Below, one piece after another: positions 1-47,004 of a DNA stretch of 47,004 bases (its first letter is position 1; each line of letters starts with the position of its first letter). The translations under genes were made by a program, and so were the position numbers. Under the pieces are notes generated by a model, which saw nothing but the letters and a program-made list of their open reading frames with translations, was not told the DNA's origin and ran no database searches. The stretch comes from an uncultured Lachnospiraceae bacterium (GTDB taxonomy: Bacteria; Bacillota; Clostridia; Lachnospirales; Lachnospiraceae): the NCBI GenBank assembly GCA_900317585.1, contig ONHG01000021.1:1-47004 (forward strand), read 5' to 3'.

Positions 1-1
1 T

Positions 2-445
2 GGGATGAAATCCAATCTGATATATGGTAAAATAAAGAAAATACCAAAGATTAGCAAGATAAACGGAGCATTGATAAATGTCCGTACGAGAACAGCAAAG
101 AACAGAGAGCTGTCGAAGAACAGACTCATCGCAATGCTTGAAGAGCTGTTTTCAAAATCGGAATTTCTGGAGAAAAAGAAGATACTGGAAGAAGATTATG
201 GACTTAAAATGAGCGTGGAGCTTGAAGGGAGGATGAACGAGATGTGTAATGTGAGTGATTATTGGGAAGAGATTGCACTTCAGACAGGTAGAGAAGAAGG
301 ACGTAAAGAAGGAAGAGAAGAAGGACGGAAAAAACAAGCAATGGAGACTGCCTTAAAGCTTAAGAAAAAAGGCCATTCGTTAGAAGACATTGCAGAGTGC
401 GTAGATTTTGATGTTGAAACTGTAAGAAAATGGCTTGTGAGCTAA
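2..445 (+). CDS. C-terminal part of an Rpn-family nuclease/transposase-like protein (partial)
   Basis: The reading frame is open from the window edge, so the start is not visible; an ATG at 5 is available but has no ribosome binding site in the window. The visible 146 residues match the C-terminal part of Rpn/PD-(D/E)XK 'putative transposase' proteins: a stretch around residues 38-85 (NRLIAMLEEL, LEEDYGLKMSVELE, MNEMCN), then a Glu/Arg/Lys-rich repeat with EEGRKEG units at about 95-110, and a short helix-turn-helix-like tail (HSLEDIAECVDFDVETVRKW). The nuclease core would lie upstream, outside the window. Family members promote RecA-independent recombination and are common in many copies in Lachnospiraceae. 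The first 35 residues are not recognisable and may reflect decay or a frameshift. Family fairly sure; intactness unknown. Confidence 0.6.
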   Translation, partial: GMKSNLIYGKIKKIPKISKINGALINVRTRTAKNRELSKNRLIAMLEELFSKSEFLEKKKILEEDYGLKMSVELEGRMNEMCNVSDYWEEIALQTGREEGRKEGREEGRKKQAMETALKLKKKGHSLEDIAECVDFDVETVRKWLVS

Positions 446-518
446 CACGGAAATGCTGAGAAAAATGCTTTAATCGAAAATAATAGGAAAAATATGCGAC
501 TAATGTCCTATTTTTCTC

Positions 519-547
519 TTGCATTTTTTGAAAAATAGTGGTACAAT
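519..547 (+). promoter_or_regulatory. Sigma-A type promoter of the pilus locus
   Basis: TTGCAT at 519-524 and TACAAT at 542-547 are separated by 17 bp, a good match to the vegetative consensus. The start of transcription would be near 554, which leaves an untranslated leader of about 80 nt before the pilin start at 633. No riboswitch fold is recognised in that leader. Confidence 0.6.
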
Positions 548-632
548 TTTCCTATCAAAACAAAGAGCTGTATATATAGGGCACAGCACTTTGAAAAAAA
601 CCAAGTTTTTAAATGAAAAGGAGAAATGAACT

Positions 633-1100
633 ATGGTAAAGAATGTACTAAACACATTGAGAAAGAAGCAGAAGAATAACAAAGGTTTCTCTCTTGTAGA
701 GCTGATCGTTGTAATTGCTATTATGGCAGTACTTGTTGGAATCCTTGCTCCACAGTTTATCAAATATGTAGAGAAGTCAAGACAGTCAACAGATATGCAG
801 AGTGTACAGCAGCTTAAGTCTTCGGTAGAAACTGATATTTCAGATAATGAGAATATAGATACTGTAACAATTGTGATTAACGGTCAAACAGCTACAGCTA
901 CAATTACTCCAAAGACTGGAACTGGAACTGCAACAACTGAAACAGCAAAGTTAAAATCTACTGGATGGAGAGGTGTTACATATACATTAGATACGTCAAC
1001 TGGAAAATGGGATGCTACTACTTATGCAGATACAACGAATAAAGCTGTAAATGAAAAGTCACCAAACAAAAATATGGATGAAGTATTTTCAATAAGCTAG
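633..1100 (+). CDS. Type IV prepilin, probable major pilin
   Basis: A 155-aa prepilin with the class III leader: a basic 18-residue N-terminus ending in Lys-Gly, then FSLVELIVVIAIMAVLVGIL, with cleavage expected between Gly and Phe and the conserved Glu at mature position 5. The hydrophobic helix continues into KYVEKSRQSTDMQSVQQLKSS, and the rest is a small Thr-rich globular domain. AGGAG lies just before the ATG. It is the first gene of the pilus locus and the smallest pilin, so it is probably the major subunit (inference). After the stop, another frame reads on as a Ser/Thr/Glu-rich tail (see findings), so the C-terminus may be a frameshifted variant. PilA/GspG-type assignment is firm; the subunit role is inferred from order and size. 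Confidence 0.85.
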   Translation: MVKNVLNTLRKKQKNNKGFSLVELIVVIAIMAVLVGILAPQFIKYVEKSRQSTDMQSVQQLKSSVETDISDNENIDTVTIVINGQTATATITPKTGTGTATTETAKLKSTGWRGVTYTLDTSTGKWDATTYADTTNKAVNEKSPNKNMDEVFSIS

Positions 1101-1161
1101 TACTACTAGTACTGAATCTGAATCTAAACCTAAATAATAATTAGTAAAAGGACACCCAACC

Positions 1162-1920
1162 ATGACCGACCTGATACCCATCTACATTTTAATATTTGCC
1201 TTCGGCATAGTTATAGGCAGCTTCTTAAACGTCTGCATATACCGAATACCGCAGCATGAAACAGTGGTGACCGAAAGGTCCCACTGTATGAAATGCGGGT
1301 ATCAGCTCGCATGGTATGATATGGTGCCGGTTTTTAGCTGGCTCTTTCTAAGAGGCAGATGCCGTAAGTGTAAGGCACCGATTTCACCTCAATACCCTAT
1401 AGTTGAGGCACTAAACGGCATAATGTACGTAATAGTATTTGCAGTAAACGGGCTTGAAATATCAAGCATCATATACTGCCTTCTGACATCAGCACTGATA
1501 GTACTCAGTGTGATAGATTGGAGAACATATGAAATTCCATTCGGAATCAATATATTTATACTGGTGCTTGGAATCCTACATGTGTTTATAGACCATGACA
1601 ACTGGTCTGAATATGTGATAGGATTCTTTTGTGTCAGTATATTCCTTGAAATACTCCTCCTGTTGAGCGGAGGAAGAGCCATAGGTGGCGGCGACGTCAA
1701 GCTCATGGCATGCGCAGGCCTTGCAATAGGCTGGCAGAATATAACATTAGCATTTTTTCTGGGATGCATCATCGGTTCCGTGATACATCTGATCCGTATG
1801 AAAATAACAAAAGCAGGCAGCACGCTTGCAATGGGACCATATTTGGCAGCCGGAATTTTTATTTCGATGCTATGGGGCGAGAAAATGATATCGGCATATC
1901 TGGCACTCGCGGGCTTTTAA
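1162..1920 (+). CDS. pilD: Prepilin peptidase (type IV leader peptidase, family A24)
   Basis: A polytopic inner-membrane aspartyl protease that cleaves the Gly-Phe bond of prepilins and N-methylates the new terminus. The N-terminal GSFLNVCIYRIP motif is followed by two CxxC pairs (HCMKC at about 41-45 and CRKC at about 67-70) of the zinc-binding cytoplasmic domain. The two catalytic aspartates are visible in VIDWRTYEIP (near residue 118) and GGGDVKLMA (near 178). The length of 252 aa is normal for the full-length enzyme, with about seven to eight hydrophobic segments. It follows the pilin by 61 bp and an AAAGGA ribosome binding site precedes the ATG. Its substrates should be the five prepilins of this locus. 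Confidence 0.93.
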   Translation: MTDLIPIYILIFAFGIVIGSFLNVCIYRIPQHETVVTERSHCMKCGYQLAWYDMVPVFSWLFLRGRCRKCKAPISPQYPIVEALNGIMYVIVFAVNGLEISSIIYCLLTSALIVLSVIDWRTYEIPFGINIFILVLGILHVFIDHDNWSEYVIGFFCVSIFLEILLLLSGGRAIGGGDVKLMACAGLAIGWQNITLAFFLGCIIGSVIHLIRMKITKAGSTLAMGPYLAAGIFISMLWGEKMISAYLALAGF

Positions 1921-1926
1921 AAAATA

Positions 1927-1935
1927 TGTTATAAT
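1927..1935 (+). promoter_or_regulatory. Extended -10 element after pilD
   Basis: TGTTATAAT (TG at 1927-1928, TATAAT at 1930-1935) forms an extended -10, just after the pilD stop. No convincing -35 is seen. It would give pilM its own transcript with a leader of more than 200 nt. A second TATAAT occurs at 2057-2062, also without a -35. Confidence 0.35.
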
Positions 1936-1979
1936 GTATCATATTTGTTAGAAAAACAGATACTGAGAAATCTTGCGAG

Positions 1980-2042
1980 CAAAAAGTAGAGCAAAGCAGA
2001 GTAAAAGCATAGTAAAGCTCAGCAAATCTCAATAAAGCACAG
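1980..2042 (+). repeat. Six phased A-tract repeats, about 10.5-bp period
   Basis: Six units start at 1980, 1992, 2002, 2013, 2023 and 2033, each beginning with a pyrimidine followed by three to five A, most then with GC and ending in AG (loose consensus YAAAGCNYAG). The unit length of 10 to 12 bp is one helical turn, so the A-tracts face the same side and should bend the DNA. The block lies between pilD and pilM, just upstream of a TATAAT at 2057. Confidence 0.6.
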
Positions 2043-2159
2043 ATATACCGAAAATATATAATATTTTACAAACGCACATCGTGTAAAGTGTTTAGCATAC
2101 AAAGCTTAGCACACAACCCGGGCGCAGTGTAAAACATAGATAATATGGAGGACTTGGTT

Positions 2160-4028
2160 ATGGCAAACAGAGTACTTGGAATTGAAATAGGACAAAACCT
2201 TACCAGAGTCGTAGAAATTGATTATAAAATAAAAAATCCAAAAGTACACAGCATGTTCAGCTTTCCAACACCACCTGAAATGATAGATGATGGTGTGGTT
2301 CATGCGGACAGCATATTCAGATCCATGCTTTACAGCAAGATTAAGGAAAAGAAGATAAACACCAACAAGGTTGTTTTCACTTTAAACTCCACACGAATCG
2401 CATCAAGAGAGATGGAGCTTCCACTTGTAAAGGATAAGCAGATAAAGGATCTTTTGCAGATGAATGCATCGGATTATTTTCCGGTGGATTTAAGTCAGTA
2501 CAAACTCGTTCATGAGGTTATAGAAAAGATTGATAAACCGGAAGAAAAGAAAATGCGTCTTTCGGTTATTGCTATACCTAATGAGATTATATCATCATAT
2601 GAGGAGCTCGCAGAGGACTGCAGGCTTCAGATAGTCGCACTTGATTACAGCGGAAATGCAGTCAAGCAGTTGATGCTAAGGGAAATTCCTGGTGACATAA
2701 AGGCCACAATCAAGATAGATGAGACCATTTCAACCATCACGGTCATGGATGGAGATATCATAAAGCTTCAGCGAAATGTGAATTACGGACTGGCAGATGC
2801 CATCGAGGAGATTCAGGACAGCGAGCTGTTTGGAGAGTATCTTTCATTTACAGATGCTGTTGATGTGGCAAGGAGAAAGACCTGTCTTGAGCTCAAATCA
2901 GATGTCATACAGCCGGAGATAGAAAATGCAGAGCGCGATGACATGGGACACGAGATTGATTCGGAAAGATTTAAAAAGCTCCGTGCCAACGTCAACTACA
3001 CACTTGCCAATCTGGTGAGCAGTCTTGGAAGAGTTATTGACTATTATCAGTCCAGAAACGTTGACAGACCGATTGACAGGATTTTCCTTGTGGGCTTGGG
3101 AGCAGATTTCAGCGGACTCAGCAAGCTTCTCACAAATGAACTGAACTATAAGGTTATTCCACTACAGCAGTTTGACGGAATAAGTGTTGCAAAGAATATA
3201 AATCTTGCAGAGACAAAGATAGCAGAGTTTTTCAACTGTGTGGGTGCTACATTAAAGCCACTTCCGATAACGGACGAGAAAAAGGCAAAGGGCAATATTT
3301 TTACCACACCTATCGGTGGAATGAATAATGTACCGATGGAACAGGGAGCCCAGCCCCCGCTTGGACCGGATGGACAGCCACTTCCGATGCCAGAAGGGAT
3401 GGAAGCGCAAAAAGGAGCGTCGCTTGGCATACCTCTTATAATACTCGGAGTGTGTGTGGTAGCGTCAGTTGGACTGATTGCTTACAGTATTTTTTCAAAT
3501 CTTGTTTTAACATCTGACAATATGGCTCTCAAGGGACGAGTTTCTGACTTGTCATATGCACAGAACATATATGATGTATACAATCAGACCAAGAGCGATT
3601 ATGAGTGGACAAAGCTGCTTCAGGATGCATCATCCAATAAAAATGATGAGATAGTCAGCTTTATAGATGAGCTTGAGAAAAAGCTGCCATCGGATGCACG
3701 AATTGATAATATGTCTGTTACAACTGACGGGGTATCTATGACAATCTCGCAGAGCAGTAAGGATGTTGCCGCTGATGTGATTGCGCAGCTTCGAACCTTT
3801 GACAGTATTATGGTTTCAAATGTTTCTACAATCACAGATGATACAGATGAGACCGGGGCATCAAATGTACAGTTTACAGTAGACTGCACATATGTTAAAA
3901 AGTCGGACGATTCAGACACATCTGAGACAACGGATACACAGACTGACGGCTCAAATGATAATACATCGCAGGATAATACATCGCAGGATAATGCATCACA
4001 GAATACATCGGATAATGCAGCACAATAA
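2160..4028 (+). CDS. pilM: Fused PilM-PilN type IV pilus assembly protein
   Basis: The N-terminal part, residues 1 to about 370, is a PilM-type actin-like protein (VLGIEIGQNLTRVVEID for the first phosphate-binding loop, later IFLVGLGADFSGL). A Pro/Gly-rich linker follows, then one transmembrane helix at about 423-445 (LGIPLIILGVCVVASVGLIA), a coiled segment, and a domain resembling the periplasmic part of PilN (FIDELEKKLPSDARIDNMSV). The end is an Asp/Thr/Ser/Gln-rich tail with DNTSQ repeats. In Gram-negative systems PilM binds the cytoplasmic tail of PilN; here the two are covalently joined. The start at 2160 is preferred over an ATG at 2145 because GGAGG at 2147-2151 lies 8 bp before it. 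PilO follows after 12 bp. Confidence 0.88.
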   Translation: MANRVLGIEIGQNLTRVVEIDYKIKNPKVHSMFSFPTPPEMIDDGVVHADSIFRSMLYSKIKEKKINTNKVVFTLNSTRIASREMELPLVKDKQIKDLLQMNASDYFPVDLSQYKLVHEVIEKIDKPEEKKMRLSVIAIPNEIISSYEELAEDCRLQIVALDYSGNAVKQLMLREIPGDIKATIKIDETISTITVMDGDIIKLQRNVNYGLADAIEEIQDSELFGEYLSFTDAVDVARRKTCLELKSDVIQPEIENAERDDMGHEIDSERFKKLRANVNYTLANLVSSLGRVIDYYQSRNVDRPIDRIFLVGLGADFSGLSKLLTNELNYKVIPLQQFDGISVAKNINLAETKIAEFFNCVGATLKPLPITDEKKAKGNIFTTPIGGMNNVPMEQGAQPPLGPDGQPLPMPEGMEAQKGASLGIPLIILGVCVVASVGLIAYSIFSNLVLTSDNMALKGRVSDLSYAQNIYDVYNQTKSDYEWTKLLQDASSNKNDEIVSFIDELEKKLPSDARIDNMSVTTDGVSMTISQSSKDVAADVIAQLRTFDSIMVSNVSTITDDTDETGASNVQFTVDCTYVKKSDDSDTSETTDTQTDGSNDNTSQDNTSQDNASQNTSDNAAQ

Positions 4029-4040
4029 GGAGGTGTTAAA

Positions 4041-4790
4041 ATGTCAGCAAGAGATAAAAAACTACTTATTATATTAGCCGGAATTGCCGTTTTAGCACTT
4101 ACATACTTTTTTGTCTTTGCACCTCAGGCAAATAAGAGAGAAACTCTGAAAACTGAGAATATGCAGCTTAAGTCGCAGTACAATCAGCTTTCTACACTTG
4201 CTGCAAAGGCAGATGATTATACAAAAAAGACGCAGAAGATGTCTGATGAAATGCAGAAGGTGTATGACAATTTTCCATCTTATTTACAGATAGAAAACGG
4301 CATTATGGATGCTGTTGCAATCGAGAAATCAACTAACACAAAGTTCACAGAGCTAACCGTAAATGATCCTGTTGCCATTGATGTGACCGCGGACAATTCG
4401 GGTGATGGCACAGAGCAAAGCTCAGGGTCATCAGATAGCAGCTCGTCAGCAGATACAACTGCCACTGATAATGGTTCAGGAAGCGATGCCACAGCACAGA
4501 ACAATGCAAAATCCACAGTTGCAGGATATCAGCTTTATGATGTCAATTCAGTAATGGCATTTACCACAGAGTATCATGGACTGAAATCCATGCTTGAGCA
4601 GGTAATTGGTTCTACAGACAAAAAGACAATCAGCAGTCTTAATGTCAATTTTGATGATTCTACAGGTGAGCTGTCAGGGGCGCTCAACACAGATTCATAT
4701 TTCCTGTATGGACTTGATAAGCCATATCAGGCGCCGGTAATACCGGAGATACCGCATGGTACAGACAATCTGTTTGGTACACTGAATTAA
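4041..4790 (+). CDS. pilO: PilO-like pilus inner-membrane protein
   Basis: A 249-aa bitopic protein: a short cytoplasmic N-terminus (SARDKK), one transmembrane helix at about 8-28 (LLIILAGIAVLALTYFFVFA), a coiled coil at about 32-80 (ENMQLKSQYNQLSTLAAKAD) and an extracytoplasmic domain. This is the topology of PilO, the partner of PilN in the alignment complex that links the pilus motor to the envelope. A Ser/Asp/Thr low-complexity insert lies at about 115-155. The stop of pilMN and this ATG are 12 bp apart with AGGAGGT between them, so they are co-translated. Sequence similarity to PilO is weak, as usual; topology and position carry the call. Confidence 0.78.
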   Translation: MSARDKKLLIILAGIAVLALTYFFVFAPQANKRETLKTENMQLKSQYNQLSTLAAKADDYTKKTQKMSDEMQKVYDNFPSYLQIENGIMDAVAIEKSTNTKFTELTVNDPVAIDVTADNSGDGTEQSSGSSDSSSSADTTATDNGSGSDATAQNNAKSTVAGYQLYDVNSVMAFTTEYHGLKSMLEQVIGSTDKKTISSLNVNFDDSTGELSGALNTDSYFLYGLDKPYQAPVIPEIPHGTDNLFGTLN

Positions 4791-4830
4791 ATTTAAAATA
4801 AAAACTCTATTTACAAAGGAGGAAGCCGGT

Positions 4831-6240
4831 TTGAGAAAGTTAAGGGACGATGATCGAGGAATTACACTTGTTGAGCTTATTGTGTCTATAGCCATTCTTG
4901 CAATAATCGTGCTTCCTTTTTTGAATAGCTTTGTGATGGCGGCAAAGACCAATGCCAAGTCGAAAAATGAGCTGAATGCTACACACCTTGCGGAGAATAT
5001 CATGGAGGGTGTGGAGAAAAATTCCATGAAGACGCTAGCCTATCAGTTTAACTATCCATCTGAGGGATTTGATATAGCGGATGGATTTGCAATCGGAAGC
5101 AGTGGTGCACAGGAACTGATTGCGTCGGCATCGGGATCCGGAAGTACCTCATATGCTCCGGCAGTCAGATTTGATGATGTGGATTCCGGATTATCAGCAT
5201 CAGAAAAAGAAAATAAGATTACAAGTTCAATTCACAAGACCGATAAGTCACAGACTATAAACGATGCAACAAAATGGAAGTTTGTGGAGAGCAGCTCTCA
5301 CAAATACTATTTTTATATGTCAGATGTGCAGTCAGGTTCAAAAAAGTACAATGCACTTGTGACACTTGATGCCAGGGCTGATGAGGTTAAAGATGCCTCA
5401 GGTAAAACAGACAAAGCTAACAGTGGAAAGGTGACAAATTACAACACAGATAGTCTGGCAGATATTTCGTCAATGAATTTTGACCATGATGCAATCTGGA
5501 CAGATCAGAGAGCATTTTCTGATTTAAAAACTGAGTTGATAAATGATAATGTGATAAATGAAGATTCCGGTTTAGATGAGAGTCAGGTAAAAAGAACTAT
5601 CACTGTAAAGATAACAAATACAACGAGTACAAAGGTAGAAGTGTCTACATCATATGTTGTAAAGGGCAAGACATATCCTGCCACAAATTCGAAAAAGGCG
5701 GATGAGTTTATAAGTATTATATTTGATAATTCATCAAACACATTAGATCATGATTTGAGAAATATTTATATTTTTTACACACCGTGGTATTCGTCAAAGG
5801 GAACAGATCCTAACGAACAGATAGTTATTGAAAATGATGATAGTGTAAAGTGTAATGTAAACCTTGTAAAGCAGATGCCTAAGAGTACAGATTCATATGC
5901 ACTTACCGGTAAAGAGGATGAGTATACAGTTTGTGTGAATGTTTCGGAAAAAAACAATGCTCACAGCTCAAACCCGGCAAGTGTTACAATAGCGACAAAT
6001 CTGGATATAAATCTTGGTAATCCGGACACGGCAATGTCTCACAAGCAGGCATTGTATAAGTATAACAATGAAGCAACAGAGGAAGCAAAAAACAAGATTA
6101 CAAAGCGTAATCTCACAAACGATGTAACTGCTGACAGGATATATGATGTTACTGTAGACATATTTGACAGCAAAACCAAATTGGACGAGATTGGTACCGC
6201 AAAGCCTGAGGTATCAATCACAGGAAGCATGGTGGATTAA
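4831..6240 (+). CDS. Large minor prepilin (PilV/GspI-like)
   Basis: Start is TTG at 4831, set by AAAGGAGG about 9 bp upstream and by the prepilin leader that begins there. The leader RKLRDDDRG is followed by ITLVELIVSIAILAIIVLPF, with cleavage expected after Gly and the conserved Glu at position 5. At 469 aa it is far longer than a classical PilV/GspI; the extra part is a beta-rich extracytoplasmic domain without a motif I recognise. A minor pilin at or near the tip is the likely role. It ends one base before the next start, so the two are translationally linked. Prepilin identity is firm; the GspI-like class is inferred from sequence start and gene order. Confidence 0.8.
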   Translation: MRKLRDDDRGITLVELIVSIAILAIIVLPFLNSFVMAAKTNAKSKNELNATHLAENIMEGVEKNSMKTLAYQFNYPSEGFDIADGFAIGSSGAQELIASASGSGSTSYAPAVRFDDVDSGLSASEKENKITSSIHKTDKSQTINDATKWKFVESSSHKYYFYMSDVQSGSKKYNALVTLDARADEVKDASGKTDKANSGKVTNYNTDSLADISSMNFDHDAIWTDQRAFSDLKTELINDNVINEDSGLDESQVKRTITVKITNTTSTKVEVSTSYVVKGKTYPATNSKKADEFISIIFDNSSNTLDHDLRNIYIFYTPWYSSKGTDPNEQIVIENDDSVKCNVNLVKQMPKSTDSYALTGKEDEYTVCVNVSEKNNAHSSNPASVTIATNLDINLGNPDTAMSHKQALYKYNNEATEEAKNKITKRNLTNDVTADRIYDVTVDIFDSKTKLDEIGTAKPEVSITGSMVD

Positions 6241-6241
6241 T

Positions 6242-8581
6242 ATGATACGAAAAGATAACCGTGGAGCATCACTCATAATGGTTGTTATCGCGATGGCAAT
6301 AGTGGCTGTACTTGCGGTGACAGTGCTTTGGATGGCTCTCATCAACAGACAGATGAAGGTGACAAATAAAAAGAATACAGATAATTTCTATTCGGCTGAG
6401 GGTGTGCTGGATCAGATATGTGCCGGACTGCAGGGTGAGGTGTCAAAGGCATACAAGGCAGGGTATTCAGATGTTATGCAAAATTATTCAACACTTTCAG
6501 AATTACAGCGACAGGATAAATTTAATACCACATTTAAGAATTCAATCCAGACAAGCCTTATCGGAGATGCAGCATATACATATAAGGTCGAAACGTTAAA
6601 AAGTTATGTAGACAAAAAGTTGACCAAAAAGCCTGATACTTCTAAGGGAGAAAAAGGGCCATATGCAGAGATAACGACAACATCCTCCGGTGATGACAAT
6701 GGAAAACTTGTTGTGAAGGAAAACAATCTTATATTGAAGGGTATATATGTCAAATATACAGATGATAAGGGATATGATTCAGTTATAGAGACAGACATCT
6801 CTTTAAATGTCCCAACCATGAAGTTTTCAGCTTCCGGAGCAGTGCCGGATCTTTTTGCATATTCGCTCATAGGAAATACAGGTCTTGCAATTGATTCAAA
6901 GCATGAAGAGGAAACAACAATAAATGGAAACGTTTTTGCAGGAAATCCTTATCTGACAGGATTAAGTGATGATGATGAGACAAGCGTGACTATTCCCGCA
7001 AATAAAAAACTTAAAGTCGATAAAAGCAGTACATTTATTGCAAGCGGAGATTTAAATATCGGTGATGCAAAGGCAAATGCAAGCAGCAATTCAACATTTA
7101 ATGTTTCAAAGCAGTGTCAGCTCTGGGCAGGAAATATTTATGTAAAGGGTGCAAATGCCACATTGCAGGGCAACACATATGTGAAAGACGACCTGACACT
7201 AAAATGTGTCAACTCAGATGTCACACTTGGCAATGACAAAAAGGATACCAGGTATGTAGGCTTCGGAGATGGCGATAAAGATGCCAAGGACAGCAGTGCC
7301 ATTATAATAAATGGTAAAGGTTCGTCTCTCGATATGAGTAATCTTGATTCACTGATGGTTGCAGGATATGCGTATGTGAAGACTTCATCGCTTCAGCCAA
7401 TATCAGGAGAGAATAATCAGAACATTACAACAGGTGAGTCTATTTCTGTAAAGGGTAATCAGATAGCATATCTCGTGCCGGCTGAATGTATCGGAACAGA
7501 TGGGAACGGCGCAGATGCCAAATCCTTATACAACAAAAATCCTCTGACCTATGCAGAATATAAGAAGATTGCAAAAGACAAGGATGAGAGCAATGGTAAT
7601 GAAAAAAAATATACTGAGATAAACCTTGAGGTAGTAGGCTCAAAGCTTGGATGGCCGCTCAAAACATATATGTCAGACAGTGATGTTAATTCTTGTATCA
7701 GAAAAGTTTTTGTGCAGTCACAGACAGGCTCAAATGATGATGGTCTTGTCTACTACTATGTAAATCTTCCGGCCGATAAGGCAGCCAGGTATTATGAGGA
7801 TTATTTTAATGCCGATAAGCTAGGTGAGAACAAGCTTACAAAATACACCAATTTCTATACAAAAAAGATTAAAGTTGGAAACAATCCAGCAAATATTTTT
7901 ACCGCAGGCAATTATTCAATCTTTGATGGTGCTGATGATGCAAAGGAGCTTTCGCTTCACACCGGAAATAACGAGGGAATCTATGCGCAGTCGGTCTCTT
8001 TAAGCAAAACCTATGATGCGCTTAACAAAAAGCTGGTGACTGAGGCAGACCGGCTCCAGGGGGTGAGAGATATCAATCCGGGCAAGACAAATAACTATTG
8101 TTTGTTTGATAATCTGATTGATACATCAAAAGATACAGCTACAAACATGACAAAGATATCAAAGTTCCTTGGAAGCGGAAATGACAAAAAGGAAATTACT
8201 GCTAATGTCAATGGAACAGATTACAAAGCTGTAGTTGTGGACAATGAAAAGAAAAGTGCATATAAGTGTGATAGCAGTGTGGTAGGGGCTAATGTATCTC
8301 TTATCATTGCAACAGGTGATGTGGAAGTGTCTGACAAATTTAAGGGAACAATCATTGCAAAAGGTAAAATTACATTGCAAAATGGAGCTTCTGAAATAAA
8401 TAATAATTCGCAGGATGTATTCCGTGCACTTCTCATGCAGAAGAATGGCACGTCTGATGATGCAATGTATCTTTACAATATTTTTGTTGACGGAAAAGCT
8501 TTACTCGGCGATGATGCAAAAGATATAGATGATTTGGATTACACAAAGCTTATCACATATCAGAACTGGACCAAGAATTAA
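6242..8581 (+). CDS. Very large minor prepilin lacking Glu5 (PilX/GspK-like)
   Basis: The ATG at 6242 is chosen because it lies 1 bp after the preceding stop, behind GGTGG, and gives a proper leader: MIRKDNRG then ASLIMVVIAMAIVAVLAVTVL. The residue at mature position 5 is Met, not Glu, a feature of GspK, the pseudopilin at the tip of type II secretion pseudopili. The 779-aa product has a long extracytoplasmic domain with parallel-beta-like stretches (residues 230-420, rich in Gly, Asn, Asp and short hydrophobic strands such as STFIASGDLNIG, NIYVKGANATLQGNTYVKDD) and polymer-like 'ASGDVEVSDKF' segments near the C-terminus. Such repeats resemble polyprotein beta-helix 'bactofilin/adhesin' surfaces (inference). 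Function likely pilus initiation or tip. Confidence 0.75.
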   Translation: MIRKDNRGASLIMVVIAMAIVAVLAVTVLWMALINRQMKVTNKKNTDNFYSAEGVLDQICAGLQGEVSKAYKAGYSDVMQNYSTLSELQRQDKFNTTFKNSIQTSLIGDAAYTYKVETLKSYVDKKLTKKPDTSKGEKGPYAEITTTSSGDDNGKLVVKENNLILKGIYVKYTDDKGYDSVIETDISLNVPTMKFSASGAVPDLFAYSLIGNTGLAIDSKHEEETTINGNVFAGNPYLTGLSDDDETSVTIPANKKLKVDKSSTFIASGDLNIGDAKANASSNSTFNVSKQCQLWAGNIYVKGANATLQGNTYVKDDLTLKCVNSDVTLGNDKKDTRYVGFGDGDKDAKDSSAIIINGKGSSLDMSNLDSLMVAGYAYVKTSSLQPISGENNQNITTGESISVKGNQIAYLVPAECIGTDGNGADAKSLYNKNPLTYAEYKKIAKDKDESNGNEKKYTEINLEVVGSKLGWPLKTYMSDSDVNSCIRKVFVQSQTGSNDDGLVYYYVNLPADKAARYYEDYFNADKLGENKLTKYTNFYTKKIKVGNNPANIFTAGNYSIFDGADDAKELSLHTGNNEGIYAQSVSLSKTYDALNKKLVTEADRLQGVRDINPGKTNNYCLFDNLIDTSKDTATNMTKISKFLGSGNDKKEITANVNGTDYKAVVVDNEKKSAYKCDSSVVGANVSLIIATGDVEVSDKFKGTIIAKGKITLQNGASEINNNSQDVFRALLMQKNGTSDDAMYLYNIFVDGKALLGDDAKDIDDLDYTKLITYQNWTKN

Positions 8582-8687
8582 AGTATTTTTGGACATCATA
8601 TGATGATATAAGGGGTAAAAGATATTTAACCTTTGATTTGTAATTAGAATAATTTAGAAATCGAGCGGAAGGGGGAAAACGCATATT

Positions 8688-9263
8688 ATGAAAAAGACAG
8701 CTTATGACAAAAAAAACAATAATAAAAATGGCGGATTCTCTCTCGTAGAGCTCATAGTGGTCATTGCTATTATGGCTGTACTCACAGGAATAGCTTCTAT
8801 GTCTCTTGCATCAGTTATGGGTGTTTCCGTAAAGCAGTGCGCGAGAGATATCCAGTCGGCGGCAAATCAGACACGGGTGTCTACACTGGGCAAGGATGAA
8901 GTCATCATGACAATCACTAAAGGCAATAAAGCAAAATCCAGTGAAGCATATTACTGCACTATAGTGACAAAGGATGGCCTTGGTAAGACAATAGAAAACG
9001 AAGAAAAGATTGGAAAAAGTAACCTGGATATCACATATGTGCTTAGTGATTCAAAGGGCAATAAGACCTCAGATATCACACTTGATGATACACATTCTCT
9101 GACAATCAAATTCAACAGAGGAACCGGTGCAATGGCACCTTGTATGAAAAGTGACGGCAGCAGTGGTGGTGACTATTACTGTATGCAGATTAAAGTGAAA
9201 AAAAACTCAACAGAAAAGATTATTTCATTTTACCCTGAGACCGGTAAGGTGAGCTTAAATTAA
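8688..9263 (+). CDS. Minor prepilin (GspH/FimT-like)
   Basis: A 191-aa prepilin. After a Lys/Asn-rich leader ending in Gly-Gly comes FSLVELIVVIAIMAVLTGIA with Glu5 present. The segment after the helix, VSVKQCARDIQSAANQTRVS, resembles the region of GspH/FimT pseudopilins in which the helix packs on the globular domain. The gene is preceded by a GGAAGGGGG stretch and a 106-bp gap from the 779-aa prepilin. The first twenty residues of the mature helix are nearly the same as in the major pilin, as if gene duplication or exchange had occurred. Prepilin identity is certain; the class is a reasonable guess. Confidence 0.82.
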   Translation: MKKTAYDKKNNNKNGGFSLVELIVVIAIMAVLTGIASMSLASVMGVSVKQCARDIQSAANQTRVSTLGKDEVIMTITKGNKAKSSEAYYCTIVTKDGLGKTIENEEKIGKSNLDITYVLSDSKGNKTSDITLDDTHSLTIKFNRGTGAMAPCMKSDGSSGGDYYCMQIKVKKNSTEKIISFYPETGKVSLN

Positions 9264-9298
9264 AAAATACGGCGGATTTACGAAAGGAGGCAGGCTAC

Positions 9299-9853
9299 GT
9301 GGTTACATTATTTCGAAGAAAAAATAGTGTAAAGAAATTAAATAATAAAGGCTTTACACTAGTTGAACTTATAATAGTAATGGCAATCATGGGGCTTGTC
9401 GGTCTTGCAGTTGCCGGGTTTATCGGGACAAGCAGCTCGCAGTATAAATCAGCGACAAAAGAAGTGGATTTGCAGTATGAAGCGCAGATATTCATGAATC
9501 AGCTCGGTGATATGGTACAGAGCGCATCAAAGGTCACTGCATTCACATACAGCGCAACAGCAGGTGATGTAGAGGTATTTGAGGTAACAAAGACGATTGA
9601 AAAAGAAGACCCGGAAGCTTCCGGTAATACAATTACAGAAACTCATGTATATAAGCTGACACTTAATCTTGATAAAAACAAAGTCTATATGCAAAAAGAC
9701 AGTGGATCAAAGGAGCTTATGGCAGAATATGTATCCGGATTTAAGGCCACAATCGACAAAGACAAAAATTCAGTAAACTTTGATGTTGATTTCAAAAATG
9801 ACAATAAAACTTACAATGTGACACAGAATTTCACAATGCGAAATAAGATGTAA
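9299..9853 (+). CDS. Minor prepilin (PilW/GspJ-like)
   Basis: Start is GTG at 9299, fixed by AAAGGAGG at 9283-9290, 8 bp away. The basic leader ends NNKG and is followed by FTLVELIIVMAIMGLVGLAV with Glu5. The post-helix part (SSQYKSATKEVDLQYEAQIF then MNQLGDMVQSASKV) is typical of PilW/GspJ-type minor pilins, and the length of 184 aa fits. It lies 35 bp after the GspH-like gene. With the 4831 and 6242 products it completes an H-I-J-K-like set of four minor pilins, the set that in type II and type IV systems primes fibre assembly and forms its tip. Confidence 0.82.
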   Translation: MVTLFRRKNSVKKLNNKGFTLVELIIVMAIMGLVGLAVAGFIGTSSSQYKSATKEVDLQYEAQIFMNQLGDMVQSASKVTAFTYSATAGDVEVFEVTKTIEKEDPEASGNTITETHVYKLTLNLDKNKVYMQKDSGSKELMAEYVSGFKATIDKDKNSVNFDVDFKNDNKTYNVTQNFTMRNKM

Positions 9854-9943
9854 AATATAAGATATAAACGATAAGGATACAAACAGTAAAGATACAATTA
9901 CTAAATGTAAAACGTTAGAGATGCAATGGGTTAGGAGCATACT

Positions 9944-12900
9944 ATGAAGAGAGTTGGAAGCAAGAAGAAAATAATATTACCGATTATACTGGTACTGACA
10001 GGAGCACTGCTTACCACATCACTTGTGGTGTATAATAATCTTACGAGTGTAAGTGCGGATGCGACGTTTGATGGCATAAATAAAATTATTGATGAAAAGA
10101 CCAAAGATGGAAGCACAGATGATACTTTCAATATCGTGGAAGTGGTTCCGGATAAGAGTATGGCTTCGTTTGGATATCTTATTGATGGGCAGGAGCCTGA
10201 TTTGGGAACAGAGGGACTGGGGGCAGTTTATGGAGATAATGAGACAGGACCTAAAGCAAGAAAAGAGTATATAACAGATTTTAGAAATAAAGTGTCTTCT
10301 GTTATAGCATCTGATTCAGAAGATGAAACAAAGCCTCTTTATTATGATGGAGATTATGAAGAAAGCTATGTTAACCCTGATGGCACAAATAAGGAAAATA
10401 GTGATTGGAAAGAAATTAAATTAAATGGGGAAGAACTTATACAGAAGAATACACAAGGATATCAGATGGTAAAATCTGATGATGGATTAGGAGATTATAG
10501 TTACAGTTTTGAGTATGAACCGGCAATAAAAGATGGTAATGCAGTTGGAGATTACGAGCAAAATGTAGATTATTATGCTTTTATGAAAGATATTTCCATT
10601 GGAAAAGGTGGGTATTATGATTTAATATTTAAAACAGCCAAAATAAATGCTGGAAGCAATAACAAGGATTACTTTTCAATAGTAGATGAAAAAGGTCAAT
10701 ATGTTCATAATGCTTATTCAGCATTGAATATTAAAGAGGTAGAAGATTGGAGAGTAAAGGATGGAGATCCTTCTCAGATAAATGAAAATGATATTTTATA
10801 TACATTTGATAGTAGTATAAATGAATATAAGTATTTAGGAAAGGCAAGAGATTTTTCACAGAAGAATAATCCTGATTTATGGAAGTGGCAGGCTAATATT
10901 GATGGAATTGATGGTAACAATGGTACTCCTGGTAGTATGGTTAAATATTTTATGTTATCATTTCAATATGTGTCACCAGATAAAATAGCTAATGATCAAG
11001 TCTATTATGAAGTTGATGAGCAAAATATTGAGTTCAGAGAGGATAAGACTGGACATTATTCTGGAATATTAAATGAAAATGAACCATATGTGAAGGTGCA
11101 AAATAAAAATGACGGTATAACCTATAATGGACATTTTAGAGAAAATGAAAATAGTAAAAAATATAACTATGTTGGTAAAGGAAAAGGAAGTTATAATTTA
11201 GTTAAAGATGACAAAGCAGTAATGGATCATGATGCTTATGTTAGAAGTATTTATGTTAAAAATAAAGTAATTAATCGTGATTGGTTTAGAGAATATGTTT
11301 TTAATAATAATAAAAAAATTAATTTTAAAGTAATTACTGTGACTCCACAAGAATTAAATAGTATGTCATTGGATAAGATTAATTTACTATATTTATCAGA
11401 ATCTGGTATAGATGGGGAGAAAGATATCTCTTATAATAATTCTAACGATATAACAATTGAGGTAGCAAAAAATATTTGTCAACAGATAAGTAGTGATAAT
11501 AAAAAACTGCCTGTTATACTTGATTACGGTAAAGTGAAAAATTGTAAAGATTTCTATAATGGACCTAATATGTATAAATTAATGGGAGCTTTGAGCTGTA
11601 GAAATAGCAAGCTCACAAAAAATACAGATGGTAATGATATTTATAATGGGCATTATATGAATCTGGATACATTATATAGTTTGAATTTTAATTACAATGC
11701 ACTGCTTTTTAGTGAAGAAAAAGATTATCCAAACGGTTTTTTAAATGGTAATGCGGTCTATGTCGTTCCTTCAAATACTATAGGAGATATGCCATTTATT
11801 ATGAAAAATTTTACATCTCCATTAACACAAAGTAAGGATACGGATACAGATAAAAAATTTCAGGAAGATTTATTTAATATAGGGTTTGGAGAGATAGCAG
11901 AATATATTAATTCTGAGAATACATTATTAAAAAAGCAAAATCAGGAATTAATTCATAAAAAGATAAGTAAAGATGTTATAATAAGTTATATTATTTCATA
12001 TAAGTACAAAAGATCAATTGCAACAGATAAAATTCAAAGTTTGAATATATTAGAGATCGAACCCGGTAGAAGCAATGGTTACAACAAAGAAGTTAATGAT
12101 ATGTACAAAAAAGTACTATATTATGATGACCTTAAGTCATGGCTTGGAAAAGATTGTCCTGATGAGAAAAATGTTACAATTACACGAATGGCCGTAACGG
12201 AATTTATTGGTCATATAGATGATTTAAAACAGTATGATATGATATATATTGGCTTGAACATTGAGAACTTTAATACAGACTCTACAGGCAAAACACATTA
12301 TAATGATTCAAGTATGGATGGTTTGGTTTATTCAAACATTGGTGACATTGTTGTTATAGATCCAAAAAAATATGGTCATGCAGGTTTATTGGATTCAGAT
12401 TATACAGATGGAGCTAAAAGAACAAGTCTTATAGATAATCTTCCTAAAGTTACAGATGCAAATTATACGTCTGCACCTAATACATATAGAGCTTCAGGAA
12501 ATGATTTAACCAAAGAAAAGGTAAGTGCTCTGGAAGATTATCTTGATTCAGGTTACCCGATTGTTTTTTCATATGGTTTCTTTTCAAGAAATTATGAATC
12601 TAATGTAAATGAAAATTTTATAGATAACAGTTCAAACATGTTTGACTTCCTTTGTCATGCATATGAGAGTACAAATGCGATTGCTGTGGATAGCAGTGGT
12701 TCTGCATATAATTTATACAATGTTTTAACAAGTGAGAAACCAAAGATTAGTCTTACTGCACCAAAAAATTCTGATGGAAAGGAATATGCAGAAGTAAGTG
12801 ATGATAAGCTGTCATTGGAATTCGGGGTGTCAACGGTAGGTACAACTACAGAGGATCCAAAGATAAATGTAGAGTTATATATTGATGCAAATAAAGATGG

Positions 12901-14788
12901 AAAATTTTCTTCAATTGAAAAGCTCAATGCATCAAATTATAAGTTATATTTAAATGATGTAGAAACAAAACCGCAAATTGATTCGGATGGAAATTATTTT
13001 AATAGTATTTCATTATGCGATAAAATCAAACTGGTATATGATTTACCACACGGAGTGAATGGATTGATATCATGGAAGCTCGTGGCGAGACTTGCTGGTA
13101 GTCCTTCAAGATATGATTTTGCTTCTGGATTTGTACATGAAAAAGTAGTTACGAAAGAGAAAGTTAATGTCCTTCAGATTAACACATCTGGCGTATCTTC
13201 ATATAATCTTGAGGAGATTTATAAAGATAGCAGTAAATCTCATTTAGCTGGCATTTTAAATGATGAGGTTAAGGATTATGAGTTTACTATTAAAACGGTA
13301 AAGTCTGATTCTGATGAATTGAAACAGATTTGTAAAGAAGGCAAATTAAAACAGTATAACCTGCTTATTATGGGATATGGAGAGTATTATCAAATTGATA
13401 ATCTGGATTCGGATTTGAAGCCTATAAAAGAATATATAGAAGATGGAAATGCTGTTTTGGTAACATATGATACCACATCATATTATAATTTTGACGATCC
13501 TAATAACAGCAAAATTTGGGGATTGAGTTTTAACAAAAATTTACGTGATACGGTTGGTATGGATAGATATGGGGTATCGTTGGCTGATTCTCCGTTAAAA
13601 GAGGGCATTGATGTATCGTCAGAAAATACAGATAAATATAATACAATTGTAAATTATGCAACATCTAAATGTAAGGACATAGCATATAAACCTAGAAGTA
13701 ATAAATCAACGGTTATAAAAAATTCGCAAGGATTTACATTTGCGGATTTGAATACGTTTCAATTACAAAATGAAACATATGGAAAGTATAGTATTTATAA
13801 GGATGTTGAAGTTGGTAAAAGTGATGCATTTAATGTATTGCTATTGAACAGAGGACAGATTGGAATGTATCCATGTCAGGTTGATGCATCTATCGCTTTG
13901 ACGTTATCATCAAATCCACATTATCAGTTGGATTTAAATCAGGATTGCGATGAGGATGGTCAGACAGATTTAGTTGTATGGTTTGCATTAAGTAACTGGG
14001 GAAGTAATTCAGGTTCATATGAAGTTTCAGCAGGAGATGCCAGAAATAATTATTATATTTATACTGATGGCAACATTACATATAATGGAATGGGTCGTTC
14101 AAGCAGTATAAATTGGCAACAACCTAATGAACTTAGACTTTTTGTAAATACAATGATTTTAGCTTACGATGCTGCACCGCATGCGCCTGAACTCTCACTT
14201 AAAGAGGGGTATGACAGAAATTCGGCAGATGTAAATACAATATATGCAACGCTGGATGATGCCATTGATCAGGAGAACTCATCAAGTACGGCAGATGCAC
14301 TTCCAGAGGGAAGTGAAACAACAAAGGATGTGTATTTTACGGTAACTGATACAAATAATCTAAAAAATCAGGTTGTTGCAAATACAAAAGTTCATACAAA
14401 ATTTTATATTGAATGCAGTAAAGAAGAGTATAATAAAAATAAAGAAGATAAAAGAACTCTTAATACTGGAAGTGGAACAGTTTATTTACAGGAAGTGAAG
14501 TGGAACATATATTCGCTGAATAATGATGGTTCTCCGGTCGAGCCACCTATAAGTCCGACAGAAAATAATGGTAATACTACAATCAGAGATTTTTTTGATA
14601 ATGGTAAAACGTATATGATAAAGGTTCCTATTTCTATTTTGCCAAAGGGAAGTAATTCAATTAAAGTTTATGCTATTGCATATAGTGAGATATGTAAGCA
14701 AAAGAATGGAGTTCCAAAATATATGAATTCACCGGAAGTATATAAGACTTTTGATGTTCGACGTTTAGGTCTTGCAGACCTCGACTAG
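9944..14788 (+). CDS. DUF5057 giant membrane-anchored surface protein of the pilus locus
   Basis: A 1614-aa protein with a basic N-terminus and one hydrophobic segment at about 10-29 (IILPIILVLTGALLTTSLVV) that is a signal anchor or signal peptide. The region from about residue 62 (FNIVEVVPDKSMASFGYLID) matches my memory of the DUF5057 family. Three stretches look like repeats of a Rossmann-like, amidotransferase-type fold, each with a start strand (62, about 701 LNILEIEPGRSNGY, about 1074 KVNVLQINTSG), a 'where to look' strand (475 LLYLSESG, 763 YDMIYIGLN, 1139 YNLLIMGYGEYY) and a third strand (521 LPVILDYGK, 866 GYPIVFSYGF, 1164 GNAVLVTYDT). It is the last gene before the terminator and its middle is more AT-rich than the pilin genes. 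No sortase motif is seen. Role as a pilus-associated adhesin or tip protein is inferred from context. Confidence 0.72.
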   Translation: MKRVGSKKKIILPIILVLTGALLTTSLVVYNNLTSVSADATFDGINKIIDEKTKDGSTDDTFNIVEVVPDKSMASFGYLIDGQEPDLGTEGLGAVYGDNETGPKARKEYITDFRNKVSSVIASDSEDETKPLYYDGDYEESYVNPDGTNKENSDWKEIKLNGEELIQKNTQGYQMVKSDDGLGDYSYSFEYEPAIKDGNAVGDYEQNVDYYAFMKDISIGKGGYYDLIFKTAKINAGSNNKDYFSIVDEKGQYVHNAYSALNIKEVEDWRVKDGDPSQINENDILYTFDSSINEYKYLGKARDFSQKNNPDLWKWQANIDGIDGNNGTPGSMVKYFMLSFQYVSPDKIANDQVYYEVDEQNIEFREDKTGHYSGILNENEPYVKVQNKNDGITYNGHFRENENSKKYNYVGKGKGSYNLVKDDKAVMDHDAYVRSIYVKNKVINRDWFREYVFNNNKKINFKVITVTPQELNSMSLDKINLLYLSESGIDGEKDISYNNSNDITIEVAKNICQQISSDNKKLPVILDYGKVKNCKDFYNGPNMYKLMGALSCRNSKLTKNTDGNDIYNGHYMNLDTLYSLNFNYNALLFSEEKDYPNGFLNGNAVYVVPSNTIGDMPFIMKNFTSPLTQSKDTDTDKKFQEDLFNIGFGEIAEYINSENTLLKKQNQELIHKKISKDVIISYIISYKYKRSIATDKIQSLNILEIEPGRSNGYNKEVNDMYKKVLYYDDLKSWLGKDCPDEKNVTITRMAVTEFIGHIDDLKQYDMIYIGLNIENFNTDSTGKTHYNDSSMDGLVYSNIGDIVVIDPKKYGHAGLLDSDYTDGAKRTSLIDNLPKVTDANYTSAPNTYRASGNDLTKEKVSALEDYLDSGYPIVFSYGFFSRNYESNVNENFIDNSSNMFDFLCHAYESTNAIAVDSSGSAYNLYNVLTSEKPKISLTAPKNSDGKEYAEVSDDKLSLEFGVSTVGTTTEDPKINVELYIDANKDGKFSSIEKLNASNYKLYLNDVETKPQIDSDGNYFNSISLCDKIKLVYDLPHGVNGLISWKLVARLAGSPSRYDFASGFVHEKVVTKEKVNVLQINTSGVSSYNLEEIYKDSSKSHLAGILNDEVKDYEFTIKTVKSDSDELKQICKEGKLKQYNLLIMGYGEYYQIDNLDSDLKPIKEYIEDGNAVLVTYDTTSYYNFDDPNNSKIWGLSFNKNLRDTVGMDRYGVSLADSPLKEGIDVSSENTDKYNTIVNYATSKCKDIAYKPRSNKSTVIKNSQGFTFADLNTFQLQNETYGKYSIYKDVEVGKSDAFNVLLLNRGQIGMYPCQVDASIALTLSSNPHYQLDLNQDCDEDGQTDLVVWFALSNWGSNSGSYEVSAGDARNNYYIYTDGNITYNGMGRSSSINWQQPNELRLFVNTMILAYDAAPHAPELSLKEGYDRNSADVNTIYATLDDAIDQENSSSTADALPEGSETTKDVYFTVTDTNNLKNQVVANTKVHTKFYIECSKEEYNKNKEDKRTLNTGSGTVYLQEVKWNIYSLNNDGSPVEPPISPTENNGNTTIRDFFDNGKTYMIKVPISILPKGSNSIKVYAIAYSEICKQKNGVPKYMNSPEVYKTFDVRRLGLADLD

Positions 14789-14800
14789 CAACAAATCAAA

Positions 14801-14851
14801 ACAGAGATCAATACATAGATTACCAATCATGTATATGGTCTCTGTTTTTTT
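14801..14851 (+). terminator. Intrinsic terminator of the pilus locus
   Basis: ACAGAGA (14801-14807) pairs with TCTCTGT (14839-14845), an inner ATACAT/ATGTAT stem (14811-14816 with 14829-14834) extends it, and a run of T follows to 14851. It ends the transcript 13 bp after the DUF5057 stop. A 71-codon open frame across it is not credible. Confidence 0.85.
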
Positions 14852-14874
14852 ACTGTTTCTTTATACTTTCTTTA

Positions 14875-14902
14875 TTGAATTATCCACGCTTATTGATAAA
14901 AT
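14875..14902 (+). promoter_or_regulatory. Promoter of the ABC exporter pair
   Basis: TTGAAT (14875-14880) and TAAAAT (14897-14902) are 16 bp apart. The start of transcription would be near 14909, about 70 bp before the first exporter gene, and the element lies just behind the pilus terminator. Confidence 0.5.
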
Positions 14903-14979
14903 AAAAAGTATGCGCACGATTGCGGATATTTTTGCATTCGTGTATGGGAATATATTAACCGGAAAGAAAGGAAAAATCT

Positions 14980-17265
14980 ATGAGTAAAATTTTCAAGAAT
15001 CTGATTCCATACTGGCGATGGATCATATTAATTTTTGTTTTTCTCATTGCTCAGGCTTACTGTGATCTGGCTTTGCCTGCGTACACATCTGATATCATCG
15101 ATGTGGGTATCCAGGACCACGGCATTGAGCATATCCTGCCAGAGGAGATTACCTCGGAGGATTATCAGATGGCACAGACATTTATGCTGTCTGACGAGAA
15201 AGAAAAATTTACGGACTGTTACGAGGCGCAGGATGCTTCAAAATCTGATGACAGTGTGGCAAAATACAAGCTGACAGCTGATTCTGACACACTTGATAAG
15301 CTGGATGAGAATCTTTTAGTTCCTCTTGTCATGGCATATCAGGCTTTTCAGTCGGGGGAGCAGATGGATGTGGATGCATCGGCTATCCCGCAGGGAGCAG
15401 CGCTCGATGATAACATGATAAAGCAGATAAGAAGCAAGGTGCAGGACAAAATCGATGCGGTGGGTTCATCTACCTTAAAGTCCATGGGTGTAGCTTTTGC
15501 GACAAAGTGTGATGAGAATGCAGGAATCGACGTGGATGCCAATCAGGTTGCTTATCTGTGGAAGGCAGGCGCCAAGATGGCAGCCTTTGCAGCTATTATG
15601 CTTATAGCAGCATGTGTTGTAGGTTTTGCGGCTTCAAAGGTCGGTGCCGCTGTAGGCAGGGATTTGAGGGAGAAGACCTTTTCAAAGGTTGTAGGTTTTT
15701 CAAATGCCGAGATTAACAAATTCTCTACGGCATCACTTATTACGAGAAGCACGAACGATATACAGCAGATTCAGATGGTTACTACTATGATGCTTCGTAT
15801 GGTGCTTTACGCGCCAATCGTTGGTATCGGTGGTATCATCAAGGTGGCACAGACCAAATCCGGCATGGAGTGGGTGATTGCCATTGCGGTTGCTGCCATC
15901 ATGGTTTTTATTTTCACACTGGTTGGCATTGCGATGCCAAAGTTCAAGATTATGCAGAGTCTTGTAGACAAGGTAAACCTCGTTTCTCGTGAGATTCTTA
16001 CAGGTCTTTCCGTTATCAGGGCTTTCGGCCGTGAGAAGGAGGAGGAAAAGAGGTTTGATGAGGCTAACCGTGAGCTTACACGCACACAGCTGTTTACAAA
16101 CCGTGTCATGACCTTTATGATGCCGGGTATGTCCATGATCATGTACTGCATCACACTTGGCATCGTGTGGGTTGCGGCAGGCAGAATAGACAAGGGCTCT
16201 ATGCAGGTTGGTACCATGACTGCGTTTATTACATATGCCATGATGATTGTTATGTCATTCCTCATGCTTTCAGCCATGTCCATCATGCTTCCGAGAGCAG
16301 GTGTTGCGGCAGAGCGTATCGATGAGGTTATAAGGACAAACAGCACTGTAAATGATCCAAAAGAGCCTGTTACTGAGGCTGATCACAGAGGTGTTATCCG
16401 TTTCAACCATGTGGATTTCAGATATCCGGGAGCAAAGGAGGATGTGCTTTCAGACATTGATTTTGTGGCGGAGCCGGGCAAAATCACAGCTATCATCGGA
16501 AGTACCGGCTGTGGAAAGTCTACACTTGTAAACCTGATTCCGCGTTTCTATGACGTGACGGGAGGCTCAATAGAGCTTGATGGACACGATATCAGAGACT
16601 ACACACTAAGCGAGCTTCGCGAGTCAATAGGCTTTGTTCCGCAGAAGGGTATTCTTTTCTCGGGAACCATCTCCTCAAACCTGCGCTTTGGTAAAGCAGA
16701 CGCGAGTGATGAGCAGATAAAAAAGGCTGCGGATATCGCACAGGCTTCTGAGTTTATCGAGACAAAGAATGACAGGTATGACAGCTCAATCGCACAGGGC
16801 GGCTCAAACGTGTCAGGAGGCCAGAAGCAGAGGCTTGCCATAGCAAGAGCTATCGCAAAGGACCCTCATATCTATGTGTTTGATGACAGCTTTTCAGCAC
16901 TCGATATGAAGACTGATGCGCGTCTGCGTGCAGCCTTAGCTGAGGTGACAGAGAAGGCTTCCGTCATTATAGTGGCACAGCGTATCAGCACGATTATTCA
17001 TGCTGACCAGATTCTCGTGCTCGATGACGGTAAAATCGTAGGAAAAGGCACCCACGAGGAGCTTCTTAAAAATTGCGATGTATATATGCAGATTGCACAG
17101 TCACAGCTTTCAGCAAAGGAACTTGGACTTGATGATAAGGCGTCAGAAACTGCAACAGACAAAGCGGTAGAAACTGCAACAGATAAAGCAGCAGATACTG
17201 CAACAAAAACAGCAACAGATACTTCGGCTGTATCAGGCTTAGATAATGAAAAGGAGGGCATGTAA
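14980..17265 (+). CDS. ABC exporter half-transporter, degenerate-site subunit
   Basis: A type IV-fold ABC exporter subunit of 761 aa: membrane domain to about residue 440, then the nucleotide-binding domain with Walker A GSTGCGKST (about 507-515), signature VSGGQ (about 611), Walker B IYVFDDSFSALD (about 633), where the catalytic Glu is Asp, and an H-loop reading AQRIST, where His is Gln. The partner gene has the intact Glu and His but an altered signature, so the two form a heterodimer with one catalytic and one degenerate site, as in TmrAB/BmrCD/LmrCD-type exporters. An unusual insert of about 160 acidic residues lies between membrane helices 1 and 2 and should face outside. The C-terminal tail has ETATDKA-type repeats. 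AAAGGA precedes the start. Substrate unknown. Confidence 0.9.
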   Translation: MSKIFKNLIPYWRWIILIFVFLIAQAYCDLALPAYTSDIIDVGIQDHGIEHILPEEITSEDYQMAQTFMLSDEKEKFTDCYEAQDASKSDDSVAKYKLTADSDTLDKLDENLLVPLVMAYQAFQSGEQMDVDASAIPQGAALDDNMIKQIRSKVQDKIDAVGSSTLKSMGVAFATKCDENAGIDVDANQVAYLWKAGAKMAAFAAIMLIAACVVGFAASKVGAAVGRDLREKTFSKVVGFSNAEINKFSTASLITRSTNDIQQIQMVTTMMLRMVLYAPIVGIGGIIKVAQTKSGMEWVIAIAVAAIMVFIFTLVGIAMPKFKIMQSLVDKVNLVSREILTGLSVIRAFGREKEEEKRFDEANRELTRTQLFTNRVMTFMMPGMSMIMYCITLGIVWVAAGRIDKGSMQVGTMTAFITYAMMIVMSFLMLSAMSIMLPRAGVAAERIDEVIRTNSTVNDPKEPVTEADHRGVIRFNHVDFRYPGAKEDVLSDIDFVAEPGKITAIIGSTGCGKSTLVNLIPRFYDVTGGSIELDGHDIRDYTLSELRESIGFVPQKGILFSGTISSNLRFGKADASDEQIKKAADIAQASEFIETKNDRYDSSIAQGGSNVSGGQKQRLAIARAIAKDPHIYVFDDSFSALDMKTDARLRAALAEVTEKASVIIVAQRISTIIHADQILVLDDGKIVGKGTHEELLKNCDVYMQIAQSQLSAKELGLDDKASETATDKAVETATDKAADTATKTATDTSAVSGLDNEKEGM

Positions 17266-17266
17266 G

Positions 17267-19120
17267 ATGAGTGAGAATAACAACGAACAGTTCAAGATGC
17301 CTCCTAAGAGGCCAAGAGGGCCAATGGGACATGGCCCCGGAATGGTCACAGAAAAGGCCAGGGATTTCAAGGGCTCTACAAAGAAGCTCATAAAGTATCT
17401 CGGCAGATACTGGGCTGCCATCATTGCAGTTATGATATTTGCAGCAGTTTCGACTGTCTTCTCCGTTGCAGGACCGAAGGTCATGGGTAAAGCCACCACT
17501 GCTCTTGCCGAGGGACTCATGAACAAGATTGCGGGAACAGGCGGCATAGATTTTGATTATATTGCAAAGATTCTTTTGTTTACGCTGGCTTTATATGTGG
17601 TGAGTGCCATCTTTATGTTTGCCCAGGGGCTTATCATGACAGGCATCACGCAGAAGACCTGCTACAGGATGCGTAAGGACATCACGAGTAAAATCAACCG
17701 TATGCCGATGAAGTATTTCGAGTCAAGGACATACGGTGAGGTGCTTTCGCGTATCACAAACGATGTGGACACACTCGGACAGAGCTTGAACCAGAGTATC
17801 ACACAGATTATTACATCTGTTGCCACTTTGGTCGGTACACTGGTCATGATGCTGTCTATTTCACCGCTCATGACTCTGATTTCACTCGTTATCCTGCCTG
17901 TTTCGATGATACTTATTTCGTTTGTCATAAAGCATTCACAGAAATACTTCAGACAGCAGCAGGAGTATCTGGGACACATAAACGGACAGGTCGAGGAGGT
18001 GTACGGAGGCCACCTCGTCATAAAGGCATATAATAAAGAGGCAGAGACTGTAAAGACCTTTAAGGAGGCCAACAATGTGCTCTACAAATCCGCATGGAAA
18101 TCACAGTTCCTCTCAGGACTTATGATGCCTATCATGCAGTTTGTAGGAAACTTAGGATATGCGGGAGTTGCCATCTCAGGAGGTATACTTGCCATAAAGA
18201 ATGTCATCACAATCGGTGATATCCAGGCATTTATACAGTATGTGAAGAATTTCACACAGCCAATCCAGCAGATAGCGCAGGTGGCAAACCAGCTTCAGTC
18301 GATGGCGGCTGCATCTGAGCGTGTTTTTGAGTTCCTGGAGGAAGAGGAAGAGGATATTACAGTGGAAAATCCTGTAAAGCTTGACCATATCGAGGGAAGC
18401 GTGGAGTTTTCGCATGTACACTTTGGATACAATCCTGACCAGATTATAGTTAAGGATTTTTCCGCAAAGGTTAAGCCGGGGCAGCAGGTAGCTATTGTTG
18501 GACCGACAGGAGCAGGAAAGACCACCATGGTCAAGCTCCTTATGAGATTTTATGATGTAAACTCAGGTGCCATCCTCGTAGATGGACATGACATCAGGGA
18601 TTACAACAGAACAGATCTGCGAGATGCATTTGGCATGGTATTGCAGGACACATGGCTCTTTAAGGGCACCATTATGGAAAATATCCGCTACGGCCGTCTT
18701 GATGCCACAGATGAGGAGGTCATCGCGGCAGCAAAGGCAGCACATGCGCATCACTTTATCCAGACACTGCCGGGTGGCTACGATATGGAGCTCAACGAGG
18801 ATGCATCCAATGTGTCACAGGGACAAAAGCAGCTTTTGACTATCGCAAGAGCTATCCTTGCAGACAATCCAATCCTTATCCTTGATGAGGCCACATCCTC
18901 TGTCGATACACGTACAGAAATCCGTATCCAGAAGGCACTCGACAATCTGATGAAGGGCAGAACGAGCTTTGTCATCGCTCACAGGCTGTCTACTATTAAG
19001 AATGCCGATATGATTCTTGTCATGAAGGACGGAGACATTATCGAGCAGGGTACACATGATGAGCTTCTTGCAAAGAACGGATTTTACGCAGAGCTGTATA
19101 ACTCTCAGTTTGAAGAATAG
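17267..19120 (+). CDS. ABC exporter half-transporter, catalytic-site subunit
   Basis: Start at 17267 is chosen over an in-frame ATG at 17246 because AAGGAGG (17251-17257) is 9 bp before it; the first gene ends at 17265, 1 bp away, so they are coupled. The protein of 617 aa has a Pro/Arg-rich cytoplasmic start, six membrane helices, then Walker A GPTGAGKTT (about 412-420), signature NVSQGQKQ (second Gly of the usual LSGGQ replaced by Gln), Walker B LILDEATSSVD with the catalytic Glu (about 541) and H-loop AHRLST (about 571). It is the hydrolysis-competent half of the heterodimer. A short hairpin GCACG/CGTGC (19126-19140) with GGTTTT follows and may be a weak terminator. Confidence 0.92.
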   Translation: MSENNNEQFKMPPKRPRGPMGHGPGMVTEKARDFKGSTKKLIKYLGRYWAAIIAVMIFAAVSTVFSVAGPKVMGKATTALAEGLMNKIAGTGGIDFDYIAKILLFTLALYVVSAIFMFAQGLIMTGITQKTCYRMRKDITSKINRMPMKYFESRTYGEVLSRITNDVDTLGQSLNQSITQIITSVATLVGTLVMMLSISPLMTLISLVILPVSMILISFVIKHSQKYFRQQQEYLGHINGQVEEVYGGHLVIKAYNKEAETVKTFKEANNVLYKSAWKSQFLSGLMMPIMQFVGNLGYAGVAISGGILAIKNVITIGDIQAFIQYVKNFTQPIQQIAQVANQLQSMAAASERVFEFLEEEEEDITVENPVKLDHIEGSVEFSHVHFGYNPDQIIVKDFSAKVKPGQQVAIVGPTGAGKTTMVKLLMRFYDVNSGAILVDGHDIRDYNRTDLRDAFGMVLQDTWLFKGTIMENIRYGRLDATDEEVIAAAKAAHAHHFIQTLPGGYDMELNEDASNVSQGQKQLLTIARAILADNPILILDEATSSVDTRTEIRIQKALDNLMKGRTSFVIAHRLSTIKNADMILVMKDGDIIEQGTHDELLAKNGFYAELYNSQFEE

Positions 19121-19198
19121 AGAAAGCACGGGTATCGTGCGGTTTTGCGAATATGCGTGGGGCTGAATGGTTACATAAAATTTTAAAAAAAATACGCT

Positions 19199-19229
19199 CT
19201 CGACAAAATTCGACAAAATGTGTTATCAT
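19199..19229 (+). promoter_or_regulatory. Two 0A boxes one helical turn apart, overlapping a promoter
   Basis: CTCGACA at 19199-19205 and TTCGACA at 19209-19215 are the reverse complement of the Spo0A box TGTCGAA (one with a single change) and lie 10 bp apart, on one DNA face. TCGACA at 19200-19205 also sits 18 bp before TATCAT at 19224-19229, a possible -10. Boxes on a -35 fit activation or repression of a sigma-A promoter. The next gene encodes a Spo0A-type DNA-binding domain, so autoregulation is likely. Confidence 0.6.
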
Positions 19230-19283
19230 AAAAGAATACAATTTGTTTTGACATGACAGTAATTGGTGGCATAGGAGAGTTTA

Positions 19284-19832
19284 ATGGACACTTTAAATGT
19301 CGCAGTAGCAGACGAAAAGAAAAACATGCTAAGTTTATTGAAGGGCATGGAATTTTTAGGAACAGCAAAGAGTAGTGATGAAGCATACAGCATGATAAAT
19401 GGTAATGCCGGTTCTGATGTGGTACTTGTGTATGTAAAGAGGGCATCCGGTGACAAGGAGCCGCTTGACGATACATATATGGAGAAAAAATCACTTGAAA
19501 CGCAGGTTACGGATATCATTCATGAGATAGGAGTTCCCGCTCATATCAAGGGCTATCAGTATCTGAGGACTGCGATTGTGATGTGTGTGGAGGATATGGA
19601 GATGCTTAGCTCTATCACTAAGCTTTTGTATCCGACGATTGCAAAGAAATATAAGACTACCTCAAGCAGGGTGGAGAGAGCCATAAGACATGCTATAGAG
19701 GTGGCGTGGAGCAGAGGAAGGATGGATACAATTGACTCCATGTTTGGATACACGGTCAATTATGGCAAGGGAAAGCCTACCAATTCAGAGTTTATCGCTC
19801 TTATTACAGACAGAATACGTCTGGGAATGTAG
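19284..19832 (+). CDS. Short Spo0A-like regulator with truncated receiver domain
   Basis: A 182-aa protein. Residues from about 74 to the end are an almost canonical Spo0A DNA-binding domain ([71 protein letters not shown]). The N-terminal 52 residues follow the first half of a receiver ([11 protein letters not shown] with the acidic pair, then [15 protein letters not shown]), but the third strand reads DVVLVYVK, with no phosphoacceptor Asp at its end, and the second half is missing; normal Spo0A is about 260 aa. The DNA-binding domain therefore cannot be switched by phosphorylation in the usual way. Start is ATG at 19284 with GGAGAG upstream. It could be a reduced Spo0A or a second copy; the genome-wide picture is not visible. 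Confidence 0.87.
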
Positions 19833-19901
19833 ATTTGTAGCTTAAAACAGCACAAAAATCGTCATTATAGACAAATAAAACCATGTTTTAACAAAATTAA
19901 C

Positions 19902-19931
19902 TAGGCAAAATGTACTTTCGCGTGATATAAT
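19902..19931 (+). promoter_or_regulatory. Promoter of glgA with extended -10
   Basis: TGATATAAT (19923-19931) is an extended -10 and TAGGCA (19902-19907) a poor -35 at 18 bp. Transcription would start near 19938, giving a leader of about 85 nt that carries two hairpins. Confidence 0.5.
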
Positions 19932-19935
19932 ATAG

Positions 19936-19970
19936 TATACATTCTATTTGTATAGTGTATAGGATGTATA
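19936..19970 (+). promoter_or_regulatory. 12-bp inverted repeat at the glgA transcription start
   Basis: TATACATTCTAT (19936-19947) and ATAGGATGTATA (19959-19970) are inverted repeats with one G-T pair and an 11-nt gap. Placed just after the -10, it may be an operator or a 5' hairpin that protects the mRNA. Confidence 0.55.
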
Positions 19971-19982
19971 TTATATTTTTAT

Positions 19983-20008
19983 CAGATTAGTTGAAATATA
20001 GTAATCTG
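19983..20008 (+). promoter_or_regulatory. Hairpin next to the glgA ribosome binding site
   Basis: CAGATTA (19983-19989) and TAATCTG (20002-20008) form a 7-bp stem that ends 2 bp before the GGGGAGG at 20011-20017. It may affect access of ribosomes to glgA; no ligand-binding fold is recognised. Confidence 0.4.
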
Positions 20009-20024
20009 GCGGGGAGGTATCAGC

Positions 20025-21476
20025 ATGGAAAAAACTAAAATACTAATGGTCGCATCAGAGGCAATACCTTATATGAAGACAGGTGGACTTGCAGATGTAG
20101 TGGGGTCTTTACCAAAGTATTTTGACAGGGACAGATATGACGTGAGGGTTATTCTGCCGAAGTACAAATGCATGAGTGAGGATTTACTGCAGCAGCTTAA
20201 GTTTATCTGTCATTTTTATGTGAATCTCAACTGGCGCAGGCAGTATGCAGGGATTTTTATGTCACAGTATGATGGAGTGACTTATTATTTTGTGGACAAT
20301 GAGTTTTACTTTGCAGGAGATAAGCCATACAACAATATATATGAGGATGTTGAAAAATTTGCATTTTTTTCAAAGGCTGTACTTGAAGCTTTGCCTGTAA
20401 TAGATTTTGCACCGGATGTGATACATTGTAACGATTGGCAGACAGGACTGTTGCCTGTATTTCTAAAGACTGTATATGGCTCTGACAACTTTTATGCAGG
20501 AATTAAAACTGTCTTTACCATTCACAATATGAAGTTTCAGGGGCGCTGGAAAATCAAAGAGATTGCTGATGTTACTGGACTTCCGGAGCATATTTTCAAT
20601 TTAGGAGAGCTCGAGTTTTACGGGGAGGCTAATTATCTGAAGGGCGGCATTGTATATGCGGATGAAGTGACTACAGTCAGCCCTACATATGCCGATGAGA
20701 TATGTACACCTGAGGGCGGCGAGGGCTTAGACGGCCTGATGCTTGAGAGGCGAAGACATCTGAGGGGAATTGTAAACGGCATAGATTATGAAGTTTATAA
20801 TCCTATGAAGGACAAATATATTTATAAAAATTTCTCAGTCAGAAATACAAGCGGAAAGATTGCAGACAAGAGAAGCTTACAGGAGAAGGAGGGGCTTAAG
20901 GTTGACAAGGATGCAATGCTCATCGGTATCGTATCGCGTATGACAAGCCAGAAGGGCTTTGATCTTGTGGCTTATATGATGGAGGAAATGCTTTCCACGA
21001 TGAATGTACAGTTTGCTGTACTGGGAACCGGTGAAGAGCAGTATGTGGATATGTTCAATTACTTCCATGACAAATATCCTGATAAGCTCAGTGTATTTAT
21101 TGGATATTCGGAGGAAAAGGCGCATGAGATTTATGCAGGCTGTGATGCCTTTTTGATGCCTTCACTTTTTGAGCCGTGTGGACTGAGCCAGCTTATGTCA
21201 ATGAGATATGGAACACTACCGATTGTCAGGGAGACAGGAGGACTAAAGGATACAGTGCAGCCTTATAATGAATATGAGGATGTGGGAACCGGATTTTCAT
21301 TTTCGAATTTTAATGCACATGATATGCTGCATGTCATCCAATATGCTTTTGATGTTTTCACGAATCACAAGGACAGATGGCATGAGATGATAGAACGCGC
21401 CATGAGGCAGGACTTCTCATGGAATTCATCTGCGGCAGAGTATGAGAAGCTTTATGACATGCTTGCCGGCAATTAA
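20025..21476 (+). CDS. glgA: Glycogen synthase GlgA (ADP-glucose-dependent)
   Basis: A GT5-family glycosyltransferase of 483 aa, the usual length. It extends alpha-1,4-glucan chains from ADP-glucose. The N-terminal KTGGLADVVGSLP is the substrate-binding motif; HCNDWQTGLLPVFL and FTIHNMKFQGRW follow in the first Rossmann domain; the second domain has IGIVSRMTSQKGFDL and EPCGLSQLMSMRYG, with the acidic residue expected in the active site, and RETGGLKDTV. The ATG has GGGGAGG 7 bp upstream. It stands alone here: no glgB, glgC or glgP is in the window. A strong terminator follows. Confidence 0.97.
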   Translation: MEKTKILMVASEAIPYMKTGGLADVVGSLPKYFDRDRYDVRVILPKYKCMSEDLLQQLKFICHFYVNLNWRRQYAGIFMSQYDGVTYYFVDNEFYFAGDKPYNNIYEDVEKFAFFSKAVLEALPVIDFAPDVIHCNDWQTGLLPVFLKTVYGSDNFYAGIKTVFTIHNMKFQGRWKIKEIADVTGLPEHIFNLGELEFYGEANYLKGGIVYADEVTTVSPTYADEICTPEGGEGLDGLMLERRRHLRGIVNGIDYEVYNPMKDKYIYKNFSVRNTSGKIADKRSLQEKEGLKVDKDAMLIGIVSRMTSQKGFDLVAYMMEEMLSTMNVQFAVLGTGEEQYVDMFNYFHDKYPDKLSVFIGYSEEKAHEIYAGCDAFLMPSLFEPCGLSQLMSMRYGTLPIVRETGGLKDTVQPYNEYEDVGTGFSFSNFNAHDMLHVIQYAFDVFTNHKDRWHEMIERAMRQDFSWNSSAAEYEKLYDMLAGN

Positions 21477-21493
21477 AACAGTAATTATCAAAG

Positions 21494-21531
21494 TACCGGA
21501 TGCATATTCAATATATGCTATCCGGTATTTT
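21494..21531 (+). terminator. Intrinsic terminator after glgA
   Basis: TACCGGAT (21494-21501) pairs with ATCCGGTA (21520-21527); GCATAT/ATATGC extends the stem inwards, and five T follow. It lies between convergent genes. Confidence 0.85.
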
Positions 21532-21535
21532 TGGG

Positions 21536-22429
21536 TTAGTATACAGTGTCGGTTTTGCAGTCGTATATATAGTATCGTTCACCGAGTATCTCGTCATCAC
21601 GTATTTCTGAGGCATTTACCTCGCAGATAAATTCACTCAGATTGTGAATATCAATTCTGTCGTCCAGGGGCATCACAAGAAACTCGTGTATGCTGCTTGG
21701 AATGAGCAGCAGGTTTCCGCCAAGCTTTTTGGAAAGAGAGTGAAGAATGCCGGGATATAGTATGGCAGAGGCTCCGTTGGAGCGTCTTTTATTAGTCAGT
21801 ATATATATCGGCAGATCTTCAAAATCACCCATTTCTTTAAGCGTCTGGGCATATTCGGGACATTTGTCAGAGATGAATTCAGCCATATTGATAAGTGAGA
21901 AGGGCAGTATCTCCGGGGTGTTTTTCAGCGCAACACGTATGAGCTCTTCCATGTCTGCTCCCCAACTGTTAAACAGTGCGTCAGTGATAGTTATGGTGCC
22001 GTATTCGGGCAGATCTGGACCGACATAAAGCTGGAAAACAATTGCAAAGTCCAGATATTTTATGTGCGGCACATGCTGCAGCATTTTTTTGTTTTTTTCG
22101 TAGTTGATAAGGTGGATAATAATCTTGTCCTTAGCTTTTGAAAAATCTTTACAGAAGCCAATGTCAAAATCTTCAGTTGGTTTGTATTGATTGTAGGTGG
22201 ATAAAATTGCATCGAGAATAGAATCAATCGATACACCATCAAGATACCAGTGATAGTATGGATTGAGATAAATGGTCGGTGCTATGTTGAACTTTGGATT
22301 GATTATCATCAATCCATCATAAACATTCCCGTTGTTTTTCTCAACAGGATGGATGCTGAGCTTGAAATTGTCATCAAGCCTGGAAGTTATTTCAGTTTCA
22401 ATAGTTTGTAAAAACTCCGTATATTTCAT
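21536..22429 (-). CDS. DUF5688 family protein
   Basis: A 297-aa soluble protein that I place in DUF5688, a family of unknown function frequent in Lachnospiraceae. Visible features are the N-terminal YTEFLQTIETEITSRL, the central FNIAPTIYLNPYYHWYLDG and the C-terminal ILYPGILHSLSKKLGGNLLL and IHEFLVMP. No catalytic motif, signal peptide or membrane segment is seen. The start at 22429 (MKYTEF) is preferred over an ATG at 22450 because AAGGAGAG lies directly before it. It stands alone between glgA (convergent) and the pot operon (same strand, but behind its terminator). Function unknown. Confidence 0.75.
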   Translation of the reverse strand: MKYTEFLQTIETEITSRLDDNFKLSIHPVEKNNGNVYDGLMIINPKFNIAPTIYLNPYYHWYLDGVSIDSILDAILSTYNQYKPTEDFDIGFCKDFSKAKDKIIIHLINYEKNKKMLQHVPHIKYLDFAIVFQLYVGPDLPEYGTITITDALFNSWGADMEELIRVALKNTPEILPFSLINMAEFISDKCPEYAQTLKEMGDFEDLPIYILTNKRRSNGASAILYPGILHSLSKKLGGNLLLIPSSIHEFLVMPLDDRIDIHNLSEFICEVNASEIRDDEILGERYYIYDCKTDTVY

Positions 22430-22469
22430 GTCTCTCCTTATGAAGAGCATAAGCTATCGGATCTCGTGG

Positions 22470-22503
22470 AAAAATAAAACCCACGAAGCATGGCGCTTCG
22501 TGG
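22470..22503 (-). terminator. Intrinsic terminator of the pot operon
   Basis: CCACGAAGC (22481-22489) pairs with GCTTCGTGG (22495-22503) around a 5-nt loop; on the minus strand it is followed by GTTTTATTTTT. It ends the potA-potB-potCD transcript. Confidence 0.85.
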
Positions 22504-22608
22504 ATTTTACTGTATCATTGTTTGGTGAAGTTTGCAATATGTATTTTTGTACAATTTTTAGACTTCATTTTTGTGACATCATACAAAATATAGCTGCGCA
22601 ATTCATTT

Positions 22609-24483
22609 TTAATCCGATTTGAGCCTCTGCCACAGTGTGTTGTAAAGAGTTGCGTCATCATCATTTAAAGCTCTGTATACTTCACAGTTTTTGAGCATAT
22701 CGGAAGGAGGATTAATCGCCTCATTTTCCTTTGTTTCCTCATCCTGGTTGTCGATGACAGACTGGATAGGTGATGCATAGTATACATATTCAAAGTTGAG
22801 CTGTGCCGGCTCATCACCGCAGATATAGTTCAAAAATTCCTGTGCGCCCTCTTTATTCTTGCATGTCTTTGGAATAAACCATGAGTCAATCCAGAGGTTT
22901 GAGCCCTCTTTTGGTACGATATAGTCCAGGTTATCGTTTTCAGCCATGGCTGCAGCAGCCTCACCGGAGTAGCACACTGCGATTGCAGCATTTTCCGCCA
23001 CCATCTCATCACAGGTTTCATCCACGTAGTAGGCGAGCACGTCACTGCTTTGTTTGTTCAGTATATCAAATGCTTCATCGAGCTTTGCTGTGTCTGTCTC
23101 GTTTATCGAGTAGCCAAGTGTGCGAAGGGCGGGAGTAAAGGCATCACGGACAGAATTAATCATAATCATGTTGTCCTTGTATTTGCCGTTCCACAGGCAG
23201 TCCCAGGTATTTAGGTCTGATGCATCAGCCATCTTTTTATTGTATAGTATGCCGAGTGTGCCGTAGAAATAAGGCACAGTGTATTCATGTGTCGGGTCAA
23301 AGGATGCGGACATGTCGATTATATCCTGATTTACATTTTGATAGTTTGGCATTGAGCTGTAGTCTATCTTGTTGACTTCACCCTCACTTATGAGCTTCTC
23401 GATGATGTAGTCAGAGGTGCAGATGACATCGTAATCGATGGCACCGGACTTGTACTTTGTGTACATCTCCTCAGGCTCCTCGTATTCCTCGTATTTAATG
23501 GTGATTCCGGTTTCCTGCTCGAAGCTGTCGATTACTGATTCATCGATGTATTTACCGTAGTTTAGCACTGTTATGGTATTGTCATTGTTCGTGCTTCCGG
23601 CGCTTATGGTAAATACCGAAAAGCAGCCGATTACGAGTACTGCAACAATTGCGATGCTCACACTACGCTTTACGATGCGCAGCTTTTTAGCCCTTGCAGG
23701 CTTCTTTGAGGCGCTGACAGGTATCTGGTTTGAGTTGATGTTTACCACAACCAAAAGCAGCAGCACTGTGAAGAAAAGTATGGTTGACAGAGCATACAGC
23801 TCCGGCTTTACACCCTTTTTTAGCTCTGTGTAGAGCATGGTTGAGAGTGTGTTTACTCCGGCACCCTTCGTAAAGTAGGTGATGGAGAAGTCATCGAGTG
23901 ACATTGTGACCGCCATCATAAAGCCGGAGAACACTCCGGGGCTTATTTCAGGCCAGGTGACCTTGAAAAATGCATATAGAGGTGATGCGCCCAGGTCAAG
24001 TGCGGCCTCATAGGTGTATTTGTTGGTCTGCTTGAGCTTTGGAAGCACATTGAGTATCACATAAGGGATATTGAACGTGATGTGTGCGATAAGCACTGTC
24101 ACAAAGCCCAGATTCATGAATTTTACAAACAAAAGCATCATTGAGATACCGGTCACGATATCTGCATTGAGCATCGGGATGTTTGTAGCGCCCAGATATA
24201 TTGTCTGGTTACGTTTCTTCATGGCGCTTATACCCATGGCTGCGAGAGTTCCTATTATTGTAGAAATCACAGCTGCAAGTAGCGTAATCTGCAGTGTTGT
24301 AGAAAATGCCGACATAATCCGCTCACTCTGAAAGCACTTTATGTACCAGTCGAGCGTGAAGCCTCCCCATTTAACCTTGGATTTGGAGTTGTTGAAGGAG
24401 AGTACTATTAATACAAGGATAGGTAGATACAGGAACAAAAAAATCAGTCCCATATATACCCTTGATGCTGTTTTTTTTACCAT
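22609..24483 (-). CDS. potC: Fused PotC-PotD, polyamine ABC transporter permease and binding protein
   Basis: Residues 1 to about 255 are a PotC-type permease with six helices and the EAA loop ([20 protein letters not shown] near residue 160) that contacts PotA. A further membrane helix at about 272-292 then leads into a PotD-like periplasmic-binding-protein domain (about 300-624) with TVLNYGKYIDESVIDSFEQE, YDVICTSDYIIEKL, YFYGTLGILYNKK and WIDSWFIPKTCKNK. The binding protein is thus tethered to the permease rather than a lipoprotein. Such fusions are known in Firmicutes. The predicted substrate is spermidine or putrescine. It overlaps potB by 7 bp and is the last gene of the operon. Confidence 0.92.
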   Translation of the reverse strand: MVKKTASRVYMGLIFLFLYLPILVLIVLSFNNSKSKVKWGGFTLDWYIKCFQSERIMSAFSTTLQITLLAAVISTIIGTLAAMGISAMKKRNQTIYLGATNIPMLNADIVTGISMMLLFVKFMNLGFVTVLIAHITFNIPYVILNVLPKLKQTNKYTYEAALDLGASPLYAFFKVTWPEISPGVFSGFMMAVTMSLDDFSITYFTKGAGVNTLSTMLYTELKKGVKPELYALSTILFFTVLLLLVVVNINSNQIPVSASKKPARAKKLRIVKRSVSIAIVAVLVIGCFSVFTISAGSTNNDNTITVLNYGKYIDESVIDSFEQETGITIKYEEYEEPEEMYTKYKSGAIDYDVICTSDYIIEKLISEGEVNKIDYSSMPNYQNVNQDIIDMSASFDPTHEYTVPYFYGTLGILYNKKMADASDLNTWDCLWNGKYKDNMIMINSVRDAFTPALRTLGYSINETDTAKLDEAFDILNKQSSDVLAYYVDETCDEMVAENAAIAVCYSGEAAAAMAENDNLDYIVPKEGSNLWIDSWFIPKTCKNKEGAQEFLNYICGDEPAQLNFEYVYYASPIQSVIDNQDEETKENEAINPPSDMLKNCEVYRALNDDDATLYNTLWQRLKSD

Positions 24484-25301
24484 AATGCGCTCTGGTCTCC
24501 TTCCTTATCAAACAGATTGACGAGTGCCATGCTGATTAATACGAATACCATGAGCACGAGTGAGAGACCGCTTCCTGCGCCCCACTGCGAGCCATGGACG
24601 AAATCCTGTTCTATGATATTTCCGATGAGCAGTACCTTGCCGCCACCGAGTATCTGTGAGATGGCAAAGGATGTGAGTGATGGCACGAAAACCATTACGA
24701 TTCCGCTTATGACACCGGAAACTGTAAGTGGCAGTATGATCTTGAAAAATATTGTGACTTTGTTTGCACCGAGGTCAAGAGCCGCCTCAATCCAGTCGTT
24801 TTTGATTCTGGTCATGGAGTTGTATATAGGCAGCAGCATGAATGGCAGAAAGTCATAGACCATGCCAAGCACGACTGCTCCGGAGGTATTCATGATGTTG
24901 AAGCCCGGCAGTCCGAGAGTGGTGAGTATCGAGTTGATGACACCGTTTTTGGACAAAAGCTGCTTCCATGCGAGTATTCGAAGCATAAAGTTCATCCACA
25001 TAGGAAGCATGAAAACAAATACCACAAAGCTTTGGTTTTTAATCTTTAAACCGTTTAAAATCATCGCAAGCGGATAGGATAGCACCAGGCATATTATGGT
25101 GCATATGATTCCAAGCCGTAGGGATAAAAGCAGTGCCTTGATATTGGTGTGCTGTGCTATTGCAGCCACATATTCAAATGTGAAGCCTCCGTCAGAGCCT
25201 TTAAACGCATAGTACACAATCATGAAAAGCGGAAGTATGATAAATCCGATAATCCATATGAGATACGGCCCTGCGAGCAGCTGTTTCTTTATTTTAGACA
25301 T
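24477..25301 (-). CDS. potB: Polyamine ABC transporter permease PotB
   Basis: A 274-aa permease of the MetI/PotB type, with about six helices (the first at about 12-32, [20 protein letters not shown]). The EAA loop is [20 protein letters not shown] near residue 193, where PotA docks. It forms the transport channel with the permease half of the PotC-PotD fusion. It overlaps potA at its start by 8 bp and potCD at its end by 7 bp, so all three are translationally coupled. Confidence 0.93.
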
Positions 25302-26367
25302 CTATCTCCACCGCCTTTTCATCTGAGGACTCAGGCTTGTGCATTACCTGGATATTAAATGGAATCACCTTGATACCCACATGACTGCCAACCTCTACAT
25401 ATTTGGTGGTGTGTACCATCCAGTCGTAGCCGTTTGCCTTTACCTCAAGCTCATAGTGCACTCCCTTGAAGATATTTGACACGACATCGCCCTGCATGTA
25501 GCCGTCCTCCGCAGGCACCAGCTCCACATCCTCCGGGCGGATGACTATATCGACAGGCGTGTTCTCACCAAAGCCCTCGTCCACACAAGGCATCTTTACA
25601 CCGAGTATCTCGACAAGCTTATCCTTTATCATAACACCGTCGATGATATTACTGTGCCCGATAAAGTCAGCGACAAAGGCATTTTCAGGCTCATTGTAAA
25701 TGTCCTCTGGTGTGCCAATCTGCTGGATATAGCCCTGATTCATGACCACGATGGTGTCAGACATGGTAAGCGCCTCCTCCTGGTCGTGTGTGACGTAGAC
25801 GAAGGTGATACCGAGCTCATTTTTTAAGCGGATAAGCTCATACTGCATGCTCTGGCGCAGCTTTAAGTCGAGAGCGCCAAGCGGCTCGTCTAACAGCAGT
25901 ACCTTAGGCTCGTTTACAATAGCTCTTGCAATAGCGATACGCTGCTGCTGGCCTCCGCTAAGAGAATCCACAGAGCGGTTTTCAAAGCCGTCGAGATTGA
26001 CGAGCTTTAATGCATACTTTATTTTGTCATCTATGTAAGCCTTGCTTTTTTTCTTTATTTTAAGACCAAACGCGATGTTTTCAGCTATTGTCATATGAGG
26101 GAAAAGAGAGTATTTCTGGAAAACAGTGTTCAGATTTCTCTCGTTTGCAGGCACATTTGTGATGTCCTTTGAATCAAACATGATTTTTCCCTTGTCCGGT
26201 GTCTCAAAGCCACCGAGCATGCGAAGTGTGGTGGTCTTTCCGCAGCCTGATGGTCCAAGCAGCGTCAGAAATTCATTCTCCCTGATGTATAGATTTAAAT
26301 CGTCGAGTACAACATTGCCGTTGTATGACTTTGTGATATCGATAAAATCAATTAATTTCTTTCCCAT
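25294..26367 (-). CDS. potA: Polyamine ABC transporter ATPase PotA
   Basis: A 357-aa ATPase with Walker [10 protein letters not shown] (about 36-44), Q-loop, signature LSGGQQQR (about 136), Walker [12 protein letters not shown] and H-loop VTHDQEEAL, then a TOBE-type regulatory domain at the C-terminus (IRPEDVEL). It energises uptake of putrescine or spermidine through PotB and PotCD. The start at 26367 (MGKKLIDF) is chosen because AGAAAGG lies 8 bp before it; an upstream in-frame ATG at 26385 sits between the -10 TATAAT and this site and would hardly be transcribed. First gene of the operon. Confidence 0.95.
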
Positions 26368-26388
26368 GGTGTAAACCTTTCTCATGTA

Positions 26389-26394
26389 ATTATA
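26389..26394 (-). promoter_or_regulatory. -10 element of the pot operon promoter
   Basis: On the minus strand TATAAT (26389-26394) lies about 20 bp before the potA start, giving a short leader. No good -35 is seen, so an activator or the XRE-cupin regulator may act here. A GTTTAC motif lies in the leader and is also found near the regulator gene. Confidence 0.45.
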
Positions 26395-26495
26395 GTACTG
26401 GTAGGACCTGTATGTTTATAATTTGCTGCTGTACACACTAAAAATGTGGCCGGCAGTAATTACAGCCCTATAAAAGAGCTTCTGCAGGGGAAGCG

Positions 26496-27035
26496 TCAGA
26501 AGCTTGGAGGATTGCTGATCCATATGAGCATGGCATCTTTTGAAGACTTATTTTCAATAAAATGCTTCTTACCGGCTTTAAAATAAAAGGACTCACCGGC
26601 CTTTACGGTGTGCACTTTGCCACCATAGCAAAGCTTCACTGTGCCCTTTATCACATATCCAAACTCCTCACACTCCTGAGGCAGATATATTTCAGAACTG
26701 CCACCCGGATGAAGAGTGAGCCTGACAGGCTCCATGGAGCGGGTCTGTGCGTTTGGAATGATCCATTCCACCTTGCTGTTTTTTTCCTCGTCAATTTTCT
26801 CGAAGTAGTCGTTTGCCTTGTATACAATCTGCTCAGGTTCCGAATCGGTAAAAAACTCCGCCGGTGTCATACCCAGGCACTGGATGATATCAAGCAGGGT
26901 GCCGACTGACGGTGAATTCTGATTTCGCTCGAGCTGGGAGATAAATCCCTTCGTCAGCTCAGCCCTGTCAGCAAGCTCCTGCTGGGTAAGTCCGTATTGG
27001 ATACGAAGCTCCTTCATACGATGTCCGATATCCAT
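26496..27035 (-). CDS. XRE-cupin transcriptional regulator (PuuR-like), probable pot regulator
   Basis: A 179-aa protein with an N-terminal XRE helix-turn-helix (about 5-60: RMKELRIQYGLTQQELADRA, GFISQLERNQNSPSVGTL) and a C-terminal cupin_2 barrel (about 110-175: GGSSEIYLPQECEEFGYVIK, AGESFYFKAGKKHFIENKS). This fusion is that of PuuR and related regulators of polyamine or amino-acid genes, with an effector in the cupin. It lies 129 bp upstream of potA on the same strand, so it may be transcribed into the operon or control it from its own unit. GGGAAG sits before the ATG. Polyamine sensing is inferred from position. Confidence 0.85.
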   Translation of the reverse strand: MDIGHRMKELRIQYGLTQQELADRAELTKGFISQLERNQNSPSVGTLLDIIQCLGMTPAEFFTDSEPEQIVYKANDYFEKIDEEKNSKVEWIIPNAQTRSMEPVRLTLHPGGSSEIYLPQECEEFGYVIKGTVKLCYGGKVHTVKAGESFYFKAGKKHFIENKSSKDAMLIWISNPPSF

Positions 27036-27121
27036 GTTTACTTCCCTTTCTAATATACTTTATGTCATATTTCCTGTAGGCTTAATAATAGATTTTTTGT
27101 TTACTAAAAATAAACCAATGA

Positions 27122-27240
27122 GATAATTCTAATATATTTTTTATAAATGTCAAGAGGGATTTTTTAGAGAAACCTATTGCGGATCATACAAAGACAATAG
27201 ATAGAGCAAAAGATAAATTGAGAAAAATGGGAAAAAAATA
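27122..27240 (+). pseudogene. Possible remnant of a gene 3' end
   Basis: An open plus-strand frame without any normal start reads DNSNIFFINV and then FLEKPIADHTKTIDRAKDKL ending RKMGKK and a stop, 14 bp before a strong terminator. It looks like the C-terminus of a lost gene that kept its terminator, but it overlaps the regulator promoter on the other strand and could be chance. No family recognised. Confidence 0.2.
27126..27153 (-). promoter_or_regulatory. Promoter of the XRE-cupin regulator
   Basis: On the minus strand TTGACA (27148-27153) and TAGAAT (27126-27131) are 16 bp apart. Downstream, before the ATG at 27035, lies an inverted repeat GTTTA-N7-TAAAC near 27100-27116 that may be an operator. 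Confidence 0.55.
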
Positions 27241-27248
27241 AAAATCGT

Positions 27249-27287
27249 AAAAAAACACCTCATTCAGTTTGAATGAGGTGTTTTTTT
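27249..27287. terminator. Bidirectional intrinsic terminator
   Basis: ACACCTCATTC (27255-27265) pairs perfectly with GAATGAGGTGT (27271-27281) around a 5-nt loop. Both strands have a T-run behind the stem. On the minus strand it ends the tRNA-Thr transcript. Confidence 0.9.
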
Positions 27288-27292
27288 GAGAA

Positions 27293-27364
27293 GCCGATAA
27301 CCGGGATCGAACCGGTGGCCTACGCATTACGAGTGCGTCGCTCTACCTACTGAGCCATATCGGC
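27293..27364 (-). tRNA. tRNA-Thr (anticodon CGU)
   Basis: On the minus strand a full cloverleaf of 72 nt is seen: acceptor stem GCCGATA/TATCGGC, D arm GCTCAGTAGGTAGAGC, anticodon stem ACGCA/TGCGT with loop CTCGTAA (anticodon CGT), and T arm CCGGTTCGATCCCGG. CCA is not encoded (TTC follows). It reads ACG codons. No integrated element sits at its 3' end. Confidence 0.97.
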
Positions 27365-27451
27365 AAGCTATATTATAGTATCAGATATAAGAGTGTATGT
27401 CAAATCAAAATTTTGAGTTGAAATTTTTAGAGAGATAATTATAGAAAGGTA

Positions 27452-27480
27452 TTGACATTAAAATGTATATAGTGTATATA
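27452..27480 (+). promoter_or_regulatory. Strong promoter and likely operator of the GntR module
   Basis: TTGACA (27452-27457) and TATATA (27475-27480) are 17 bp apart, close to consensus. An imperfect palindrome of the form GTGT-ATATATA-ACAC starts inside the -10 (about 27472-27486), a plausible site for the GntR-type regulator encoded next. Confidence 0.65.
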
Positions 27481-27521
27481 TAACACATAAACAGTTAATA
27501 AATACAGTACGGAGGTAGCAT

Positions 27522-27896
27522 ATGAAGCTGATGCAAAATTCAGGAGTGCCCATCTATCAGCAGATAGCGGACAGCTTCAAGACAGATATTTTGGCCGGCA
27601 GGTATGAGCAGGGGGAGTTCCTTCCGTCGATAAGAGGACTGGCGAAGGATCTGAAAATCAGTGTGATAACCACGATGAAGGCTTATGAGCAGCTTGCAGA
27701 TGAGGGGCTTATCACAGCGGCGCAGGGCAAGGGCTTTTATGTCAATGCACAGGACAGCGAGATGATAAAGGAACAGCACCTGCGCAAGGTGGAGGAGTCG
27801 CTGACAGACGCGATAGCCGCGGCTGAGGTAGCAGGAATCTCTAACGACGAGCTTAAGGGAATGCTTGAGGCATTATTAGTTCTTATTAAACGATGA
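27522..27896 (+). CDS. GntR family regulator, YtrA subfamily
   Basis: A 124-aa regulator with the short YtrA-type layout: an N-terminal winged helix (PIYQQIADSFKTDILAGRYE, LPSIRGLAKDLKISVITTMK, AYEQLADEGLITAAQGKGFY) and a small helical dimerisation tail of about 45 residues without a ligand domain. YtrA regulators repress the ABC genes beside them and often respond to envelope stress or antibiotics. GGAGGT lies 7 bp before the ATG. The three next genes are an ATPase and two membrane proteins, the expected partners. Confidence 0.92.
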   Translation: MKLMQNSGVPIYQQIADSFKTDILAGRYEQGEFLPSIRGLAKDLKISVITTMKAYEQLADEGLITAAQGKGFYVNAQDSEMIKEQHLRKVEESLTDAIAAAEVAGISNDELKGMLEALLVLIKR

Positions 27897-27923
27897 TATG
27901 AAAATGAATAAGGAGAAATGAAA

Positions 27924-28832
27924 ATGACAACAAAGAATGTAATTGAGGCAGCAAAAATCACAAAGAAGCTTAAAAACTTCACACTGGATGTGGAGAATTT
28001 CGCAATACCACAGGGCTTTGCGACAGCCTTAATCGGAGAAAACGGAGCAGGAAAGACAACACTTTTAAATATCCTGGCAGGAATCAGGCTTGACTATAAA
28101 GGTGAAATCACATACTTTGGACAGTATTCCGACAAACAGAAGGAAAACTCGGGAGATATTAAAAACCGCATAGGCTACACAGGTCCGGGCAAGTATTATC
28201 TGCCACAGTGGACAGTTAAAGATATCGAGGAAATCAGCAAGCTGATGTTTGATGATTTTTCCGCAGATGATTTTCACAGATATTGTGAGGAGCTTGCAAT
28301 ATTTTCACATGGCAGCATTGATATGAAGAAAGCCAACAGCTCATTTTCGGATGGTATGAAGATGAAGCTCATGCTGGCAGGAGTCATGGCGCGAAAGACA
28401 GACCTTCTTTTGCTGGATGAGCCGGCATCGCCGCTTGATCCGCTGATGAGAGATAAGCTGTGCCAGATGATTGGCGAGTATATCCATGAGGGCAACGGTA
28501 AGCGCAGCGTATTTTTCTCTACGCACAATATCTCAGATATGGAAAATATCACCGATTATGCCATTATAATGGAAAACGGACAGATTGTGGAGCAGGGATT
28601 TGTCGAGGATTTGAAGGAAAAATATATCCTGATTAAAGGAGATGCAGCAGATACAGAGGCTGCCGGTAAGGTGCTTTATTCAATGACCAAAAATCCGTAT
28701 GGCTTCGAGGGCATATGCTTGGCGGAAAATATAGATAAGCTTGCAGGACTTAATGTGACAAAGGAGATTCCGACACTTTACCAGATAAGCGTTGCGGTCA
28801 TGAAAAATAACACAAAGATTGTGATGCGCTAG
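27924..28832 (+). CDS. ABC transporter ATP-binding protein of the GntR module
   Basis: Start at 27924 (MTTKNVIEAA) is taken because AAGGAGA (27910-27916) is 7 bp away; an ATG at 27918 would be too close. The 302-aa ATPase has Walker A GENGAGKTT (about 35-43), an unusual signature NSSFSDGMKMKL in place of LSGGQ (Gly-Met-Lys pattern, as in YtrB-like ATPases), Walker B DLLLLDEPASPLDP and H-loop FFSTHNI. Its partners are the two membrane proteins that follow. Substrate unknown; export or sensing in envelope stress is likely from the regulator type. Confidence 0.9.
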   Translation: MTTKNVIEAAKITKKLKNFTLDVENFAIPQGFATALIGENGAGKTTLLNILAGIRLDYKGEITYFGQYSDKQKENSGDIKNRIGYTGPGKYYLPQWTVKDIEEISKLMFDDFSADDFHRYCEELAIFSHGSIDMKKANSSFSDGMKMKLMLAGVMARKTDLLLLDEPASPLDPLMRDKLCQMIGEYIHEGNGKRSVFFSTHNISDMENITDYAIIMENGQIVEQGFVEDLKEKYILIKGDAADTEAAGKVLYSMTKNPYGFEGICLAENIDKLAGLNVTKEIPTLYQISVAVMKNNTKIVMR

Positions 28833-28848
28833 TGCGAGGTGAGGTGTT

Positions 28849-29586
28849 ATGGAAAAAAAGTCAGGAAGTATGAATGAAAAAATGTTTTCACAGGAACATG
28901 ATACTGAAAGAACAATTAATAAAAAAGATAACAAAGCAAAGAATGAAGTTCTAACATACATCAGGGATTACCGTGTTATGACTAATCTCAAGTATCGTCT
29001 TATAACAAATATACTGATTCCTCTTTTAGCAATTTTTACATCAATGCTAATTGCCTCTTCAAAAACAGTCTGGGCATGGATAGGAGTTATAGTAATTGTT
29101 TATGATTTTTATATGATGTGCGAGGTGGTGCAGGACTATTTCTGCTTCGGCTGTATGTGCAAGAAGAATGCATTTGGCATGCATTTTTTAAAGACAGGGT
29201 TTGATGGGGTAAAGCACTTTGAAAATGCAGTTCTTGTGGATATACTTGTAAGACCGCTGCGTATTGGAATTACAATACTCATTGCTTCAATGCTATTTAT
29301 TAAATTTGGAGTTAATATCTGGTCGATATTTGACATTATTATGATATCTTCAATTGTGTCGGTTGGCTCGTTAAATATATTCAGATACATGGATATGGGA
29401 ATGTATATTTATCTGCTTGCGCTTATAGTTATCTTACCGGCAATTGCAGGTAGTATAGCTGTTTTAATTTATGGTGGTACACTGAAGTTTATTGCACCTT
29501 TACTTGCGGTAGCACTCGTTTGTGTGATAGCAGCGACATACTATCACATGGTGGTTCGTATCCGCAGATCATATGTTGATGTGTAG
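28849..29586 (+). CDS. Membrane protein, likely permease subunit
   Basis: A 245-aa protein with a charged N-terminus of about 40 residues and about six hydrophobic segments (for example LITNILIPLLAIFTSMLIAS, AWIGVIVIVYDFYMM, GITILIASMLFIKFG, IYLLALIVILPAIAGSIAVL). No named family recognised. It lies 16 bp behind the ATPase gene with GGTGAGGTG before the ATG, and is probably one of the two membrane subunits of the ABC complex. A Cys/Phe-rich stretch (YFCFGCMCKKNAFG) between helices 2 and 3 is unusual. Confidence 0.65.
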   Translation: MEKKSGSMNEKMFSQEHDTERTINKKDNKAKNEVLTYIRDYRVMTNLKYRLITNILIPLLAIFTSMLIASSKTVWAWIGVIVIVYDFYMMCEVVQDYFCFGCMCKKNAFGMHFLKTGFDGVKHFENAVLVDILVRPLRIGITILIASMLFIKFGVNIWSIFDIIMISSIVSVGSLNIFRYMDMGMYIYLLALIVILPAIAGSIAVLIYGGTLKFIAPLLAVALVCVIAATYYHMVVRIRRSYVDV

Positions 29587-29603
29587 AGGCGCTTTAAATT
29601 GGA

Positions 29604-29631
29604 AGTATATTTGAAAAAGTATATTTGAAAA
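29604..29631 (+). repeat. Perfect 14-bp tandem duplication
   Basis: AGTATATTTGAAAA occurs twice without a gap (29604-29617 and 29618-29631), and the second copy runs into the ribosome binding site of the next gene. It looks like a recent slippage event between the two membrane-protein genes. Confidence 0.85.
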
Positions 29632-29642
29632 GGAGAAATATT

Positions 29643-30305
29643 ATGCTGAAAGATATTAAATTAGGATTTAAATTATTGAGATATGGCTATAAACTGAAGT
29701 TGAATGTGATCATGCTTGTATTCTTTGCAATAATCGGAATTGCATCCGATATAATTAGCAAGGGAACTTCCATCATAGGTGGTATATACTTTATGATGTG
29801 CGGGATGTTCACATTTCAGCTCATCATGTCGATGGATGTGTCAGAGCTTATCCAGTCCACATCACTGAAAAAGAAGCTGCAGATATACATTCCGGTGATG
29901 TCAAGCACGGTAATCAATCTTGTTGTTTTTACATTTTTGGTAATAGAAAGAGTCATTCTGATACAGAATTCCGTAGCAGATAAGAAACAGCTTATCTTCA
30001 CACTTTTTACGATCGATGTTGTGCTGTTGACAGTATATCTGTACACAAGCATATGCTATAAGTATTTTGTACTTGGCTTTATCGTATTCATGGTTTTGTT
30101 TATGGGCGTTTTTACTGTGCTTTCAGGAGTGGCGTTTGTGCCGGTTTCTAATGCTGTTTTTAAGCTTGGACTCCCGGTGGTGGCATTGCTAGGCTATATT
30201 GCTATTTTTGCAGGTGGGGCGTTTGAGATATTGATAGGAGAGCTGCTTTACAAGAAGCCTTTGTCAGAATTCGCATTCAGGGGATTTTTCCGTGATGCAA
30301 AGTAG
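29643..30305 (+). CDS. Membrane protein, likely second permease subunit
   Basis: Start at 29643 (MLKDIKLG) behind AAAGGAGA with a spacing of 7 bp; an in-frame TTG at 29625 is rejected. The 220-aa protein has about five to six hydrophobic segments (LNVIMLVFFAIIGIASDII, TVINLVVFTFLVIERVILI, VALLGYIAIFAGGAFEIL). Like its neighbour it has no named family I can give. It is the last gene of the GntR-ABC unit, and the pair of integral proteins would complete the transporter. Confidence 0.65.
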   Translation: MLKDIKLGFKLLRYGYKLKLNVIMLVFFAIIGIASDIISKGTSIIGGIYFMMCGMFTFQLIMSMDVSELIQSTSLKKKLQIYIPVMSSTVINLVVFTFLVIERVILIQNSVADKKQLIFTLFTIDVVLLTVYLYTSICYKYFVLGFIVFMVLFMGVFTVLSGVAFVPVSNAVFKLGLPVVALLGYIAIFAGGAFEILIGELLYKKPLSEFAFRGFFRDAK

Positions 30306-30382
30306 TGATGTTACTGTTCCCACATAACAGTGTGACCAGCAACATAGTGATTTCAAAAATAAGAAATATTTGTGTAAAAACA

Positions 30383-30411
30383 TTGAAAAAATGATCGCTT
30401 TGTAGTATGTT
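30383..30411 (+). promoter_or_regulatory. Promoter of the HD gene
   Basis: TTGAAA (30383-30388) and TATGTT (30406-30411) are 17 bp apart. The 5' end of the transcript would carry a hairpin (CATTGTCGG at 30414-30422 with CCGGCAATG at 30431-30439, one G-T pair). Confidence 0.4.
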
Positions 30412-30477
30412 ATCATTGTCGGTGCAAAAGCCGGCAATGAGACTAATTAACATATTATCAGGAGAAAAATATATTAA

Positions 30478-31002
30478 ATGGATAGTGACAGTTATAGTAA
30501 ACAACAGTTAGACGATTTGTTTATGGATATGATTGCCTACTATGATGGCGATCCAAAGAGAATCCAGCATTTCACCAAGGTGCACAGCTATGCAAGGCTT
30601 ATCGGTATAGGAGAGGAGCTTGATGATGCCTCGCTTTTTATACTTGAGGCAGCGGCTTACACACACGATATCGGCATACGTGTGGCGGAGGAAAAGTATG
30701 GCAGGTGCGATGGGAGGCTTCAGGAGCAGGAGGGACCGATAATCGCCCAGAAGATGCTTTCACAGCTTGGCTTCGAGAATTACATAGTTGAAAGAATATG
30801 TTTTCTCATAGGTCACCATCACACATATGACAATATAGATGGTCTTGATTATCAGATACTCGTTGAGGCTGATTTCCTCGTAAATCTGTATGAGGATGAT
30901 GCGGGAAACCGTGCAATCAACAAGGCATACAAGCGCATATTCAAGACTGAAACAGGAAAAAAGATTTTTAGACTAATGTTCGGATATGAAGAAGAGGATT
31001 AG
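30478..31002 (+). CDS. HD domain phosphohydrolase
   Basis: A 174-aa metal-dependent phosphohydrolase of the HD superfamily. The metal ligands are visible in order: His of FTKVHSYARL (about 29), HD of AAAYTHDIG (about 60-61), the His pair of IGHHHTYDN (about 114) and Asp of EADFLVNL (about 135). A second segment typical of the small single-domain group follows. The natural substrate, probably a nucleotide, cannot be told from sequence. A GGAGAA stretch precedes the ATG. The gene stands alone and a GC-rich terminator follows. Confidence 0.85.
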   Translation: MDSDSYSKQQLDDLFMDMIAYYDGDPKRIQHFTKVHSYARLIGIGEELDDASLFILEAAAYTHDIGIRVAEEKYGRCDGRLQEQEGPIIAQKMLSQLGFENYIVERICFLIGHHHTYDNIDGLDYQILVEADFLVNLYEDDAGNRAINKAYKRIFKTETGKKIFRLMFGYEEED

Positions 31003-31010
31003 TATGAGCC

Positions 31011-31042
31011 GGGCCGGGAGGAGACTTCCGGCCCTTGTTCTT
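31011..31042 (+). terminator. Intrinsic terminator after the HD gene
   Basis: GGGCCGG (31011-31017) pairs with CCGGCCC (31028-31034), followed by TTGTTCTT, a GC-rich stem with a T-rich tail. Confidence 0.75.
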
Positions 31043-31163
31043 ATTATGCAGCTTATATAAGAAATAGTAATTAATCAGAATAGTAAATATGCAGAATAGT
31101 TACCTGAAATAATATTTTGGGATATGTCAAAAAATTTGAATTTTGAGAAAGAAATAATATAAT

Positions 31164-31808
31164 ATGGCAAACAAAATAAATTATCAAAAATTAATGGAAG
31201 ATTTAATAAAAGAAAATTGCATGGACAATAACTGCACTCCACGTCTTTTGCTTCATAGCTGCTGTGGACCGTGCAGCACATACTGCATACAGACGCTCTC
31301 GGAGTATTTTAAGGTGACGGTATTTTATTACAATCCAAACATTTATCCGCCAGAGGAGTATCACATGAGAGCACAGGAGCAGAAGCGATTTATAGATGAG
31401 TTTCCGGTGAAAAATCCGGTTCATTTTGTGGAGGGTGTGTACGACACCAAGCGCTTTTACGATATGGCACGCGGCATGGAGGCTGTGCCTGAGGGCGGGG
31501 AGAGATGCTTTAAGTGCTACAGGCTGCGTCTTGAGGAGAGTGCACAGTATGCAAGGGAGCATGGCTTTGATTTTTTTACTACGACACTTTCCATCAGCCC
31601 GTTGAAGAATGCCGAAAAGCTCAATGAGATAGGAAAAGACTTAGAGAGCCAATATGGAGTGCGATATCTTTTCTCTGATTTTAAGAAGAAAGAGGGATAT
31701 AAAAAGTCAACGGAGATATCAAAGCAGTATGATATGTACAGGCAGTACTACTGCGGCTGTGTATTTTCCAAGGAGCAGCGTGACAGAGAGATTGCAGCAC
31801 GTGGGTGA
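31164..31808 (+). CDS. queH: Epoxyqueuosine reductase QueH
   Basis: A 214-aa protein of the QueH family (formerly DUF208), which reduces epoxyqueuosine to queuosine in tRNA. The expected cysteines are present: HSCCGPC (Cys33, Cys34, Cys37), CFKC (Cys115, Cys118) and YCGC (Cys197, Cys199), ligands of the Fe-S cluster and second metal. YNPNIYPPEEY and the RL..S.YA segment around 118-130 also fit. The ATG has only a weak ribosome binding site. A TATAAT lies directly before the ATG, but a start of transcription there would fall inside the gene (see rejected). No other queuosine gene is nearby. Confidence 0.93.
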   Translation: MANKINYQKLMEDLIKENCMDNNCTPRLLLHSCCGPCSTYCIQTLSEYFKVTVFYYNPNIYPPEEYHMRAQEQKRFIDEFPVKNPVHFVEGVYDTKRFYDMARGMEAVPEGGERCFKCYRLRLEESAQYAREHGFDFFTTTLSISPLKNAEKLNEIGKDLESQYGVRYLFSDFKKKEGYKKSTEISKQYDMYRQYYCGCVFSKEQRDREIAARG

Positions 31809-31816
31809 AAATGTGG

Positions 31817-31845
31817 TTGCGTGACAGCAAAAATTATTATATAAT
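31817..31845 (+). promoter_or_regulatory. Promoter of argH
   Basis: TTGCGT (31817-31822) and TATAAT (31840-31845) are 17 bp apart, 114 bp before argH. A second TATAAT at 31901-31906 has no -35. Confidence 0.55.
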
Positions 31846-31882
31846 TTAGCACAATAAAGCGGCTGTTTAGAGCAGGCGGCGG

Positions 31883-31917
31883 TATCACATCTTATTTTTA
31901 TATAATACATTGTGATA
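31883..31917 (+). promoter_or_regulatory. Inverted repeat upstream of argH
   Basis: TATCACA (31883-31889) and TGTGATA (31911-31917) are inverted repeats flanking the second TATAAT (31901-31906). The sequence TGAAAATAAATCA just behind it (near 31919) is a loose match to an ArgR box. An arginine-responsive operator is possible, not shown. Confidence 0.35.
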
Positions 31918-31958
31918 CATGAAAATAAATCATCATTTAACAATCAAGGAGGAATCTC

Positions 31959-33353
31959 ATGGCACAGTTATGGGGAGGACGTTTCACAAAGGAGACAGAT
32001 CAGCTCGTTTACAATTTCAATGCGTCCATTTCATTTGATCAGAAGTTTTATAAAGAGGATATAGAGGGTAGCATCGCCCATGTCACGATGCTTGGAAAGC
32101 AGGGCATCATCTCACAGGCAGAGAGCAACGATATAGTGGCTTGCCTAAAGCAGATACTTAAGGAGGTAGAGTCAGGGGAGCTTGAAATCAGCTCAAAGTA
32201 TGAGGATATACACAGCTTCGTTGAGGCTACACTCATAGACAGGCTTGGTGACACAGGAAAGAAGCTTCACACAGGCCGAAGCAGAAACGACCAGGTAGCT
32301 CTTGACATGCGTCTTTTCACCAGAAAGACAGTGAAGGAGACTGATAATGAGCTTAAGGAGCTTTTAGCTGTTATCCTTAAGATTATGAAGGAAAACACAC
32401 AGACTATCATGCCGGGCTTTACGCATCTGCAGAAGGCCCAGCCAATCACTCTGGCTCACCATATGGGCGCATATTTTGAGATGTTTAAGAGAGACAGATC
32501 AAGACTGTGCGATATATATAAGAGAATGAACTATTGTCCGCTTGGCTCAGGAGCACTCGCAGGCACTACATATCCGCTTGATAGGGACTATACTGCACAG
32601 CTTCTGGATTTTTACGGACCGACACTTAACAGTATGGATGGTGTGTCAGACAGAGATTATCTGATTGAGTTTTTATCGGCTCTTTCAACTATCATGATGC
32701 ATCTGTCACGTTTTTCTGAGGAAATTATCATATGGAATTCAAACGAGTACCAGTTTGTTGAGATTGACGATGCGTACAGCACAGGAAGCTCAATCATGCC
32801 ACAGAAGAAAAATCCTGATATAGCAGAGCTTGTCAGAGGAAAGACAGGCCGTGTATACGGTGCGCTCATGTCGCTTCTCACCACCATGAAGGGTATTCCG
32901 CTTGCGTACAACAAGGATATGCAGGAGGATAAGGAGCTGGCATTTGATGCATTCGACACTGCAAAGGGATGTATCGCACTTTTTACAGGAATGATTGATA
33001 CAATGAAGTTTAACAAGGACGTGATGAGAAAGAGTGCAAACAATGGCTTTACAAATGCCACAGATGCTGCTGATTATCTCGTTAAAAAGGGTGTACCGTT
33101 CAGGGATGCACATGGCATTGTAGGAAGAATAGTGCTTTACTGCATCGACAAGGGCATTGCAATCGACGATATGAGTATCGACGAGCTCAAGGCTATTTCT
33201 CCGGTATTTGAGGAGGATGTATTTGATGCCATTTCAATGGAGACCTGTGTCAGCACAAGGTGTACAGTTGGAGCACCATCAAAGACATCAATGGACAAGG
33301 TAATTGCCGTTTACGATGAGTATATGAAGTCAAATTGGCAGGACGAAGTGTAG
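31959..33353 (+). CDS. argH: Argininosuccinate lyase
   Basis: A 464-aa member of the fumarase/aspartase superfamily that splits argininosuccinate into arginine and fumarate, the last step of arginine synthesis. The family signature [12 protein letters not shown] lies near residue 280 with the catalytic Ser, and the N-terminal MAQLWGGRF and [11 protein letters not shown] motifs are typical. Length is normal. AAGGAGGA lies before the ATG. The gene stands alone, without argG, so its control is local, and a weak hairpin with T-run follows. Confidence 0.97.
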
Positions 33354-33371
33354 CTTTTGTGCATATTTTAT

Positions 33372-33424
33372 AAAAAACAGGGAGAAAAATTATTAATTTA
33401 ATATAGTTTTTTCCTTGTTTTTCA
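33372..33424 (+). terminator. Probable terminator after argH
   Basis: AAAAACAGGGAG at about 33373-33384 pairs with the sequence ending TTCCTTGTTTTT at about 33411-33422, with mismatches, and a T-run follows within the stem. AT-rich and imperfect. Confidence 0.5.
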
Positions 33425-33460
33425 TTAGAGTTTCAAGTAATATATTTCCTATAAAGACAG

Positions 33461-33489
33461 TTGTACGCGACGGACGGACAAAATATGAT
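33461..33489 (+). promoter_or_regulatory. Promoter of asd
   Basis: TTGTAC (33461-33466) and TATGAT (33484-33489) are 17 bp apart, about 65 bp before the asd start. Confidence 0.5.
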
Positions 33490-33554
33490 TTTAATGTCAA
33501 AGTATAGTGTATGACATGGTCGAAGAAATTCTAGAAGATAGGGAGATTAGAGTA

Positions 33555-34646
33555 ATGAGTGAAAAGCTTAAAGTAGGTATCCTCGGTGGAACAGGAATGG
33601 TAGGACAGAGATTTATTTCTCTTTTAGAGAATCATCCATGGTTCGAGGTAACAACAATTGCAGCCAGCCCAAGAAGTGCAGGCAAGACATACGAGGACGC
33701 CGTTGGTGATAGATGGAAAATGGACACACCAATGCCTGAGGCAGTTAAGAAAATCATCGTAAAGAACGTCAATGAGGTGGAAGAGGTTGCTTCACAGGTT
33801 GACTTCGTATTCTCAGCCGTTGATATGTCAAAGGACGAGATCAAGAAGATCGAGGAGGACTACGCAAAGACAGAGACTCCTGTAGTTTCAAACAATAGTG
33901 CCCACAGATGGACACCTGATGTGCCAATGGTTGTACCTGAAATCAACCCACAGCACATGGAGGTTATCAAATATCAGAAGGAGCGTCTCGGTACAAAGAG
34001 AGGCTTCGTAGCAGTAAAGCCAAACTGCTCAATCCAGTCATATGCTCCGGTTCTTACAGCATGGAAAGAGTTTGAGCCATATGAGGTTGTTGCTACAACA
34101 TATCAGGCAATCTCAGGTGCCGGAAAGACATTCAAGGACTGGCCTGAGATGGTTGGAAACATTATTCCATTCATCGGTGGAGAGGAAGAGAAATCTGAGA
34201 AAGAGCCACTTCGTCTCTGGGGATATGTGGATGATGAGAAGAAACAGATTGTTCCTGCAGAGTCACCGGTTATCACATGCCAGTGTATCCGTGTTCCTGT
34301 ATTAAACGGTCATACAGCAGCTGTATTTGTCAAGTTCAAAAAGAACCCTACAAAGGAGCAGCTCATCGAGGCACTCGAGAAGTTCAGCGGAGTACCACAG
34401 GAGCTTGGGCTTCCAAGCGCACCAAAGCAGTTCATCAGATACTGTGAAGAGGATAATCGTCCTCAGGTTGCACTTGATGTGGATTATGAGCATGGTATGG
34501 GAATCAATGTCGGACGTCTCAGAGAGGATACAGTCTATGACTGGAAGTTCGTCGGACTCTCACACAACACAGTACGTGGTGCAGCAGGTGGAGCAGTGCT
34601 TTGTGCAGAGCTTCTTAAGGCACAGGGTTACATCACAAAGAAGTAG
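33555..34646 (+). CDS. asd: Aspartate-semialdehyde dehydrogenase, archaeal/fungal type
   Basis: The start at 33555 (MSEKLKVGIL) is chosen because GGGAG at 33541-33545 lies 9 bp upstream and the earlier ATG at 33507 would add an unrelated 16 residues. The 363-aa enzyme reduces aspartyl phosphate to aspartate semialdehyde for lysine, threonine and methionine. Motifs are GGTGMVGQR (nucleotide binding), SNNSAHRW, KPNCSIQS (catalytic Cys158) and YQAISGAGKTF. These, and the long insert around IIPFIGGEEEKSEKEPLRL, match the archaeal/fungal subgroup rather than the E. coli type. No linked dap or thr genes. Confidence 0.95.
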   Translation: MSEKLKVGILGGTGMVGQRFISLLENHPWFEVTTIAASPRSAGKTYEDAVGDRWKMDTPMPEAVKKIIVKNVNEVEEVASQVDFVFSAVDMSKDEIKKIEEDYAKTETPVVSNNSAHRWTPDVPMVVPEINPQHMEVIKYQKERLGTKRGFVAVKPNCSIQSYAPVLTAWKEFEPYEVVATTYQAISGAGKTFKDWPEMVGNIIPFIGGEEEKSEKEPLRLWGYVDDEKKQIVPAESPVITCQCIRVPVLNGHTAAVFVKFKKNPTKEQLIEALEKFSGVPQELGLPSAPKQFIRYCEEDNRPQVALDVDYEHGMGINVGRLREDTVYDWKFVGLSHNTVRGAAGGAVLCAELLKAQGYITKK

Positions 34647-34682
34647 ATTTAGCAATTTGCTGGAAAATATTATTAGGAGGGC

Positions 34683-34900
34683 GGATTTTCCGTTTGTGGG
34701 CTGTGGGCACCGGTGTAGCACACAGTAGTATTCCTCAGAAAAAATATGAAGTCAGCCACGGGATTTTTCCCGGACAGGCTATGGCAGCTTGCAGGTATAT
34801 GTGGTCATTTGACCTATTGGAAACCCGTGGCAGTTCATATTTTTTCTTCGGAACATACTGTGTACTCTCCGGTGAAGGTAGTGTATTGAACGGAAAATCC
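34683..34900 (+). ncRNA. Candidate structured RNA: 218-bp long imperfect hairpin
   Basis: The element folds almost end to end. Outer stem: GGATTTTCCGTT (34683-34694) with AACGGAAAATCC (34889-34900), 12 perfect pairs. Then an internal loop of 13 nt (34695-34707) against 14 nt (34875-34888). Then CACCGG/CCGGTG (34708-34713, 34869-34874), ACACAGTA/TACTGTGT (34720-34727, 34856-34863), a 14-bp AGAAAAAATATGAA stem (34737-34750, 34834-34847) and CCACGGG/CCCGTGG (34756-34762, 34824-34830), capped by a loop of about 60 nt. A terminator follows at 34930 and the next gene has its own promoter, so a separate transcript or a 3' end of the asd mRNA is likely. The closing stem, central bubble and long stem recall 6S RNA; a foldback mobile element is the main alternative. 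It also fills most of the 415-bp gap between asd and the MATE gene. Confidence 0.55.
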
Positions 34901-34929
34901 TCACTCTATGATTTTAATTTGCAAAAGTC

Positions 34930-34955
34930 GAGTCCCTTAAAGGGGACTCTTTTTT
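34930..34955 (+). terminator. Intrinsic terminator behind the long hairpin
   Basis: GAGTCCC (34930-34936) pairs with GGGACTC (34943-34949), followed by six T. It ends the asd and/or hairpin transcript before the MATE promoter. Confidence 0.85.
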
Positions 34956-34993
34956 GTTAGTTTTATTATTCTCGGGGGGCTTAATTGTTACGC

Positions 34994-35021
34994 TTGAATT
35001 TATATTTTATCGTGGTAAAAT
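34994..35021 (+). promoter_or_regulatory. Promoter of the MATE gene
   Basis: TTGAAT (34994-34999) and TAAAAT (35016-35021) are 16 bp apart, placed after the terminator, so the MATE gene is a separate unit. Confidence 0.5.
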
Positions 35022-35061
35022 AGATAGGCTGAGGAGAATATTTTTTAAGAGGTAGAGATAA

Positions 35062-36426
35062 GTGAAGAATAATAAGTATGAAATTGATATGGTTAACGGT
35101 TCAATAATGGATAAGCTTATTTCATTTGCGTTGCCACTTATGATTTCAGGTATTTTACAGTTAGCGTTTAATGCGGTGGATATTATTGTCGTGGGACAGT
35201 TTAGTGGCAGCAAATCACTTGCGGCGGTTGGCTCTACTACGGCACTTATCAATGTGTTTGTCAATCTGTTTATGGGTATATCGCTTGGTGCGAATGTGCT
35301 CGCTGCCAGATTTTATGCGGCAGGCAAGGATGAGGAGATGTCTAAGACGGTGCACACCGCTATTATGATTGCGCTCATAAGCGGTGTTGTGATGGGTGTG
35401 GTCGGTGTTATTTTTGCAAGGGGTGCGCTGGAAATCATGGGTACACCGGATGATGTCATAGGTCTTTCTACTATTTATATGAGGATTTATTTTTGCGGTA
35501 TGCCGTTTTTTATGCTTTATAACTATGGCGCGGCGATTTTGCGTGCTGTCGGCGATACAAAGAGACCGCTTATCTTTTTGATTATTTCAGGCTGTATCAA
35601 TGCACTGCTCAATCTGTTTTTTGTAATAGTGTGCAAACTGGGTGTTGCAGGTGTTGCAATCGGTACAATTGTTTCGCAGTTTGTATCCTGTGTGCTTGTA
35701 TTATACTGTCTGAGCAAAGCAGATACCAGCTATAAGCTCTGCTTTAATAAGCTTGCGATTGATAAGGAATATATGCTTCAGATATTTCAGGTGGGAATCC
35801 CGGCCGGCATACAGAGCACAGTTATAAATATCTCAAATGCCATGCTTCAGTCATCAGTCAATTCCTTTGGCTCAATAGCCATGGCTGGATATACGGCGGC
35901 AAACAATATACTTGGCTTTTTGTATGTATCTGTCAACTCAATCACACAGGCCTGCATGAGCTTCACGAGCCAGAACTATGCGGTAGGAAAACAAAAGAGA
36001 ATGGACAGGGTACTGATAGACTGTCTGTTTCTCACGACAGCGGTAGCACTTGTGATGGGAAGTGCTTCATACATATTTGGAACACAGATACTTGGCATAT
36101 ATACAAGTAATAGCGAGGTAATTAAATCAGGACTTGAGATTATTTCGATTACAACAATCCCATATTTCCTCTGTGGAATCATGGACCTTTTTCCGGGAGC
36201 ACTAAGAGGAATGGGATACTCAACAGTACCTATGATACTTTCTATAATAGGAACAGTCGGAGTCAGAATCATCTGGATATATGGTCTGTTTCCAAGCCAC
36301 AGGTCGTTGTTTTTCCTGTTTATATCATATCCCGGTTCGTGGATAGCGACAATCATCATGCAGGTTATCTGCTATATGTTTGTCAGAAATAAAGTGAAAG
36401 CTACAATAGGAGCTCGCAAATTATAA
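35062..36426 (+). CDS. MATE family multidrug efflux protein
   Basis: A 454-aa protein with about twelve hydrophobic helices in two homologous halves, the MATE/NorM layout. It probably exports cationic compounds against Na+ or H+. The N-terminal MVNGSIMDKLISFALPLMIS, the VGQFSGSKSLAAVG segment in helix 2 and the matching second-half region (AMAGYTAANNILGF) identify the family; LRGMGYSTVPM near the end is typical of the DinF/Clostridial group. Start is GTG at 35062 behind GAGGTAG; the substrate cannot be told. Confidence 0.93.
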   Translation: MKNNKYEIDMVNGSIMDKLISFALPLMISGILQLAFNAVDIIVVGQFSGSKSLAAVGSTTALINVFVNLFMGISLGANVLAARFYAAGKDEEMSKTVHTAIMIALISGVVMGVVGVIFARGALEIMGTPDDVIGLSTIYMRIYFCGMPFFMLYNYGAAILRAVGDTKRPLIFLIISGCINALLNLFFVIVCKLGVAGVAIGTIVSQFVSCVLVLYCLSKADTSYKLCFNKLAIDKEYMLQIFQVGIPAGIQSTVINISNAMLQSSVNSFGSIAMAGYTAANNILGFLYVSVNSITQACMSFTSQNYAVGKQKRMDRVLIDCLFLTTAVALVMGSASYIFGTQILGIYTSNSEVIKSGLEIISITTIPYFLCGIMDLFPGALRGMGYSTVPMILSIIGTVGVRIIWIYGLFPSHRSLFFLFISYPGSWIATIIMQVICYMFVRNKVKATIGARKL

Positions 36427-36437
36427 TTAAAATCTAT

Positions 36438-36465
36438 TTGTATATGTGTTAAATTGTGATATAAT
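36438..36465 (+). promoter_or_regulatory. Promoter of the ATPase-topB unit
   Basis: TTGTAT (36438-36443) and TATAAT (36460-36465) are 16 bp apart; TG at 36457-36458 makes an extended -10. Confidence 0.6.
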
Positions 36466-36495
36466 ATTTCCAGTTGATTATTTTGGAGGAATATT

Positions 36496-37839
36496 ATGAA
36501 AGCAAAACACACAGATTTAGAGAAACTTGAGCAGCTCTATAAAGAGTCGGGTAACCAGCTCGTAGTGCTCTACGGAAGGAGAGGCTGTCAAAAGGAGGAG
36601 CTCATAAAGGAATTTTGTGACGGAAAGAAATTCTTTTACTACAGATGCAGACAGGCATCGCCTGAGCATCAGCTTGAGATGATGGGGGAGGAGATAAGCC
36701 GTCAGTACAAGGTGAGCCTGAGCAGACAGACATATGAGGAGTACTTCGCGAGAATCAAATCAGGAGACCCTTCCAAGCTTGTCGTGATAATCGATGAGGC
36801 ACAGTTTGTGGCAAAGAGGGATACATCATTTATGGAAGCAGTTGCAAAGCTTAAAAAGCACAAGCTGTATCCGGGACCTGTACTTATAATACTTGCCACA
36901 TCATCTACAGTCTGGGCTACACAGGAGGCAGCAGAGCAGTTTAAGGGAGCCGAAATGAAGCTTGAATCGCTCAATTTCCTTGAGGTTGTAAGACATTTTG
37001 AAAGTCTTCCAATCGCGGAAATCGTGAGAATTTACGGAGCAATCGGTGGAGTTCCGGCATATCTGGATAAGTGGGATGCAGCTAAATCATTTAAGGATAA
37101 TATATGCAGGCTCGTATTGACACCATCGGGAGCACTGTATGGTGAGGCGGATGCTGTTATATCCGCAGAGCTTAGAGAGCTTTCTGCATATAGCACAATA
37201 CTTGCAGCAATCGCAAGAGGTGAGAACAAGCTCAATGATATTTTCCATGCGACAGGATTTTCACGTGCCAAAATCAGCGTATATTTAAAAAATCTTGCCA
37301 CCTTCAATATCGTGGAAAAAGTAGTTTCATTTGAGACCGGCGGATGGGAAAATGCAAAGAAGGGCGTATATCAGATAAAAGACACATTTGTTAATTTCTG
37401 GTTTAAGTTTGTTTATCCGAATATGTCTAATCTGTATCTGCTTTCACCGGAAGAGTTTTATGATACATATATAGAAAAAGAGCTTGATGCGTATCTTGAG
37501 AGATATTTCAGGGAGGTCTGCACAGAGTATCTGCTTATACTAAATCAGATGGGACAGCTTCCGTTTACCATAAAGCGTGTGGGTACATGGATTGGAAAGA
37601 CAGGCCGCATAGACATCGTGGCTCAGAGTGAGGATAGAAGGAGCATCATCGGCTTCTGCAACTGGGACAAGCCAATGATGACCATGGATATGTGCGAGAA
37701 TATGGCTATGGCTATGGAGCAGGCAAGGCTTACATCTGATGACTATTATCTGTTTTCGGCAACGGATTTTGAGCCTGCACTGAAAAGCTATGTAGTCAGA
37801 GACCCTAGATTCAAGCTCATCAACATGAATGAATTATAG
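36496..37839 (+). CDS. DUF234-type AAA ATPase with a degenerate P-loop
   Basis: A 447-aa protein of the archaeal-ATPase/DUF234 type. The N-terminal region reads VVLYGRRGCQKEELIKEF where the family has GRRRVGKTEL; the Gly before Lys is Gln and the Thr after it Glu, so ATP binding is probably lost, although Walker B VVIIDEAQF (about 95-103) is intact. A winged helix follows (TGFSRAKISVYLKNL, about 255-270), then the DUF234 restriction-like domain with RIDIVAQSEDRRSIIGF near 375 in place of the usual E-D-K nuclease motif. It ends 8 bp before topB, whose ribosome binding site overlaps its stop. Cellular role unknown. Confidence 0.82.
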   Translation: MKAKHTDLEKLEQLYKESGNQLVVLYGRRGCQKEELIKEFCDGKKFFYYRCRQASPEHQLEMMGEEISRQYKVSLSRQTYEEYFARIKSGDPSKLVVIIDEAQFVAKRDTSFMEAVAKLKKHKLYPGPVLIILATSSTVWATQEAAEQFKGAEMKLESLNFLEVVRHFESLPIAEIVRIYGAIGGVPAYLDKWDAAKSFKDNICRLVLTPSGALYGEADAVISAELRELSAYSTILAAIARGENKLNDIFHATGFSRAKISVYLKNLATFNIVEKVVSFETGGWENAKKGVYQIKDTFVNFWFKFVYPNMSNLYLLSPEEFYDTYIEKELDAYLERYFREVCTEYLLILNQMGQLPFTIKRVGTWIGKTGRIDIVAQSEDRRSIIGFCNWDKPMMTMDMCENMAMAMEQARLTSDDYYLFSATDFEPALKSYVVRDPRFKLINMNEL

Positions 37840-37847
37840 AGGAGCTT

Positions 37848-40800
37848 ATGGGAAAATCACTGATAATAACAGAGAAGCCATCCGTGGCACAGGAATTTGC
37901 GAAGGTGCTGCGGGTGAGCGGACGCAATGATGGTTATATAGAAAATGGAGAATATGTGATTTCATGGTGCGTGGGACATCTGGTCGGGCTGGTCTACCCT
38001 GAGTCCTACGACATGAAATACAAGAAATGGCGTCTTGAGGATCTGCCGTTTCTGCCAAAGGAATACAAATATGATGTGATAGACAGCGTGCGCAAGCAGT
38101 ACAATATTGTGCACGCTCTTTTGCAGAGAGAGGACATTGACAGAGTTTACTGGGCAGGTGATGCCGGAAAAGAAGGACAGACCATCGAGGAGAATATCAG
38201 AAACTTTGGTGGTGTCAGGGAAGGCATGGAGGAGCTTCGAGTCTGGATAGATTCGCAGACCGAGGAGGAAATACTAAGAGGCATAAAAGAGGCAAAGCCG
38301 ATGAGTGCGTATGCAAACCTCGGAAAGAGCGGCATCATGCGTACCATCGAGGACTATGCGATGGGCATCAACTTTTCGCGTGTCATGTCGGTCAAATACG
38401 GCAATCTGCTAAACGATGCAGCGGGTACACGCTCGTACACGGCAATCGCGGTCGGACGAGTGATGACCTGTGTGCTTGGAATGGTAGTAATCCGTGAGCG
38501 CGAAATCAGAAACTTTAAGGAGACTCCGTTTTACAGGGTAATCGGCAGGTTTACGGATGCCGGTGTAGAGGCAGAGTGGAAGGCTGTAGAAGGATCAAGG
38601 TACTTTGAATCACCGCTTTTATACAAGGAAAACGGCTTCAAAGAGGAAAAAGATGCACTCGCTTTAATTGAAGAATTAAACGGCAAACAGGCAAAAGTTA
38701 AATCTATAGTTAAGAATATTACTAAAAAAAGAGCACCGCTTCTTTTCAACCTGGCGGAGCTGCAGGCAGAGTGCTCAAAGAAGTTTAAAATCAGCCCTGA
38801 TGAGACATTACAGGTGGCTCAGGATCTGTATGAAAAAAAGCTCACCACCTATCCCAGAACAGATGCCAGGGTGCTTTCAAGCGCTGTGGCAAAGGAGATT
38901 GGAAAAAATATAAGCAGGCTTAAAGGTTTTGAACCGACAGCAGACTTTGTGGAGCATATTATGCAAAAGAGGCTATATGCCAACATAGCTGATACGCAGT
39001 ACACGGATGACAGCAAGGTAACAGACCACTATGCTATCATTCCGACAGGTCAGCTTACAGAGCTTTCGGGGCTTACATCGCTTCAAAGAGCAGTATTTGA
39101 GCTGATTGTCAGGCGTTTCCTTAGTATTTTTTATCCACCGGCAGAGTATGAGAATGTGAAGCTTGTCGTAGATGTGGATAAGGAAAGTTTTTTTGCATCA
39201 TCAAAGGTACTAAAGAGCGAGGGCTATTTACAGGTGGCGAATCCGCCGAAAAAGAAGTCGTTTGAGGAATCAAACGCACGAATACTTGGTAAAAACACTG
39301 AAACTGCAGATAGTACAGATGAAAACAGCACAGCAAACGGCAGCAATGATGAGATAGTCGTAAATCCCAAGGTGATGCTTGAGCTTGCCGATAAGCTAAA
39401 GGCGGGTGATGAGATAGCATGCCAAGGCTATAATATCAAGTTTGGTAAGACATCTCCGCCAAAGCGCTATACATCAGGCTCCATGGTGCTTGCCATGGAA
39501 AATGCAGGACAGCTTATCGAGGACGAGGAGCTTCGTGAGCAGATAAAGGGCTCAGGAATAGGCACCTCAGCAACGAGAGCGGAGATAATCCAGAAGCTTG
39601 TCCGTATAGGATATCTGAATCTGAACAAAAAGACACAGATACTCACACCCGAAAGCCTTGGCGAGATGGTGTTTGAGGTCGTATACATGACAGTTCCGGC
39701 ACTTCTTAATCCAAAGATGACAGCCAACTGGGAAAAGGGACTGGACGGAATTACAAGGGGCACGGTGGATTTCTGGGAATACAGGGGAAGGCTTGAGAGC
39801 TTTATCCGCAAAGAAACAGAAAAGATGATTGAGCAGAATCTGCGCTCTGAGATTGCAGACCGCATCAGCAGCTTTGCAGGCAAAAATGCAAGAGGTGCGG
39901 CGGCCAGACGAAAGATAGGTGTCAAGTGCCCGGTTTGCGGCGGCGAGATAGTGACCACACCGTTTGGCTATGGCTGTGCCAATTACAAAAATGATAAATC
40001 AGGATGTAATTTTAATATCGGACAGGTGGCAGGACTTGATATTCCGGAGGAACAGGTCAAAAAACTGATTGAAGAAGGAATCACCGACACAATCCGTGGT
40101 TTTAAGTCGAAGAGCGGCAAGCGCTTTGATGCATGCTTAAAGCTCAACAAGGATGAACAGACGAACAAGGTATCAGCCACCTTTGATTTTGAAAATGTAA
40201 AGCCGCAAAAGGTCGAGGGTATTGTATGCCCGGACTGTGGAGGCGATATATATGTGTCGCCATACGGCTACCGATGTGCAAACTATAACAGACAGACAGA
40301 GGATGGCTGCCATTTCTTCGTTGGAAGGATAGCAGACAAGCAGCTGTCACAGGTACAGTTTTTAGAGCTCATGGCAAACGGCAGAACTGAGACGATAAAG
40401 GGCTTTAAATCAAAATCGGGAAAGCGCTTCAACGCATGTCTTATGTTAAAGAAGGAGCCTGTCACAGAGGGCAGTGAGAAAATGCACACCGTCGTAGCAT
40501 TTGACTTTGACAATGTGGAGGATGAAATCATAAAGGATGTTGTCTGTCCGCTTTGTGGTGGTCAGATAAAAAAGACATCGTTTGGCTATGGCTGTGTGAA
40601 CTACAAGGGTGACGAGCCGGGAAGCTGCCACTTTTCGGTGGGACAGATTGCGGGAAAGACAATCACAGCCGCAAACCTAAAGCAGCTTCTTAATGATAAA
40701 AAGACCGAGACCATACGAGGCTTTAAATCTAAAAGCGGGAAACGCTTCGATGCGTGCCTGGTGCTTAAGGAGGATGAAAACAAAAAGCTCTCTGTCCAGT

Positions 40801-41558
40801 TTGATTTTGAACATGTAGAGCCAAAGACAGTGAAGGATGTAGTATGTCCGAAGTGCGGAGGCAAAATCCAGGTGGCGCCGTTTGGCTTTGTATGCGAGAA
40901 CAACAGACGTGATGATCCTGAGAGCTGCCGCTTTATGGTGGGCAAGGTCGCAAGCGTCAAGATAAAGGAATCAGTCCTTAAGGAGCTTCTGACAAAGAAA
41001 AGGACAGAAGTTATATCAGGATTTGTCTCAAAGACAGGCATGAAGTTTGACGCACCGCTAAAGCTCACAGAAGACGGAGATATAGCCTTTGATTTCCCTG
41101 AAAAACCAAAGCCAATCGAGACCAATGTACTCTGTCCAAAGTGTGGCAGACCTCTCAAAAAGACACAGTGGAAATATGAGTGTGAGTGCGGCTTCAATGT
41201 TTGGCATACTGTGGCAAAGGTGGAGCTTTCAGAGGAAATCCTCACGGAGCTGTTTACCACAGGAAAGACCAAAAAGAAGGTCAGAGGCTTCACCTCCAAG
41301 GCGGGAAATGTATTCGATACATGCCTTAAGTTTGAAAATGACCAGATATCATTTGATTTCGATAACCCGGGGGAGGAAGAAGTGCAGAGCACGGCGGATG
41401 ATGTTCCGGATGAGACAACCATGAATAATACAACCATGGATGAGATGGGAATCCCAGAGGAATTTCTGGCTGGTCTTGATATGGCAGCTGATAGTGCACA
41501 GGCAGATGATGTGTCGGAGGCGGCACTTGCGGCGGCGCATGAGTTGTTTGGCGATTAG
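37848..41558 (+). CDS. topB: DNA topoisomerase III with five C-terminal zinc modules
   Basis: A type IA topoisomerase of 1236 aa that relaxes or decatenates DNA. The Toprim domain starts at SLIITEKPSVAQEFAKVL, with AGDAGKEGQTIEEN near 105 (close to DAGREGE of this group); the catalytic Tyr is in TYPRTDARVL (near 340). After the core, from about residue 690, five modules of about 100 residues start at 692, 792, 898, 998 and 1094. Each has a CPxCGG zinc finger with further Cys and ends in a GFKSKSGKRFDACL-type segment (Toprim_Crpt repeat), the last being more diverged. Most TopB proteins have one or two. GAGGAG overlaps the end of the ATPase gene. The tail is acidic. Confidence 0.95.
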   Translation: MGKSLIITEKPSVAQEFAKVLRVSGRNDGYIENGEYVISWCVGHLVGLVYPESYDMKYKKWRLEDLPFLPKEYKYDVIDSVRKQYNIVHALLQREDIDRVYWAGDAGKEGQTIEENIRNFGGVREGMEELRVWIDSQTEEEILRGIKEAKPMSAYANLGKSGIMRTIEDYAMGINFSRVMSVKYGNLLNDAAGTRSYTAIAVGRVMTCVLGMVVIREREIRNFKETPFYRVIGRFTDAGVEAEWKAVEGSRYFESPLLYKENGFKEEKDALALIEELNGKQAKVKSIVKNITKKRAPLLFNLAELQAECSKKFKISPDETLQVAQDLYEKKLTTYPRTDARVLSSAVAKEIGKNISRLKGFEPTADFVEHIMQKRLYANIADTQYTDDSKVTDHYAIIPTGQLTELSGLTSLQRAVFELIVRRFLSIFYPPAEYENVKLVVDVDKESFFASSKVLKSEGYLQVANPPKKKSFEESNARILGKNTETADSTDENSTANGSNDEIVVNPKVMLELADKLKAGDEIACQGYNIKFGKTSPPKRYTSGSMVLAMENAGQLIEDEELREQIKGSGIGTSATRAEIIQKLVRIGYLNLNKKTQILTPESLGEMVFEVVYMTVPALLNPKMTANWEKGLDGITRGTVDFWEYRGRLESFIRKETEKMIEQNLRSEIADRISSFAGKNARGAAARRKIGVKCPVCGGEIVTTPFGYGCANYKNDKSGCNFNIGQVAGLDIPEEQVKKLIEEGITDTIRGFKSKSGKRFDACLKLNKDEQTNKVSATFDFENVKPQKVEGIVCPDCGGDIYVSPYGYRCANYNRQTEDGCHFFVGRIADKQLSQVQFLELMANGRTETIKGFKSKSGKRFNACLMLKKEPVTEGSEKMHTVVAFDFDNVEDEIIKDVVCPLCGGQIKKTSFGYGCVNYKGDEPGSCHFSVGQIAGKTITAANLKQLLNDKKTETIRGFKSKSGKRFDACLVLKEDENKKLSVQFDFEHVEPKTVKDVVCPKCGGKIQVAPFGFVCENNRRDDPESCRFMVGKVASVKIKESVLKELLTKKRTEVISGFVSKTGMKFDAPLKLTEDGDIAFDFPEKPKPIETNVLCPKCGRPLKKTQWKYECECGFNVWHTVAKVELSEEILTELFTTGKTKKKVRGFTSKAGNVFDTCLKFENDQISFDFDNPGEEEVQSTADDVPDETTMNNTTMDEMGIPEEFLAGLDMAADSAQADDVSEAALAAAHELFGD

Positions 41559-41706
41559 TTCTGCTTATAATTAATTATTAAATCTATAATTAATATGAAT
41601 TTTTATATTTATGTTTAATGCTTATATTTAAGTTTAAATATTAAAATGACAGTTAAAAAAATAGTCAATAATTTTCACATAATAAATAAAAGAAAGGACA
41701 TAGAAA

Positions 41707-42381
41707 ATGGAAAACGCAAAAATAACAAACCTCTATAATCTGGATGAAACAATCGCAAAGGAGTATTTATCACAGTTCACTTATCCATGGGAGGCACTTG
41801 CCGGAATAAGTGATTTCATCAAGGAGCTCGGACCAACACTCGACCCTGAAATCTATGAGAAAAGAGGCGAGGATATCTGGGTAGCAAAGAGCGCAACAGT
41901 ATTTGACAGCGCATATCTGCACGGTCCGCTCATCATCTGTGAGGACGCAGAAATCAGACAGTGTGCTTTTATCCGTGGCAGTGCAATCGTAGGCAAGGGC
42001 TCAGTGGTAGGTAACTCCACAGAACTTAAAAATGTAATCATCTTCAACTCAGTACAGGTGCCTCATTACAACTATGTAGGAGATTCAATCCTGGGCTACA
42101 AATCACATATGGGCGCAGGCTCTATCACATCAAATGTAAAGAGCGACAAGACTCTTGTAGTCGTAAAGGATGTTTACGATACAAAAGAGGAGATTGCAAC
42201 AGGCCGCAAGAAATTCGGCGCTATGCTTGGTGACCATGTGGAGGTGGGCTGCAACTCGGTACTCAATCCGGGAACAGTAATAGGAAGAAATTCAAACATT
42301 TATCCGCTTTCAAGAGTACGCGGAGTCATCCCTGCAAACCACATTTTTAAGGACAAGGACAACGTAGTTCTTAAAAAATAG
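41707..42381 (+). CDS. Left-handed beta-helix acyltransferase, GlmU C-terminal-like
   Basis: A 224-aa protein with hexapeptide repeats from about residue 50 on (IWVAKSATVF, LHGPLIICEDAEIRQCAFIR, SAIVGKGSVVGNSTELKNVI, LGYKSHMGAGSITSNVKSDK). It resembles the acetyltransferase half of GlmU without the uridylyltransferase domain and is often annotated as a UDP-N-acetylglucosamine pyrophosphorylase-like protein. The ending IYPLSRVRGVIPANHIFKDK is typical. Acetyl-CoA and a sugar phosphate are plausible substrates. AAAGGA before the ATG; it lies alone in an AT-rich gap after topB. Confidence 0.8.
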   Translation: MENAKITNLYNLDETIAKEYLSQFTYPWEALAGISDFIKELGPTLDPEIYEKRGEDIWVAKSATVFDSAYLHGPLIICEDAEIRQCAFIRGSAIVGKGSVVGNSTELKNVIIFNSVQVPHYNYVGDSILGYKSHMGAGSITSNVKSDKTLVVVKDVYDTKEEIATGRKKFGAMLGDHVEVGCNSVLNPGTVIGRNSNIYPLSRVRGVIPANHIFKDKDNVVLKK

Positions 42382-42503
42382 TAATGTTGTTTGAAAAAAT
42401 ATTGTATTTTTGTTGTTTTTTGTCGATGATACTCTAGACTTATGACAAAAAATATGAGAGAATAAATCGGGTATGTTAAAACCATAACGAAAGGAGTCTT
42501 AAG

Positions 42504-43205
42504 ATGATTTACACTAAGGAAGTTGAAAACATGTGTCCTGTAGCTAAGGGCGCAAAACATGAGCCAGCTCCTATCCCAGAAGAAGGAAAATGGGTTCATT
42601 CTAAGAAAATTGAGGACATTTCAGGATTTACACACGGTGTAGGCTGGTGTGCACCACAGCAGGGTGCCTGCAAGCTCTCACTCAATGTAAAGAATGGAGT
42701 AATTGAAGAGGCATTAGTTGAGACTATCGGATGCTCAGGAATGACACACTCTGCAGCTATGGCAGCAGAAATCTTACAGGGTAAGACAATTCTTGAGGCA
42801 TTAAACACAGACTTAGTTTGTGATGCCATCAATACAGCTATGAGAGAGTTATTCTTACAGATCGTTTACGGTCGTACACAGTCTGCATTCTCTGATGATG
42901 GACTTGCTGTTGGAGCAGGACTTGAGGATTTAGGAAAGGGACTTCGCTCACAGGTTGGTACAATGTACGCAACAAAGGCAAAGGGAGTTCGTTACCTTGA
43001 GATGGCTGAGGGCTATGTAACAGGAATCGCTCTTGACAAGAACGATGAAGTAATTGGATACCAGTTCGTTTCTCTTGGAAAAATGACAGATTTTATCAAA
43101 AAGGGTGATGACGCTAACACAGCTTGGGAGAAAGCTTCAGGATCATACGGTCGTGTAACTCCAGAGCAGGGTGCTGTTAAGATCATCGATCCAAGACAGG
43201 AATAA
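42504..43205 (+). CDS. IscU/NifU-like scaffold protein of the GGGtGRT pair
   Basis: A 233-aa protein. The centre follows the IscU/NifU N-terminal fold: QQGACKLSLNVKNGVIEEAL (Cys56), ETIGCSGMTHSAAMAAEILQ (Cys77) with GKTILEAL next to it, and LVCDAIN (Cys106), which match the three cluster ligands of IscU. Two further cysteines (Cys11, Cys49) lie upstream, and the C-terminal 100 residues are family-specific. Annotated family members are called iron-sulfur cluster assembly scaffold proteins, but no cysteine desulfurase is near. AAAGGAG is followed by the ATG. It pairs with the GGGtGRT gene 18 bp downstream; the codon use of both is that of highly expressed genes. Confidence 0.85.
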   Translation: MIYTKEVENMCPVAKGAKHEPAPIPEEGKWVHSKKIEDISGFTHGVGWCAPQQGACKLSLNVKNGVIEEALVETIGCSGMTHSAAMAAEILQGKTILEALNTDLVCDAINTAMRELFLQIVYGRTQSAFSDDGLAVGAGLEDLGKGLRSQVGTMYATKAKGVRYLEMAEGYVTGIALDKNDEVIGYQFVSLGKMTDFIKKGDDANTAWEKASGSYGRVTPEQGAVKIIDPRQE

Positions 43206-43223
43206 GAGGAAAGGAGAACGACA

Positions 43224-44234
43224 ATGGCATTATTTGAATCATATGAAAGAAGAATAGACCAGATCAATGCTGTACTTAACAGCTATGGTATCAGCTCAAT
43301 CGAAGAAGCTGAAAAGATTACAAAGGACGCTGGACTTGATGTTTACGATCAGGTAAAGAAAATCCAGCCAATCTGTTTCGAGAACGCTTGCTGGGCATAC
43401 ACAGTTGGTGCAGCAATCGCAATCAAAAAAGGATGTAGAAGAGCAGCAGACGCTGCAGCAGCAATCGGAGAGGGACTTCAGGCATTCTGTATCCCTGGAT
43501 CAGTTGCTGATCACCGTAAGGTAGGTTTAGGACATGGTAACCTTGGAAAGATGCTCCTCGAGGAGGAGACAGAGTGCTTCTGTTTCTTAGCAGGTCACGA
43601 GTCATTCGCAGCCGCTGAGGGTGCTATCGGAATCGCTGAGAAGGCAAACAAGGTTCGTCAGAAACCACTGCGTGTTATCCTTAACGGACTTGGAAAAGAC
43701 GCTGCACAGATCATCTCACGTATCAACGGATTCACATTCGTAGAGACACAGTATGACTACAAGGCAGCTAAGCTCAACATCGTTTCTGAGCATGCATACT
43801 CAGACGGACTCCGTGCAACAGTTAAGTGTTACGGTGCAGATGATGTTCAGGAAGGTGTTGCAATCATGCATCACGAGAACGTTGGTGTTTCTATCACAGG
43901 AAACTCTACAAACCCAACTCGTTTCCAGCATCCGGTAGCAGGTACATACAAGAAAGAGTGTATCGAGCAGGGCAAGAAGTACTTCTCAGTAGCATCAGGC
44001 GGTGGTACAGGACGTACACTTCACCCAGACAACATGGCAGCAGGACCAGCTTCATACGGTATGACAGATACAATGGGACGTATGCATTCAGATGCACAGT
44101 TTGCAGGATCTTCATCAGTTCCGGCTCACGTTGAGATGATGGGACTTATCGGAATGGGTAATAACCCAATGGTTGGTGCTACAGTAGCAGTTGCCGTTTC
44201 TGTTCAGCAGGCTGCTGATGAGGGCAAATTCTAG
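43224..44234 (+). CDS. GGGtGRT protein (uncharacterised, highly conserved)
   Basis: A 336-aa protein named after the motif seen at residues 259-265 in VASGGGTGRTLHPDNMAAGP. Other visible stretches are CFENACWAYTVGAAIAIKKG, GLGHGNLGKMLLEEETECFC and NGLGKDAAQIISRINGFTFV. It has no membrane segment. In Clostridia it is found beside the IscU-like gene seen here. Function is not established; the strong codon bias (nearly uniform preferred codons) and AAAGGAG ribosome site suggest high expression. Fe-S or radical-type chemistry is possible from the partner (inference). A long terminator follows. Confidence 0.88.
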   Translation: MALFESYERRIDQINAVLNSYGISSIEEAEKITKDAGLDVYDQVKKIQPICFENACWAYTVGAAIAIKKGCRRAADAAAAIGEGLQAFCIPGSVADHRKVGLGHGNLGKMLLEEETECFCFLAGHESFAAAEGAIGIAEKANKVRQKPLRVILNGLGKDAAQIISRINGFTFVETQYDYKAAKLNIVSEHAYSDGLRATVKCYGADDVQEGVAIMHHENVGVSITGNSTNPTRFQHPVAGTYKKECIEQGKKYFSVASGGGTGRTLHPDNMAAGPASYGMTDTMGRMHSDAQFAGSSSVPAHVEMMGLIGMGNNPMVGATVAVAVSVQQAADEGKF

Positions 44235-44282
44235 TCTGTAGATGGCTTAAAACCTTATAAAACCGCTTAAAACGGGCATTTA

Positions 44283-44332
44283 CAGGGCAAATCAAATTCG
44301 ATATAATTCGGTTTGATTTGCCCTGATTTTTT
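44283..44332 (+). terminator. Strong intrinsic terminator after the GGGtGRT gene
   Basis: CAGGGCAAATCAAA (44283-44296) pairs perfectly with TTTGATTTGCCCTG (44312-44325), followed by A and six T. It is the last clearly host-type feature before the integrase element. Confidence 0.92.
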
Positions 44333-44337
44333 AATTT

Positions 44338-44399
44338 ACTTGCATCTACTTGCTATATAATATGTGCTACTTGCTACGAAGATTTCCATTTACTTGCTA
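44338..44399 (+). repeat. Phased ACTTGCTA repeats, probable integrase arm sites
   Basis: ACTTGCTA occurs at 44348-44355, 44369-44376 and 44392-44399, with a shorter ACTTGCA at 44338-44344. Spacings of 10, 21 and 23 bp are near whole helical turns. They lie between the host terminator and the integrase gene, as expected of arm-binding sites in an att region. Confidence 0.6.
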
Positions 44400-44506
44400 C
44401 GCACTTCATCCATGTATTTAGATTGTAAGTTATTTTTAGAAATAAGTTCGGTCTGGAGTCTACTTATAAAAAGTGTAATTTATTTTTTGAAGGAGGCTTT
44501 ATTCAT

Positions 44507-45730
44507 ATGGCTTATAAGGAGAGAGGAAATGGTCAAGGTAGTGTAACAACACTTAAAGACTCAAAAGGAAAGAAAAAGTATCAAGTTAGAGTTACAGTAG
44601 GTAGTAAATTTGATGTAGAGAAGGAAAGAGTTATATATACTTCAAAATCTCTTGGGGTATTCAAGACTAAGGCAGAGGCAGAGGCTGTGCTTGCAGAGTA
44701 TAATTCGAGTCCTTATGACCTTACTACTAAGATTACTACAGTAGGTGAACTTTATGATTATTGGAGTGTAAAGTATTTTGAGAAGATAGCACCTAGTGCT
44801 AAACGAAGCGTTGAGTCAGCTTGGGCTTATTGCGAAAGCATTAAAAATCTTAAGTTGAAAAAATTAGGTAGCTCTCATATTAAAGATGTCATGGAAAATG
44901 GAACTCGAGAAATAATCAGGGGTAGTAAAAAAGAAGTAAGACATACTTCTACAAACACTAAACTTCGTATCAAGTCTATGTTTAATCTTATGCTAGATGA
45001 AGCTGTAGGTTTGAAATTAGTTACAAGTAATGTGGCTAGGAGCTTTGATGTAAAAGATATGCGTAAAGAGGCTGATTATCAAAAGAAAAAGAAATCGAGT
45101 TTTTCTAATGAAGAACTTGAACTTTTATGGAAAAATCTTGATTACAGATTTGTAGATATGATTTTGATAGGTATTTATTCAGGCTTCAGACCATCAGAGC
45201 TATGCAATATAGAAGTTAAAAATGTGGATTTAGAAAATAATACAATAGTCGAGGGTATGAAAACAGAAGCTGGTCGTGATAGAGTAGTTCCAATCCACCC
45301 ACTTATAAAGCCATTAGTTGAGAAAAGATATAATAAAGCTATCGAACTTAATTCAAATTGGCTATTCAATGATATTTACTCACCTACGAGTAAGCATGTT
45401 ACATATGATAAGTTCAGGCATAGATTTACTGAAATTATGCGGTATTTAGGTATACAAAATAAGACAGGACACTGCATTAGAGTTACTTTCATTACGATGG
45501 CATATACAGCAGGACTTCCAGAGTATGCTATTAAGCGTATTGTAGGACACTCTTTAAAAGGGAATGTGACGGATAGTGTGTATAATTTTGTTACTGCTGA
45601 CCAATTATACCAGTTTATGTGTCAGATACCACAATATATGAGTAAAGAAGCTCAGAAAAACATTCAGACAAGTAAGGAGTTATTAAGTGTTCTTGAAAGT
45701 CTGATTACAAATATGAAAATTGAAAAGTAA
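44507..45730 (+). CDS. Tyrosine integrase of an integrated element
   Basis: A 407-aa phage/ICE-type tyrosine recombinase. The N-terminal AP2-like arm-binding domain (QGSVTTLKDSKGKKKYQVRV) and SAM-like core-binding domain (about 75-185) precede the catalytic domain. Catalytic residues are all present: Arg228 in SGFRPSEL, Lys in MKTEAGRDR, His322 and Arg325 in GHCIRVTF, His348 in VGHSL and Tyr359 in SVYNF. The codon use is AT-rich, unlike the two genes before it. AAGGAGG precedes the ATG. It is transcribed into the element. Likely excision and integration enzyme for a mobile element of which only the left end is in the window. Confidence 0.95.
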   Translation: MAYKERGNGQGSVTTLKDSKGKKKYQVRVTVGSKFDVEKERVIYTSKSLGVFKTKAEAEAVLAEYNSSPYDLTTKITTVGELYDYWSVKYFEKIAPSAKRSVESAWAYCESIKNLKLKKLGSSHIKDVMENGTREIIRGSKKEVRHTSTNTKLRIKSMFNLMLDEAVGLKLVTSNVARSFDVKDMRKEADYQKKKKSSFSNEELELLWKNLDYRFVDMILIGIYSGFRPSELCNIEVKNVDLENNTIVEGMKTEAGRDRVVPIHPLIKPLVEKRYNKAIELNSNWLFNDIYSPTSKHVTYDKFRHRFTEIMRYLGIQNKTGHCIRVTFITMAYTAGLPEYAIKRIVGHSLKGNVTDSVYNFVTADQLYQFMCQIPQYMSKEAQKNIQTSKELLSVLESLITNMKIEK

Positions 45731-45753
45731 CTCATTCAGGGGTAGTTATCAAG

Positions 45754-45784
45754 GCACTAAGTGTAATAGCTTAGTGTCTTTTTT
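45754..45784 (+). terminator. Intrinsic terminator after the integrase
   Basis: CACTAAG (45755-45761) pairs with CTTAGTG (45770-45776) and TCTTTTTT follows. Confidence 0.8.
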
Positions 45785-45873
45785 AATTCAAGTAATAAAA
45801 GTTATTTAAGTTTTAAGTAAAAATACGCAATCTCTGTATAACCTTTGTATCAAATCGAAGGGGGTGTGAGCAG

Positions 45874-46095
45874 ATGAATAAAGAGTCATGTCTTATAGGT
45901 CTTTTAATTCTGGCAATTATAGCCTTACTTATATTTATATACAGCTTAATATGTAATATTCATAACTATAAAGCCATCAAGAGGAAAGAGCTATGTCAGA
46001 TAAGTGAATTTAGAGCCATAGTTACAGGACATACAACAATGATTTGCATTTGTATTTTAGTTATTATTGTTTGTGCTATCTTATTTCAGGGGTAG
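45874..46095 (+). CDS. Small two-helix membrane protein of the element
   Basis: A 73-aa protein with two transmembrane helices (GLLILAIIALLIFIYSLI at about 9-27, and MICICILVIIVCAILF at about 55-70) and a basic loop between them. No family recognised. AAGGGGGTG lies before the ATG at 45874. It ends in Phe-Gln-Gly encoded by the shared 14-bp motif, with the ribosome site of the next gene 3 bp behind. Probably part of a co-transcribed set with the next two genes. Confidence 0.6.
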   Translation: MNKESCLIGLLILAIIALLIFIYSLICNIHNYKAIKRKELCQISEFRAIVTGHTTMICICILVIIVCAILFQG

Positions 46096-46115
46096 TTAAG
46101 AAAGGAGTCTTATAT

Positions 46116-46412
46116 ATGATAGTAGAAGTTAGACCAGCAAAAGAAATTGGAGATTATTTATTTAATTGGTATTATCCAAATATTTATCTTGTAGATGACT
46201 CAGGTAAAGAGGAGTGTCTTAGTCCCAGCTCTAAGTTATTTCAAGTAACAATGGATGACTTGCCCGAAAGTACTAAGTCACTGGTTTTTAGTATGATACA
46301 GCAACAGAAGCAGGAGAGAATAGCTTTGAAAGCTGATATGATAGCAAAGCTAGGTCATGATTTTACTGTGTCAGGTGATATAGGTATTCGTTTAGGAACT
46401 TATAGCTTATGA
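46116..46412 (+). CDS. Small soluble hypothetical protein of the element
   Basis: Start at 46116 (MIVEVRPAKEIGDYL) is set by AAAGGAG (46101-46107) 8 bp upstream; the frame extends further up but without a ribosome site. The 98-aa protein has no membrane segment and no family I recognise; it is mildly acidic, with an Asp/Ser-rich centre. Its TGA overlaps the ATG of the next gene (ATGA), so the two are translationally coupled. Reliable as a gene because of the ribosome site and overlap. Confidence 0.6.
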   Translation: MIVEVRPAKEIGDYLFNWYYPNIYLVDDSGKEECLSPSSKLFQVTMDDLPESTKSLVFSMIQQQKQERIALKADMIAKLGHDFTVSGDIGIRLGTYSL

Positions 46413-46606
46413 TAGCTTTTGCTTTTATAGGGGTAGCTGTCTTTTCTCTCATTCAGGTGTTCTATAACTTATATAGGATAATATGTGAAGGAGAAAAGAC
46501 ATCTAAAGACCACAACAAGTATATAACAAAGCTTGTAGTTTATTTTGTTTTAGCTTTAGGTTTTTCAATAGCATTGAATATTTATGTTTCATATTTTCAG
46601 GGGTAG
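46409..46606 (+). CDS. Small two-helix membrane protein of the element
   Basis: A 65-aa protein with two predicted helices (AFAFIGVAVFSLIQVFYNLY at about 3-22, and LVVYFVLALGFSIALNIYVS at about 42-62) and a charged loop (CEGEKTSKDHNK). It begins in an ATGA overlap with the previous gene and ends in Tyr-Phe-Gln-Gly encoded by the shared 14-bp motif. No family recognised; general layout is like the 45874 gene. Confidence 0.6.
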   Translation: MIAFAFIGVAVFSLIQVFYNLYRIICEGEKTSKDHNKYITKLVVYFVLALGFSIALNIYVSYFQG

Positions 46607-46646
46607 TTAATAAAGCTACCTCTTTATCTCGAAAGGAGGTGCTTAA

Positions 46647-46895
46647 ATGAAGTTAATTACTTATTTTTACTTAGGTGTATCAGTAATATCAGCATGTTTC
46701 TCAGTAATATTGTCACTGCTTGCTTCTATTTGTATAGTCGAAGGTGTAATATGGCTAATAATGGGAATGATTAAGAAAGATAATTATGCCATAGAAAAAG
46801 GTCTTAACGCTTTTTATCAAATTATAAAGGGAATTCCGTGGATTTTATTTTTCACAGCTATTTTCTTTGCAACTCATGGTATATATAAGGGTTAA
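46647..46895 (+). CDS. Small multi-helix membrane protein of the element
   Basis: An 82-aa protein with two or three hydrophobic segments (YFYLGVSVISACFSVILSLL, ICIVEGVIWLIMGMI, GIPWILFFTAIFFATHG). AAAGGAGGT lies 7 bp before the ATG, one of the best ribosome sites in this part. It ends in Lys-Gly-stop, similar in form to but not identical with the other small genes. The last 109 bp of the window contain only a short 14-codon frame and a small hairpin (CTCAT/ATGAG near 46962-46975). Confidence 0.6.
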   Translation: MKLITYFYLGVSVISACFSVILSLLASICIVEGVIWLIMGMIKKDNYAIEKGLNAFYQIIKGIPWILFFTAIFFATHGIYKG

Positions 46896-47004
46896 GGGCT
46901 AAGTAATATGGCTCAATCACAAAACTTATGGGATTTAGGATTCCTCACATAATCAACTCTGCTCATATCAATGAGTTTTAAAAAGAAATACTCATCGTCA
47001 GGAT

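What the first reader, a model, noticed from the sequence alone, without database searches (positions are those of the whole stretch)
34683..34900. Long, bubble-containing hairpin between asd and MATE: candidate new or 6S-like RNA
The 218-bp region folds on itself with stems of 12, 6, 8, 14 and 7 bp in register, broken by a 13/14-nt central internal loop. It codes for no credible protein, is followed by a strong terminator and stands between units with their own promoters. The closing stem, open central bubble and long upper stem are the general shape of 6S RNA, which binds RNA polymerase. The alternative is a foldback (MITE-like) element. I have not compared the sequence with any 6S family.
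Basis: partly seen in the sequence, partly recalled or inferred. Interest (0 to 1): 0.75.

Follow-up and report, generated by a model that had tools for sequence, protein, structure and literature searches.

The report
Dispersed foldback DNA repeat in Agathobacter
The long hairpin between two genes is one of about fifteen scattered copies of a repeated, self-complementary DNA element, not a 6S-like RNA gene; its arms keep matching as DNA while unpaired motifs are conserved, which suggests a small passenger mobile element whose carrier enzyme is unknown.

Summary
The hairpin is real and far beyond chance. It is not 6S RNA: no Rfam family matches, and this genome has one 6S RNA match elsewhere. 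The 218 bp are one of 15 full copies found in this genome; a covariance search found 87 places in 8 of 62 genus genomes, and only the window's own genome scored among 90 drawn from the family. Different genomes, and subfamilies inside one genome, use different stem sequences but keep the same fold and similar unpaired motifs. Across 33 copies, 96.3% of stem cells pair, with 156 two-sided changes. Pairing is almost purely Watson-Crick: 4 G-U of 475 pairs, against 16.6% in 6S RNAs of 24 genus genomes. That points to constraint on folded DNA rather than RNA. The copies examined lie between genes in both orientations; three loss cases are irregular deletions; no target duplication was seen. The Y1 transposase thought to move REPINs is undetected in 6 of 8 carrier genomes. 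I read it as a new family of non-autonomous foldback elements, probably recognised as folded single-stranded DNA by an unidentified enzyme. The mobility mechanism is inferred, not shown.

The parts
34683..34900 (+). the foldback element (this copy); orientation + defined by the asymmetric unpaired motifs
   Evidence: folds; repeat family
34683..34694 (+). outer arm, 5' side (stem I, GGATTTTCCGTT); sequence differs from copy to copy but pairs with its partner in most copies
   Evidence: pair table; complementary block of 12 nt, shuffles at most 9
34889..34900 (+). outer arm, 3' side (AACGGAAAATCC)
34720..34862 (+). conserved core found by the genus-wide covariance model R2
   Evidence: 127.3 bits
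34743..34750 (+). stem III, 5' side (columns 25-32 of alignment A4)
34834..34841 (+). stem III, 3' side
34751..34754 (+). unpaired GTCA (GTYW in most copies); faces 2 nt on the other side
   Evidence: alignments
34832..34833 (+). unpaired AG, the 2-nt side of the asymmetric internal loop
   Evidence: alignments
34755..34761 (+). stem IV, 5' side
34825..34831 (+). stem IV, 3' side
34771..34777 (+). apical motif, CGGATAG type (CGGACAG here)
   Evidence: alignments
34816..34824 (+). apical motif on the opposite side, ATGGAAC type (ATTGGAAAC here)
   Evidence: alignments
34930..34949 (+). terminator-like hairpin with T tail downstream of the element; probably ends the asd transcript (not part of the repeat)
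33507..34646 (+). asd, aspartate-semialdehyde dehydrogenase (flanking gene)
35062..36426 (+). MATE-family transporter (flanking gene)

Best explanation
Shown: many dispersed copies; arms that stay Watson-Crick complementary while their sequence changes; unpaired motifs (GTYW facing WG in most copies; a CGGATAG-type and an ATGGAAC- or TGAG-type side of the apical loop) shared by subfamilies with different stems. Inferred: when one DNA strand is exposed (replication, repair), the element folds and a trans-acting enzyme recognises the hairpin by its asymmetric unpaired bases, copying or moving it within the genome; the element carries no enzyme of its own. Also inferred: copies downstream of genes, such as this one 36 bp after asd, are transcribed as part of the 3' untranslated region and put a long hairpin there.
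For: Multi-copy: 15 full copies in the window's genome; 87 places in 8 of 62 genus genomes (90 rows, 3 reverse-strand echoes removed by hand). Lineage-specific families: by DNA comparison 2 of 40 genomes matched, the window's own and one close relative, although two others of those 40 (G005, G010) carry divergent members by model. Covariation: 33 of the 87 places, 25 distinct stem III/IV sequences, 96.3% of 493 cells paired, covariation 0.802 against 0.192 in shuffles and 0.094-0.155 when slid. DNA-like pairing: G-U 4 of 475 standard pairs against 7 A-C mismatches; no G-U in stems I, III and IV, as I delimited them, of the 18 copies in A2; 6S control 174 of 1051 G-U. Between orthologues the arms differ at 40/1375 sites, the 60-bp flanks at 81/994. 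No clear orientation preference: 19 of 34 copies have a gene end and 15 of 34 a gene start on the element's 5' side. A plasmid of Agathobacter rectalis carries two places.
Against: No transposition event was seen. At least 12 of 15 copies are shared at the same place with the close relative G015 (9 pairs, 3), so movement is slow or old. The three absence or partial-copy cases aligned are irregular deletions, not clean empty sites. No target-site duplication was seen by eye in the flanks. No mobilising enzyme was found. Over the whole RNAalifold structure of A2, G-U is 3.3% (27 of 816), all with G on the 5' side, which would favour one RNA strand; 12 of the 27 lie in two outer pairs that I think are poorly aligned. 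The arms diverge no less than the wider, mostly coding surroundings (740/24733), and their slower change than the near flanks could also reflect an RNA role. The two shuffle measures that count pairs or pair types were not exceeded (180/500 and 154/500).
Confidence: 0.6

Rival explanations
1. A new structured RNA class: each copy is transcribed, alone or within an mRNA, and works as an RNA hairpin whose unpaired motifs bind a protein; spread is secondary.
For: Conserved internal-loop motifs within rapidly changing stems; arms more conserved than near flanks between orthologues; 27 G-U in one sense and none in the other in A2; the window copy sits between asd and a terminator-like hairpin.
Against: Almost no G-U in the best-aligned stems while 6S RNAs of 24 genus genomes have 16.6%; A-C mismatches at least as common as G-U in A4; no clear orientation preference; patchy distribution, 8 of 62 genomes; copies lost in part in sister genomes.
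Confidence: 0.2
2. A classical MITE: terminal inverted repeats recognised as double-stranded DNA by a DDE transposase encoded elsewhere.
For: Small, non-coding, dispersed, inverted ends (GGGCTGCCC...GGGCAGCC in many G472 copies; GGCTTCGCGC...GCGCGAAGC in several copies of the window's family).
Against: No target duplication seen by eye; outer ends differ from copy to copy although they pair, which is odd for a fixed transposase end; conserved asymmetric unpaired bases have no role in this scheme.
Confidence: 0.15
3. A passive palindrome: arms are kept identical by template switching during replication, and copy number reflects old duplications.
For: Nearly pure Watson-Crick arms; complementarity reaching into copy-specific sequence, e.g. 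18 nt in L144 and 20 nt in L111; tandem copies at two places in G015 where one G000 copy is known (G000 is incomplete).
Against: Template switching should also erase the asymmetric loops, yet these are kept across subfamilies; does not explain 27 places in G472.
Confidence: 0.05

Closest known systems
REPINs (REP doublets forming hairpins) with RAYT/TnpAREP transposases
   Same: Small dispersed extragenic hairpins with common compensatory changes, proposed to move in trans as ssDNA hairpins (PMC3116915, passages seen); in E. coli REP a stem bulge is required for TnpAREP activity and recognition is strand-specific (PMC8266576, passages seen).
   Different: Longer (217 bp or more; REPIN size of about 100 bp is recalled); no Y1 transposase found in 6 of 8 carrier genomes, including the single-contig G015; stems turn over between subfamilies while loop motifs persist.
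ERIC / Correia (NEMIS) type bacterial MITEs
   Same: About 100-200 bp repeats without a protein whose transcripts form long stem-loops and can affect neighbouring mRNAs (PMC2229807, passages seen).
   Different: Four of the six table rows fully visible to me in that review mark target duplications (two are marked '?'); none was seen here. Different host lineage; no direct sequence comparison with those families was made.
Integron attC sites
   Same: Folded single strand recognised through unpaired bases rather than stem sequence (recalled; the passages of PMC8266576 name IntI among proteins acting on folded ssDNA).
   Different: No cassette array noticed in the loci read; no integrase search made; much longer hairpin.
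6S RNA (RF00013)
   Same: Long hairpin with an internal bubble; similar length.
   Different: No covariance match; multi-copy; the genome's one RF00013 match lies elsewhere.

Membership tests
6S RNA (RF00013) | Match to the family covariance model | tested here: not met
   Only a tRNA in the window at gathering thresholds; no 6S among five weak matches at E<=10
6S RNA (RF00013) | Single dedicated gene, no better candidate in the genome | tested here: not met
   G000:C25:27713-27897 is the one RF00013 match in G000; the element has 15 full copies
6S RNA (RF00013) | Binds RNA polymerase holoenzyme and templates pRNA | not testable with these tools
   needs biochemistry
REPIN/RAYT | Dispersed extragenic hairpin with compensatory changes | tested here: met
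REPIN/RAYT | Cognate Y1 (HUH) transposase in the genome | tested here: not met
   PF01797 undetected in G000, G015, G010, G071, G005, G070; 1 match in G472 and 3 in G042, one with a stop inside. Draft genomes may hide a copy; G015 is one contig
REPIN/RAYT | GTAG or CGTC tag beside the palindrome | not tested
   no systematic scan was made
MITE (classical) | Small non-coding element with terminal inverted repeats in many copies | tested here: met
   outer complementary block longer than every shuffle in 11 of 24 copies, equal to the longest in 6, shorter in 7
MITE (classical) | Target-site duplication | tested here: inconclusive
   none visible by eye in G472 flanks; no clean empty site available
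MITE (classical) | Related autonomous transposon with the same ends | not tested
Integron attC | Recombined by IntI, arrayed gene cassettes | not tested
   no integrase search made

The most novel reading that the evidence does not exclude
A new kind of mobile repeat recognised as a folded single DNA strand: stems are free to change as long as they pair as DNA, identity lies in unpaired motifs, and it is spread in the genus by an enzyme that is not a Y1 transposase.
Probability: 0.3. Interest if true: 0.75.

Novelty: new variant of a known kind. Interest (0 to 1): 0.5.

Why it matters
It shows that strong covariation does not by itself prove a structured RNA: the near absence of G-U pairs may separate folded DNA from RNA and could serve as a filter in RNA discovery. 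If the elements move as folded single strands without a Y1 transposase, a recombination enzyme remains to be found in gut bacteria (one carrier record is from a human faecal isolate), and the palindromic copies would explain some genome variation and mRNA 3' ends there.

Tried and rejected
6S or other Rfam RNA: rejected for the window; 11 other carrier loci had no Rfam match. Autonomous parent sought through half copies: the ORFs of L088-L092 were listed and no transposase was obvious by eye from their first residues; no domain search was made on them. Empty-site analysis: L004 against G015, L017 against G000, and the plasmid locus against G000 gave irregular partial deletions, so boundaries could not be proven. 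RAYT-type mobiliser: not supported. Spread outside the genus: the pattern scan of genome contigs gave 6 stretches with one match each in other bacteria, about what chance predicts (my estimate, about 8), and near relatives may be left out of that scan; viral contigs 0; phage records no match; plasmids one Agathobacter rectalis record (same record); a G472 copy had no plasmid match. The family-wide search with R2 scored only 8 candidates per genome and is insensitive; R3 scored 35 per genome. Literature: the listings showed no title or abstract start that names this repeat, and searches listed nothing; the library is open-access only and the listed papers were not read apart from passages of three. 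ORFs near copies in G472, G071, G070 and G010 were listed but not identified.

Full report
Observation. The 218 bases at 34683-34900 fold into one long, interrupted hairpin, far beyond chance on either strand and as RNA or DNA (0 of 200 shuffles in each). It lies 36 bp after the asd stop codon and before a terminator-like hairpin at 34930-34949; MATE follows.

It is a repeat. A DNA search of the window's own genome gave 23 matching stretches, some being partial copies or the same copy read on the other strand. Covariance models give 15 full copies. Among 40 relatives only the window's genome and one close relative, G015, matched by DNA. A plasmid of A. rectalis DFI.5.28 carries two places, one of which I read.

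It is a family. Model R1, from 20 copies, scored in 4 of 60 genomes, two of them (G042, G010) new. Model R2, from 19 copies of four genomes, gave 90 rows in 8 of 62 genus genomes; after removing 3 reverse-strand echoes there are 87 places: G000 15, G015 15, G042 10, G010 10, G071 8, G472 27 (one cut by a contig end), G005 1, G070 1. Outside the genus, R3 scored in 1 of 90 family genomes, the window's own; a less sensitive R2 search scored in 1 of 397, likewise the own genome.

Structure and motifs. Alignment A4 holds 33 of the 87 places, chosen for diversity, with 25 distinct stem III/IV sequences. Of 493 cells, 96.3% pair; 156 cells changed on both sides (154 by my own script); the covariation score is 0.802, against 0.192 in shuffles and 0.094-0.155 when partners are slid. 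The counts of pairs with two-sided change and of pair types did not exceed shuffles (180/500 and 154/500). The stems were placed by hand on conserved columns. Unpaired motifs persist while stems change: GTYW facing WG in most copies, a CGGATAG-type motif and an ATGGAAC-type or TGAG-type motif, each with exceptions. In G472, subfamilies with different stems share GGATAGTTGGCTGAG in the apex, with one or two changes in L144 and L151.

DNA rather than RNA. In A4 only 4 of 475 standard pairs are G-U, while A-C mismatches number 7. In stems I, III and IV, as I delimited them, of A2 there is no G-U among 471 Watson-Crick cells, against 4 A-C. A2 holds 18 of the 20 copies then in hand; L014 and L018 were left out because their outer 3' arm did not align (in L014 no pairing arm was found). 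Over the whole A2 structure there are 27 G-U of 816, all 5'G-3'U. The control is 6S RNAs of 24 genomes of the same genus, of 55 with a match: 30 loci were returned, I left out one and dropped five cut by contig ends. They have 174 G-U of 1051 (16.6%), with a structure predicted by RNAalifold. The two counts are therefore not made in exactly the same way. Among the orthologous and sister pairs compared, one-sided changes at pairs involve G-U and A-C about equally by my reading. I read this as constraint on folded DNA.

Evolution. In 9 orthologous G000/G015 pairs (of 12 known), arms differ at 40 of 1375 sites, the apex at 37 of 569, the 60-bp flanks at 81 of 994 and the wider, mostly coding surroundings at 740 of 24733. 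Three further shared sites were checked by flank comparison. One G000 copy is mostly deleted in G015, one G015 copy is half deleted in G000, and a full plasmid copy is internally deleted in G000. Two G000 copies (C15:59972, C34:38547) were not compared. G015 has tandem pairs at two places (2994553/2994793 and 1465788/1466017) where one G000 copy each is known.

Context. Of 34 copies examined, 19 have a gene end and 15 a gene start on the element's 5' side (mechanical ORF calls, some of them probably spurious, and approximate element ends outside the window's family). No fixed orientation to genes is seen. Outer arms were tested in 24 copies: the longest complementary block exceeded every shuffle in 11, equalled the longest in 6 and was shorter in 7; it reached 18 nt in L144 and 20 nt in L111. 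Either the element enters existing hairpins or flanks are copied in inverted form.

Mechanism. I think a trans-acting enzyme recognises the folded single strand by its unpaired, asymmetric bases. This parallels REPINs, where compensatory changes are common (PMC3116915, passages), and E. coli REP, where a stem bulge is required for TnpAREP activity (PMC8266576, passages). A Y1 transposase was undetected in 6 of 8 carriers, so membership is not claimed. Effects on mRNA, as proposed for ERIC and Correia elements (PMC2229807, passages), are plausible but untested here.

Verdict. An ordinary-looking intergenic hairpin is a copy of an apparently unnamed foldback family (searches, listings only). The 6S reading is rejected; the foldback reading is supported with the mobility step unproven.

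Noticed in passing
L051 about 1980-2310, L054, L052 about 2030-2360, L056 about 1826-2153, L059 about 1725-1966 (genome G042): A second, palindrome-rich dispersed repeat (GATACC/GGTATC motifs) follows several copies of the hairpin in G042.
   Followed up: partly
G472 loci L133-L138, L151: Two subfamilies of the element often lie as inverted pairs about 100-500 bp apart, in most cases each bounded by GGGCTGCCC...GGGCAGCC.
   Followed up: partly
L017 about 1276-1320: Another short (about 45 bp) repeat with many matches in the window's genome.
   Followed up: no
loci: The 5' end of the element often looks closer to a coding region than its 3' end, whether a gene ends or begins there; not tested statistically.
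   Followed up: no
window 27292-27364: tRNA gene on the minus strand.
   Followed up: no
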